Source of the DNA: Alitta virens
Taxonomy: Eukaryota; Annelida; Polychaeta; Phyllodocida; Nereididae
Assembly: GCA_932294295.1 (NCBI GenBank)
Contig: OW028585.1
Span: 12,472,271 to 12,536,270, forward strand
Length of the DNA: 64,000 nucleotides
Reading direction: 5' to 3'
Of this stretch, positions 1 through 64,000 are shown piece after piece; the first letter of the stretch is position 1; the number at the start of each line of letters is the position of its first letter. Under the pieces are notes generated by a model, which saw only the letters and a list, made by a program, of their open reading frames with translations, did not search any database and had not been told where the DNA came from. The position numbers were made by a program, and so were the translations under genes.

Positions 1-68
1 TCTATCTCTATGTCCTTTTTGCTAACCAATACATTCTCAGCGATCTGGTATGGCCCGGTGCATGGCTC
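1..68 (-). CDS. Possible further exon, cut by window edge
   Basis: After an acceptor-like TTCCTGTGCTCCAG the minus strand stays open to the edge: EPCTGPYQIAENVLVSKKDI then EI. The composition looks coding. It starts in phase 0 while the exon at 4860 ends in phase 1, so at least one unseen exon would be needed between them. Only 68 nt are visible. It could equally belong to another gene or be chance. Confidence 0.3.
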
Positions 69-326
69 CTGGAGCACAGGAAATATCACATGAACCGAAG
101 TACACAACTAGAGATCATTTCAAGGTCAACTTGGGTCATTTAAGTTATTTTTAAGGTCATATCTCCACTATGTGTCAAATGGTACCAAGGGACACACTTA
201 AAGGCAAAACTTATTGACCAGCAAACTGGTTCAATACAAACTGCACACAGGAATCACAAATGATCTGAAACTATTTATATGGCTACTTGGATACAGTATA
301 CCCATAGAATATCCAAAGAATAAGTA

Positions 327-560
327 TACAGTCACTCCAAAAAGTATTCAGACACTTCTAAATGTTCACTCATAAATAACCTTCCATAACTTGTAAACTA
401 CATTGGCAAATGCATTGCAATCACAGCCACAGACAGCTGTTGACATGCACATGAGAATGATACCATAGAATCCAATGCCACCTTAAGCTAAATCACCTTT
501 ACTGCAGTTCAAAGTTGCATGAAATTTTGAAAGGGTCTGAATTATTTTGGTGTGACTGTA
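327..560. mobile_element. Tc1/mariner-like MITE, intact terminal repeats
   Basis: The left end TACAGTCACTCCAAAAAGTA / TTCAGACACTT mirrors the right end GGTCTGAATTATTTTGGTGT / GACTGTA. Both ends are bounded by TA, as in Tc1/mariner elements. The interior (in reverse) is the GGCATTGGATTCTATGGTAT / TGCAATGCATTTGCCAATG segment that is tandemly amplified at 3.1 and 9.6 kb. Confidence 0.7.
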
Positions 561-649
561 CAGAAAAGCATATGTCCAATTGAGACAGAGATACCAAAAC
601 TGTGGGTGCAGCTTAACTTTAATATTAAGATCCAAACTCAATGGGGTGG

Positions 650-832
650 GTCGGTGGATTAGGGCTTTACGTCCTGTATTTCTGCACCTGTTGGGCTAAT
701 TAGGACAGGCTGAGACCATGGCAATGAGATGAAGGATGAAACAGCCATCCAACTTGGGCTCGACGGTGAATTGAACCCTTAACCCAGTGGTTGGAAGCCC
801 AGCGTGTTACCACTAAGCTAGGCCCCTACCCT
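650..832 (-). mobile_element. tRNA-derived SINE, family 1
   Basis: Read on the minus strand the head has a tRNA-like A box (TAGCTTAGTGGTAACACGC) and a degenerate B box. It is followed by the family body (GGATGGCTGTTTCATC, GCCATGGTCTCAGCC, CCTAATTAGCCC, ACAGGACGTAAAGCCCTAAT). It is diverged from the better copies at 13.7, 24.0 and 55.7 kb. Confidence 0.8.
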
Positions 833-988
833 TAGACCACATATAAAGACCACCTTCATATAACACCCAATTGTTTGACAAAATATGGTTAGAGTGTCAA
901 GATTAAGACCACCTTGATATTAAGACAACTTTTATAGTGATTCTAAAGGTTGTCATGGCTTTTAATTATAGGGTTGCACTGCGCCACA

Positions 989-1120
989 GATTTATCTATC
1001 TATCTATCTATCTATTATCCATCTATTATCCATCTATCTATCTATCTATTCAGCTATCTATCTATCGAGCTATCAATCTATCTATTATCTATCTATCTAT
1101 CTAGCTATATAGCTATCTAG

Positions 1121-1153
<33 letters not shown>

Positions 1154-1165
1154 CACCTGTCTATA
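989..1165. repeat. (TCTA)n microsatellite
   Basis: TATC tetramers with AGC and ATTATC interruptions. Confidence 0.93.
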
Positions 1166-1169
1166 TCTT

Positions 1170-2245
1170 ACTCTGTCTGTACGTCTGTATATTAGATAGA
1201 TAGGTTTATTTACTCAATAATTGACTTTGGCGTAAAGTCCTGAACAGAAACAGAGAAATTGTTACTATAACAAAAATCTTACAATATATTCTAACAATAT
1301 ATATCAATTATAACAAATTCACTGTCTATCTATCTACCTAAGTGACATTCAATCATGTACATGTATATGTATTTATTTTGTAATGTTGAATGTCTCTTGA
1401 CTTGACTTCATTTTCCTAGTACTTCTTGTATGCATTTTAACATATCTATCTGTGATTCCATTCTAGACATGCATTTATATTCAAGTATCAGACTCTCACA
1501 AAAAGCATTTGGCAAGTAAATGCAATGGACAGAACAACATACAGAGGAGTCTATACCCCATTGCATGACAATTGTACGTTTAAATTTCTAAATTCCCTAA
1601 AAATGCCATATATAGGCATATACTCCCAAGTTCTCACATCTTATACATAGCAATCTTTACTTACTTTTTAAATATTCGATTCCTATTTAATATCCGTTAA
1701 CAGGATGTTCTATTGATCCTAAAAAAAACCGGAGACAGGAGCAGGATCCAGGGTTTTGTAAGAAAATGTCAAGAATCTACACAGGTCCAGTTGCAAAATC
1801 AGCCATGCGTGACCTGGGTCTATGTCAATGTTCCACTCCAGTGAACACAGCTATTCACCCCCATTATATACTCAAAATGGGGTCATTAGATTATATGCAC
1901 ACCAAAAAAAGTCATTCAAATGCCAAAAAAAAAAAAGCATATATACACTGTGCTGCATAAGAATTGTATAGCCTGTACTCTAGATATTATAATTATTATT
2001 ACTGCAGCTAAATAGTACTTCTAAATTACTTTATTCTGGCTAAAATAGACATTTAGATATAGTATTAAACATCAGTGAGTACACTCCCAAAATGTTTGGC
2101 AATACGAAGTTTGGTGTTCTAACATATTTAACATGAGTGGCCATTCGATGGTACAAAATGAAAACTGGACTAATGAGAGACAAGCTTGCGATAACTAAAT
2201 ATTTTGGACATGATTATAGTCGCTTTTGCACTTTATGAAGACCCT
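1170..2245. other. Intronic or downstream region without recognised features
   Basis: AT-rich sequence with no exon-like reading frame I can support. The plus-strand frame at 1766-1960 has no recognisable content. Confidence 0.5.
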
Positions 2246-2592
2246 ATCCTATCCTATCCTATCCTATCCATTGATACATATATCCACTGCTATCCTATCT
2301 TCTACACCATCCTATCCTATCCCATCCCATCTTCTACACCATCCTATCCTATCCCATCCCATCCTGTCCTATCCTATCCTATCCTGTAATGTCCTATCCT
2401 ATCCTGTCTTGTCCTATCCTATCCCATCCCATCTTATCCCATCCTATCCTATCCTATCCTATCCTATCCTATCCTTAATATACTGTATTCCTATTTTATC
2501 CTATAGTATACATTGATGTATATATCCTATCCTATCCTATCCTGTCCCATCCCATCCCATCCTATCACATCCCATCCCATCCTATCCTATCC
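2246..2592. repeat. (ATCCT)n array with interruptions
   Basis: Pentamer ATCCT with CCCATCCCAT variants and two interruptions (near 2268-2306 and 2473-2530). The open frames across it are repeat translations. A related short tract is at 4067-4104. Confidence 0.93.
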
Positions 2593-2871
2593 TAGCTTTA
2601 GGTTGTCCATAAACATAGGTCTGACTGCATGGCATAATGTATATATCTTTTTCACAGCCCAATTCCTTTAGCTCTTGTGTACAGTGATTGCTCATGAAGT
2701 ATGCCTGAAAACACACAGGTCACCTGACACCACACAGCAGGGTATGCCACGAGACTTATTTAGGCTCTGCTTTCTGACAATTGCAATTTATAAGAATTGT
2801 AATATATTATAGTTGTTACATACATTGAGGTCCACACTGAATGCCACTGGAAATAACTTCATCAGTTAAAT

Positions 2872-3000
2872 ACATGGCCAATTGTGCCACGTGCGTTTTC
2901 CATGTTCGGATAAACGCATGGTTTTTGCTTCATTATAATTAGCTAAAAACCATGCGTTTATCCTTCTCATGGAACACGCACGTGGCACATTTGGCCATGT
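2872..3000. mobile_element. Foldback element with about 53-bp arms
   Basis: The left arm (ACATGGCCAATTGTGCCACG ... AAACGCATGGTTTTT) pairs with the right arm (AAAAACCATGCGTTTATCCT ... CACATTTGGCCATGT), with only a few mismatches and a loop of about 20 nt. It is probably a MITE. A transcript would form a strong hairpin. Confidence 0.75.
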
Positions 3001-3017
3001 CCACATGGTAGTTAATA

Positions 3018-4010
3018 TACAGTAGCACCAAAAAATAATAAGACATTTTCGAACTTTAGCAGCAGTAATTTAGTTCAAAGTGGCATTGGGTTCCATAGTA
3101 TCATTCTCATGTATATGTCAACAGCTGTTAGTGGCTGTGATCGCAATGCATTTGCCAATGTAGTTTACAAGTCATGGAAGGTTACTGTATTAGAAGTGAT
3201 TTAGCTTAAGGTGGCATTGGATTCTATGGTATCATTCTCATGTACATGTCAACAGCTGTCAGTGGCTGCGATTGCAATGCATTTGCCAATGTAGTTTACA
3301 AGTCATGGAAGGTTACTGTATTAGAAGTGATTTAGCTTAAGGTGGCATTGGATTCTATGGTATCATTCTCATGTACATGTCAACAGCTGTCAGTGGCTGC
3401 GATTGCAATGCATTTGCCAATGTAGTTTACAAGTCATGGAAGGTTACTGTATTAGAAGTGATTTAGCTTAAGGTGACATTGGATTCTATGGTATCATTCT
3501 CATGTACATGTCAACAGCTGTCAGTGGCTGCGATTGCAATGCATTTGCCAATGTAGTTTACAAGTCATGGAAGGTTACTGTATTAGAAGTGATTTAGCTT
3601 AAGGTGACATTGGATTCTATGGTATCATTCTCATGTACATGTCAACAGCTGTCAGTGGCTGCGATTGCAATGCATTTGCCAATGTAGTTTACAAGTCATG
3701 GAAGGTTACTGTATTAGAAGTGATTTAGCTTAAGGTGGCATTGGATTCTATGGTATCATTCTCATGTACATGTCAACAGCTGTCAGTGGCTGCGATTGCA
3801 ATGCATTTGCCAATGTAGTTTACAAGTCATGGAAGGTTACTGTATTAGAAGTGATTTAGCTTAAGGTGACATTGGATTCTATGGTATCATTCTCATGTAC
3901 ATGTCAACAGCTGTCAGTGGCTGTGATTGCAATGCATTTGCCAATGTAGTTTACAATTTACTTATTAATGAAAAGTCAAAGTGTCTGAATAATTTTTGGG
4001 TGTGACTGTA
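3018..4010. mobile_element. Tc1/mariner-like MITE with 131-bp internal tandem repeat
   Basis: The ends TACAGTAGCACCAAAAAATA and ATTTTTGGGTGTGACTGTA are the same inverted termini as at 327-560. Between them the GGCATTGG..CTGTATTAGAA unit repeats about 6.7 times with period exactly 131 bp (landmark GTGRCATTGG at 3211, 3342, 3473). Internal units are almost identical, so expansion is recent. Confidence 0.75.
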
Positions 4011-4164
4011 TTTGTTTAATACACTCCAACTTAATAAATCAATCTTTCTATCCTCTAACTACCACTATCCTATCCTATCCTACCTATCCTATCCAATCCT
4101 ATCAAAAATAGCTATTCAAGGTTCTACCACATACCATCATTTGAAGTTGAACTGACCTAATACA

Positions 4165-4415
4165 CAAAGAGGGATTAGGATAGTGCAGCCCTTTAGGCAA
4201 GTTCTTGCCACTCACAAAGGTAGGGAGATCGTTTAAGTGACTTGCCTCAGCCCAGACACCCGAGTACAAGGCACCGCGAGTATGACATCTCACGCAAATG
4301 ACACCAGCCTGCCGAAGATGCGTCATGAAATGCTTCGGCTGACATTTAAACCCGGGAACTTCATCAAACCAGGCCAGTTTTTTAACGACTAAACCACCAA
4401 GATGCTGCATCTCAT
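4165..4415 (-). mobile_element. tRNA-derived SINE, family 2
   Basis: Plus-strand order is GTGCAGCCCTTTAGGCAAGT, CTTGCCTCAGCCCAGACACC, GAGTACAAGGCACC and then a tRNA-like end with AACGACTAAACCACC. The (TATCC)n tract at 4067-4104 lies beside its tail. The minus-strand reading frame across it is spurious. Confidence 0.7.
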
Positions 4416-4599
4416 CTATTCATAACCTAAGTTCAGTATTTTCTTGATTAAAAGCTGGGTCTATAACAGAGGCCGGTCTTCATTAAATTTGGGGTTTAGA
4501 GTGACTAAATAAAAATCTATAATATTGATATATCTTAAAAATCTATACTACTGATATAGCTTTAAATTTCTAACATCATGTAGATACAAAGGACGCAAT

Positions 4600-4859
4600 T
4601 TTCATAATTATAGAGGCCTCAGCTTGTAATAAAGAAAATACTGTAAACATTCTATTAAACAATAATGTGAATCTTTTATAATACACAATAGTAAAATCTT
4701 CTATAACACAATAAAGTAAATTTTCTATGTTAAACCTTCTATGCTCAATTGAGCTTTGTACAAATTCCATAACACAATAATGTGAATCTTCTAAAACACG
4801 ATAAAGCATTCTATCACAACAGTCATAGTTAAAAAAATATACTAAATTATTTGACTTAC
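4600..4859. other. Intron start after the 2.8-kb exon; diverged AT-rich tandem
   Basis: Loose repeats of ATAACACAATAATGTGAATC / TTCTA at 4640-4815. The minus-strand frame continues through here past the donor at 4860, but the strong GTAAGT and the change of composition mark intron. Confidence 0.6.
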
Positions 4860-7640
4860 CTGTAAACATAAGGTCGCTGATATTCTCAATGGTACTCTTC
4901 TCCGCCTCTTCTTGTTCTTCTCTTTGCTTCTCTTCTTCCTTCTTTCGTTCTTCTTCTTCTTCCTTCTTTCTGATTTCTTCCAATTCTTCTTCCTTCCTTT
5001 TTTCTTCTTTCTTTCTTTCCTCTTCTCTCCTTCCTTCTTCTTCCTTCCTTTTTTCTTCTTTCTTTCTTTCCTCTTCTTTCCTTGCTTCTTCTTCCTTCCT
5101 TTTTTCTTCTTTCTTTCTTTCCTCTTCTCTCCTTCCTTCTTCTTCCTTCCTTTTTTCTTCTTTCTTTCTTTCCTCTTCTTTCCTTGCTTCTTCTTCCTTC
5201 CTTTTTTCTTCTTTCTTTCTTTCCTCTTCTCTCCTTGCTTCTTCTTGCTTCCTTTTTTCTTCCTTCTTTCTTTCCTCTTCTCTCCTTGCTTCTTCTTTTA
5301 TTCTTTCTTCTTCTTGTCTTCCTTCTTCCTCCAATCGCTCTTCTTCCAATCTTCGTTCCTCTTCTATCCTCTCTTGCTCTTTCCTTTGTTCTTCTTCTAA
5401 TCTTTGCTCTTCTTTCCTTCTTTCTAGTTCTTTCCTTCTTACTTCCTCTCTCCTCTCCTCTTCCTCACATGTCCTTTGTTCTTCCTCCTCTTGCAATCTT
5501 CTCTCTTCCTCTCTCTTCTTTCTTCTTTCTTCTCTCCTTTGTTCTGCTAATTTTATGAGTTCTTCTTCTTCCAATTTCTTTTGCTCTTCCTTCTCTCTTT
5601 TCTTATCTTCTTCTTTGCGCTGCTTTTCTTCTTCTTCCTTCTTTCGTTCTTCTTCTAACAACTTCTTTCTTTCCTGTCTCCTTCTTTCCAACTCTTGTAT
5701 CCGTTCATCATCTTCTTGCTTTCGTTCTTCCTGTTTCTTTCTTTCTCTTGGTTCTTCTTGGTCTTCATCTTCTGTTTTTTGCCCTCTTGATTCTTTTGTT
5801 TTTGTCACTGGTATGTCCCACAATGTATCAGACTCATCCGCTTTTGCGAGTATTTCAGCCATTCTAGCAAGTCGTGCCTTTCGCAAGCTCGTCTTTGTAT
5901 CTTCTTGCTGCGAATCATCAACTGCTGGCTCATTGTTGGTTGTAGTCACTGGAGCTTCCTGTGCGTAGGATTCTTGCTCATGATCTATAGCATCACGGTG
6001 TGTGAGATTCTCTGAGTCATCTTCATCACTTTCCTCTGCAGCTGCAGCAGCCGCAGCAGAGTCATCATGCTGCCCTGGGAAAGTGGATTGAGGAATAGCA
6101 GGAGGTTCTTCTTCATTTGAAGACGAATTATCTTCTCTATGGGTCTCTTCGACTTCTTTGACTTCTCTAACCTCTTTTTTCTCGAAGGTCTTCATCTTGT
6201 CATCACCGTCACCAGCATACCTCTCTGTCTCCTCAGTTCGCCGACTTACTAGAGTCGTTCGAGATTTCTCTCTGTGTGATTCTGAAGGCTGTTGAGAAAC
6301 CTCACCTCTCAGAGCACTCAGACCTTTAGACTTTGCCGTGAACCTGGGATGGGATAAGCTAGCAGACTGGTTATCTTTCGCTGCTGAATCCATTTCAAAC
6401 CGTTTCCGTTGCCATGACGCAACACCATCTGATTTAAGTTCAGAAGGTCGCGGACTGCCAGTCTTTTTCAACATGAACCGCGCACCCTTCAGGTCATTCT
6501 TCGGCTTGGTCGCATCATCTGTCGCACCTCTATCTGATGTCTTTTTCAAGTTTACTTCAAACTTCTGCGACCTACTTTTCACATCAGCATCCCGAAGTTT
6601 GATGAGAGGATCGAACCTTTTCGGTGAACTCAGATCATCTTTTCTGCTGCCTGCTTTTTCAGTCTCCAGAAATCGGTTTCTTCGTCCTTTAGTGGGACCA
6701 CCAAATTTGCTGTCATCATTCATAGCTACCTTCAAAGAGCTGCTGCAGGTTTTATCTTCACTAGGATTGGATTGTTTCTCAGATTTTTCATGATGTCCTC
6801 TTAAATCGGAGGCTACAGAATCCAAGGCTCTATCTAATTCATCACTATCAGCAGTGGATCGTTGTAATCTAGATCCATAGTCTCTTGAACTGTTTGTACT
6901 GTACACTTTAACATTACGAGAATCGTCGTCACCCCCGTCGAGTCGAGTAGTGAAGTGAGTCTGTTCTTGGACGCCATTCCGAGCTCGCATAGAGGACAAT
7001 GTGATGTGAGACGTTGTAGTTTCACGACCATCAGCTCCTTCTCCATTCGATCGTCGTGAAGAGACCACAGATTCGACTCTTCGTGACACTTTTACCTCGT
7101 CTTTAGATTCATACGACGGAGTCACCAGTTCAATTTTGCGACTTTCACAGCTGTCCACATCTGTCTCCCCAACTTCCGGAAAGATCATCACTTCAGATCT
7201 TTCATTTTTCGTCTGTCCTGTGTTATTATTACTGTCCTGTTTCATTTCTAGCGATGTGATCACTGTATTAGTTGTCATGCGTGTGCTGAGAGGAACAACA
7301 ACTTTACCTTTTGTGTTGATCACCAACTCCACCTGTTTGTTAACTCTTAATTCTTGGTTGTCGACTGTTTTAATTGATGGCAAATTAGGGTCCGAAACAT
7401 TCAGATCATCTTCCTTCGGTGCATATCTTTTAGCTGGGGGAATTACAAGCTCCGACCGAGCTATACGTCCCGAACTGCTGCCGCCTGAATCATTTCGCAA
7501 CCTACCCGTTGACAATGATCCGGCATATCTAGCACCATCATATCTCGACTTGACATCCTCTTGTTCTTGGTATCGTGACCTTGAGGAAATGGATGACCTT
7601 GACCTATGTGACCTATCTTCATCACTATTTGAATTACCAC
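4860..7640 (-). CDS. 2.8-kb exon: disordered Ser/Arg region and E/K/R helix
   Basis: 2781 nt: GT + 926 codons + G. The acceptor is TTTGCAG|GT and the donor ACAG|GTAAGT. It begins [17 protein letters not shown] right after the Ig domain. The first two thirds is rich in Ser, Arg, Asp and Lys with a short Ala run near 6050, so probably disordered. From about 5760 downwards the protein is almost only E, K and R. At 4985-5290 it is a perfect-looking 17-residue repeat (core [14 protein letters not shown]), alternating with A-R and G-R joints. It ends with a less charged piece, [13 protein letters not shown]. Such ER/K stretches usually form single alpha helices or coiled coils. The N-terminal [10 protein letters not shown] extension of the open frame is intron, because the acceptor sits between. 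Confidence 0.88.
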
Positions 7641-10447
7641 CTGCAAATAAAAGACAGAATTGCATCAAAAACATATTCAAAAGACAAACAAGGAACATTC
7701 AAATTGACAGAGAAATTTTATAATATTGGTAAGTTCTTTACGAGGCATATTATTTTGCTGGCGGATGACATTTTGTTCTGTTCTTTTGAAATGAATGTAT
7801 CTACATAAGACCATGTAAAATACTTAGGCAATGCTAAACTAACAAGCCTTGTTTACGCTGTATCTGATAAACAAACAAGTAAAAGGAGCTCTAAAAATCA
7901 AAATATATCGCCTTGGCAGACCTATGGAATTGGTTTAACCTGGGAATATTTATTAAAATGGACAACGAAATCAAAAATGTCCACATTATTAAACTTATAC
8001 CAGAGAAATCTATTAAACCAGCAGTTGCCTAGCACCATTCTAATTTAAAGAACAATTGTAGCATTTTTGCCATAAATAACAGATTTCATGTCATTGCTAT
8101 GTGCGTATGTCGAGTCTAACTGAAACAAATTGCACAATAAAACCAGGCTGAGCACAACAGAATAGTCACGGTGCACTCAAATTGCTGTTAAAACTTCTGG
8201 CCTTGAGGCTAGAACTCATTTGTTGCTGAATTTCACACTTTTTAAAAGCTTTTTTTTTTTAACTCTCCAATTTCGACCTTGTGTGATCCAGATAATGCAA
8301 TTAATTATCAACGCCTAACAGTTTCATTTAAATGAACATTAAAAAGACGCTAATTGTGATGGTATTCATGGCAAGGCAAATTTTGAATTTATTGAAAGTT
8401 TTATTGGGGAGTGAATTTAGATAAATTTGCAAGTTGGTTATTTTGATTCAAAGATGTAACTTTGGCAGCACACACAATTATAGGCCACATGGCTTCTATT
8501 TAGTGAAAATTGTATTATTTGTATTATTGTATTGTATTGTATTGTATTGTAATGTATCGATGCTACTCCTATTCGGATTCATCTGAAGTTTACTCAGCAA
8601 TATGACCAGCTGCTAGAGGCAGACATAATGATGAGATGAAAGGCTAAAGCACATGCCATATTACACAGCACTGTATGAGTTTAAAAGTCTGACCCAATGC
8701 AGAACTAGCCTGGTCAGTGAACCTAATAATTTGATTAAACACCAGAGGACAGCACGAGGCAGTTGAGCCACAATATTCAGAATGACCATATACAGCTGAT
8801 ATATAAGGAAGTAGAACTTGTTGCCTTAATATTGGCCAAATGTTTCTTTAAATAGTGTCACAAGATAAATAAGATATACTGAATATAATCCAAACTTAAA
8901 AACAAACAAAAAACACACACACACAACTATAGTTGAAAGATTTGTAATTAGTATCTAATTGATTAGTAAGTATTCAACTTGTTGGTAAGACCCACCTTCT
9001 ACAGTGAGATAGCCGACTGAGGTTGCCTCCCCTTCTGAGTTTGTGGCACAGCAAGAGAATTGGCCGATGTCTGTCTCCGCAGCCGAAACGATGCTCAACT
9101 TGGCAATGTGGCCCGTTTGAGAAATACGATAGTCCTGAAAATACAAAGAAAGAAAAATATACAAATCTGATTTGACATTTACAATGAACCTATCCAAGTA
9201 GGAGTCTTTCTCAACTCCCTATGGAGAATATAGCCCAATACACTGAAGTACATGTATACATGTACTTGGGCTAAGCACCCTACAATCGCCATCACTGCCT
9301 ATAGCAAAGTACCCATTTACACCTGGGTGGAGTGGCGCAAAGGGTTACAGAAGATCTGCCTAGTTCCTCCACGCCATGGTGGGGGTCCGAACACACAACT
9401 TCGCTGTTTGAGACCACAGTATCTATAAAATGGAGGGATTCCACTGCACTCAATATTGGCAACCCATCATGAGCAATATCCCAGCTGGATGTCATTCGGA
9501 TGAGACGTTAAATTGGTGGTCCCTTGCACTCAGTGTCTATGCTGAGGCAAGTAAAAGACCCCACCCATGGGGTAAATGTGTAACATGGGTGGACTCCTCT
9601 CTCTTTCACCTCATCAATCAACCCTCTGGATTCTATAGTATCATTCTGATGTGTGTGTCAACAGCTGTCAGTGGCTGCGATTGCAATGCATTTGCCAATT
9701 CAGTTTACAAGTTATGGAAGGTTACTGTAGTAGAAGTGATTTAGCTTTAGGTGGCATTGGATTCTATAGTATCATTCTCGTGTATATGTCAACAGCTATC
9801 AGTGGCTGCGATTGCAATGCATTTGCCAATGCAGTTTACAAGTTATGGATGGTTACTGTAGTAGAAGTGATTTAGCTTTAGGTGGCATTGGATTCTATAG
9901 TATCATTCTCGTGTATATGTCAACAGCTATCAGTGGCTGCGATTGCAATGCATTTGCCAATGCAGTTTACAAGTTATGGAAGGTTATACGTGTATATAGG
10001 TGAAAAAATTATCTGAATAATTGTTGGTGTGAGTGAAAGCGTGTCTGACTGCAATTTTACCCCTTTCAACTCTTAAAGTACATTCTGTTATACATTACAT
10101 TCTGACTGTTCTCAACTACAAAACCATAAACAAACATCTCTTAAATATCTCCTACATTTGCCACAGGATATTTCGCCATTGTCACACATTGTGCAACCGA
10201 ACAATGCTAGAAAGTGTCCCATTTTGGAAAGCCCCTATCACCTGTCAGAGAAGGGTGAAGATTCACCCGATTGAATTACAATACAACTGAAATTGGCTGT
10301 AGCGGACATGTTCAGCGGTGTTCCTCATGAAAACATGATGAAGTTGACACATTCCTCTTAAATAGGTTTTCACCACTATCGATATCAATCTTGCTGTATC
10401 GATTTTGTATAGATAGATAGATAGATAGGTAGATAGATGGATGGATG

Positions 10448-10478
<31 letters not shown>

Positions 10479-10643
10479 GGATAGATTGATTGATTGATTG
10501 ATTGATTGATAGATAGATGAAAGATGGAAAGATGGATAGGTAGATAGATGGATGGATGGATAGATAGATAGATAGATAGATAGAAAGATAGGTAGATAGG
10601 TAGAAAGATGGATAGATAGATAGATAGATAGATAGACAGACAT

Positions 10644-10695
<52 letters not shown>

Positions 10696-13600
10696 GTAGA
10701 TAGATAGATATGGAAAGTTCAGCCCGCTAACCGCCAGCAATAGTTGATTTGAAGTCCAAATTCTTTCAACCATGATATATAAAATTACCAAGTAATTCGA
10801 CTTTTTCTTTTTCTTTTATGTTTTTCTTTATGATATTCCATGATTAAAGTCATAATAGTGTAGGTTAGAGACATAGCCAAAGACAGGCATTGACATTACA
10901 TTTAGGATGATACTGGAATCTGATGCCATCCGGTAACAAATTTACTTCAATAATGACTTACAGTATTTAATGCATCAAAATGTGAAAGTTTCTGATGATT
11001 TTATCTGGTGATATACCTTCGCTAAACTGGGTGCACCATCTTCTGAAAATGTATATTGTGTGCTTTTAGTTTGTAACTAAATTACTTCAATAACAATTTT
11101 AAAAGCTTGCCAATATCTGAAAGTGTCTGAAGAATTTTTTATGTGTCCATGAGCAATCTTCTAGTACAGCAGGAAACTTTATTGTGTAAAATTGTGTTAT
11201 TTTGAGCTGCACGAAGCCATTAGATATGAAATTTTATTTTATTATTGAATTTTCGCCTGACCAACACATTAAAAATTGCCCTGAGAGGATCCGAGAGGCT
11301 GAAGATCAAATAATAAGTGTGTCCTTAATGAGTTTCTTCTACACTGAGTGGCGCTGTAGTAAGTCACATGGCCCAGTGATCTCCACTCTTCAGTGCTGGA
11401 GGCAAAGATTGCTTAGCAACAATGTGTTGTCAATGGTAACCTTCCATTATGTATGCAAAGAGTGCAATTATTGGGTAGTTAGCTACTTTGTCGGATTCTT
11501 ATCAATACAGTCTCTATATGTGCCAATAAAATTGAGCGTAAACTCCTTTCATGTGTCTTAGTGTCATAAAAATAAGACATTAAATCCATAACATCATAAA
11601 ATAAAACATAAAATGTAGTTATTGTGCATTTTATACACAACTTTGTATCATAGTGCATTGAACTTTTAAATTATCATCATGGATCTAAAATTTACCTTCG
11701 ATCTTTTTAAGCTGATTTACGTCTTATAACAAATCCAATTTTTTCAGTATAGTCAACATTACCATTAAGACATTATGTGCAACTATTTAAATGGTCTTAA
11801 CAGTGAGGAGGCCTTAATGGTTAGAACGAATAAAATACATTCAGAATATACAGTGTGGACTCCAAGCAGCCTTATCATCTCATCATTATATCTGCTTGAC
11901 TAAGTTGCATATGTATGATAATTGTATTAGAAACTTTGTAGTTTTAATGGCGAGGTAGCCATAGGTCTAATGATGAGGTTTCTTATCATTTTAATCTTCT
12001 TTTTTTTTTACATTTGTGTATAAGTTAATGGAAGTTTTATGTGTTGATGTAATAAAACCAGGAACCATGGTGAGATGTGCTTCAATGATACTTTTTTGTA
12101 GGTTTTATTTACCCCCCTTTCTTCATTTAATTTTTTTTATTTTTTTATTTTTGGCAAGTTTTTTTTGAGCTACAGGTAGGCTATTGCATAAAATGCTAAG
12201 CCTACTTTATACTTAATTTTAGTGTATTCAAACTAAGCTCTTATTCCTATAGACACTATAACTAAGGTTAATTTAATTACATCCAATCAGGAACCATTGT
12301 AGACTTTATTCTAATGACACTTTTTTAGGTCCCCCCCCCCCTTTTAATTCAAGTTTCTGAGCTTTAAGTAGGTCATTGTGTTTGCTGCTGGGCTTCGCCC
12401 CCCCCCCCCTCCTTTCATATCCCTAACGAAAACAAATCTAAATGTAATTTCACTCGAAATAACAGAATTAAAACCACTATAATGGTTAAATAACCCAAAT
12501 ATAAATGTATAAACCTACCCATTACATGTACTGAAATATGCTATGTTAGTAAAGTTTGAATTCCAGTAATTATAGTATATATATCAGCACCAGTGTGTTA
12601 TACCTAGCCATCAATTATCAGCAATTAAAACCCTCTTTAAGGTCAAATTCTCACATATAAATCACAATAAATATTGGTCTTTTACAAGGAGGTTCTAACA
12701 TGCTATTGTGGCTGAGTATCGCAAGGGTCCTTTGAATCTAATATGACCATGATTGAATGTCAACTTGTTAAACAAACACACCTGGCATGACCTCAAATAT
12801 GTGACCTTTCCTGGCTCAGAGCAGTTTACCCCCTCTATGCAGAGGTCCTCTACGGAGGCCCCTTAGCGGCGTTTAGGGCCCCTTCAGATTTGTAATGACC
12901 TCGTCATGCTTGAGTGGTCACGGTGTGGTCACAGAAGTCACCAAATCGGGTGACTATGGGAGACCATGAACTGACAGTCCTGGCATAATCCTGTAATATA
13001 ATGTTTGATGTTCGTGTCTCAATTCTACTGGGTCCGAAGCTTAGTCAGTTTATATAACCCGAAATATTTAATTATTTTCCTTTTATCCTTGTATTTAGAA
13101 TTTATCTAACTTAAAATTAACTTCTCAGCAACAGCTATATGCCTTTGAGAAGGAAAACTATATGCATGTGTACAATATTATCATGAAATATGTAATAGTT
13201 ATACACCATTACGAGGGATATAACATTCCAATTTAACTGCCCACGTTGGAATGTTATATCCTGAGTATAAGGTGTATAACTGACTTATACCCAATGCGCA
13301 TTCAATAGTGGCTTTTTCGCAATTTATAATGCCATATTTTAGCTGTAATTGTGGGACTATTTTCATGGATGATTTGATTTTGCGAAGATTGTGATATGGT
13401 TGAAACTAAGCAACAACAACAGCAAACAAGAAACAACAAATTCTAAGGCAAACAATCCTAAAGAGGATTTACTCTTTGTTGTGTACTAGGTCGGGATTTG
13501 TTGTGATTGAACAATTTACCTTGTTTCACGATGTTTGTGTTTGTTTGTTTTTGCTAATCCCTATATTAGCAGTTGTTCATGAATGATATTACTGCTCCAA

Positions 13601-16600
13601 AGCCAGGAGATAACATGCCAAACTGGCCAGTTATATCCCGACAAAGAACAATAGAAAAGGGTCTACTTTGGGTATAAATGACAATAAACTATTATTAAAC
13701 TATAACCAGCCTCTAGCAGGTGTGTGTGTGCGTGATTAGGGCTTTACATCCTGTATTTCTGCACCAGTTGGGCTAATTAGGACAGGCAGAGACCATGGCA
13801 ATGAGACGAAGGACGAAACAGCCATCCAACTTAGGCTCGATCGGGAATCGAACCCGGGACCCAGCGGTTGGAAGCCCAGAGCGCTACCTCTGAGCTAGGC
13901 CCCCGCCCTAGCCTCTAGCAGGTAGACGTAATGATGAGATGATAAGGCTGTCTGGTCTTAAAATGAGGTGGACTCCATAAGTGAGGTGATGGTGCTTACA
14001 CTGAGAGGGTTTTAATTGTGTTTTGTTTTGTAATGTTTCAACGCTACTGGGTCTGAAGCTTGGTCAGCTTATATGATCAGCTGCTAGCAGGTAGATGTAA
14101 TGATGAGATGATAAGGCTGCTAGGAGTCCACGTCATGTTACACATCTACCCCATGGGTGGGGTCTTTTAGACTTTTACTCGCCTCAGCATAGACACCGAG
14201 TACAAGGCACCTTCAATTCCACGTCTCGTGTGATCGTCTCATCTAATCGACATCGAGCTGGGATGTAGCTCATGAAGAGTTTTAAAACAAGTAATTGACA
14301 CAGCTTTAATTGCAATCAGACGTTGAAAGTTTTTCATTACAACTGGGCTGAATGTATTTATTAGACAACCACACTGTTCTGCACCATACTGATCGAGTCT
14401 GCATCAGGAGTACAACCAAAATTTGACATATCTCCTCCCAGTTCTCAAATTGATCATGACTAGTGTCAATAAGATCCACCAGGTGTCAAGTGATTAATGC
14501 AATTGACACAAGAGGGCGTCTGTGTCCATTAATCACGCAAGTTGACGTCTGGAGTGGGCAGACGTCCAAATACTCACAAAAGGAAGACTTTTCAATATTT
14601 TACCAAAATAAACAAAAATTATCATGACAAACAGAACCTGACAGTCTGATTGATGTACTAACATTCTTCACTCACGCTGAAGTACCACTACAAGACCAAG
14701 TTGGGGTACTTCTGAAAATACCGTATACGTCTGATAACAACTCGGGTTATTTTCTAGTAAAACGTCCGAAAAAGATCTGGCCAGTGATATGATTTATGCG
14801 ATGTCATAAGTATACTGTATTTTGATGCAAAAATTAAACTGTTATTAAAGTTACTTAGTAAAAGCAAGCATCAGATTATCGAGTATCATCTAAAAATAGT
14901 TAACGTCGATGGATGTCTATGGCTATGGGTTCACTCTACACTCGGCGACAGTGAAATTTGCCACGACAACGAAATTCGCCACCCGCCTAAGACATAATTA
15001 TGCACCTTGCAAGTTCATGATTTATTACAAAACTGATTGTTTACATCATTGACGATGTCTTTTACAAAACTGATTGTGTACATCATTGACGATGTCTTTT
15101 ACAAAACTGATTGTTTACATCATTGACGATCATTGACGATGTCTTATCACTCCGACAACCATCTAATACATGTTTATTGCACTTTACTTTAAGTGGCGAA
15201 TCTCGTTGTCGTGGCGAATTTCACTGTCGCCGAGTGTATTTAGATTTTGTAATTGAAGTAATCAATTTAGTTGAAGATGAACCAGATTCTCTAGTATCCT
15301 TCAAAAGTTAATGTCAATGGCTGTCTATGGCTATGGGTTCACTGCATTTTACAATTTATAGGCATTTGAATAATGCAATAGTAAGTAGTTATTTCCTTAA
15401 GGTTAACTTGTAAACCGTTTCATCTGATCATCACATCTGCCATGAATTTAGTAAACCTCAACATCATTAAATCATCAAAAATACACCTCAGAAGAACCAC
15501 TATCAGCTGAGCTACAAAATGTAGTCTAAGATCATAACAAAATATAGTCTAAAGACCATAATAAAAATTACAATCAAGTATAATAATCAACTTATCTTAC
15601 ACTGAAGCCATATGTTCACCTTCTATCTGACTATATAGGCCTGTATCAATCAAGCAAACACTTAAGATACAAGTGTTAGTCATTGGTCCACTTTTGCCAT
15701 GTCAATATCACCTTTATGATCTTTTGCCATACTTAGTCCATCAAGTGTTTCTTGGAAGTCAGTAGAAGCATGGAGTGTCCAGTGACTCCAGGGTAGAAGG
15801 GTGTAAGCATTGTGTATGTACTAGCTAATAGTAGAGTGGTACTAGCTAATAGTAGAGTGGCCCTAATAGAGTCTTTTCACTGAGTTCAGCAAGACATAAG
15901 TCCTTCCTCTCCTCTTATTACTCATTTTGCTTTTCAGACATAGAAGATTATCACTGACTTATTCAATAAATATAATTTTCTCAGAAAAATAACAAAAAAT
16001 CAACTGAATGATAAGGTGTCAAATATACATTAAAATGCACTAAAAATACTGCTGCTAGGATGCACTTTGCTTCAGCCAATCACAGCCAAGGGTGGGAACT
16101 TTCTCAGCCAATAGAATTGCAGTATTCTGTCATAGCCACCTGGTGGAAATATAGAGAACCTTCCGTGTATATTACAACCTTTTGAAAATGGTTCATCAAT
16201 TTAGAGCATTTTGATATTGAGCAATGGGAAACTCTGGTAACATTACAGTTAAGTGGTAATAATTTTTGTGGTATAAACCCCATTGCTGATGGTCTACCGC
16301 GTATAAATATACAAATGGATAGGTATTCCGGTACAATCAACAAGCTACATATAGTCAGCAATTCAGCATTTTAAGCATCAGATGATCAAACCTATATCTG
16401 ACCTACCCATAACTTGTGAATTACAATGATAAATGCTTCCAACCCATAGCCATAGACAGCCACTGACATTGACTTCTGAATGATACTAGAGAATCTGATG
16501 CCATCTATAACAGAGTTATTTGAATTACAGTTTTGCATTTGCATAATAATCTGACAGTATGACTACCATCCACAGGCAAACTCTTGTTGAATCATACTAT

Positions 16601-18054
16601 TGTGTTTTTCTTGATAGCCAGCCACATGGGTCATCTACATTGACACCCTACCATGAACACTGGGCAGTCATAAATAATATGTTAGATAGATAGATAGATA
16701 GATAGATAGGGAAAGTGCAGCCCTCTACGGCAAGTTCTTGCAGCTATCGAGGGTTGATTGATGAGGTGAGAGAGTGGAGGAGTCCACCCATGTTACACAT
16801 TTACACCATGAGTGGGATCTTTTACTTGCCTCAGCATAGACACTGAATGCAATGGACCGTTAATTTAACATCTCAACCGAACGACATCCAGTTGTGATGT
16901 TGCTCATGAAGTGTGCCCGGGCCTGGGATTGAATCCGGGTCCTTCGGAGGAGCAGACGAGCGTCTTACCACTTGACCACCCAACTTAGCTGCCAACTAGA
17001 ACTGCATGGGAGTAGAATTAGGACTGTGATAGTGCAGCCCTCTACAGCAAGTACTTGCTACTCACAAGAATTTATTGATGACATACTACTACATTGAATT
17101 AAAAAAAAAAAAAGCATAATTAAGAGCTTAAATCCCTGCCGAGGAGATCTCAGTCTGGATCCAGGATTACGAATATGATTCGGACCACTTACAAACAATA
17201 ACCACCTCTCCCAGTGAATGTTATCTAAAGCTACGAAATTAATATTTCCACCAGATATTCTTCCAAACATGTCTTCTGGATCCTGAACATGAATATGACC
17301 CAAATCACCTCCAAAATTTAACCTCTTCTTCCCTTATCTATCTGCCATTATTCTGTTAGATATATACTGATCCGGATTACCAGATCGCCTCCAAAACTTA
17401 ATCACCTCTTTCTAAGTATGTCATCTATCTGCTTAGTAAAATTTCACGGCTGTCAATTCATAACTTAGTGATATTCTACAAACAAATGGCATCAACAACC
17501 TAACCTTATCAGGCTTATTGCCATGTAAAAAGAGCATCAACACCCTTACTGTCAAGTGAGCATCAACACCCTTACCCTTACACGAACAGAGGGTTGAATA
17601 TGAAGTCTTTAACCAAACCAAACGCCTTCAAAGTGCCCTTCAATAGTGCCCTTCAGGAGGGCATTGAAGGTCACTCTGACCTTTTTGACCTTCTTTGTAG
17701 TTCAGTCATGGACCTTGCTTGTTCAAGATGCCCTGACCCCCTATTTGACCTCAAGGTCAAGGACATTTAAATAGAGGTCAGTAAATAATATTATGCCCCT
17801 ACATATGTACATGGTACAAAGCCTGTAGGGTGTAGACTATACATAAGGTCAGAATCTGGATATTCAGATCAGGGGGTGGGGGGGGGGGGGGTGGGGGGTG
17901 CTATTATCCATTGTACAGTAGAACCCCACAATTAAGACCACCCTAAGGTATAATTGAGGTGGTCTTAAACTCTTAATATCAAGGTGGAGGGTGGTCTCAA
18001 TTCCCAACTTATAATCACAATTTCGACTTGCCATAGCGAGGGATGCACTTTCCA

Positions 18055-18090
<36 letters not shown>

Positions 18091-21000
18091 AAAACCTAAT
18101 GTCAGTGGCTGTCTATGGGTTCACTATATGTTTCATTGTAGTTTACCAGTTATGAACTTTGGGTACTTCATATAAATTGTTGGTATGAATTGAATACATA
18201 TAATATACCTATTACAAACACATTCTAACTGATATAGTAGCATTCTATTGAGGCTTTCCAGCTTATCGACCAGTAATGTTGAAAATAACTATTATGGCTT
18301 AAACTTCCAGTACATCTTGCTGTCCATGCGAGACTATAATATCTGGCAACCAAGCGAATCATTATTTGCGAAGACTACTCTCGAGTGTTCGACAAACTTT
18401 GGAAAGATCTTACTTCGAGTCGTGTGCATGTTACGCTATGTTAGCAGATCAAGACTGTTTGTTTTGCTCTTTTTTTTCATGGTTTGTTTACAAATAACCA
18501 TGCAAAAGGAAGTTCATATACAGTTCCATCCTGCCTTATTGATATGCTAAAACCGCCTCACCATTAAGATTACCTTACTATTAAGAACACCTCATTATTA
18601 AGACCACCCCACTATTCAGACCACCTCACTATTAAGATCACCTCACTATTAAGACAACCTCACTTTTTAGACCACCTCACTATCAAGACCACCTCAATAT
18701 TAAGATCACCTCACTATCAATACCACCTCATTATTAGGACCACCTCAATATTAAAACCACCTCAATAATAAGACCAACTCACTATTAAAACCACCTTAAT
18801 ATTAAGACCACCTCACTATTAAGACCACCTCAATAATAAGACCACCTCAATATTAAGATCACCTCATTATTAAGGCCACATCACTATTAAGACCACCTCA
18901 CTATCAAGACCACCTCACTATCAAGACCACCTCACCAAGATCTCCTCAATATCAAGGCCACCTCGCTACAGGCCATGACCATTTATAATATATATTTATA
19001 TATATACTTTTATTGACAAATCCGTATGAAAAAGATACATGTGTCAAGTTAAATCATAAACACTCATAACTGCTAATGATAATTTCATAATATTCATAAT
19101 ATTCAGGACCAATAAGTTTTGCAATGAGGGTGGTCTTAATGCTGAGGTCCCCTGTATAGTTTGTCTAAATAGTATTTATCAAGGGTCCATCTCATCACTA
19201 CGTATGCCACTGATTAACATAACAGATTAGTAAAATAAGAAATATTGCCATAAGTCACACGCATAATCTGACACCAGCAGGTGGCCCAACAGTAGTCACT
19301 CCGGTGAAAATACTTCATTTTCATAATATTCAAAACAAGACTTTTTTTGGCTAAACTGAAGCAAAACTGAAATAACAAGAATTGCTGTTAGAGCAACGTC
19401 ACTACATTTTCAAAGAAAATTTAAAAACAAAAATACCCAGAATAACATGAAAATTATAATTTGCTAATAGCAAGAACTCTATATGTTAAGAAGAAAAAAA
19501 TCATGTTGTATTTTTCAATAACCTGAGCACTAGGCTCAAAGAAAACTTCCTTCTGCGACTAGTTTCCAAAAATTCCTACAATAGTTTCTCTCCGTTTCAC
19601 AAACACAGAGATAGCAATGTGACAGACAGAAAAAAGAAAAGAAAAAAGAAACAGAGACAGAGACTTATGAAAGCTATTAGAGCATGACAGAAAAAAAATC
19701 GCAGTAAAAAATCTTGCGAAACAAGGTAGACTGTCCTCCTTGTATAATATAAGCAATGTACACCGAAAGGAGGAAATGTATATTTAGACATTTCGACATG
19801 AATAAATCGGTCTCATTTTGATGATCTGAAGAAGTACACGGAACCTCACAATTAAGACCACTCTGATACTAAGACCACTTTGATATTAAAACCGCCTTGA
19901 TATCATTACCACCTTCATATTAAGACCACCTCGATCTTTAGACCACCTCAATATTAAGACCACCTCGATATCAAGACCACCTCAATATAAAGACCACCTC
20001 GATATAAAGACCACCTCGATATTGAGACCACCTCAATATTGAGACCACCTCGATATTGAGACCACCTCAATATTAAGACCACCCAATATTAGGACAACCT
20101 CGATATCAAGATCACCTTAAAATTAATACCACCTGAATATCAAGACCACCTCGATATTTGAGACCACCTTGATATTATGACCATCTTGAAATGAATCTTT
20201 TAGACCATCAGCTAGGTGATAATAACATCAAAATATTTGTTGAATTAAGACCACTTCAGTGATTTAAAATGGTCCTTTAAGCAGCTGTAGGGATTACACC
20301 GCATGAGTGAAAAACTCTACAATGGGAATTATGATTACAATGCTTTCAACTGAATTTTAAAAATGAAATACAGTAAAACATTGTCATCAAAATTATCCAA
20401 TATTGAGACCACCTCGCTATTAAGACCACCTCCACTGTTGGCACTGGTGTTAATATAAAGATTGTCAGGTAATCAGCAATTGTAATAATGTGGTAGGGGC
20501 CAATGTGAAAGGTCATTGTTCTAGTGATGAAGCTATCTTATCTCATCTCACCTTATCTTATCTTTATAAGCTAGGCCACTGGGGAAAAGCTGCCTTTACA
20601 AAAAACTAACACCCTCCCCCCCCTCCTCCAAAAAAGTTCAAATCTACGCCCCTGTCCTAGCACTATGCACGGTACTTAAGTGGCGAAATGCTTTGTAACA
20701 AAACATGTCGAAACTTCCATGAGTCATCCATGGGGATAAAAGGAAGGACTTTTTACAAGTTCACATCAAAATGCCTCACATTCTGAACTAGATTCTATCT
20801 TGCTGAGTCTTGCTTCTAACTTCTAACATATATAGTGTTCACAAGAAGTTATAATGTTTACAAGAGATGTACACATTTATTTATATAATTATTCATTATG
20901 GGTAAAAAGAATATTATGATATAGAGATAAATCCATGTACAGTATACATTATTACATTGTATATATACTGGGAAAAAAAGGAACTATATTTTATGATACA

Positions 21001-24000
21001 TGAAAAGAATAAAAGAATATTAATGAAATTAGTCTGCCAATATCCATTGTGTTATATTTATAATAATTGTAGTAAATATATATTTAAAAAAAATAACATT
21101 TTTCATGACAACTTGAAGGTTTTTTTTTGGTTTTGTTAAATTTATTGATTCATATTGTATTATTCTTATTATTATTATAACATATGAATGTATTTATTGT
21201 TTGTTTTAAACATATACAAACTTATATATTGATAATTTCAAAATTACATTGGTAATTCATGGCATACATCCTATAAAAATGAAATGTTTAGTAAAATGTA
21301 TTTCTCCATACTGGTCAACAACAATTTTAACTTTATGTAACTTTAAACTTTATTTGTTTCAGATGCCTTATTTACACTATGTATGAGTGTAGTGTGCAAA
21401 CTAATTAATTAATTAAATACAATTAAACAAGTTTTGCAATATTTAATACAAATACACTGCTTTAACACAACAATTTGCCACCAAAAAAAAGTTTTTTAAG
21501 TACAATTTATGCAATATTTAATACAAATACACTGCTTTGAGGCAACAATTTGCCACCCAAAAAATATATAAAAAAAACAACAGTAGCTTGAAGCAAACTA
21601 GATCACCAGAAAATCACAATTTAGTGTTTAGAATCTGATCTCATGACTCAACTGCCTATTCTATAAACACATTCATCATAAAGTAATGAATTACATGTAT
21701 AACCCCCTGGGCCAAAAATGGCTAATGTAATCAATCTTAACGATTAATATTCCATAACTGACACATTCTATGCGTTATTCATTCATGAATTACTATTATA
21801 ACCTTGGTAAAAATACTCTACAGGAATGTTATGATTTGATAATGGTGGTATTCGGGTATTTAATAGAATAAAATAGATATGTTAATTGATCATACAGTGC
21901 TGGTAAATAATTCTAAGAGGTTTGGTAAGCGGGTACCAATTTGGGTCATAAATAACCCGTTTAATTAGCATATATAATATTATGTGATATTGCTAAATTA
22001 TAATTCTGAGGTAAATGGTATTAATTAGCATAAAGGCTAAGCAAAAGCCTGGTGTCTCTAGTTATTCATTGTAATAGAGCAATCGATAAAACTGACTACA
22101 TTTTATGGGCGTTCATGTGATATCATGCTGTCATAAGAAGCTCTGGCCAATCCCTAAGTTTGTTGTTTGCCAAAATAATTGTTAATTCCAGGGAGGGTCA
22201 TCAATATTAAATAGGGAACAGATGGTTTTGCAGCAAGTTGTATTTGTTTTAATTTAGTGGCCCCCTCCTCACTCACTAGTTCACTGCTACTTCGAGCATT
22301 CATTTACATACGTCACATGGTCAGTTTTAGTGGGTTGCCTGGACTAGTGTAGTCAGTTTGATTGAACAAGCAGTAACGGCAATTGTACAGGTATCCAAAG
22401 AGTGCGATTTCAATGATGGGGTGGCTTCAATAGTGAGGTGGTTCTAATACAGTGTAGTGAGGTGGTCCTAATAGTGAGGTGGTCCTAATAAGCAGAATAA
22501 GCACAATCGGATATGGTTGTCAATTTTGTGACAAAAATTACATCGCGTCACCTGGCCCTGTTGCAGTCTAGGAGAATATGAAAATGGCATAGGTCCATTA
22601 GGGGTTAAGGGATAAACATGTGCCAAGTGGGGTAAAACTGAGGCTCCTAGCATCAATATAACAAGATATTGTCTCCAAAGGTTCAGTGAGCGATGCCCCC
22701 TCCAAAACTGCTGTATCTGCTTCAGTTTCAGTGACCTCTGGCGATGGTCTGGCACCCTGTCAAAAGCATATTAATAAGGGATGCCGTGTTCTGATGGTCA
22801 ATGATGGTCAATGATGGTCAATGATGGTCAATGATGGTCAATGATGGTCAATGATGGTCAATGATGGTCAATGATGGTCAATGATGGTCAATGATGGTCA
22901 ATGATGGTCAATGATGGTCAATGATGGTCAATGATGGTCAATGATGGTCAATGATGGTCAATGATGGTCAATGATGGTCAATGATGGTCAATGATGGGGG
23001 TGGGGGCCTAGCTCAGTGGTAGCGCTCTGGGCTTCCAACCACTGGGTCCCGGGTTCAATTCCCGGTCGACGAGCCTATGTTGGATGGCTGTTTCATCCTT
23101 CGTCTCATTGCCATGGTCCCCACCTCTCCTAATTAGCCAATCAGGTGCAGAAATCCACCACCACCACTGGTCAATAATGGTTAAGGAGTTCGTCCACCAT
23201 GGCTTGGAGGATTTAGGCAGATCCTCTTCAACCAATGCCTCACCCAACCCAGTTGCAATGGGTACTTGGCATTAGGCAACCACAGTGATGGGCACTGGTG
23301 TGAGCTCTTAAGCCCCCACAGTCAATCCCATGTTCAAGGCTGATTACTCCCCAGGGAGTTGAGAAAGGCTCTGGATAGGCCTGCCAAGGATGTAATTGTT
23401 AAGTTGGTTGAGACTCCGTTGAATGTCGAATGATGATATACTATAAACCCTTAACTGACAGATTTACATTTACATTTACATCAATGAAATTTATACGAGA
23501 TTTATAAGATGAAATGCTAGTATTGCACGAGTAGCCCTATATAAAGTTCAAGATCAGCAACAGAATACTCCACTAGTTTCCTAAAACCTTCAACCCGATC
23601 CTCAGTTTGACAATGGTTTTTGGTTTGTTTGTCGAGCGGCATCAAGCGGACTCCTCGGCATGTCTGTCAAACACCTTTCTACTTCAGCAAACACCTATCC
23701 GGGCCCGCGAATAATGACTTAGATGGCAAATAATGAACATGGCAAACTTGCAGGTACTTTTGACTAGCGTTCTCAGCAAAAAGGATCAAGTATATTCGGA
23801 GTAAGAATGTACTGAGAACTGTGTAGATCTAGAGTTGTACAAATAGTGGTTGTAGGATGTTGTTTGTTGTGGTCAAACGAAATAGCCAGTAGAAATATTA
23901 TTATGAATCAGAAATATTATCAGAATATCCACATATGTGTGTGATGTTTCTGAGTGTGGGTGATTAGGGCTTTACGTCCTATATTTCTGCAACTATTGGG

Positions 24001-27000
24001 CTAATTAGGACAGGCAGGGACCATGGCAATGAGATGAAGGAGGAAACAGCCATCCAACTTAGGCTCGACCGGGAATCGAACCCGGGACCCAGCGGTTGGA
24101 AGCCCAGAGCGCTACCTCTGAGCTAGGCCCCCGCCCTTGTAATGTTTCTGAGAGGAGAGTGCCCGACCCGGAATCGAACCTGTGACCTCTCGCACGGGTC
24201 GCAAAAGTGTTGACCATTATGCGGGTAACACCCTGGTAACACTGTTACAAATGTGGCCCAACTGACCATACACTCTGCTAAATACAGTCAAACCGAAAAT
24301 TATTAAAACACTTGCAGAATTTATGCAAATTCAAACTTTGTATTGAAAGTGATTCAGCTTAAAGTGGCATTGCATTATATGGTATCATTTTCCTGTATAT
24401 GTCAGTAGCACAGCTGTCAGTGGCACTGCCATTGTGGCTGTGATTGCAATGTATTAACTGTGCAATTTTTGGGGTGACTTCAATTGACAGAATGGCTGAT
24501 TGACAGATTGACTGACTAATATAGATTGACCAACAGTCGTCTTGCCCTACTGACCTCCTGACCTACTGACCTACAAGCATTGCAGCTATAAATTATTATC
24601 TTACTGACTGACAGGCTGGCCATATGAATGATTGACTTACTGACTGATTCACTGTCTTGATAGAAAGCAGATTGACAGATTGACCTAATTATGACAATGA
24701 CAAATAATTTATTAGCCCCATGGGGAAAGTCAGTTACAAAAGAGGCAAGGAGACCCCTCTAAGACATATGTCACTGCTGAGGGGCCATCTTATAATTTGA
24801 ACATATCATTTAGGAAATTTGAATTGATTGAATGATATGCACATACAATTTTTAAATACATAAATGTCATGATAAATTAGTGACATTTGGCAATTATATC
24901 CAAACTTACCGATTGAATGACTGACTGACTGACTCAATCGCCAACTGATTGACTGACTGGGAGAATGACTGAATGAACAACTGACTCACTGATTGTAAGC
25001 CTGAATATTTATTGAAACCTCAAAAGCTCACTTGCACATTAAAACTAATTGACTGATGAACTAAACAAATTAATGACATCCCGATTTTGGTTTAATCATT
25101 GACTGATGGACAGACTGAATGTCCGATTCACTGAGACTGACAAGACAAAATGACTGGCCAACTGACTGACTGAATGATTGACTCATAACTTACTGACTGA
25201 CTGACTGACTTACTTATTGGTAAATTGATTGGCTTGATTGACCCAATCCATGACTGACTCTCCCCTACTGAGACTAATTTACTACTGACAAACTAATTGA
25301 CTGACTGAATGACTGACCAACTGACTGACTAACTCCCTGACTAACTAACTGAATGACAGTTTTATTCACTTTCATTAAACTGACCGACTGACCTATCAAA
25401 TCTATGGATGACAGAGTGACTGACCACAAAATAGCAAAACATTCCCTCTTCTCTAAATTCTGTCTTCTCCGACCCACCAAAGCGGAACGCTTGTAAACAG
25501 GGGAGGAGGGTAGGGCATTTGACCCCGCTGACCCACAACAATGCCATTGCACCGCAGTTATTTCACTTGGCAAGAATCTTCAGCCTCCAGGGCGAGCAAG
25601 AAAAACCACAGACATTCGTGCTCCAATCTACAAGGCGAAATAAAAAAAGGGCAAAAAAAAAAAAAGACAACTGTCTATTGTCCCTGGGATATCTCACATA
25701 GTAGTGTAGTGACTGTAGTGAATGGTCATTTCAGTGTTAGTTTGCACTTATGCCAGCAAGGTAGGATGACATTGGTCTTACATGTGGCAGAAATAATGAT
25801 GAGATAATAAAATGTTCAAGTACTATAATAATAATAATAGATTATAGTGACTAGATAGATATTTTGATATTTTTCACTTTATTACTTTTCCCAGTAACCC
25901 TTGAAATTCAGATACATCAGTTCCAATTGTGTAGATCAGAGGTACAAATAATGATGAGGTGCTAAGGATGTACGATTTGCAAGGTCAAGGTTGGTGTGGT
26001 GATCACTTGATCGTAGCATCATTGCAGCCTCCTTCTTAAGCTGATAAACTACACTGGACTTGCCACCGGACATGTTCAAGCATGAGTCTTTCTCCACTCC
26101 ATGGGAATATACAATCTATCACACAGTGTTATCAGCAGGGGCTTGATCACTCCAGATGGATTTTATAGCCATGCAGAGGTCACAAAAGACCTATAATACG
26201 TCAACTCTACAATTGGCATAACTGCCTATAGCCAAGTACTGATTTACACCTGGGTTGAGTGGAGCAAAGAGTTACAGAGGATCTGCTCAGTTCCTCCATG
26301 CCATGGTGGGGGCTCGAATCCACAACCTTAGTTTTGCAGGCAAGCACCTTCATCATTGGGACTGGTGCACCTAAATACATATTATCCTTGTGACGGAGCA
26401 CACAATAACACCTATGGCACACCGACTGTTCCAAGTGAGATCTGGACATAACATATCAATAGTGGATTTTCACGGAAGGTTCTCTATATTTCCACCAGAT
26501 GGCTACAACAGAATACTGCAATTCTATTGGCTGAAAAAGTTCCCGCCCTTGACTCTGATTGGCTAAAGCAAAGTGCATCCTAGCAGCAGTATTTTTAGTG
26601 CATTTTAATTTATATTTGACATCTTATCATTAAGTGGATTTCTGTTATTTCTTCTGAGAAAATTATATTAATGGAATCAAAGTTATGACCTTCCATGTCT
26701 GAAAACCAAAAAATGTCTTGCTGAATTCAGGGTTGTTCAGTAAAAAGACTCTATTAAGGATTATACCATTACATTCTGTTAATATCCAGAAGTCCAAAAT
26801 GATACCATTAAGAGATGCCAGCTAGAATGTCCGTACAAAATTATATTATTTTGCACTCGTACTTTTTCACCACTTTAAGGAGAAACTTCCAATAAAAAAG
26901 TATATTACTCAATAGAAATTATTGGCCAATAAAGATACACCATATTTTCTTTTTTGTTTCTATTATTTTAGAGACCAGAATTTATTAGAGATTTAAGATT

Positions 27001-29577
27001 GCACTTTTAGTCTGACTTGCATTAATGAAAATGGGGAGTTTTTATGCTTATATTTATACAAGTGACAGCCTCTATTACTCGTTTTAAATAGTTATGTAAA
27101 AATAAAAATTCCAGTAATGTTCTAATCTTAACCTCTTGGTCAACTAGCCACCTGTCAAATTTCAACCTCTCATATGATTATCCATAGCATTTCATTCCGA
27201 GTCTTTTCTGTCTTTTTCGTAACCCGAAGACTTTCCTAATGTTCAATAATCAATCACATTCAGGCGACACTTCTTTTGTCCTTTATGACAATACTGTGTC
27301 AAGTCCTCGGTCTACACAAGTTTAGCGTCTTGATTTATTTCTAGTTCAGCGGTATATCCCTTCGGGTTATTTGACCAAAGACATAAACTGAAGTAACATT
27401 GTTGTTGTACCACAACTCCGAGTGTCCGCAGACAAGTCTACGATGTCAAAAGTTGTTGAGGTTAATCAATTTCAAAGTCGGTCATATACGTCATAGAAAT
27501 TTAAAGTCAAATTTTCTTTAACTCAAGGTCATAGAAATTTAAAGTCAAAGTTTCTTTAACTCAAGGTCATAGAAATTTAAAGTCAAAGTTTCTTTAACTC
27601 AAGGTCATAGAAATTTAAAGTCAAAGTTTCTTTAACTCAAGGTCATAGAAATTTAAAGTCAAATTTTCTTTAACTCAAGGTCATAGAAATTTAAAGTCAA
27701 ATTTTCTTTAACTCAAGGTCATAGAAATTTAAAGTCAAATTTTCTTTAACTCAAGGTCATAGAAATTTAAAGTCAAAGTTTCTTTAACTCAAGGTCATAG
27801 AAATTTAAAGTCAAAGTTTCTTTAACTCAAGGTCATAGAAATTTAAAGTCAAAGTTTCTTTAACTCAAGGTCATAGAAATTTAAAGTCAAAGTTTCTTTA
27901 ACTCAAGGTCATAGAAATTTAAAGTCAAAGTTTCTTTAACTCAAGGTCATAGAAATTTAAAGTCAAAGTTTCTTTAACTCAAGGTCATAGAAATTTAAAG
28001 TCAAAGTTTCTTTAACTCAAGGTCATAGAAATTTAAAGTCAAAGTTTCTTTAACTCAAGGTCATAGAAATTTAAAGTCAAATTTTCTTTAACTCAAGGTC
28101 ATAGAAATTTAAAGTCAAATTTTCTTTAACTCAAGGTCTTGTCATACCACAACTTTGAGTGTCCGCAGACAAGTCTATGATGTCAAAAGTTGTTGAGGTT
28201 AATCAATTACAAAGTGGGTCATATACGTCATAGATATTTAAAGTCAAATTTTCTTTAACTCAAGGTCTTAAAATTTGTCTCGTATGAATATTGCGAATGA
28301 TCTTCCCCTATTAGTGTGCTTTATATCTGTATTATTACATTATATATATGTTTTTGTGTTTGTATCGTGAATGGGAACCATTATAGGGTAATTTGATTTA
28401 ATGAGAACATTATCATGAAATAATTCTGTTCATTACTTGAATCCTCCACAGGTGGCCTCAGATAGCGATAGCTTGACTATCTTAGTGAGGTCTCCTGACA
28501 AAACAGTTGTCTGTTTAAAACTCATTTGATTTAAAAATTGTGTATATTTTGTTTTGTGAATCTTGATCTACTATACACACACGACCAGACAATTCAAAGA
28601 ATTCCAGCTATCCAGCTCTCTTCTTGATGTTGAACAAGCTCTTACGACATTTTTTTATATGACTTTTTTTTTACAAAAAGTAAATAATTCAGCATAACAA
28701 AATGACCTAAACTCAACATTTTCCTTATTCTTAATGTTGTATAAGGTCATATAACATCGCTCTTCCATTTATAAAAAGTAAAATAAAAACTCTAGCATAT
28801 ATATATGACTAACAATTGTTAACAGCGAAGAAAGTACAATGTAGTTATTGAAGAGTACCTATAGGCTGACATCTTTACCCTAAACCCACTCAACTGCTTA
28901 AAGCATGAAATTCATAACACATCAGTTATAAACATATATGGCATCATTTCAAGTACTGGTACCACATCCTCCTACAACGTAGTGAGACTGGTAGCTGGCA
29001 TTTCTTACATGGTTTATGATTGGCAGAGGCAAGCAAACAGGTGATTGGTCAATGCGTCACACTCTTTAATATGTGGTGTTGGGGTGCCCCGATGGAATTG
29101 GCCAATCAGAAATGAGAACACCACCAACCAAGTCAGCATCCTGACACAAATGACTTCGATGGCTGATGAAAATTGTTTTAAACCAAGTTATTAAAAACGT
29201 AATAAATTCAGTAAAACCAACCTTATGGTACTTGATCTGTTCACCGTCCTTGTACCACGTGACTTTCGGAGACGGACTTCCGGCAATGCGACACTCCAAA
29301 GTAAGGCGGTCGCCATGGTTACAGGTGATGTCGCTCAATTCTTTCTCAAATGAAGGAGCTTTTTTTCTGCAAAGGTAAAAAATCACAAATTGCATCATTA
29401 ATTCTTCCCATGGCATAAATCTGTAATAAGATACAAGATCTACATTAAACTTAGAGTAATTTATGAAGCAGCATTTGGCTTACCTTCCTCCTTCAGTGCT
29501 GGAAGAAATGGCTTGGAATTTCTCTCCTGAAATAATATGTGTAAATCAATTATAGATAGACAGATAGATAGATATTT

Positions 29578-29624
<47 letters not shown>

Positions 29625-32600
29625 TTAGATAGATAGATAGATAGATAGATTGATTGATTGATTGATTAATTGATGGATAGATCGATAGATATTTTAGATA
29701 GATAGATAAATAGATAGATATTTTAGATAGATAGATAGATATTTTAGATAGATAGATAGATAGATATGGAAAGTGATAGATATGGAATATGCAGCCCTCT
29801 AAGGCAAGTTCTTGCTGCTCTTGTCATGGGTCACAGTAAGACAAGTCATTTATTTTCCTGAAGTACTACTGTTTATACCAATATTATATTTGTTTATATC
29901 ATCAAAATCAATCATACATATGTGACTGAGCCTCAAAAAAAAAAAAAAAAAATCTTTGCTGACGCTAACACTTACTCTGAGAGGACACACTGCCGCTGAT
30001 TCCGAGGGTCCTCCTTGGCACTCTTACTTCGGGAGAGTACGATTTCTTGGAAGATTGGGTTTTCGTCAAGTAATCCTGGAGCTTTCCAGATCCTCTCGGA
30101 AGAGATGTGATCCAGGAACTGTCTCCTGATGCCCCATCCTGAAACGACAAGTAATTGACGTGATATTAAATTCATAAGACGCAGCCACGCATTGTTTTGT
30201 TGCTGCTATACTAAAACGTGTTGATTGTATCCTAGGTCATTTAGTTCGGCTGATAGTCCTGGGTTTGATCCCTGACCTGAGCACTCTTCACGAGCTACAT
30301 CCCAGCAGCTAGATGTCGATCGCATGAGACGTTAAACTGGAGGTGCCTTGTATTTGGTGTCTATGCTGAGGCAAGTAAAAGACCAATCCCATGGGGTAAA
30401 TGTGTAATATGGTGTGGACTCGGAGCCTTATCACCTCATCAATACATATATCTTTTATTTATATTCTGAATTAAGCTTCACACCCAGTAGCATTGAGACA
30501 TTAAGTATTAATAAGTAATGAACATAATAAGCAAGAAGCAAAAGTTTTCCAAATAAACGTTAACTGTAATGCGATAAAGCAACTGACAAATTGAATGCAT
30601 CCTCAAGAAGCGGAAAGTTCAATTTGATAAGAATCACCATTCATAATATTATGTACACTAAAATAATGGTGAGATGCTATTAAGTTTTGATGCATAGTCA
30701 AAATGTAATTGAAGTAACTTAGTTCAAGATGGCATCAGATTCTCTAGTATAATTCAAAACCTGATGTCAGTTCAGTATGCAGTACAACTCATAATTTATG
30801 TTAGGTCTTTTACAAGCTACACTGACCTAGACTGAGCTAAACTGACCTAGACTGAGCTAGACTGACCTAGACTGAGCTAAACTGAGCTAGACTGAGCTAC
30901 ACTTACCTAGACTGAGCCAGACCATTATTAGACCACTATCTAAACATATTATTTAATTATTATTATTACTCTCTCCTTTCTATTTTTTTTATTTTTTTTC
31001 ATCTAGTATTATAATATTAATATTGTATCAATTTAAGGCACTCCTGGCAAGTTTAACACTTATAGAATATATGTAATAATTTTAAATTTAGCATGCCAAA
31101 AATAACATAATATCATGCTGTATTCTTGTTTAATTGCCAAATAAATTATTTTCAATTCAATTAAACACTCCGCTATCTGCCACTAAACCAAGCAAACTTG
31201 CTAAAACTAGTTGAACCGCAGTACTCCAGAATGATTAATGCATAAAATGTTAGAAAAATTACTTTAATGTTATGACTTGGAGTCCACACAATGTAGTAAA
31301 TAAGCTATATTTATATAGTATTATCGGTGTGCAATAAATACTATATATATAGATAGCTTATTTACTACATTGAGTGGACTCCCAAGCAGCCTTACTATCA
31401 GTATCTCATCATTACATCTGTCTCTGACAGCTGGTCATATAGCTGACTAAGCTTCAGACCCAGTAGCATTGAGACATTGAACATTTAGCATAGCATTGCA
31501 GGCATCATCGAAGATTATGTACATGGATGGCGGCTGGATTAGGGCTTTATGTCCTGTATTTCTGCACCTGATGGGCTAATTAGAACAGGCAGGGACCATG
31601 GCAATGAGACGAAAGATTAAACAGCCATCTAACATAGGCTCGACCGGGGGAATTGAACCCGGGACTAAGAAGTTGGAAGCCCAGCGCCTTAACAGTGAGC
31701 TAGGCCCCCACCCCCGATTAGGTACATGGGAAGTCGAAAACTGTCGTGCGACTGTATGACATGTACATGCCAATGATAAGTCAGTGCAATCTGACTGGGT
31801 ACATTTATTACTAGTCCACTTCAAAAGGGTGGACTTTCACAAGTCTGACATCACTCACAAAATGACACCTGGTCATCCATAGCTCTCTGATCTTTGTCCA
31901 CAGTGGACACTGAGCTGGCCCCTCTGGCCATACACTCAACTACCACCTGATCTATGAGTTCTTGCTTGGAGCTATGGTCTCTCGGTGCTAATAATGAAAT
32001 TCAATTGACAGCTACTAGCAGAAGCGAAAGTTCTCCGTGCACTTCAACGGTCATTAGGGCCACAAACAATAACAATACAAGTAAAAGACCCCACCCCCGG
32101 TGCATTTTTGGTAAATTCAGTCTTTCGGATTGCACTTACTTCAGCTGTCCTTACAAACAATAAAAACACAAATAATACATTTTTGGTGGCTGCAGTCCAT
32201 TGGAGCTAATAAAATTCAACTACCAACTACTTACTATAGAGCGAAGGTTCTCAGTGAACTTCAGCAGTCATTATAAACAATAAGTAGTGTCGATAGCAGG
32301 AGATCTTAAATTGGAGGTGCCTTGTACTCAATGTCTATGCTGAGGCATGTAAAAGAGCCCACCTATGGGGTGACTTTGTCCTGTTCAAGCATGAGTCTTT
32401 CTCAACTCCCTGGAGAGAATACAGCCCATCGCACAGAATTACCTACACATAGCTGCAGATGGCTAAACAATGAGTAAAAACTGTACAATCGCCATCACAG
32501 TCCATATCCGGCCCACCATTTACACCTGGGTGGAGTGGAGCAAAGAGTTAAAGGGGATCTGTTCAGTTCCTCCATGCCATGGTGGGGGCTCAAACCCACA

Positions 32601-35600
32601 ACCGCGCAGTCAGAACTTAGCAGGCAAGCACCATGGACATTAGCCCACAGCATATATTGACAGCGAACACACGATGAGAATTGAACCCATGACCATGCTA
32701 TAAATATGAACAAATGCAACAATTACTACACCAATCAGCTATTGATATGCATTGGTGCAGCCCTTAAGTGATGCAATTACCTTTATCTAGTATCTAGGGG
32801 GTTCTGGCTGGCTGAAATTGAATATCTGCCATGACCCCATTTCTAATTTATCAGTTTATCATTTTATAGCAAACCACTGACCTGTAGTGTACTTTCCCAA
32901 TGTTTACAACAGTTCACCGAGAATTACACACAATAAATGGCAACAAATTCACCTAAAATTGTGGTCAATTCTGCAGTAAACTCAACACCCAATTGATACT
33001 TATAACCACTCTTACTTATTAATACAGAACACAGGAACAGTGTCACCTCAAACTTTAATTACATTTCAAGGTCATTCGCATGACCTCTGATCATTTGCCA
33101 AGGTCGTTCAAGGTCACCTGACCACCTGTCAAGGTCATGTAACAATTTGAAGAATGGTTCTGAACATGTCACCATGGAGAATAAACCTGTGAATGACATG
33201 CTCCAATCGTGTCCAATTCCATGTCATTTTTCATGATCAAAATGTCATGCGAACATGCACAACATAACACTATTTACCCGATTCCAAATCATGCGTTTAA
33301 TGCACCTTTCTTTAATCCGCTACATCACAAGGTGAATTGTATTGTCAGTGCTACTCACTGTGTGTCGTCACCTCACAGCCCAGCGACCTAATTATGTACA
33401 TGTTTTGCACGTTTACTCAACTAAAGTAAATTAATGAATACATACATTTTGCTTATGGTATTAAAGGTCTAACAATGAAATTACAGAATGATTAGATGTT
33501 GATGTGCTGAGTTTATGCAATTCTCGTTCCGACAAGCAGGCAATACAGAAAAATTGCCTAAACTCAAAAAATATGAATCCATTTCTTTTGTATTTTTAAG
33601 AGAAGATTTCTTAAGTCCATACTCAGCCTATCGCCTACATAATTTAACCAATCATTTTGCTTAACTAGGTAAACTAGTAAAGAATGTCCATAATTAGGTT
33701 GCGGGGCTGTTAGGTGACGACACACAGTGTACTGGTTTGAAGCTTTTGTTGTAATATTTGGTAATAGAATGAAATATGTTTTCAGCCACTTAGTGTTGAT
33801 CTTGTGAAATAAAGCTTTGGACTAAAACTAACATGGCGTAATGTTATCACAGCTTTGTCAGCTTATATAGAATCACTGATGATGAGATAAGGCTCTGCAT
33901 CCACACCACGTTACACATTTACCCACAGGTTGGGTCTTTTACTTGCCCCTGCATAGACAGTCGAGTATATTACGGCACCACCAATTTAACATCTCGTGCG
34001 ACCGACATCTTGCTGCTGTGATGTAGCTCACGAAGAGCGCACAAACTGGAATTTGAACCCAAGACCTTCCGAAGTGCCAGACAATGTCTAAACCACTAGA
34101 CATCCCGGACACGGCGGACAGCTGTGCTCGAAACTCGACAGCTTGAAACAGAACTATTATGCTAAATTTCCATGAAAACTCCTTTGTCGGACAGCATCAC
34201 ATAACCCAAGCGATAATACTTTGCATTGTGTATCTCACGTGAATCGTCATAATACATCGAGTGAATACTAATGATGCATTTAAATGAGTTGGGAAAAAAT
34301 GACACAAAAAACGCTGTAAGCTTATTATGCATCCCATTGTATGGATGGAAGGGTATTTTCACACGAATATTACATAGAAAGTATTTCGAAGTAGATTCTA
34401 ATCTAAAAACCTCAGCTCTAATCTAAGTAATTAAAATGTTATAGAGTATTTTAAAGCGTTAGAAATACAGCACATCCTGGAGATGGTATACTGCTCCTCT
34501 AAAGGTCCTGAGTTCAAAAATTGGCTCAGGCACTCTTCATAAGCTACATCTCAGCTGGATTTTGCTTGAGCATATTGTGACATTCAATTGGCAGTCAATG
34601 CCTTGTAATTTGTGTCTATGCTGGAGCAAGTGAAATATCCCACCCATGGGGCAAATACATATGTAAGGTGGGGACTCTCCCTTCCCTTTCTGTCATCAGG
34701 AGAGGAGAGGAGAGGAGAGGAGAGGAGAGGAGAGGAGAGGAGAGGAGAGGAGAGGAGAGGAGAGGAGAGGAGAGGAGAGGAGAGGAGAGGAGAGGAGAGG
34801 AGAGGAGAGGAGAGGAGAGGAGAGGAGAGGAGAGGAGAGGAGAGGAGAGGAGAGGAGAGGAGAGGAGAGGAGAGGAGAGGAGAGGAGAGGAGAGGAGAGG
34901 AGAGGAGAGGAGAGGAGAGGAGAGGAGAGGAGAGGAGAGGAGAGGAGAGGAGAGGAGAGGAGAGGAGAGGAGAGGAGAGGAGAGGAGAGGAGAGGAGAGG
35001 AGAGGAGTATACTTGTCTAAAATATCACCTCATTATTGAGACCAACCATGGAGTCATGTACATGTGAGATAACAGAGCTTTCCCCTCCTTCTCTAGTAAC
35101 TCCATGGACCAACCATGGAGTCACTAGACCAACTCACTTATATCTTACTATTAAGAGCACCTCACCAATAAGACCTTTGTTTTGTTTGTTTGATAATTTA
35201 TCGTTCTTCTACATGCCTTTAGTGAAATTGTCCCCACTTCAAAATGTGATGGCAGGTGTAAAATGACTTCATACCATATGCATGCTCCCTGATATTTTGT
35301 AATTTTTTTAACCAAAATATCAGGGAGCATGCATAGAATTTGCACCAATGATGGTCTTAATGGTGAGGTTCCCTGTACCTCAATAACATTTACTCACCAT
35401 TAAAATCTATCGCAATTAAGACCACCTTCCCAATAAGACCGTTGTCAGCAAATTCACCAAAACCTGACATTTCTATATACATATACCTTAGGTGTATATG
35501 ATATATACATATATACATAACTTGCTGCTAGCCATACATTATATGATCATATTTCTCATAATGAAAATACCATCTGCTAATTATTATGTTATAAGTGTAA

Positions 35601-38600
35601 CCAACTAACACATAGCATTGGACAATGTAAATATTTTGATTAACATATAATAGGAATACAATAAATACCTGCATGACTAATTACTGCATCATCATTAATA
35701 TATGTTTCTATATGGAAAACAATTGATTTACCTTGATATTAGATCATTCGCAAGATATATCACTACTCACTGAATACCACCTCAGTATTTAGATCACCCT
35801 TCTGTTAAGACCAACTCACTATCATAGCATTAAAACCACCTCAGTATAAAGACCACCTCACTATTACAGCCACCTCACCATTATTACAACCTCACTATTA
35901 AAACCACCTTATAATTAAACCCACCTTATCATTAAGACCAACTCATTATTAAGACCACCTCACCATTAAGACCACTTCATTATTAAGACCACATTATCAT
36001 TAAGACCCAACTCATTATTAGGACCACTTAATTATTAGGACCACTTAATTATTAAGACCACCTCATTATCAAGACCACCTCATTATTAAGACCACCTCAA
36101 TATTAAGACCCCCTCAATATTAAGACCACTTCAATATTAAGACCACCTCACTATTAAGACCCCCTCAATATTAAGACCACCTTAATATTAAGACCACCTC
36201 ACTATTAAGACCACCTCAATATTAAGACCACCTCACTGTTAAGACCACCTCACTATTAAAACCACCTTATCATTAAGACCAACTCATTATTAGGACCACC
36301 TCACTATTAAGACCACCTCACTATTAAGACTAGCAGGGTTTCAATGATAAAATTTCACACAATTTCTTCCTTTCTTGATGTATACTTCATTAATCTAAAT
36401 ATCATTATCAACTATTCAGTATTCAAATCCACTAAATATTACATTATACCGACAGAATAATATAGAAGGACTAGTGTATAACGAGCGCCCTCCTATAACG
36501 AAAGTCCAGTTATAGGAAACACATAAATACAACAACTTAAAGGTGCACTGTCTGTCAAATTTGCACATTTAAATAATGATATAAATCAATACTGCCTTCT
36601 TGTTTCATGATATATTTTACCATTATGCCCATTTTTGGTCAACAGTTCAGTTTTAATTTACAATAAATAATATAAATATTAGTTTTTCATGCCATCAAAA
36701 AACTTAATATGTAAATAAACCCAGTGATGACTTCACAATACTAAACAATGGTGATGATGTCATTTCCATGGTGTTTCCAATGTTTTGGTCTGGATTTTCT
36801 CTCAATGTATAATTTATTTTAAGTAAATAATGTCTTATAAAATCATTAATTCACACAAATTTAGGCCTTGATTAATAAAGGTAATTTTCAACTGTTTGAT
36901 AGCGTCTTAGAAAATTGCAAATTTGACAGACAGTGCAACTTTAAAGTCCTTTTTATAAAGAATACTTTTATATACTCCAAAATACTTTATAATAAGCGAG
37001 TAAGACCCTATTTCAATGTGACTTATGATAGTGAAATATGCCAAAGAATAGAAATACATTTTCACAACAGGTGTCCACTGGGTTGAATTCTTGGCCTAGT
37101 ATTGCAGCCAAGTAGTGCATGGGGAGTAGGCATTATTTTGAACCTGGGGAGGGGTTGGTCTTACAATAATGAATAAATTGTCAAATAAGACAAATATATA
37201 TATATATATATATTTGTCTGCTATATGACCAGCCGCAGGCAGATGTAATGATGAGATGATGGCAGTATGATCCATGATTAACAATAATAAATGTACAATT
37301 GTTTTTCATAAAAAGTTTGGAGCAGCATTTCCATACGTTCTGTCATGGTCACAGAGAACAAGCAGAAATTGCAATGAAAATAAAGAAAATTATTATTTTT
37401 AATTTATTCCCAGAAATATATCTAGCTATAGAAAGTTGGGGTTTGACTTAAGCAAGACCCATGAGGACATTTATTATATATATATGAATCCTATAAGGTG
37501 GATCCACACCATATGTTACATATTTACCCCAGGGTTGGGGTCTTTTACTTGCTTCAGCATAGACACCGAGTACAAGGCACCACCTTGCGATTGACATCCC
37601 AGCTGAGATGCAGAGCTAGTGCATGGACCGAATTTCGAACCCAGGACCTTCAAAGGAGCTGGATACCTCAGAAATTGCTTAACCACTAGACCAACTGCTA
37701 AGGCCCACGATCAATATAATAATATACTTTAAACAGGGGTGCACTCACTTGTAAGTTATAAACATTTATTTTTACCACCCCCTCCCCCATCCCTTTTGAG
37801 ACTATACTCAACTTTGACCCAACCTACTTGGGACTTTTGAAAACACGAAATGAACAAGTTGGCAGCATTCCAGAATTGCCATTTCATTCCAAAAGCAGCT
37901 TATCAAGACTTATAGAATGTTTACACCTTCTGTTCCCACCCTACAAATTGTAACAAATACTTTTCTCCTTGCTTTTCCACTTGTTTTGCACTCAAAATGT
38001 CGCCAAAGTAGAACTCTATACTATAGTACGTAGTAGTAGTGAATGAACTGCATTAACATTTATAAATAGACAAGGAAACTTCTATATAAAGACCACCTAA
38101 CTATTAAGATCACCTCAATATTAGGACCACTTCACAATCAATTAAGACCACCTCATTATTAAGTCCACTTCACCATTAAGACCACCTCACCAATAAGACC
38201 ATTTCACTATTTATTAAGTCCACCTGATTATTAAGACCACCTCACTATCAAGACCACTTCACTATTAAGACCACCTCACTAAACTGCTAAAAGACCACCT
38301 CACAAATAAGACTACCTTGCTATTATGACCAATTTATTTGCCAGTTGTATATTCATGTCATTACATTTTACCTCTCTATTAAGACCACCTCAAAATTAAA
38401 AGCACTAAATTTTGCATCAAGCATGGATTTAATGTCTAGGTTCATAATTTCAAAAAAAAAGAATTCCAGTTTTTTTTTTTGTTTTTTTTTTTTGTGAGAC
38501 CAAATTTTATTCTTCTCATACTATGTTACCTCTCTATCAAGACCACCTCAATAAGACCACCTCACCATTAAGACCAGAAATTAGTTTTAAAATACACCAA

Positions 38601-41600
38601 AAATATCTGGAGTGTATAATAAACAAATGATAAATACATCCTTTTTTTCTTGCATTAAGTATATATATATATATATATGGATATTATCTGTTTTCTGATT
38701 GGACCACCAACCTGCAACAATAGCCATTGTTTATTGTTTATCTTCCTTTGTTTATACTTTAAGCTGGTAAACAAATAGGATTTAATGTCAAATTGTACTT
38801 CAAACAATTTATACCACACAGGAAACTTGGTATTAACAGAGATTAACATTTAGCATGGCTTTGCTGCATTTTACATGCTAATAAGGAAAAATTTTTAATT
38901 TTGTTAATCTTAAAAGCATGAGTTACATTTTGTAAATAAAATTTCACAAAAATTAGATATCAGAACTGAATATATGCAAATTCCTTAAGTCTTATCAAAA
39001 ATAGAAATTAAAAGAACTAAGGCTTAATTAGACTACTCTACAAATACAAATTTATACAAAGAAACCTGACAATTAAGACAACCTCAATATTAAAACCACC
39101 TCAATATAAAGACAACCTCACTATTAAGACCACCTCGCTATCAAGACCACCTCACTCTATGAAGACCACCGCACTATCAAGATCACCACACTATCAAGAT
39201 CACCACACTATCAAGACCACCTCACTATCAAGACCACCTCACTATCAAGACCACCTCAATATTAAGACCTCCTCACCATTAAGACCACCTCACTATTAAG
39301 ACCACCTCAATATTAAGACACCCCAATATTTCAGACCACCTCGGCTTTAATTAAGACCACCTCATGATAATCAATATAAAGCCCACTTGAATTTCTAAAT
39401 TGTGAAATTCTTTCAAAATTAAAAGACAATATCATTATTCAGACTACTTCGGTGATTCCCTAGGGTGGCCGTAATTGTGGGGTGATTCCCAAGGGTGGTC
39501 TTAATGGTGGGGTGATTCCCAAGGGTGGGTCCTTATTGTGGGGTGATTCCCAAGGCTGGTCTTTATTGTGGGGTTATTCCCAAGGCTGGGCTTAATGGTG
39601 GGGTGATTCCCATGGGTGGCCATAATTGTGGGGTGATTCCCGAGGCTGGTATTTATTGTGGGGTTACTTTAAATATTGTTACAATTAATGTATTGGCAAA
39701 AAAAATGTACTTTTACAGGATATGTAGAATGTATTAGAATGTAATATACATATGTAAGTACCGCAGAGTACAACTAGCCTATCCTGCAGACAAGTCAACA
39801 AGTGCAAAAGATGTAGGATAATTCATGAATAGTATTGAAAACTAAAAAGTAGGTTATAAATGGTATTGATAGATATTGAAATCACACAAATCAACCAGTT
39901 TTTTGTAATTAATATTTAACTTTTTTTTAGATTATACAAACATGATAAAATAAGACCTTTTTTTAGGGTGATCTTAGACTCTTAGCATTTGATGACAAGA
40001 ACTAAATTATACAAATACTGGATGGCAATGTGTCCAATATAGCTTCTCTGAATCCAATAAAACTCTATATTGGACGGCTTTCTATCCACCCTTCAAATGT
40101 TATATTCTCTAAAGACATGTCACAGATTATTAGAAAGTCTGAGTTTCTACAAATCCATTCATTTAAGTAGTAATCAAATAAAAAATGAGACAGTTTCTAA
40201 CTTTGCCTGTCCAATATAACTCTTCAATCCAATATATAGTAACATTTTCTGTCCAATATATCTTTTTCCATCCAATATAACTTTTCCAATCAAATATTAA
40301 GAAAATCTAGAATTAAGATCTTCTCAAAATAATGACAATTAAAGACCCTATCCCAATAATTATCATCATAAATTATGATGATATGATATATTATGATTAT
40401 AGCTACTTCACTTGGTCGAGAAACGTATATATCATAATGTCAAAGATTCAGAATTAAATTACCATTAATTAAAAAATGGAATAATGTGATTTTAATATTA
40501 TTTTTTTAAATGGAATAGCAATATTATTTTTCAACGGAATAATGTGGTATTAATATTATTCTATTATATGGAAGCAAAAATGCCAGTCTAAATAACTCTA
40601 CCCTCCTCCCCCCAAATACCCCGAAAAAAACGTCCACTAATATGTCACCCCGTCCCTTATAAGGCAACACACGCCACAATGGGGGGTTCCAATGATGACT
40701 TTTGACCCCCTAATTTGAGGGCAAGAGCCTTTACCCCAAAAATGTCAACGTCCCTAACACTTTAACAATACACGACTGACTTACATTAAGACTTATATTG
40801 GGACTTAAGGACTTAAATGATAAGAGCCCACACAAAGATCGTAGGTAATCCTATTAAAAAGCTAAGAAAGAGATCTCAAATTGTTGAAGAAATTAGAAAG
40901 TGACGGCTAATTGATGTTTATGTGTTTGGGTTAGAGTTTAGAGGATGTTTAAACACTAAAAGTGGTTTAAATGGGCTTTAATGGAAAATGTTTCCTGGTG
41001 AAATCACTGGTCCAGTATTATGGTGACTGGTACTATTTTGAGTGCAATATATTGATGAAATAGTTTAATTATAGCTCATCAAACAAGATTTGATCATAAA
41101 TGGAAATAACTGGTTCAGTAAAGTGTGTCATGTATTAAATAACTGCAACATTGAATATGATATTAGTAACCTCAGAAACTTTGACATTGATAATATCTCT
41201 AACACAGTGAAACTAAGACTCTATGAAGCCGAACATGAGCGACTTATAAATGCAATAAATGACAGTTCACAACAACCAAAACTTAGGACATATAAACTAT
41301 TTAAAACTGATTGTAGAATAGAACCTTATCTTGAATTGCAACAAATTCGCAAAGTGTTAACTAAAATAGCTAGATTTAGGACAAGTTCACATAGCCTGAA
41401 GATTGAAACAGGTCGACACCATAAACCAATAATTCCTGCTCCAAATAGAATATGTGAAAAGTGTACGTTAAACTTTGTAGAAGACGAAATTCACTGTTTG
41501 ATTGTCTGTCCTGGTAATGAGCAACACCGTGTTAACCTTTTTTTTGAATGCAACTAAATTTATTAACAACTTCTTGTCTCTAGATGATATAACTAAGTTT

Positions 41601-42702
41601 ACAGCAATAATGACAAACAAGGAACCTGAGTTATTAATTAGTTTAGGAAAGTTTCTCCTTCAAGCTGATGTGTAGAGAAAACCATCTCCTGTATCCACAC
41701 AGTTATTAATTTAGTTTATTAGTTTATTAGTTATGATGTGCTTGTCATGTTTTGGACTTTGAGAGTGAAATGTTTTTATTAGCGGCTTGTATTTTTTTTC
41801 TATTGTGTATGTGGATTTTAAACACGTATTATAAGTTAACTTGGTGGCTGGAACCTTGATTATTGAAATTTTATTGCTTTCTGTACTTACATTAATGTCT
41901 CTTTCATGTTATCTTTTAACTGAATGACATATGTATCATTTATGATATTTTACATGTCAATAAAATCTATATATATAATGAATATTTTATTAATCAATCA
42001 AGCAAATCAAATTATTCGTTAATCAATTATATATATATTCAAGAATCAATCAATCAATCAATATATCTATCTATCTATTTATCTATCTGTCTATCTATCT
42101 ACCTACCTATCTATCTACCTATCTAACTATATATCTGTCTATCTGACTATCTATCTATCTATCTGTCTATCTATCTATCCTTCTATCTATCTATAATATA
42201 TATCTACTGATCTATCTATCTATCTATCTACCTGTCTACCTATCCATCCACCTATCTACCTACCTATATCTATCTATCTACCTACCTTTCTATCTATTCA
42301 TCTATTAAGTATCACTTTCAATGGAACTTAATGCTGTTTTTTAACAGTGGTACATTAACCTGATAAATGGGTTATATCATGGAGTCTCTAGTGACTCCAT
42401 GGTTATATGCAAGTGACAATATATATAGACTTTTTTTTTTTCTTTTTTTTTTCTTTTTTTTAGTCAATGGCAGTGATTTGAATTACATGTAATGTCTGTG
42501 ACACAAAATATCTGTCACTTGTACTGAAAACTCTAATTTCAGTGAAAATCAGGAAAATAGAATAATAAAATGAGAGCTCTACTTGCTTAAAGTATGCTAT
42601 AGATAGATAGATAGCTAGATAGATAGCTAGCTAGCTAGCTAGCTAGATAGATAGATCGATAGATAGATAGATAGACAGACAGATATACAGATAGTTAGAT
42701 AA

Positions 42703-42733
<31 letters not shown>

Positions 42734-45700
42734 TACAGATAAATAGATAGATAGATAGATATAGATAGCTAGAGTCCACCTCATATTACACATTCACCCC
42801 ATGGGTGGGTAGGTGGGGTCTTTTACCTGCCTCAGCATAGAAACCAAACACAGAGCACATCTATAATAATACATGTAAAGTTCACAACACTTGATCTCTA
42901 AAAAGCAACTTGGAATTTTTGTGGTTAAGACTATATGACTTTTCAGTTTCCTACACTGGAGTACTGTTACAAACAATGGGTCATTGTTCCCACTTCGAGG
43001 CTGCTCTGTGCAATATGGTTCTTATATTGAACATAGAAAACAGACTATGATGCAAGTACCCAATAATTGAGTAAAAAAGATGTTTAGTTTGAATTTAATC
43101 ATAAAGTGTTCAGAATCTCATTGGCAGTTCCTCATATGTTGGATCATGGAGGTATAATACCTCCATGGTTGGATTAGCTCATATGATATTTACATGTTTA
43201 TTTCTTAGTGTTGTATTCACAAGAAATTATATTATATTTGAAATAATATTCAAATTTTCTTAATCTCATTTTCATATATTAATTGATACAAAATATGCTA
43301 ATTTGTGCTAGACTTCAAAAAGACACTTAAAATTTTTCACTCAGTGACAACATTATCATATCAAACACAAGAGAACAAATTAGTGTCAAAAACATCAGGA
43401 AATGTCTAAATTATATCTCATAAATATGCAAATGAGGGGGTTTACCTGTAATCATTAGTAAGGCTACCCGGAATATTTTTCACTTTATTAGTTAACATCA
43501 AAAAAACAAAATGATTAATTTGAATGGTGGTACAACATTAAGTGAATTTGAATTGGGAACAAATGAGCAATTTTTAGGAAATGGTTTTTAAATTGAACGT
43601 CATTAGAACGTCTAGACTGTCACATGACCAAAAGATGAGCACTACAGCTCCCTCTACAGGTGAAATCAAACAATGCTATTGTCGTAAAATAACCCTTTGA
43701 TGACAAATGACCCATTACAAAGTCGTAAAAGTGACTATTCACTACCTTAGCAACAGGTTGCACACACAAATTTGACCTCATTTTAGAACCATCAAAATTT
43801 TAGGTCACGAATTAAATTGGAGATTTGACATAATAAAATTTAACTCTAACCTAGAAATATTCCTGTTGCGTGTATAGAATGGGGATATGTCAATTACCAT
43901 GCCAACAATATGTGTGTGATACAGTTACAAAAATGACCTATTTACTAATCAAAAACATTAATTTGGATCCCTGTTCCGTCATTCAAATCCTGGGACAATC
44001 TAGTTTATCCCAAGGTCAAAATTTGTTATTATCGAACTCTGTTTTTAAATAAATTTTATTACCTTGTTATATGCCTATATATTTTTAAAAGTCATTTTGG
44101 TGGTTTGAGTATACACATGTAGGAAGAGTTTCTTTAAATACCAACTACGTTTAAATCAGTGGCAGCAAACTAAAAGTAAGTTGCCTTTCATATTTAAAAA
44201 ATACATAAATAGCAGTATTAGCACAATATAAAACAGTTTTTAAGTCGTAAAACAAAATTGCTAACACACCAATATTACATCATTTATTACATCATTTAAG
44301 TGATTACTTTGTTTATAAGAATCCTGGAACCATGAAATAATTATCTATAAATAGGCCAAATTAGGCCCAGGAATTTTACTAATATCCTGGGCAATAGTTG
44401 ACCGTTGTATGAAAAAAGGAAATCCTAGTTCGGGTGTTAAAAACCAGGAACATTCCCCAGGAAATCGCAGAATTATCTTTGTCTGAATGATGACGTAGCT
44501 CTTTTATGATTGATCAAAAAGCCTATGTAGAGAATAGTAATTAATTAATTTATCATATTTGAAAATATCACAATAATATATTGCCATATGTTTACAAATT
44601 AGCTTGTTTACATTCAACAAAAGTACTCGTACTCATACTTGAGTACATTTGAAAGTACTTGTAATTGTACTCAAGTACATTGGTCAAAGCCTGTATGAAT
44701 GTACTTGTACTCGCAGCATTGGTTGGTACTTGTATACGTACTCTAGTACATTCACTGTACTCGTGCCCAGCCCTGCACTGATATTCTATTTACTTATCAT
44801 ATATCAATTTATTGATTTTACAATACTATACTTCAATTATAATTAATCTACCTTAAAAATGAAAACTAAAGCAGGCTATATAATAAATAATATGCTATAC
44901 TAAACACCAAAAACATATTTTCACAGTACAGTAAACCAGTAAAACATAATGATATTTTATAGTGTGTCAATGGGTTGCATAATAATTACAGCCCATAATT
45001 AATAATTTCCATGACCTGCAAATGTGTTTACATGGATATAATTGGTGTGATTAATATATTGGGGCCATATGGCACATATGGCGAACTTTTTTTTACTATT
45101 ACATAAGGAAGTTATACTTATATTAAATCAAGTACTATGAATGAAAATTATTCTCCCAAAAATATTGATATTTTCTTTTGACAGTGGAACATTGCCATTA
45201 GGACCACCACCCTTGGTGAGAAATTTACTGGTCCTAATGGGGAGGTGGTCTTGATAGTGAGGTGGTCTTAATAACGAGACGTTCTTAATGGTGAGTTGGT
45301 CTTAATAACGAGGTGGTCTTAATAGTGAGGTGGTCCTAATAGTGAGGTGGTCTTAATAGTGAGGTGGTCTTAATAGTGAGGTGGTCCTGATAGTGAGGTG
45401 GTCCTAATAGTGAGGTGGTTCTAATAGTGAGGTGGTCTTAATAGTGAGGTGGTCCTAATAGTGAGGTGATCTTAATGGTGAGGTAGTCTTAAGAAAGAGG
45501 TATAATATAATGGCAGTATACATCAGTACAAAATATTGAATTCTATCTCGAAGTATAATATGAAATAAATATGGTATATTATAATCAAAACCTTCTTATG
45601 ATTTATTTAGAATATCATGATTTGTTTTTGGCTGAATGGCGCTCTATCAATAATGTGATTTTATTACCATAATTTCAAGTTTTTTATTGGAATTTAATAC

Positions 45701-47643
45701 AATACAGTTCAAATATTCATAACATACACAAATAAAATTAACTTTACTTTGTGGTACATTTCATATTTTTAATTCAAAACTGTATAAACAATAAGGTCAA
45801 TGAAATATCATGCCTTGAAAGTTCATTCATATGGTATGATATTTTAGCTGATATTCTTAAATGATATTTTTAATTAATTACCTTATTTATTTATTTATTT
45901 ATATAATATCATTATTTGTAGCTTAGAACCCCAACATAACATTGCTTTAAAAGGGGTTTTATCAACCAAAGGAATTTGTGGAACTTGTCAGCCCAGACAA
46001 GGGACCAGGTTTAGTCATGTGATAGATATGTGTGGAACAGGGCTATGGACCCATGTCTACTATTTGTCTAGTGTCTAAAGATATAGTGTTATTTGTTAGA
46101 AAATATCCAGTTAGTGATATTCCACTTTAGTACACCTCAATAGAAAGACCACTGGGAGTCCACCTCACTATTAAGATCATTTCATTATTAAGACCACTTC
46201 ATTATTAAGACCATCTCACTAAATAAATATTATTCAGACCACCTCACTATTAAGACCACCTCACTATTAAGACCACCTCACTATTAAGACCATCTCACTA
46301 TTAAGACCACCTCACTATCAAGACCACGTACCTCACTGTCAAGACCACCTCAATATCAAGACCACCTCACTATAGGACCACCTCACTATTAAGACAATAA
46401 TATAAGACAATTTCACTATTAAGATCAACTCACTATTAAGACCACCTCACTATAAAAAACCACCTCACTATTAACACAACCTCACTATTAGAGTAATAAA
46501 TATAAACAATCACATATATACAGTGTAGGTATATAAATGCTACCTTATCTAAATTTGAAAAAAAAAATCACTTAAATTTTGACCTATCTTATAATATAAC
46601 AAACAGCTGTATAGTTAGATATCACTTAAAATTTACTATTTTGAGGTCACTGAACTTAGGCATATATATTATCATAATTAATCAATTCTTTTTTAGCTCC
46701 AGTCAAACCAAAAGGACTCCAATGGTCACAATACAAATATAGTTTTAATATACAGATAAAAGTGTCTAAAGAAATGGCATATTTCTCTTATCTACAACAT
46801 CTGCTTAGTCTATATTTTGGTCAGATCAGCTCATAAAATGCGGATCAAGATAGGAGTATGTACACATCCTGGAGTCCTGGGCACTTAATCAAAATGCCAT
46901 AACAAAAAAAACCAAGGTCTAAACTTGTGTACTGCAATTCTGTTTAAAATAATGGTAATTTTTTTTAGGCATTAATTGAGAGTTTTGGCCTTTTTCTTTT
47001 CAAAAGGTATAATGTAAATATATATATAGTAGCTTATACAGGCCCTAGTAGGCTTACAGTGTTGTAGATAGAACTGTGTTTTTCCCAAAACAGGAATATA
47101 CATTTATAGATATATTGAATAACACTTGTTAAATATACAGGTAGACAAAAATATGAAATATGAATGTAATTTTTAACTAAATTCCGTATTTCAAGAAAAT
47201 CAGATAAAGTATATCAATTCTATATTAGGGCAGTCAATGGCAATTACATATAGCAGCAAGTCTAATTAAGTTATATAATTTTTTTTATGAATTCATCCAG
47301 TATATTCCTAGAGATATAGGACTAAAATAATGGATTTAAATCTGAAATAGTTCTCTTTTTCGAATTAAAAAATTAATTAATTGATAATTACATTATAAAT
47401 ATATATATATAATCGGTCAAAATAATAGCCTATTTACACATAAGCCTAATATTAGTCCTAACCCCCCCCCCCCCCCCTCTTCTTGTCCCAAAATTCTACG
47501 CCTCTTTGGACATTTGTGTCACACACACAGTCCCTCCAATCTCGAAAATCAGGTGCACAGCTCTTTAAAAACTTTCTGCAAACTTTAATAAACAATCAAC
47601 TCACTTTAGAAGACATTCCCGGCTGTCCACTAGGCCGGGACAT
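4860..47643 (-). CDS. Single-Ig-domain protein with long charged helix (gene model, 3' end outside window)
   Basis: Six exons join in phase: 47643-47605, 30138-29976, 29526-29484, 29366-29222, 9134-8996 and 7640-4860. The product reads [13 protein letters not shown], then a Ser/Lys-rich linker of about 70 residues, one I-set Ig domain (about residues 84-176), a Ser/Arg/Asp-rich disordered region (about 177-800) and an E/K/R-dominated helix (about 800-1090), still open at the last donor. No signal peptide or membrane segment is visible, so an intracellular protein is likely. Ig domains of this kind with disordered and charged-helix regions occur in muscle and actin-associated proteins (titin, MLCK, palladin and nexilin groups). 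I cannot assign a name. Further exons could exist between the first and second listed ones. The model is firm from 30138 to 4860 and less sure for the first exon. Confidence 0.8.
7641..8995. other. Intron between the Ig half-domain exon and the 2.8-kb exon
   Basis: AT-rich, with a short (GTATT)n at 8520-8550, a fragment of the CAGCTGCTAGAGGCAGACAT repeat at 8600-8640 and an (AC)n at 8905-8925. No other feature seen. Confidence 0.6.
8996..9134 (-). CDS. Second half of I-set immunoglobulin domain
   Basis: 139 nt: 46 codons + G. It encodes [40 protein letters not shown] and GYLTVE. The motif D.G.(F)SC.A.N..G supplies the F-strand Cys and the G strand. Together with KYHK from the previous exon it forms a normal domain of about 93 residues. 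The acceptor is TTTTCAG and the donor G|GTGGGT. The intron between the halves is 20,087 bp. Confidence 0.9.
9205..9612. mobile_element. SINE family 3 (minus) joined to SINE family 2 (plus)
   Basis: 9205-9415 is family 3 in minus orientation (GAGAATATAGCCCAATACAC, TTTACACCTGGGTGGAGTGG, CTCCACGCCATGGTGGGGGT). From about 9470 family 2 runs in plus orientation (CCCAGCTGGATGTCATTCGG, CCCACCCATGGGGTAAATGT, GGTGGACTCC). It ends where the 131-bp repeat element begins. Confidence 0.7.
9623..10035. mobile_element. Same MITE family, 5' lost, 131-bp repeat in about 2.7 copies
   Basis: The unit GGATTCTATAGTATCATTCT ... GTTATGGAAGGTTACTGTAG repeats, then the right terminus AATTATCTGAATAATTGTTG / GTGTGAGTG. 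The left terminus is missing, and the element abuts SINE sequence at 9612. Units share CTATAGTATC, unlike CTATGGTATC in the 3.0-kb array, so amplification was independent or has since been homogenised. Confidence 0.68.
10405..10712. repeat. (GATA)n microsatellite ending in SINE family 2 tail
   Basis: 300 bp of GATA/GATG/GATT tetramers, immediately followed by TATGGAAAGTTCAGCCCGCT, the family 2 tail sequence. Confidence 0.92.
10713..13197. other. Intronic stretch (part of the 20-kb intron)
   Basis: 10860-11145 is a diverged MITE-like segment (GGATGATACTGGAATCTGAT, GAAAGTGTCTGAAGAATTTT). Poly-C runs are at 12331 and 12399. The plus frame at 11202-11561 has no family signature and I do not treat it as a gene. 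Confidence 0.5.
13198..13280. repeat. 83-bp hairpin
   Basis: GTTATACACC at the left pairs with GGTGTATAAC at the right. After a small internal loop, GGATATAACATTCCAA pairs with TTGGAATGTTATATCC. The terminal loop is about 14 nt. The size and shape are like a pre-miRNA, but a small MITE is as likely. Confidence 0.6.
13722..13912 (-). mobile_element. tRNA-derived SINE, family 1
   Basis: A well preserved copy. The minus strand reads GGGGGCCTAGCTCAGAGGTA, GCGCTCTGGGCTTCCAACCG, then the B box GGGTTCGATTCCC and the shared body ending ACAGGATGTAAAGCCC. The TTCCAA loop and CCCGGGTTCGATTCCCGG arm suggest descent from a Gly(TCC)-like tRNA, tentatively. Confidence 0.85.
14035..14280 (-). mobile_element. 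tRNA-derived SINE, family 2, partial
   Basis: It contains GACCAGCTGCTAGCAGGTAG, the CCCCATGGGTGGGGTCTTTT core, GCATAGACACCGAGTACAAG and CATCGAGCTGGGATGTAGCT. The tRNA-like head is lost after 14280. Confidence 0.65.
14937..15238. mobile_element. MITE with 46-bp terminal inverted repeats and internal 37-bp repeats
   Basis: The left TIR 14937-14982 (TACACTCGGCGACAGTGAAA ...) is mirrored at 15193-15238 (... TTCACTGTCGCCGAGTGTA) with about three mismatches. Inside, ACAAAACTGATTGTTTACAT / CATTGACGATGTCTTTT repeats at 15027, 15064 and 15101 (37-bp period), plus a short extra CATTGACGAT. No coding capacity is seen. Confidence 0.8.
15860..16175. repeat. Dispersed repeat copy, also inverted at 26465-26760
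   Basis: GTGCACTAAAAATACTGC-type landmarks: AAATGCACTAAAAATACTGC, AGGATGCACTTTGCTTCAGC, CCAATAGAATTGCAGTATTC and CACCTGGTGGAAATATAGAG recur in reverse complement at 26470-26640. The similarity continues through TTCAGCAAGACATAAG, so roughly 300 bp is shared. Confidence 0.7.
16683..16988 (-). mobile_element. tRNA-derived SINE, family 2, near full length with GATA tail
   Basis: (GATA)n at 16683-16708 leads directly into GGGAAAGTGCAGCCCTCTAC, then TTGATGAGGTGAGAGAG, the TACACCATGAGTGGGATCTT core and the head. On the minus strand the head reads TGGTCAAGTGGTAAGACGCT and a B box GGATTCAATCCC. It is the best copy for defining the family. Confidence 0.75.
17000..18548. other. Intronic stretch
   Basis: It holds a family 2 fragment at 17028-17062, the inverted AGTGCCCTTCAATAGTGCCC / GGAGGGCATTGAAGG at 17630-17670, a G-rich run at 17873-17897, single 17-bp family units at 17926-18000 and a (TCTA)n at 18055-18090. 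No gene seen. Confidence 0.5.
18549..18965 (+). repeat. 17-bp minisatellite array, CCACC orientation
   Basis: About 24 diverged units of TTAAGACCACCTCACTA. It is followed by about 160 bp of unrelated AT-rich sequence and then a single inverted unit ending GTCTTAATGCTGAGGTCCCC / TGTA (19131-19156), so the array looks like the expanded left terminus of an element. Confidence 0.85.
19838..20200 (+). repeat. 17-bp minisatellite array
   Basis: It starts ACGGAACCTCACAATTAAGA / CCAC and runs about 20 units, mostly with the CTCGATATTAAGACCAC and CTCAATATTAAGACCAC variants. An isolated fragment follows at 20398-20435. Confidence 0.85.
20440..22400. other. AT-rich intronic stretch
   Basis: Poly-A and poly-T rich. 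A direct repeat TTTGCAATATTTAATACAAA / TACACTGCTTT occurs at 21432 and 21509. No exon or gene seen. Confidence 0.5.
22405..22496 (-). repeat. Short 17-bp family fragment
   Basis: About four units in inverse orientation (TAGTGAGGTGGTCCTAA). It lies 300 bp before the 10-bp array. Confidence 0.65.
22791..22987. repeat. 10-bp tandem repeat, ATGATGGTCA x about 20
   Basis: A perfect decamer array ending exactly where the plus-strand family 1 SINE begins. No variants are seen, so it is young. Confidence 0.95.
22997..23160 (+). mobile_element. tRNA-derived SINE, family 1, fused to family 3 body
   Basis: The only plus-strand family 1 copy. The A box TAGCTCAGTGGTAGCGC and B box GGGTTCAATTCCC are intact. 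The body runs to AATTAGCCAATCAGGTGCAG and then changes into family 3 sequence at about 23160-23400. The 10-bp tandem array at 22791 abuts its 5' end. Confidence 0.82.
23955..24138 (-). mobile_element. tRNA-derived SINE, family 1
   Basis: Nearly identical in the head to the 13.7-kb copy (CGACCGGGAATCGAACCCGG on the plus strand), with the body ending at GATTAGGGCTTTACGTCC. A second tRNA-like box follows at 24165-24185 (CCCGACCCGGAATCGAACC), which may be part of another element. Confidence 0.85.
24283..24482. mobile_element. Tc1/mariner-like MITE, single-unit copy
   Basis: The left end is TACAGTCAAACCGAAAATTA / TTAAAACACTT, the interior GTGGCATTGCATTATATGGT, and the right end GCAATTTTTGGGGTGACTT. 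It matches the elements at 0.3, 3.0 and 9.6 kb without amplification. Confidence 0.6.
24484..25395. repeat. Diffuse (TGAC)n-rich region
   Basis: About 900 bp scattered with GACTGACTGAC runs of one to four tetramers, separated by unique sequence. It is an old, decayed tetranucleotide repeat. The reading frames here carry the expected S-V-S-Q pattern and are not genes. Confidence 0.75.
26075..26400 (-). mobile_element. tRNA-derived SINE, family 3
   Basis: It includes TGAGTCTTTCTCCACTCC, TACAATTGGCATAACTGCCT, TTTACACCTGGGTTGAGTGG, CCATGCCATGGTGGGGGCTC and a tRNA-like end with GAATCCACAACC. It matches the copies at 9.2 and 32.4 kb. Confidence 0.65.
26465..26760. repeat. Inverted partner of the 15.9-kb repeat
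   Basis: It starts CACGGAAGGTTCTCTATATT / TCCACCAGATGG and runs to TCAGTAAAAAGACTCTATTA. Divergence of about 15-20% by eye suggests an old interspersed family rather than a recent inversion. Confidence 0.68.
27406..28268. repeat. 38-bp tandem array flanked by a duplicated 85-bp segment
   Basis: Seventeen units of TCATAGAAATTTAAAGTCAA / AGTTTCTTTAACTCAAGG, period exactly 38 bp. The landmark TCAAGGTCA is found at 27523 + 38k for k = 0 to 15. Units come in two forms (CAAATTTT and CAAAGTTT) in the order 1, 3, 3, 8, 2 (T,G,T,G,T). The flank CCACAACTCCGAGTGTCCGC ... recurs with changes at 28148, followed by one more single unit. Confidence 0.92.
28270..29221. other. Intron next to the first Ig half exon
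   Basis: AT-rich unique sequence. I see no feature. Confidence 0.5.
29222..29366 (-). CDS. First half of I-set immunoglobulin domain
   Basis: 145 nt: A + 48 codons, ending in phase 0. It encodes [40 protein letters not shown] and GEQIKYHK. I-set features are P.F, G..L.L.C with the B-strand Cys, and the C-strand Trp in VTWYKDG. The acceptor is TTTGCAG and the donor AAG|GTTGGT. The domain is completed by the exon at 9134-8996. Confidence 0.9.
29484..29526 (-). CDS. Ig/charged-helix gene, 43-nt micro-exon
   Basis: GA + 13 codons ([13 protein letters not shown]) + AG. The acceptor is ATTTCAG and the donor AG|GTAAGC. It is too short to show on composition, but it is exactly what phases 1 and 2 of its neighbours require: SSQ-R-EKFQ...GG-R-KKAPSF. 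Confidence 0.75.
29553..29830. repeat. (GATA)n with repeated ATATTTTAGATA units, then SINE family 2 tail
   Basis: GATA tetramers interrupted by ATATTTTAGATAGATA four times, then ATGGAAAGTGATAGATATGG / AATATGCAGCCCTCTAAGGC. It lies between the first two exons of the cluster at 29.2-30.1 kb. Confidence 0.9.
29976..30138 (-). CDS. Ig/charged-helix gene, Ser/Lys-rich linker exon
   Basis: 163 nt: 54 codons + A. It encodes [40 protein letters not shown] and [14 protein letters not shown]. The acceptor is GTTTCAG and the donor A|GTAAGT. It has low hydrophobicity and looks disordered. The leftover A plus GA of the next exon gives Arg. Confidence 0.75.
30232..30450 (+). mobile_element. tRNA-derived SINE, family 2
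   Basis: Plus orientation: GGTTTGATCCCTGACC (B box), ACATCCCAGCAGCTAGATGT, GGTGCCTTGTATTTGGTGTC, AAAGACCAATCCCATGGGGT, then TATCACCTCATC. It starts about 95 bp outside the exon at 30138. Confidence 0.68.
31279..31383. mobile_element. Foldback element with about 45-bp arms
   Basis: GGAGTCCACACAATGTAGTA / AATAAGCTAT pairs with ATAGCTTATTTACTACATTG / AGTGGACTCC around a GTGTGC loop. It is AT-rich in the centre. It lies just before family 2 type sequence (CCAAGCAGCCTTACTATCAG). Confidence 0.65.
31532..31718 (-). mobile_element. tRNA-derived SINE, family 1
   Basis: The same body and head as the other copies, with a damaged B box (one extra G in the run before AATTGAACCC). It lies in the intron between the first and second coding exons of the Ig gene. 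Confidence 0.8.
32285..32695. mobile_element. SINE family 2 fragment (plus) followed by family 3 (minus)
   Basis: 32300-32370 has the family 2 core (GGAGGTGCCTTGTACTCAAT, CCACCTATGGGGT). 32385-32690 is a full family 3 copy in minus orientation, ending in a tRNA-like CAAACCCACAACCGCGCAGT. The same pair of families is joined at 9.2-9.6 kb in the other order. Confidence 0.65.
32700..33838. other. Intronic stretch
   Basis: It holds several AAGGTCA-containing words at 33065-33140 (for example CATTTCAAGGTCATTCGCAT). Otherwise unique AT-rich DNA without recognisable genes. Confidence 0.45.
33840..34112 (-). mobile_element. tRNA-derived SINE, family 2
   Basis: TTGTCAGCTTATATAGAATC, ACACATTTACCCACAGGTTG, GCATAGACAGTCGAG, GAATTTGAACCCAAGACC and CTAAACCACTAGACATCC mark a diverged but long copy with its tRNA-like head at the right. 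Confidence 0.65.
34480..34695 (+). mobile_element. tRNA-derived SINE, family 2, diverged
   Basis: GGTCCTGAGTTCAAAAATTG is a decayed B box. GCACTCTTCATAAGCTACAT, TTGTGTCTATGCTGGAGCAA and CCCACCCATGGGGCAAATAC follow. The 3' end runs straight into the (GGAGA)n array. Confidence 0.62.
34698..35007. repeat. Pure (GGAGA)n array, about 62 units
   Basis: 310 bp of uninterrupted pentamer beginning at the 3' end of a family 2 SINE. Because the period is five and no frame has a stop, several frames stay open. These are not genes. Confidence 0.97.
35277..35335. repeat. 23-bp perfect hairpin with 13-nt loop
   Basis: TATGCATGCTCCCTGATATT / TTG pairs perfectly with CAAAATATCAGGGAGCATGC / ATA. It sits at the centre of an element whose right end is GGTCTTAATGGTGAGGTTCC / CTGTA (35353-35378), the same terminus as the 17-bp repeat family. 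Confidence 0.7.
35780..36332 (+). repeat. 17-bp minisatellite array
   Basis: About 31 units of AAGACCACCTCACTATT with frequent one-base changes, occasional indels and the AACTCATTATTAAGACC variant. Confidence 0.87.
36535..36948. mobile_element. MITE with TTAAAGGTGCACTGTCTGTC-type termini
   Basis: The left end TTAAAGGTGCACTGTCTGTC / AAATTTGCA is mirrored by TGCAAATTTGACAGACAGTG / CAACTTTAA at the right. A TTAA-like sequence borders both ends, as in piggyBac-type MITEs. The right half recurs at 51678-51783. Confidence 0.65.
37495..37712 (-). mobile_element. tRNA-derived SINE, family 2
   Basis: GGTGGATCCACACCATATGT, the CCAGGGTTGGGGTCTTTTAC core, AGACACCGAGTACAAGGCAC, TTTCGAACCCAGGACCTTC and GCTTAACCACTAGACCAACT give a near-complete copy with its tRNA head. 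Confidence 0.7.
38085..38575 (+). repeat. 17-bp minisatellite, interrupted
   Basis: Units at 38085-38325, again at 38372-38402 and 38528-38575, separated by AT-rich sequence with a poly-T tract at 38472-38493. Confidence 0.78.
39060..39375 (+). repeat. 17-bp minisatellite array
   Basis: It starts AGAAACCTGACAATTAAGAC and has about 17 units. It is followed at 39450-39665 by a 30-bp repeat made from the outer terminus of the same family. Confidence 0.82.
39450..39665. repeat. 30-bp minisatellite, GGTGATTCCCAAGGGTGGTC type
   Basis: About seven units of GGTGATTCCCAAGGGTGGTC / TTAATGGTGG. GGTGGTCTTAAT in the unit is the 17-bp family motif in inverse orientation joined to GGGAATCACC, a terminus also seen at 49705-49725. 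Confidence 0.75.
39670..41065. other. Intronic stretch
   Basis: 39990-40330 carries a diverged repeat with many TCCAATATAA words, partly shared with 53855-53925. The remainder shows nothing definable. Confidence 0.45.
41070..41980 (+). mobile_element. 3' end of a non-LTR retrotransposon (reverse transcriptase C-terminus), frameshifted
   Basis: The frame from 41090 reads [40 protein letters not shown] and a Cys/His motif ICEKC...VEDEIHC...CP, typical of the C-terminal zinc-binding tail of invertebrate non-LTR reverse transcriptases. The frame stops at 41557. The homologous tail ([20 protein letters not shown] ... [10 protein letters not shown], stop near 41675) continues in another frame, so there is a one-base shift in the T-run near 41540. 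AATAAA at about 41958 precedes AT-rich sequence. The polymerase domain is absent (5' truncation), so the copy is dead. Confidence 0.8.
42060..42306. repeat. (TCTA)n microsatellite after the 41-kb retrotransposon
   Basis: Imperfect TATC/TACC tetramers, preceded by CAATCAATCAATCAATC. Confidence 0.9.
42597..42845. repeat. (GATA)/(GCTA)n microsatellite plus SINE family 2 fragment
   Basis: GATA and GCTA tetramers to 42770, then GAGTCCACCTCATATTACAC / ATTCACCCCATGGGTGGGTA from SINE family 2. Confidence 0.88.
42850..45185. other. AT-rich intronic stretch
   Basis: A short palindrome CATGGAGGTATAATACCTCCATG is at 43145-43167. An imperfect run of GTACTCGTACT-like words is at 44625-44765. No gene seen. 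Confidence 0.5.
45190..45500 (-). repeat. 17-bp minisatellite array, inverse orientation
   Basis: A single plus-orientation unit (CCATTAGGACCACCACCCTT) at 45191 is followed by about 16 units of GTGAGGTGGTCTTAATA and GTGAGGTGGTCCTAATA. So the two ends of the element face each other and the right one is expanded. Confidence 0.82.
46130..46495 (+). repeat. 17-bp minisatellite array
   Basis: About 19 units of AAGACCACCTCACTATT with small interruptions (for example AATAAATATTATTCAGACC). Confidence 0.83.
46500..47604. other. Intron 1 of the Ig gene, start
   Basis: AT-rich with a C17 run at 47461-47477. No other feature. The plus-strand frame at 47483-47683 is the complement of the first exon and intron. 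Confidence 0.5.
47605..47643 (-). CDS. Probable first coding exon of the Ig/charged-helix gene
   Basis: ATG at 47643-47641 in the context ACAGCCATGTCC starts 13 codons, [13 protein letters not shown], ending AAA|GTGAGT in phase 0. The next exon in hand (30138) starts in phase 0 with DGASGDSSW, so the join is in frame and similar in composition. About 250 bp upstream could be 5' UTR. The support is the start context, the donor and the phase only, and a 17.5-kb first intron is implied. Confidence 0.5.
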
Positions 47644-48120
47644 GGCTGTAGGGATGTCCTGCGCCTCAGAAATTCGTCCGTAATTCCAAATCCTGAACAA
47701 AACTGTCACAAACTCAGTAATTCCACTTGTGAACAACTCGCCTCCACAATTCTAGTGAAGAACCTGCCATCAGGTTTAGTTCTTGAAGCCGCCGCTAGAA
47801 GGATTGATTGTTCATTTTCGTCTGAGGTCACAGAGGTCACCACCAGTCATGCTTCAGTGATTTTATGGAGCAACCACCCGCAAAAGAATGTTTTGACGTT
47901 TGTAAGTAAATTAATGCTTATAATAATTCAAATAAATCAAAGAGTATATAAATCATTTCTCCTTAGATGGGTATATCTATAGGCCTAGAGCAGAGATTGT
48001 ATAACATACGTTATACAATCTCTGGCCTAGAGTAGGCTAGACCAGCGCCTAGGCCTATAACTAATATAGGCCTACCTATAGCTGGGCACAGTACTAAATA
48101 ATAGAAACTGTATTTTTACT
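47644..48120 (-). promoter_or_regulatory. Probable 5' UTR and promoter region of the Ig gene
   Basis: Less AT-rich than its surroundings between 47620 and 47900, with several CpGs near 47780-47820, and directly upstream of the proposed ATG. No TATA box or other core element can be fixed. Confidence 0.3.
47991..48022. repeat. Short perfect palindrome upstream of the Ig gene start exon
   Basis: AGAGATTGTATAAC, a 4-nt ATAC spacer, then GTTATACAATCTCT. It is about 350 bp upstream of the proposed ATG at 47643. It could be a regulatory site, a small foldback repeat or chance. Confidence 0.45.
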
Positions 48121-48359
48121 TAAGCTTGCATCTTCCATTGATTAAATCGTTCAATATTCCATGAAGAGGTTTCCAAATGGAAGCAAAATATTCTAGGTGG
48201 CGTTCTGAGCCATTCTAAGAAAAAATATCTATGTAACGTGGCGCCCTCTGTAAACGATGAATAATATACGCACATGGCAGATAATAAACTAATTTTAGAC
48301 ACAGTCAAAATGTCAAATGAAAAGTTATCATATATAAACTGTACAAATCATTTCAAAAA

Positions 48360-49445
48360 AGATACACGTGTCAGTTAAAACATCAAGGACAAAAAGTATG
48401 TACAATAGAAAAGGGTAAAGAAAAGTAAAGAAAGCAATGAAAGAATGATACAATATGAAGTTATAATATATACTCAATGAATATTTTTCACAATGTACAA
48501 TTTTTAATTAATAAGAGCGCCTAATATTCACCATAATATAAAATAATACTGATGGTTAAACATCTACATAGTCTCCAAAAAATATTGTAATGTCTCTCCA
48601 CATAAATTCACAATAAACTGATTAAACCGTGCGATAATTTCAATGATCATCTCATATAATATATACAAATGTACAATATAAATGGAAAAAAATAAAACAC
48701 AAGAAGCAGCACCAGTCACCGTACATTAATTACAAGCACAAGGCATAGCACCAACCACAAAAGCCACTACAACACAAACATATATATATATATACAGACA
48801 TGCACACACAAGCAGTGACATTCAGGGGGCCACCCATCGCCCAGGACCAGAGGTCATGGTCTCTTTATGTAAATTGGGAGAAAACAAAGTCATTCCTTTA
48901 TTTTCGGGGAAATTTAGAAATTGGCCTAGTGCAAAATTTACTGCTAGGGATATACTGCTCAGTAATTCCTGGCATTGGCTTTCTACACTCATAACTGTGA
49001 AAGTGTTTGTTTGTTCAAATGCTACCTCGATAAGGGGCAATCTTGTTTCTTTCCATTTAGGGCAGATCATTGGACAGTGTAATTCATCTTCTACTAGTTG
49101 CAGGTTACGTTTATTACAGATACGTTTTTCAGCGGGGACATCAGGACGTTTATGCCTACCTAATTCTATATTCAAGTTATGGGAGCTAAGCCTGAATCTG
49201 GCAATGTTACAATAAAGTGATTTTGGTAAACCTAGATTTAGGTAAGGTTCTATACGCATGTCTTTTTTAAATGTTTTATAAGTTCTTAGTTTGGGGTATT
49301 TATGCGTGTCATTGATTTCAGCAAAAAGGTAAATCTGGGCACATATATGACCTAGGTATTTCTGTCTTAACCAACAAGTAACCAAAGGAAATGTCCTGTG
49401 CACCACACAATTTATGTAATACTGTAGAATAAAAAAGAAAGACAA
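48360..49445 (-). mobile_element. 3' end of a non-LTR retrotransposon, second copy
   Basis: The open frame from 49445 to 48822 encodes the same tail as the copy at 41.1 kb: KYPKLRTYKTFKKDMRIEPY, ARFRLSSHNLNIELGRHKRP, VEDELHCPMICP and a C-terminal piece matching the other copy. Here the frame is intact through the tail, but the second Cys of the Cys-x2-Cys pair is Arg (ICNKR against ICEKC). Only the C-terminal tail remains, so it cannot encode a polymerase. Sequence down to about 48360 may be its 3' UTR. It lies between the two genes. Confidence 0.78.
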
Positions 49446-50313
49446 ATGTGTATAACAATATGTGACGAGTTTATTTTGAAAACATGTACATATTCATTTA
49501 TTGACATGAGGTTATTTTAAAACATTTTTAATTAGTATATTAAATGGTTAAAAAATAAAGACACCTATATAAATAAATAAATAAATAAAGTATTGCAATA
49601 AAGTGTGCACCATTAAAATTAACCCAATATTTAATTTTTAAATCTTGTTGGACCAAGCTTCAACATTTTTTTCTTGTTGTCACAAATACATTGGAACATC
49701 ACATTTTAGACCACTCTTGGGAATCACTGAAGTGGTCTTAATATCGGGGCAGTCAAAGAAAAATTCCTATCTACAGGGGACTTATCAAAACAAACAAAAC
49801 TTCTTTTTTAACGCCGAACACAAATATTAACAGTAGGCGTCACAAAAGATTTTTGAGCTCTCCTGATTACAAATAAGTGTATATAATGACAAAATCTGAC
49901 AACAAAAGTCACTTAATTTTAATATTCAACAAACATGGTGGTGCTTCCTACAGTCACAGCACCCCACCAGCACCCGGCATCCTGCACAGATAGAAAACTA
50001 TGTAAATTATTGAATGCCCATTCAAAAAGTGACTCCATCAATTTCTTTGTCTTAAAGAATTTCTTTCAATGACACGTGGACTTCATCAAATACAATTTTC
50101 AATACTTCAAAGCAAATTTACATATTTAAAAAATATTTTAAAATGTATTGATTTCATATTTACAATGGACAGTTGGCATAATAATACTTCACACAAGTCA
50201 TTTTTTTCTTTTTCTTGAAAAAGTCAATATGATCCCATAATCGCCATAGAAAAACAGGGATTTCATTTACAAACTTCACAAAATCATGAACATTGTACAA
50301 GAACACATTCACT

Positions 50314-51003
50314 GGGGCAAAGCAGCACAGGTAACTGCAGTTACCCAATCACAGTAGCTACCTGGCACTGGCAGTACGTATCTCAGCTGAATTTAAGTTA
50401 ATTTTGCAAGGTTTATGCAACTTTCTTTGTAAGATATATTATTAGAGGACATGTCAAATCAAGCTGAGCACCTCAACTGAAAAACTCTGGGATTGGAGCT
50501 GAACAGTGGCTGTCAAGATCTGGTAACTCATTTTTTCAAATTTCTAATGCTCCCCAATCTGCTCTCAGACTTTCTCAAAATCCATTAGGGCTGATCCATT
50601 TAAAAAAAAAAGTGGGGGGGGGGGGGGGGGTCACCATTAAATGTTTATACCTCCACATCATTGGTTTTTTTACAGACCCATTCCCTACCCCCACTTTTCT
50701 CTACATTAAGAAAGTACTGGTCAGCCACCCCCCACTTTTTCTCTTTTTGAGATCCCCCGCTTTTACAAAAAATTCTGGTCCACCCCCTCCACCTTTTTTT
50801 AAAAAATGGAACAGCCCTGAGTTTCTCCTGGCAAAATAGAGACAACTGTACCAGCTTCCAAATGTGAATAAATGTTTATATCTTTTTAGAAATGATGAAC
50901 TGAGAAGCAATGCTATTTCATGATCAGCCTGTATAGAGGTGGATTGGAACTTGTTCAGCCATTTTGTGATTGGGTAACTGCAGTTACCTGTGCAGCTTTG
51001 CCC
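50314..51003. mobile_element. Element with 38-bp inverted ends, containing a nested MITE
   Basis: GGGGCAAAGCAGCACAGGTA / ACTGCAGTTACCCAATCAC at 50314-50352 is mirrored at 50966-51003 (GTGATTGGGTAACTGCAGTT / ACCTGTGCAGCTTTGCCC). Each arm itself contains the palindrome GTAACTGCAGTTAC. Between them lies the polyG/polyC MITE of 50586-50820. Confidence 0.65.
50586..50820. mobile_element. MITE with AGGGCTGTTCCATTT termini (copy 1, nested)
   Basis: TAGGGCTGATCCATTTAAAA mirrors TTTTAAAAAATGGAACAGCC / CTGA. The interior has a G18 run, then repeated CCCCCACTTTT...GACC segments. The same element is at 53926-54126. The open frames across it are low-complexity artefacts. Confidence 0.7.
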
Positions 51004-51099
51004 TAGCGACACTGCTGATGTTATATTTTCTTGATAACACATTAGGGTCTCAATCTGTCCGTGACACCCTTCGTCCTAGTGTCGAATTTTGGACGGGTG

Positions 51100-52970
51100 T
51101 TTATTTGATTAAATTGTGTTTATTTATTTACCTTTTTACCCAGGCTACTAAATGAGAGCATCTCTTTATTTTAGACCCAGCTTGAAATCAGGAAAATACG
51201 TTTAGTACAAATTTATTAACAAGCGGCGTTCAATTTTTGTACAACGGTATTTAAAAAATATTAACCATATTTACAACACTGTGACACACTTTATAAAGCT
51301 TTTGACATTCGCAGAGTATTGCAAAGTTCAAGGTGAACATATTTACATACAAAACAATGGGACATTTATCATCAGAGATTTAAATTAATAATAAAAAGAA
51401 TTGATGACAACATGAAATGAATTATGAACATATGAGCAACAGACACAATGTGTCAGGTTGGTCTATGAAGTGCAAATCAATGTATATATATATTAAAAAA
51501 AAACATGTATACACTTCGCTAATTAAATTAACAAAAATAAAAATAAGTTAATTGAACTACAAGGGACTTTTAACCACCTATAAATTCTGAACATGACAAA
51601 CATTATTCAACGATATTGTTTATATCAACTCCACATTAAAAATCTAGGGTAGTTGGCGAGATGAGGGTGTCTTATGAAGTCATTAATTCACACAAATTTA
51701 GTGTGCCTTGATTAATAAAGGTAATTTTCAACTGTTTGATAGCATCTTAGAAAATTGCAAATTTGACAGACAGTGCAACTTTGATATCCACTTGATTTTT
51801 GGTAATATTTTATCATAAATGACATAAATGACATGAGTGCAGCAAGCAGCACAAAATGGACAGAAATGTTCTCAACACTTCAACTCCCAACCGTCTACCC
51901 GATAATACCCTTTTTGGGAAAGACATAACTTGAAGTTTGCTATATGCTCCATTGTAATTTCTGCTGCTTCTTTGTGACCATAACAAATAGCCATAATGAT
52001 GACAAAAATGGCAAAAAATTATCAGTGCAAAGATAAGAAACTTGAAGTTAATTGGCACAGAGAGGGGTTTTTATGGGTTAGAAAGTTGGGCTTTGACTTT
52101 TTGGTAACATTTATATATCTATTTTGTGCTTCTCCATGACATAAATGTCAAAATAAAACCAAAATAACCAGTGGATATTTATTTTGGATTATACTATAAC
52201 TAACGGAATAGATAATTGGAGGCAGAAGGCACATTTTTTTCGTAATAAACACAGATTAAATGGATTTCTTTCAAACGAGCTTTTCCTAATTTAGTTTTTC
52301 AATACTGTATCACATGTCCAAATTATACAGAGCACAGTCGACATAAAACAATCGTTACTGCAGAGGACAAAAATTCAGACTTAATTGGCTAAACCATATT
52401 ATACAATTTGCAACTGACTAAAATAAATTTCATTCACTCAATATAAAATACAGATATAATGAAATAATAACATAGAACCAAACAGATATCAATGACAAAC
52501 TAAAAATGTTACAAACTATATTTTTTACTCCTGTTGCCGTAAAATCAATAAATTATTCTTAAAGTGCGCCAGCTAATCGCATCAGTTTGGAGTTGTCTAT
52601 CGGCAAAACTTTTCCATACCCAGTACTGCCCACTCAGTGTAATATCAAAATGCGAAAGAATAGACTATTTCAGAAACTTTATCAAGAATTTACCTAACTG
52701 ATTATGTACATCCATTTTGTGTTTCCTTTATTAAAAAAAGTAATAATAAATTCTCCCCGAAGTTTCGAAGAGCTATGTATGCCTTTTAACAACTTGTTTG
52801 ACTACTTTTGAAACTTGTTTAAATTTGACAAAAATAATATCTTTACTCGAAAGTAGAGACTACAGTTATCAATATATCTCGCATAATATGCCTCAATTTC
52901 TATTATATTTTGTCTCTTTTAGTCCAATTATTTGTTAGTAAACTGTGGGTATGTTCAATTTGATCAGGGC
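51100..52970. other. Intergenic stretch between MGAT5 and the Ig gene
   Basis: AT-rich. Apart from the MITE half at 51678-51783 I see no feature. The MGAT5 3' UTR may extend into its right end. Confidence 0.5.
51678..51783. mobile_element. Half copy of the TTAA-type MITE
   Basis: TTAATTCACACAAATTTAG, GATTAATAAAGGTAATTTTC, AACTGTTTGATAGC and TTTGACAGACAGTGCAACTT match 36848-36945 almost base for base. The left half is missing. Confidence 0.65.
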
Positions 52971-52974
52971 ATCA

Positions 52975-53180
52975 TCATGGATAGATAGATAGATATGGAA
53001 AGTGCAGCCCTCTAAGGCAAGTTCTTGCCGCTATCGATGATTGATTGATAAGGTGAGAGAGAGAGGAGTCCACCCATGTCACTCATTTACCCCATGGGTG
53101 GGGTCTTTTACTTGCCTCAGCATAGACACTGAGCACAATACAACAACCAATTAGCTGGCACATTGAGCAACAAAATCAAA
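52975..53180 (-). mobile_element. tRNA-derived SINE, family 2, tail half with GATA repeat
   Basis: (GATA)4 then TATGGAAAGTGCAGCCCTCT, AAGGCAAGTTCTTGCCGCTA, GGTGAGAGAGAGAGGAGTC, the CCCCATGGGTGGGGTCTTTT core and AGACACTGAGCACAA. The head half is missing. It lies about 280 bp past the MGAT5 stop codon. Confidence 0.7.
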
Positions 53181-53456
53181 AACGGGTCGCAGACATAAAA
53201 TCATGATAATATGAAGAAAAAACAAGTACAGTACTTAATATGACAATTTCCATCCTAATTAAACCATTTAATGCATAAAATTAATTATCTGAATCAGCAA
53301 TACAGCGATCCTGTTGTCGCCGCCGTTTAAGTCATTACAACAATGAAAGTTATTCCATTAAATTATTGAAAAATAGACTAAAAATATAATAGTATAATAG
53401 TGATAATTATAAAATCATCATAAATATTATAAAATACATCCTAGTTGAAATTACTA

Positions 53457-53713
53457 TCACAAGCACTTCTTGCACATGGCCGTTTGTCCTTCGATAAAGT
53501 CACGACAAGGGCAAAGTCTCGCTAAGTCTGGGTGTTCTCCGACACAAGAAAATAACATCGGATGTTGCTGTAGTATGCATTGACTGGAGTCGGGTCTAAA
53601 TGCTGGGAAATAAATGTCCTCCACTCGTTTCAGACTGTTACAAGTACCAATGTTCTTCTCCAACGTTTCTTGCGAGTTTAAACGAGTAAAATGTGACGGT
53701 TCGCAGATCATGC
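53457..53713 (-). CDS. MGAT5: MGAT5 terminal coding exon with stop codon
   Basis: 257 nt: GC + 84 codons + TGA at 53459-53457. It encodes MICEPSHFTRLNSQETLEKN through LFSCVGEHPDLARLCPCRDF and IEGQTAMCKKCL, the Cys-rich C-terminus that ends the known enzymes. The acceptor is TTTCAG|GC. The 3' UTR is not resolved. One AATAAA on this strand at 52727-52732, about 725 bp after the stop, is a weak candidate poly(A) signal. Confidence 0.95.
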
Positions 53714-56637
53714 CTGAAATAAATAATAGGCAAAATATCAACATTATTGTTATATTGTGCAAACTACACCTACTAGACGTGAATTTGAGAAAACGGAGAA
53801 TTAGAGCTATCAATTTTTCCAACTAATCATAAAAAAAGTGGCAAGGAGACCAATAATATAGCTTTTCTGAATCCAATAAAACTCTACATTGGACAAACTT
53901 CCATCCACTATTTGTTATATTCTAGTTAGGGCTGTTCCATTAAAAAAAAGGAAGGTGGACAGGATAATTTTCAGACCCCTCCACCCTCCTTTTGGTTTTT
54001 TGACAGACCCACCCACCCCCTTTTTTTCTTTTTTGGAGAACACCCCCCCCCCCCCCTTTTTAAAAAACCTTCCTGTCAACCCCCCCCCCCCCTTCCCCTT
54101 TTTTTTAAAAAAAGGAGCAGCCCTGACAAATTCCTCTGATAGGCTCTGTTCACACCTCAGTCATTTTGTCTATGTCTATGCAACAATTGTGACATTACAT
54201 TGTCCATTGTGAGAATGACAACTTTTTCTTTCCGATATAAGTTTTTCTGTACAAAAAGTCACATGGTATGAATGACATGACAACTTTCTCTTTCTGATAT
54301 AAGTTTTTCTATACAAATAATTATTTTAAAATCCAATATAACAAACTATTGAACAGTCACATGGTATTAATGAAGAGATATGACTGGACAAGGACATTTC
54401 ATTTGAAAAAATGTCAGAACTAAGTTGAAATAGCAATTCCACTTACTGCTAAACATACATGCCTCCTTGCATGACTGACCCTGACGGCCGACGATGAAAG
54501 TGACCGCGTCTTCTGGTGGCCACAAGGGGGCGTCCCGGGTGCAGAAATCCTGGTGGCGAATGTAGGCACTAAGACGCTGCAACATGCCCTCTTCCGTAAA
54601 TTCGTAAGGTTGATAGGACTGCACCTGCAATTGTGAAAATTTAACAAATATACAACTAAACTCGACGCATTTGATTTTCTTTTAAATTCTAACTTGACAC
54701 AATCAGAACTGTGTCACCAGCAGTTATGTTCTATTGTGACATCACCAACATCAAAAAGCCCCCTAAACATGCTTAATGGATTAGATAGGTGCGCCACCAG
54801 TCTGAACAGTGAACGAACTGTAATTAAAACTTCGAAATATTTTATTGACAAAGTGAGTCATAAAATGAATAAGCCATTGATTGCATGGTATATCTAGATA
54901 GACAATTTCTAATTTGTTTCGAGTCATTTCACTTACTTTTCCTTCCTGGTGTTCTCTAAGGGCATGTTCAATCGCCTGTTTCACTTGATCAGGCTGATTT
55001 ATATCGACTGTGTATACGTGTGGCTCTTTGATAAAATCTTCGACATACGGGTGTTGACTAGTTAGCTGGAAGAGAGCAATAACAAAAATAAATCTTTCAG
55101 TTTATGATACTCTTTGGTTTGCTATCAATGTGGAGGAAAAGTACCACCAGGGGTCACTGACTACGTAGATGATATGTAATGTTTATGCCTTGATGCTTAT
55201 ATGACCAACTGTCAGAGGCAGACGTAATGATGATATGATAAGGCTGCTTGGAGTCCACACCATGTTACACATTTACACCATGGTTGGGGGTCTTCTACTT
55301 GTCTCAGCATAGACACTGGGTACAAGGCACCTCCAATTTAAAATCTCATGCGATCGACCTACAGCTGGGATATAGCTCATGATGATGTCATCTATGTCAT
55401 GTCACATGTCATCTTCTATGTAACAATTATTTGGTGACATCATCCTATTGTCTTTTATCTGCAATGTTGACAAGTGACCTCTAGTAGCTTTTCTCCGAAT
55501 TATGGAAATCAAGGAATTACATAAAATAGAATGTGCCCGACTCTACCAACATGACATACATTATCAATAATTCCAACTGGATTCATAAACTTCCAGTCTA
55601 ATAATCAGTAATAGCATGTGTCATAGAGGAAGATGTAATGATGCAATGACGGTACAAGTAGCACATTCAACATGATGTGTGTGTGATTAGGGCTTTACGT
55701 CCTGTATTTCTGCACCTGCAGGGCTAATTAGGACAGGCAGAGACTATGGCAATGAGACAAAGGAGGAAACAGCCATCTAACTTAGGCTCAACCGGGAATC
55801 GAACCCAGGACCCAGCTTTTGGAGGCCCAGAGCGCTACCTCTGAGCTAGGCCCCTGCCCTGGGATAATTAGGACAGGCAAAGACTATGGCAATGAGACGA
55901 AGGAGGAAACAGCCATCTAACTTAGGCTCAACCGGGAATCGAACCCAGGACCCAGCTTTTGGAGGCCCAGAGCGCTACCTCTGAGCTAGGCCCCTGCCCT
56001 GGGATAATTAGGACAGGCAAAGACTATGGCAATGAGACGAAGGAGGAAACAGCCATCCAATTTGGCTCGACCGGGAATCGAATCCGGGACCCAGCGGTTG
56101 GAAACCCAGAGCGCTACCTTTGAGCTAGGCCCCCGCCCTATATTCAACATGATCAATGAATGAATGTTTTGACTGGTTGAGAGAACAGGGATTAACCAAT
56201 GAAACTGCTGCATCTATAGGCATTCACAATTTCATGTTGGATATGATATTTGGGCCGCGATGACAAGGCTGGGAGTCGACCCTGTTAACCATTTACCCCA
56301 TGGGTGGGGTATTTTACTTGCCACTAGCATAGACACTGCATGTTGGGACCTTTAGAGGAGACGGTCAATGACTTACTTGACCAGTATGTCGTGTTTTATA
56401 CTGACCTTTCTGACTGTAGGTTTCCCCTTAAAAAATTTTGTATTTTCCGAGTTATGCGGTGGATTGAACTTGGGGTTGATGAACACGTTGCCATGGGCGA
56501 TGGCTTCCAATGGGGCGGGGCCTTCGTAAGGGAAACCCAAACCAATAAAAATCTGCAAGAAAAATAGAACGTATTAGTGACTTTACAACCTGTATGTACA
56601 TGTATTAAGGTCCATATTTAATACAATGTAGCAATTC

Positions 56638-56669
<32 letters not shown>

Positions 56670-59600
56670 TAGATATATAAATAGATAGATTATACATAGA
56701 CAGATAGATAGTAAGATAGACAGATAGGTAGACAGACAGATAGACAGATAGCTAGAACTAATAACAGCAGTTAAACAAACCAAACTAACCAAACAAATTA
56801 GCAAATATGTCTAGTGGAGTATAAATTAGCTATGTCCCTCATGATCGGGAGTTAACTAACATTTTCGTTGGTTATATCAATTATTGTCGATGCTCAAAAT
56901 GCCTACTCCAATGAATATTCACATGAATACCGTAATATTTCAGATTCTTTATCACACGGAAAAAAGCAAAATTTTACTGGTTACAAACCTTAGATTGTCT
57001 CAGAAGTTTGTGCAATTCCAAGCCGCTGAGGATGCCGTGGTTTTTTACAAAAGATGGGATAGCAGTCTTCTTATCTCCCGGGAAGACCGTTCCGTGAATT
57101 TCAACGTAATTGTTGATAATACTTAAGTACTTCTCCTTTCCCTGTTTAATAGAAAGAAATAATGTGGTTATGAAGTTGGGTCAAGTTTAATATTAACTTA
57201 AATAGTGCCAATGGTGTAGTAACATTGCAGTGATTCGGTTTATTATTATAAAAATATATTGTGATTTTGACCATATTTTTTTAGTTCTGGTGCAGTTAGT
57301 GCAACATTTGTGTAGTTTAGTGGGGGAAAAAATAATAATGAAGAAGTAGTAATTTTTTTTTCTTTGGTTTTGTATTGATGGTATGGTTTAGATTATTTGT
57401 GTTGTTTGCACATGGTTTTTAACACATTGATGCATTTAATCAATCTTCAGACATGCACATTAACATAACCCGCAGCGACGCATGCTGCAAAGGATCCAGA
57501 GGACCTAAAGAAACAAACGAGAGGCCAACAACTCCCAAGTTACACCCTAACAACTTCTACAAGTTCTACAAGTTTGTGACGTCATCAGTTGCATCCAAGC
57601 ATATGACGGGTTTATACTGGACTTGAATCCAGAAATTTACTTCAAATGGGAAGGAAAATGATCACCAGAGTTCAGTGCCACCGAAGCAGATAACAACTGT
57701 TTGATGACGTCATCAATTCAGTGATGTCAATTTTGTGTATATTAAGCGATGACATCATCTGTGATTGACCCGCTTCGGTGGCAGTGCCCTCTGATGGTGT
57801 TTCTCTCCATTGCATTGTTAAAATTTGTTATAGTTCTTCATTAGCCCAAAAAAAAAAACCCCAAAGTTTTGATATTTCTTTCTTTGACCCTCTAAAAAGT
57901 TTCTTGTCACCAAAAACTAATTTATTTTTCAAGGTTGTTGGTCTTCAGTTTTCATAATAACATCATTCATATTCGTTAATGTTGTATTACCAGAATGTCA
58001 AACTCGAATGTACGAAAGGTCTTCCATATATGGAGCATCAACTGCTTGGAATCTACTGCCAGAGATTTTTAAAAACTGTGATAGTATTGAGAGCTTCACA
58101 ACTGGAGCAAAGTTGTACTTTCCATGATTTTATGTCACTGTTTATTTTAATCCTTGTTTTTAATGTAAATATTTTTCATAAACATCATATTTTCCATTCA
58201 ACAAACCATCTTTCTTTAAATCATGTCTTCACACTCACCTGCCACATGTATTCCGCCTTCCCATAAACGACAGCGATATTTTTTCGCTCGATCCCAGCGA
58301 TCATGGAATCATTAATGTGATTTTCGACCACAAACCCCATGAAAGAATTGTCTGGCGAATGAGCTGGAAAATGAAAGTATAAACAGATTGGTGGTAGTAA
58401 TCATGAAAGCTTTTTCAGGTCTTTTTAAACTGTAAATGTAGATTATAAATTAGCGTTTCCAGAATTATAATAGACCCAAAAAATTGATACATTTCACTAA
58501 TTTTAATAATCTCCAACAATAATCTACCTTATCTTTCAGTTATGTCATCAATTACAGTAGAATTCGAATGAATATTTTCAGTAATACTGCTACATAATGC
58601 AATAGCACAAAAAAACCACTTCTGTGGGATAGATAGACAGATAGATAGGTAGATAGGTAGATAGATAGATAGATAGATAGATAGAATAGATAGAATAGAT
58701 AGAGAGATGGATAGATGATAGATAGAAAGATAGACAGATAGATAGATAGATAGATAGATAGATATGGAAAGTGCAGCCCTCTAAGGCAAGTTCTTGCCAC
58801 TAGCAATAGTTGACTGATGACATGGAAGAGGAAGTAATATTTCTCTAAATTTTTAGCTTTTTTATCATAAATATGACTGAAAAACAAATGAATATCAATT
58901 ATGGATTCTAATATACTTACGAAACATAGTGAAGAACTGTTGCGGATGCAGGTTTTGCATCCCCCATTGCGTTTTTAGTTTGTGCGACTTTGCATATGGC
59001 TCCCAGTTGAATGCTGGTTCAGTGCCAAACGAATCGATGATTCGTAATAGGCAACTACAATAAGAGAATATCACATTCAGTAAAATTACTTTACTAAATT
59101 TCTTTATCAAACTAAAATTTTAAAATGATAGTACATTTACAATTCTTTTAGGTCATGAGAATTTTTTGAAACATTCCAAATTGACTTAATTAATATTCAA
59201 AATTTTGATTTTGAAACCAAGACACAAAAGCTTTATTTTCTGAACATTAAGGTCACCGATAAGAAATTAAGCGAAAATATTTTGGTGGAAATTGTACGTA
59301 AAAACTTATGAACATTCCAAACGATGTGACAATGAACAAAATCGCACTCCTACTAGAGACACCTGGTGACTAAAACTAAATATATTTACATCCTGCATTA
59401 AATAAAAATTACCATAATGACAGCGAGTTGTATTAGTACTATTAATTACTCCTTACTATCTTATTACCTACTTTCTAGGTAGTTTAGTGAAAAATGTACA
59501 TTTGACTGAACTTCTATACTGCCTAATAAGTAAGTTTATATATTATATAAATCCTTGTTACTTTGTGTTACCATTGGTTACCCTATAAACACATATTAAA

Positions 59601-62600
59601 TACCATATATGGTATATGCACAAATTTATAATTTTTAGCATTTTGTTTTGTATCAGAATGTAGCCGTTTTCTTGCTACTACTAGCCACATGATCATAACA
59701 CACGGATTATCTACCCAAGGGGTTTTTGTACCTGTGTATTAGTCTCATTTCAGTATATAATATATTATATAACTATCGGCTAAACCAGGTACAAAAACCC
59801 CGTGTTATGAACTACATCACATACCCATGTACGCACAAAAATAATCATTTTAATGGTCATTGCATTGGCTGCTGAGCATGTGCGCTGTCTCAAGCAAGCT
59901 GTGCTTGGTAAGCTCGAGTTTAAAATATGATAAAGTTTTAAATTGCAACATGGCAATAAGAACATAAGTATATTATATTATCATTTAGGTGCGAAAGCTC
60001 ATGCTTAGTGAAAATTTTCTAAAGCTGATATTCTCAAGTTAAATGAATAGATATTATAGCAGAAAATATGGCAAAGTTTCTAAATGTGGATGGCCTTTAT
60101 TATGTGCAACTGGGTGGGTGGGTGGATTAGGGTTTTATGTTTTGTATTTCTGCGCCTGATGGGCTAATTAGGACAGATAGGGACCATGGCAATGAGATGA
60201 TGGACGAAACAGCCATCCAACATAGGCTCGACCGGGAATTGAATCCGGGACCCAGTGGTTGGAAGCCCAGCGCTTCCACTAAGCTAGGCCCCCACTGTGC
60301 AACTAACTGGAACTGATTTCCGAATCGAGCAAGTCTTAAATATGTCTCAAGTAATTACGCAAAGTACACAATTAAAAAAAAAAATAGCAGTACCTGAATT
60401 TTCCGTAACCATTTTTTACTTTTCTTTTGAATTGGGACAAGCCCACAATGTCTGTGTATATCATATCGATGGGTAATTTATCTCGGCTCTGACATTGTGC
60501 TTCGGCGCTTGGCAATTTTGTTAGAATTCTGTAAAATGCAAGGAAATAATACTGGAGTTTTGAGCAATGATTAACCACAAATAAAAACTTCATTTACAGG
60601 CCGAAACCAAACTGGCCCCCTTGTGGTACACCGAAAACCTACAAAACAAACTTTGAAAGTAGGGTCAGCATATATTTGTTGCTATGGCGAAGGTTCTAAG
60701 AAACAGCAACTGGTCATGTGAACAAGAGAGATGTTTAAATAGGATCTTGAGTAAAAAAAAAAATTACCCATCAGTAATACTTTTATGTTTTGGGGGGAAA
60801 TACAGAAAAACTGCAGTTGGGAATCTAATCCGAATTTCGTAACATTATGTTACACCTCCGAGTAGAATTAATCTTAGGCATAAACTGCATATTATTAATC
60901 CGCTCCCAGCTTTAATGTATCCTATGAAATGAGTAAAATGTGAGCAATTAGTGCAAATGCATACTCAGCTAGAAGCCCCATTCAAATGGAAGTGTACAAT
61001 AACAATACAATTTGATAAATTTATGAAGTGTCTTAAATATAAATCGGTTGCGGGTAGCTTGACTATATGGGTCAAATCGTTTCTATATAAGGTAACTTTT
61101 GTTTTCGAACCTTTTTTGGTAATTATGCTCCACCCTTTTTAATTGCAATTAAATATCGCCACATATGCAACAGAATTTACCGCGAGTCATAACTAATCAT
61201 CGTACCATATATAGACTTGTTAATTTTTATCACAATGTGTCTCACCAACCGATATATCTTGAGACTCTCAAATCTTTTCCGTAATATTGATTAAGTTATC
61301 AATAAAGGCAAATGATAAAATGTGGTGTTTTCTTCAGTATGTGACGAGCAATAATATCCAGCTCGAAAAAAGCGTTAGCAATCCAAAAATCACATTACAG
61401 TGATTTCAACATAGCATTAAATGACAAGGCATTTAGAATAAGGCTTCAAGCTGTATATATACTGTGATTACAATCAGTACTTAGAATACCATATTAATTA
61501 TAGATTGCTATGTTATAGTATTCTAAAGTACTATACATTGAACAGGGTTTGCGTAACGAATCTTCAGAAAGTATTCCAGAGTTAACATTTTACTAAAACA
61601 AGGAGTTCATATTGAAAACTAATTCACTGAAATTTGACCAGAATTTTGAGATTTCTCTGACTAAACTATTAATCTTTGGTCTTTCCAATAAATTCCAATT
61701 AAGTTTGATGACATATCATTAAAATTCATTATTCAAACAATTTCCAAGGTTACAGACATTAAGCAAACCCCTTAGAACAAATTCAGTGCCCGCCGACTCC
61801 ATTGAATGTTGCACAAACCTATACTGTTTATAAATATCTTTAAAACGTCGTTTGAACTGACGAAAGCCAATCAGATCAGTGAAAATCAGGTCACCCAATG
61901 TCGCGACCCCACTTGCACATCCGCTTGGCTGGTGTTTCCTCACGAATAGAAGTCTGCGAACTAAGCTAAAATTTAAAGAGAAATTAAGACGGAAAGAAAA
62001 CACCAAAAATCAAGACCATCAGTTGAAGCAGCACTGAAGTTGTCGTAATATTTAGGTGGGCTTAGTTCTGGAAGTTTTTTTTTGGGAATTATAATCACAG
62101 ATTTGGAACCATGCAAAATGTACGTACACCTAACTGACAGAGTGTCATTACCACCTAAAATTTTAAAGAAAGTCTGCAACAAATCTATTTAATTATGACT
62201 TAGTAATAAATAAATGAAATTAACATGTATAAACACACAAATATTACAATCAGGGCCAGATTGAGCAGACGGTGGGTTGCTGGGCTTTAAAAAAAAAAAT
62301 TAAAAAAACAGATTTTCTTCTTTTTCTGAATTCCGGTGTAGGCCATTCCTCATCCTCATTTCCAGGGCTGCTTTGGTCGACCCAATCCGGCCCAGATTAC
62401 AATGCCGAAAATATAGTCCTGCATTCAACACGTTTTTGCACAAATTACTCCTACACCCCCCCCCCCCCCCCATGTCACTATTACACTTCACTGCATAGAA
62501 TGCATCAGTACTTACGCCTGTAGTTGTTCCACTTCACTGGTTATCGTCAAATCGTGTCCGAGGATATATAAGGCAGAAATGATATCGCTCCACTGAACCA

Positions 62601-62618
62601 GTTCACCCAGAGGACCTC
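53457..62618 (-). CDS. MGAT5: MGAT5-like N-acetylglucosaminyltransferase V, C-terminal part (gene model, 5' end outside window)
   Basis: This is a GT18-family alpha-1,6-mannosylglycoprotein 6-beta-N-acetylglucosaminyltransferase. Known enzymes of the family transfer GlcNAc from UDP-GlcNAc in beta-1,6 linkage to the alpha-1,6 mannose arm of N-glycans in the Golgi, giving tri- and tetra-antennary chains. Translating the exons below in order gives about 452-456 residues of an enzyme that is usually about 740. Landmarks that match the vertebrate protein in the same order are LGELVQWSDIISALYILGHD, IYTDIVGL.QFK, LRIIDSFGTEP, FFTMFPHSPDNSFMGFVVE, YVEIHGTVF, VKNHGILSG, GLGFPYEGPAPLEAIAHG, NPKFNPP, LTSQHPY and CPCRDFIEGQ. 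The N-terminal membrane anchor, the stem and the first part of the catalytic domain must lie beyond 64000. Every intron is GT-AG and every phase closes. MGAT5 and MGAT5B cannot be told apart here. The family assignment rests on recalled motifs, not on a search. Confidence 0.95.
53926..54126. mobile_element. MITE with AGGGCTGTTCCATTT termini (copy 2)
   Basis: TTAGGGCTGTTCCATTAAAA at the left mirrors TTTAAAAAAAGGAGCAGCCC / TGA at the right. The interior is polyA/polyC-rich with two long C runs. It is inserted about 210 bp upstream of the last MGAT5 exon, in the intron, beside a diverged repeat (GAATCCAATAAAACTCTACA / TTGGAC) also present at 40030-40075. Confidence 0.7.
54447..54624 (-). CDS. 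MGAT5: MGAT5 exon
   Basis: 178 nt: 59 codons + A. It encodes VQSYQPYEFTEEGMLQRLSA, YIRHQDFCTRDAPLWPPEDA and VTFIVGRQGQSCKEACMFS. The acceptor is TTGCAG and the donor AGCA|GTAAGT. The Cys residues begin the disulphide-rich C-terminal region (QDFC, SCKEAC). A + GC of the next exon gives Ser. Confidence 0.95.
54937..55065 (-). CDS. MGAT5: MGAT5 exon
   Basis: 129 nt, 43 whole codons, phase 0 at both ends. It encodes LTSQHPYVEDFIKEPHVYTV then DINQPDQVKQAIEHALREHQ and EGK. The acceptor is TTCCAG and the donor AAA|GTAAGT. LTSQHPY and PHV.TVD match the vertebrate enzyme. Confidence 0.95.
55195..55390 (-). mobile_element. tRNA-derived SINE, family 2, partial
   Basis: TATATGACCAACTGTCAGAG, GATATGATAAGGCTGCTTGG, AGTCCACACCATGTTACACA, GCATAGACACTGGGTACAAG and CAGCTGGGATATAGCTCATG. 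It lies in an MGAT5 intron. Confidence 0.66.
55682..56141 (-). mobile_element. tRNA-derived SINE, family 1, partly triplicated head
   Basis: One full copy (55682-55860) is followed by two further 140-bp units, each starting GGGATAATTAGGACAGGCAA (55861 and 56001) and each containing the tRNA-like head. Units one and two share the derived CAGCTTTTGGAGGCCC. The third keeps the ancestral CAGCGGTTGGAAACCC. The element sits in an MGAT5 intron. Confidence 0.85.
56406..56552 (-). CDS. MGAT5: MGAT5 exon carrying the GLGFPYEGPAPLEAIA motif
   Basis: 147 nt, 49 whole codons, phase 0 at both ends. It encodes IFIGLGFPYEGPAPLEAIAH through NPKFNPPHNSENTKFFKGKP and TVRK. The acceptor is CTTGCAG and the donor AAG|GTCAGT. 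This is the best conserved segment, corresponding in GT-B glycosyltransferases to part of the nucleotide-sugar binding half. Confidence 0.96.
56638..56755. repeat. (GATA)/(GACA)n microsatellite
   Basis: It lies about 85 bp upstream, in the gene's direction, of the MGAT5 exon at 56552. Confidence 0.9.
56989..57141 (-). CDS. MGAT5: MGAT5 exon
   Basis: 153 nt, 51 whole codons, phase 0 at both ends. It encodes GKEKYLSIINNYVEIHGTVF through VKNHGILSGLELHKLLRQSK. The acceptor is AAACAG and the donor AAG|GTTTGT. VKNHGILSG is a recognised MGAT5 motif. Confidence 0.95.
57985..58130 (+). mobile_element. Short remnant of a non-LTR reverse transcriptase C-terminus
   Basis: The plus frame across 57990-58125 reads CQTRMYERSSIYGASTAWNL then LPEIFKNCDSIESFTTGAKL and YF before a stop. 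The pattern of A..WN.LP..I.......F....K..LF is the usual C-terminal tail of CR1/L2-like reverse transcriptases. It sits in an MGAT5 intron, antisense to the gene, about 110 bp from the exon at 58239. Confidence 0.55.
57990..58030. other. MGAT5 intron 57142-58238
   Basis: The intron around this point holds the reverse-transcriptase remnant described separately and otherwise AT-rich sequence. A pair of GATGACGTCATCAATTCAG-like direct and inverted segments lies at 57700-57780, of unknown meaning. Confidence 0.3.
58239..58363 (-). CDS. MGAT5: MGAT5 exon
   Basis: 125 nt: CT + 41 codons, ending in phase 0. It encodes HSPDNSFMGFVVENHINDSM through AVVYGKAEYMWQ. The acceptor is TTCCAG and the donor CAG|GTGAGT. 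SPDNSF.GFVVE is a strong family motif. Confidence 0.95.
58627..58825. repeat. (GATA)n microsatellite running into SINE family 2 tail
   Basis: GATA tetramers followed directly by TATGGAAAGTGCAGCCCTCT / AAGGCAAGTTCTTGCCACTA, with no further SINE body after about 58825. Confidence 0.9.
58921..59054 (-). CDS. MGAT5: MGAT5 exon
   Basis: 134 nt: T + 44 codons + C. It encodes CLLRIIDSFGTEPAFNWEPY through GMQNLHPQQFFTMF. The acceptor is TTGTAG and the donor C|GTAAGT. The split codon C+CT gives the Pro of FTMFP. Confidence 0.95.
59719..59801. repeat. Inverted repeat, 16-bp perfect arms
   Basis: GGGGTTTTTGTACCTG at 59719 is mirrored by CAGGTACAAAAACCCC at 59786. The flanks TCATAACACACGG and CCGTGTTATGA extend the symmetry imperfectly, so it is a small MITE-like element in an MGAT5 intron. 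Confidence 0.6.
60107..60295 (-). mobile_element. tRNA-derived SINE, family 1
   Basis: The body GGATTAGGGTTTTATGTTTT through the tRNA-like head AGCCCAGCGCTTCCACTAAG on the plus strand. It is located in the MGAT5 intron between the 59054 exon and exon A. Confidence 0.82.
60394..60528 (-). CDS. MGAT5: MGAT5 alternative exon A
   Basis: 135 nt with the same phases as exon B (1 nt in, 2 nt out). It encodes ILTKLPSAEAQCQSRDKLPI then DMIYTDIVGLSQFKRKVKNG and YGKF. The acceptor is TTACAG|A and the donor AG|GTACTG. Its core IYTDIVGL.QFK is closer to the vertebrate enzyme than exon B is. The leftover AG joins T of the next exon to give Ser. It lies 1290 bp downstream of exon B. Confidence 0.9.
60600..61810. 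other. Intron between alternative exons B and A of MGAT5
   Basis: 1290 bp in all (60529-61818), AT-rich, without SINEs or tandem arrays. This contrasts with nearly every other intron of the window. No obvious complementary pairing elements could be found by eye. Confidence 0.5.
61819..61965 (-). CDS. MGAT5: MGAT5 alternative exon B
   Basis: 147 nt, phase 1 nt in and 2 nt out: C + 48 codons + AG. It encodes LVRRLLFVRKHQPSGCASGV followed by ATLGDLIFTDLIGFRQFKRR and FKDIYKQY. The acceptor is TTTTAG|C and the donor AG|GTTTGT. The core DLIFTDLIGFRQFKRR aligns with DMIYTDIVGLSQFKRK of exon A, so the two are duplicated versions of one exon. The SGC motif resembles the vertebrate protein at this place. 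No stop or frameshift is visible, and the length is a multiple of three. Confidence 0.85.
62516..62618 (-). CDS. MGAT5: MGAT5 exon (first in window)
   Basis: 103 nt: two bases finish a split codon, then come 33 codons (GPLGELVQWSDIISALYILG and HDLTITSEVEQLQ), then GC is left over. The acceptor reads CTAG|GA and the donor GC|GTAAGT. The leftover GC joins either the C of exon B or the A of exon A, giving Ala in both cases. A 17-bp minisatellite begins only about 40 bp upstream of the acceptor. Confidence 0.93.
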
Positions 62619-62654
62619 CTAGAATTAAAGTTTGAAAAATTAACAGAGCTTATA

Positions 62655-64000
62655 ATCGTGAAGTGGTCTTAATATTAATAGTCAGGTGAATTTTAATAGC
62701 TATGACAGATCTGGCGCAAAAATTTAGGAGGGGGGGTCTTACTAGTAAGGTGGTCTTAATAGAGAGGTGGTCTTAATAGTGAGGTGGTCTTACTAGTGAG
62801 GCGGTCTTAATAGAGAGGTGGTCTTAATAGTGAGGTGGTCTTACTTGTGAAGTGGTCTTAATAGAGAGGTGGTCTTAATTGTGAGGTGGTCTTAATAGAG
62901 AGGTGGTCTTATTAGAGAGGTGGTCTTACTAGTGAGGTGGTCTTAATAGAGAGGTGGTCTTAATAGTGAGGTGGTCTTACTAGTGAAGTGGTCTTAATAG
63001 AGAGGTGGTCTTAATAGTGAGGTGGTCTTACTAGTGAGGTGGTCTTAATAGTGAAGTGGTCTTAATAGTGAGGTGGTCTTACTAGTGAGGTGGTCTTAAT
63101 AGTGAGGTGGTCTTAATAGTGAGGTGGTCTTAATAGTGAGGTGGTCTTAATAGTAAGGTGGTCTTACTAGTGGGGTGGTCTTAATAGTGAGGTGGTCTTA
63201 CTAGTGAGGTGGTCTTAATAGTGAGGTGGTCTTAATAGTGAGGTGGTCTTAATAGTGAGGTGGTCTTAATAGTAAGGTGGTCTTACTAGTGGGGTGGTCT
63301 TAATAGTGAGGTGCCACCGTGGTCTTACTAGTAAGGTGGTCTTAATAGAGAGGTGGTCTTACTAGTGAGGTGGTCTTACTAGTGAGGTGGTCTTAATAGT
63401 GAAGTGGTCTTAATAGTGAGGTGGTCTTAATAGTGAGGTGCCACCGTGGTCTTACTAGTAAGGTGGTCTTAATAGAGAGGTGGTCTTAATAGTGAGGTGG
63501 TCTTACTAGTGAGGTGGTCTTAATAGTGAAGTGGTCTTAATAGTGAGGTGGTCTTACTAGTGAGGTGGTCTTAATAGTGAAGTGGTCTTAATAGTGAGGT
63601 GGTCTTAATAGTGAGGTGGTCTTAATAGTAAGGTGGTCTTACTAGTGGGGTGGTCTTAATAGTGACGTGGTCTTAATAGTGAGGTGCCACCGTGGTCTTA
63701 CTAGTAAGGTGGTCTTAATAGAGAGGTGGTCTTAATAGTGAGGTGGTCTTAATAGTGAAGTGGTCTTAATAGTATGGTGGTTTTACTAGTGGGCTGGTCT
63801 TAATAGTGACGTGGTCTTAATAGTGAGGTGCCACCGTGGTCTTACTAGTAAGGTGGTCTTAATAGAGAGGTGGTCTTAATAGTGAGGTGGTCTTACTAGT
63901 GAGGTGGTCTTAATAGTGAAGTGGTCTTAATAGTGAGGTGGTCTTAATAGTGAGGTGGTCTTAATAGTGACGTGGTCTTAATAGTGAGGTGCCACCGTGG
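62655..64000 (-). repeat. 17-bp minisatellite, largest array (runs off window)
   Basis: About 1.3 kb of GGTCTTAATAGTGAGGT and close variants (TTACTAGTGAGGT, TTAATAGAGAGGT, TTAATAGTGAAGT). Five copies of an inserted 8-mer, within GTGCCACCGTGG, occur at 63311, 63438, 63684, 63828 and 63989. The array lies in the MGAT5 intron directly upstream of the exon at 62618. In the gene's sense direction it reads as TTAAGACCACCTCACTA-type. Confidence 0.93.

Follow-up and report, generated by a model that had tools for sequence, protein, structure and literature searches.

Does a single MGAT5 gene of the polychaete Alitta virens encode several enzymes through the alternative use of duplicated exons? The window analysed, a stretch of 64,000 nt of chromosome 13 (C13:12472271-12536270), carries on its minus strand an MGAT5 gene of family GT18. 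When the B form is used as the query, its best matches are annelid and mollusc MGAT5 proteins (among the 120 listed of 1000). Joining exon E to either exon A or exon B, and then to exon D, gives an uninterrupted MGAT5 frame that ends at a stop codon at 53457-53459. Both forms match the Pfam family PF15024 (GT18) over profile positions 122-557 of 557, with 640 bits for the A form and 628 bits for the B form. The exons upstream of E run beyond the window, to about position 78764 in continued numbering. In the alignment to the human enzyme, the counterpart of E297 is in exon E and those of D378, F380, and W401 are in exon D; beta-1,6-GlcNAc transfer is the predicted activity of the product.

Table 1. 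Exons of the Alitta MGAT5 gene from the upstream duplicated pair to the stop codon (window numbering, continued beyond the window for X1 and X2)
Feature	Position	Strand	Basis
Exon X1, outside the window	67458-67524 continued numbering (L006:3458-3524)	-	upstream duplicated pair
Exon X2, outside the window	66071-66137 continued numbering (L006:2071-2137)	-	upstream duplicated pair
Exon E, constitutive, single copy; starts GPLGE, its E corresponding to human E297	62516..62618	-	splice sites, frame
Exon B, divergent alternative copy, 147 nt	61819..61965	-	profile E 4.1e-8, simulation, residue retention
Exon A, family-typical copy, 135 nt	60394..60528	-	profile E 1.6e-25
Exon D, constitutive; region of human D378, F380, P400, W401	58921..59054	-	alignment, frame
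Exon F, MGAT5 coding	58239..58363	-	frame
Exon G, MGAT5 coding	56989..57141	-	frame
Exon H, MGAT5 coding; region of human I552/K554	56406..56552	-	frame
Exon I, MGAT5 coding	54937..55065	-	frame
Exon J, MGAT5 coding	54447..54624	-	frame
Exon K, final coding exon, carries the stop codon	53457..53713	-	frame

The original prediction described A and B as related exons of matching phase, and in this it was right throughout. Their coordinates and lengths are as claimed, both enter with 1 nt and leave AG, both begin with an Ala codon at the upstream join (GCC or GCA), both have AG/GT splice sites and zero in-frame stops, and either joins directly to E (at 62516) and D (at 59054) with a frame that continues to the stop. 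Human GnT-V contains a single stretch to which both of them align, as had been supposed for the vertebrate enzyme. On sequence grounds, A and B are confirmed as intact, phase-matched copies of one MGAT5 exon. B comes before A in transcript order; A has the form of the segment that is typical of lophotrochozoans, and B is divergent. A profile of 69 distinct family segments (only those of length 38-52, with P0003, P0031, and P0109 left out), scanned over the 2903 open frames of the window, gives E values of 1.6e-25 for A, 4.1e-8 for B, and 0.24 for the next match. The B segment searched against the whole genome (671.1 Mb in 23 contigs) retrieves itself (6.7e-27), A weakly (0.46), and nothing more. 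WebScipio recognizes candidate exclusive exons by like length (at most 20 aa of difference), same phase and splice-site type, lack of stops, and a score of at least 0.15 (PMC3228551); A and B have 44 and 48 residues, the same phase, and a relative BLOSUM62 score of 0.24, and fall within these limits. According to published work, 1,399 of 6,541 human candidate exclusive exons were verified, and many similar adjacent exons are not exclusive.

In the intron upstream of E, a 17-bp unit, GGTCTTAATAGTGAGGT, is repeated about 72 times as a minisatellite (62735-63991) that reaches the end of the window. Within the intron between A and D, nested inverted repeats at 59693-59810 (19 nt at 95%, 23 nt at 78%) look MITE-like by eye, and the stretch 60131-60316 has the look of a tRNA-derived SINE, in which ARAGORN finds no tRNA. 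A 140-bp unit repeated three times in tandem at 55721-56139 resembles this SINE-like stretch. Farther away, the open frames 41075-41557 (plus strand) and 48822-49493 (minus strand) have in common, by eye, a stretch 'RIEPYL...GRH', and neither matches a Pfam family at E 0.001.

A second duplicated pair lies directly upstream of E, beyond the window, and was found by searching relatives against the upstream DNA. The X1 segment, VVVHLGLLTKASGWKFAEGAFK, and the X2 segment, IVIYIGSLSKASHFDLVEGAQK, are both 67 nt long with AG and GT sites and have the same phase; with 22 and 22 residues and a score of 0.45, they also fall within the WebScipio limits. The frame is kept with a single copy, and early stops follow when both copies or neither are included. 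Hence, only one of them is usable at a time if the frame is to be kept, and X1 and X2 are very probably exclusive. The presence of this frame-locked pair in the same gene makes the case for A and B stronger, and these, too, are probably used one at a time. The exclusivity of A and B is nevertheless a part of the original prediction that stands with reserve: the copies are intact and have the length, phase, and similarity of exclusive exons, but joins from B to A are in frame and a nemertean gene model has the segment in tandem (see following). As had been pointed out, inclusion or skipping of both keeps the frame, which thus does not enforce the choice. A profile scan of 94 kb in tiles of 32 residues (59 rows, P0001-P0062 minus P0003, P0009, and P0109) gives X2 and B as the only second copies at E < 0.01, adjacent exons aside, and the remaining second matches are weaker, with E of 0.012 and above; the 5′-most exons score poorly in it, so that a copy there could be missed. 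Judged by sequence, each pair is a tandem duplication whose two copies are homologous, intact, and matched in phase, and no further duplicated exon appears in the scan.

One may ask whether B, and perhaps X2, is simply the relic of an old exon duplication that is no longer spliced. Such a relic would agree with the protein searches, which found no B-like segment: among nearly full-length proteins there were three candidates and zero matches, and among short proteins zero candidates, by a method that needs shared 5-residue words. It would agree as well with the differences between A and B by codon position (27/20/27 of 44 each), which have no third-position excess (p 0.46). Those between X1 and X2 (9/5/19 of 22) do have one (p 5e-5). 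A decayed exon copy exists, moreover, in a GT18 paralogue of the same genome, at C13:10.15 Mb (L009:3168-3260); it is truncated, lacks the AG acceptor, and is near-identical in part to L009:3484-3580. B and X2, unlike this copy, have neither fault. Neutral simulations were made for the divergence from A to B (74/132 nt) and from X1 to X2 (33/66 nt), with 3000 copies each at three indel rates, and in all six runs 0/3000 copies kept the frame, the splice dinucleotides, and the observed profile score. The best simulated copies reached 3.6 bits versus 32.5 for B, and 10.9 versus 14.5 for X2, whose score is slightly helped because P0001 and P0053 are among the 36 distinct loops of its profile. Neutral decay of B and X2 is rejected by the simulation. 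Residue retention was assessed with 67 (B) and 35 (X2) distinct family segments, five proteins being dropped. What B and X2 retain is by preference what the family conserves: in B, 14/44 residues are identical (p 0.0025) and 24/44 identical or similar (p 0.0005), and in X2, 9/22 are identical (p 0.03) and 13/22 identical or similar (p 0.005). An unspliced relic is hence quite improbable, the least likely of the alternatives considered here.

The genome contains two more divergent GT18-like genes, at C13 around 10.148-10.161 Mb (L008, L009) and C7 around 27.510-27.513 Mb (L010), which keep the C and D-L-I at the position of A/B and carry a Y where the human enzyme has I353. An origin of B from these genes is rejected, as their segments at C13:10.15 Mb and C7:27.5 Mb have relative scores of 17 and 7 against B, versus 27 for A. 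The best family scores of B are with the annelid proteins P0002 and P0001, and Alitta A comes only 11th of 70; because of this rank and the small score differences, the duplication that gave rise to B cannot be dated.

Of the 120 relatives listed out of 1000, the closest is the annelid protein P0001, whose identity to Alitta reaches 93.7% over E and D and 86% over A. With a loop nearer to X2 (score 52) than to X1 (28), it joins an X2-like loop to an A-type segment within a near-complete GT18 domain. The source of P0001 is a contig of 1,959 nt that codes for 576 residues, and hence presumably an intron-free transcript. Loops could be read in 116 of the 120 listed proteins, of which P0001 and P0053 are nearer to X2 and the Owenia protein P0013 ties; P0053 was discounted as support for X2, its sequence being divergent (best tail identity 56%). 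The Mizuhopecten protein P0020 has three extra residues close to the end of its A-type segment (KFRSHGCLL), possibly from a shifted splice site. In the snail Babylonia, P0010 and P0031 are 76% identical overall, 97.5% in the flanking exons, and 39.5% in the A/B segment; they look like paralogues, not isoforms. In the AF2 model of P0031, a strand and a helix are preserved in this segment (mean pLDDT 80 for the model), and that of the nemertean Lineus protein P0109 has a mean pLDDT of 75, both being weak support since they were built on 32-33 sequences. Duplication of the A/B exon may have recurred elsewhere among the lophotrochozoans (nemertean, snail). Comparison gives no support for B being orthologous to either the Lineus or the Babylonia alternative copy.

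P0109, named isoform X2, has the A/B segment twice in tandem, and this bears on the way B is used. If X1 and X2 were truly exclusive and B a cassette sometimes added before A, a longer enzyme with the segment twice would result, and in Alitta the length of each exon is divisible by three and the B-A joins are in frame. In the Lineus model, however, the first copy is ordered and the second is unstructured (residues 378-427 under pLDDT 50). P0109 is also the only protein with two copies among the 120 listed relatives and may be a gene-prediction artefact. We thus regard a cassette role for B as unlikely and retain the choice of B or A, one at a time, as the preferred reading.

The structural report on human GnT-V gives E297 as the catalytic base, D378, F380, and W401 as acceptor contacts, and 283, 284, 353, 354, 400, and 552 as the acceptor-site positions that differ between GnT-V and GnT-IX (PMC6107550). 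Positions 283, 284, 353, and 354 fall in the duplicated exons, and 400 (D) and 552 (H) in single-copy ones. In the alignment, X corresponds to the mobile loop that precedes human E297 and contains the acceptor-choice residues 283-288, and A/B to human residues ~327-370, i.e., the flexible loop K330-R344 followed by the strand with I353-V354. Human C338, in the loop K330-R344, bonds to C172 (PMC6107550), and it is retained in both A and B. Positions 283-285 and 288 read W-K-F and G in X1, F-D-L and G in X2, and L-G-I and D in P0001; position 284 is thus Asp in X2 versus Lys in X1. Positions 353-354 read I-V in A and L-I in B. Neither X2 nor B carries the GnT-IX residues. The outer part of the acceptor site is thus encoded by the duplicated exons, and the catalytic base together with the core contacts by the single ones. 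This suggests that, with its docking-site exons duplicated, one gene may produce enzyme versions with different docking sites.

Mutants of the human enzymes indicate what such differences might do. Itoh et al. exchanged residues 283-285, 288, and V341 between human GnT-V and GnT-IX (PMC12860957). V341 may be V354 in a construct numbered 13 residues shorter, and both positions lie within the A/B segment. In that study, the 283-285 swap abolished activity, F283D, too, abolished or strongly reduced it, T288R increased O-mannose activity fourfold, and mutants other than 283-285 did not markedly alter N-glycan activity or branch choice, for which reason the authors hold a change at these residues to be insufficient by itself to switch preference (PMC12860957). 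Replacement of the loop K330-R344 in human GnT-V left full activity (PMC6107550), and so the A/B loop is less likely to have a large effect. From work on the human enzyme we infer that exon choice may alter acceptor specificity in the worm. The same mutants lend themselves to another explanation, in which the alternative exons give an inactive or regulatory form, or a lower enzyme dose, and not a new acceptor range. The losses with the 283-285 swap and F283D, the Asp of X2 at 284, and the early stop upon inclusion of both X1 and X2 would all fit. Yet conserved residues survive in X2 and B to a greater extent than neutral change predicts, more than a mere poison exon needs, and P0001 has its X2-like loop in a GT18 domain that is nearly complete. 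This explanation seems improbable, marginally more so than the cassette.

The reading that we favor, with a probability of about 0.45, is that one MGAT5 gene gives several enzyme forms, each combining X1 or X2 with B or A, and with the acceptor site varied. Exclusivity of X1 and X2 would follow from the frame and from the loss of wrong transcripts, whereas regulated splicing, and not the frame, would select either B or A. All sites are GT-AG, which excludes a minor-spliceosome mismatch, and the introns between B and A (1290 nt) and between X1 and X2 (1320 nt) exclude exclusivity through too short an intron. A search for RNA docking sites in six intron pairs gave best ungapped pairings that are not unusual: of the 40 Markov-shuffled controls for each pair, between 7 and 38 did as well. 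Since frame, splice-site type, and intron length cannot enforce the choice of A or B and there is no pairing signal, regulated splicing factors would be the likely means of keeping the two exclusive. The forms would share the catalytic core (E297, D378, F380, and W401) and differ in the loop 283-288 and in the segment ~327-370, and splice choice would change which acceptor glycan or glycoprotein gets branched. That the two pairs together change the acceptor range is a more tentative proposition. Equally tentative is the idea of two independent annelid splice switches, flanking the constitutive exon of the catalytic base; as many as four enzymes of differing acceptor range would then arise by splicing, where vertebrates use two genes, MGAT5 and MGAT5B. 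Should this hold, splicing could redirect N-glycan branching, besides enzyme dose or separate genes, and nature would provide swaps of the debated GnT-V/GnT-IX acceptor determinants on a constant core, allowing clean tests. One candidate exclusive pair being frame-locked and the adjacent one not, the gene would also be useful for studies of exclusivity.

Some elements of this arrangement are already known, from exclusive duplicated glycosyltransferase exons (AaCHS1) and splice-changed substrate choice (PGANT9). Among the papers listed from the literature searched, which includes few subscription papers, there was no two-cluster arrangement around a GT18 acceptor site and nothing relevant on MGAT5 with mutually exclusive exons; one of these papers names MGAT5 only as up-regulated in tumours. 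In Aedes, CHS1 exons 6a and 6b are mutually exclusive duplicates of 177 nt each, with splicing demonstrated by qPCR (PMC2561029). The Alitta gene resembles CHS1 in having duplicated exons of equal length in a glycosyltransferase gene, as candidates for exclusive use, whereas CHS1 has a single cluster and its swapped 59-aa segment holds a transmembrane helix, unlike that of Alitta MGAT5. Drosophila pgant9 includes exon 8A or 8B (PGANT9A/PGANT9B), and the charge of the loop shifts the measured substrate preference (PMC6115407). Here the likeness is that of one glycosyltransferase gene with alternative exons for a segment close to the active site. However, pgant9 codes for a GalNAc-transferase with one cluster in the lectin domain, and the Alitta gene for a GT18 enzyme with two clusters in the catalytic domain; the change of preference was measured in pgant9, while that of Alitta is suggested by residue differences at acceptor-site positions alone. 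A further parallel is the vertebrate pair MGAT5 and MGAT5B, which differ at positions of X and A/B (283-288, 353-354), GnT-V and GnT-IX preferring N-glycan or O-mannose glycan acceptors (PMC6107550, PMC12860957). This pair also differs at 400 and 552, which are in single-copy exons in Alitta, and X2 and B are without the GnT-IX residues. In vertebrates GnT-V and GnT-IX are separate genes, not splice forms, whereas in Alitta the corresponding variation would come from the alternative exons of a single gene.
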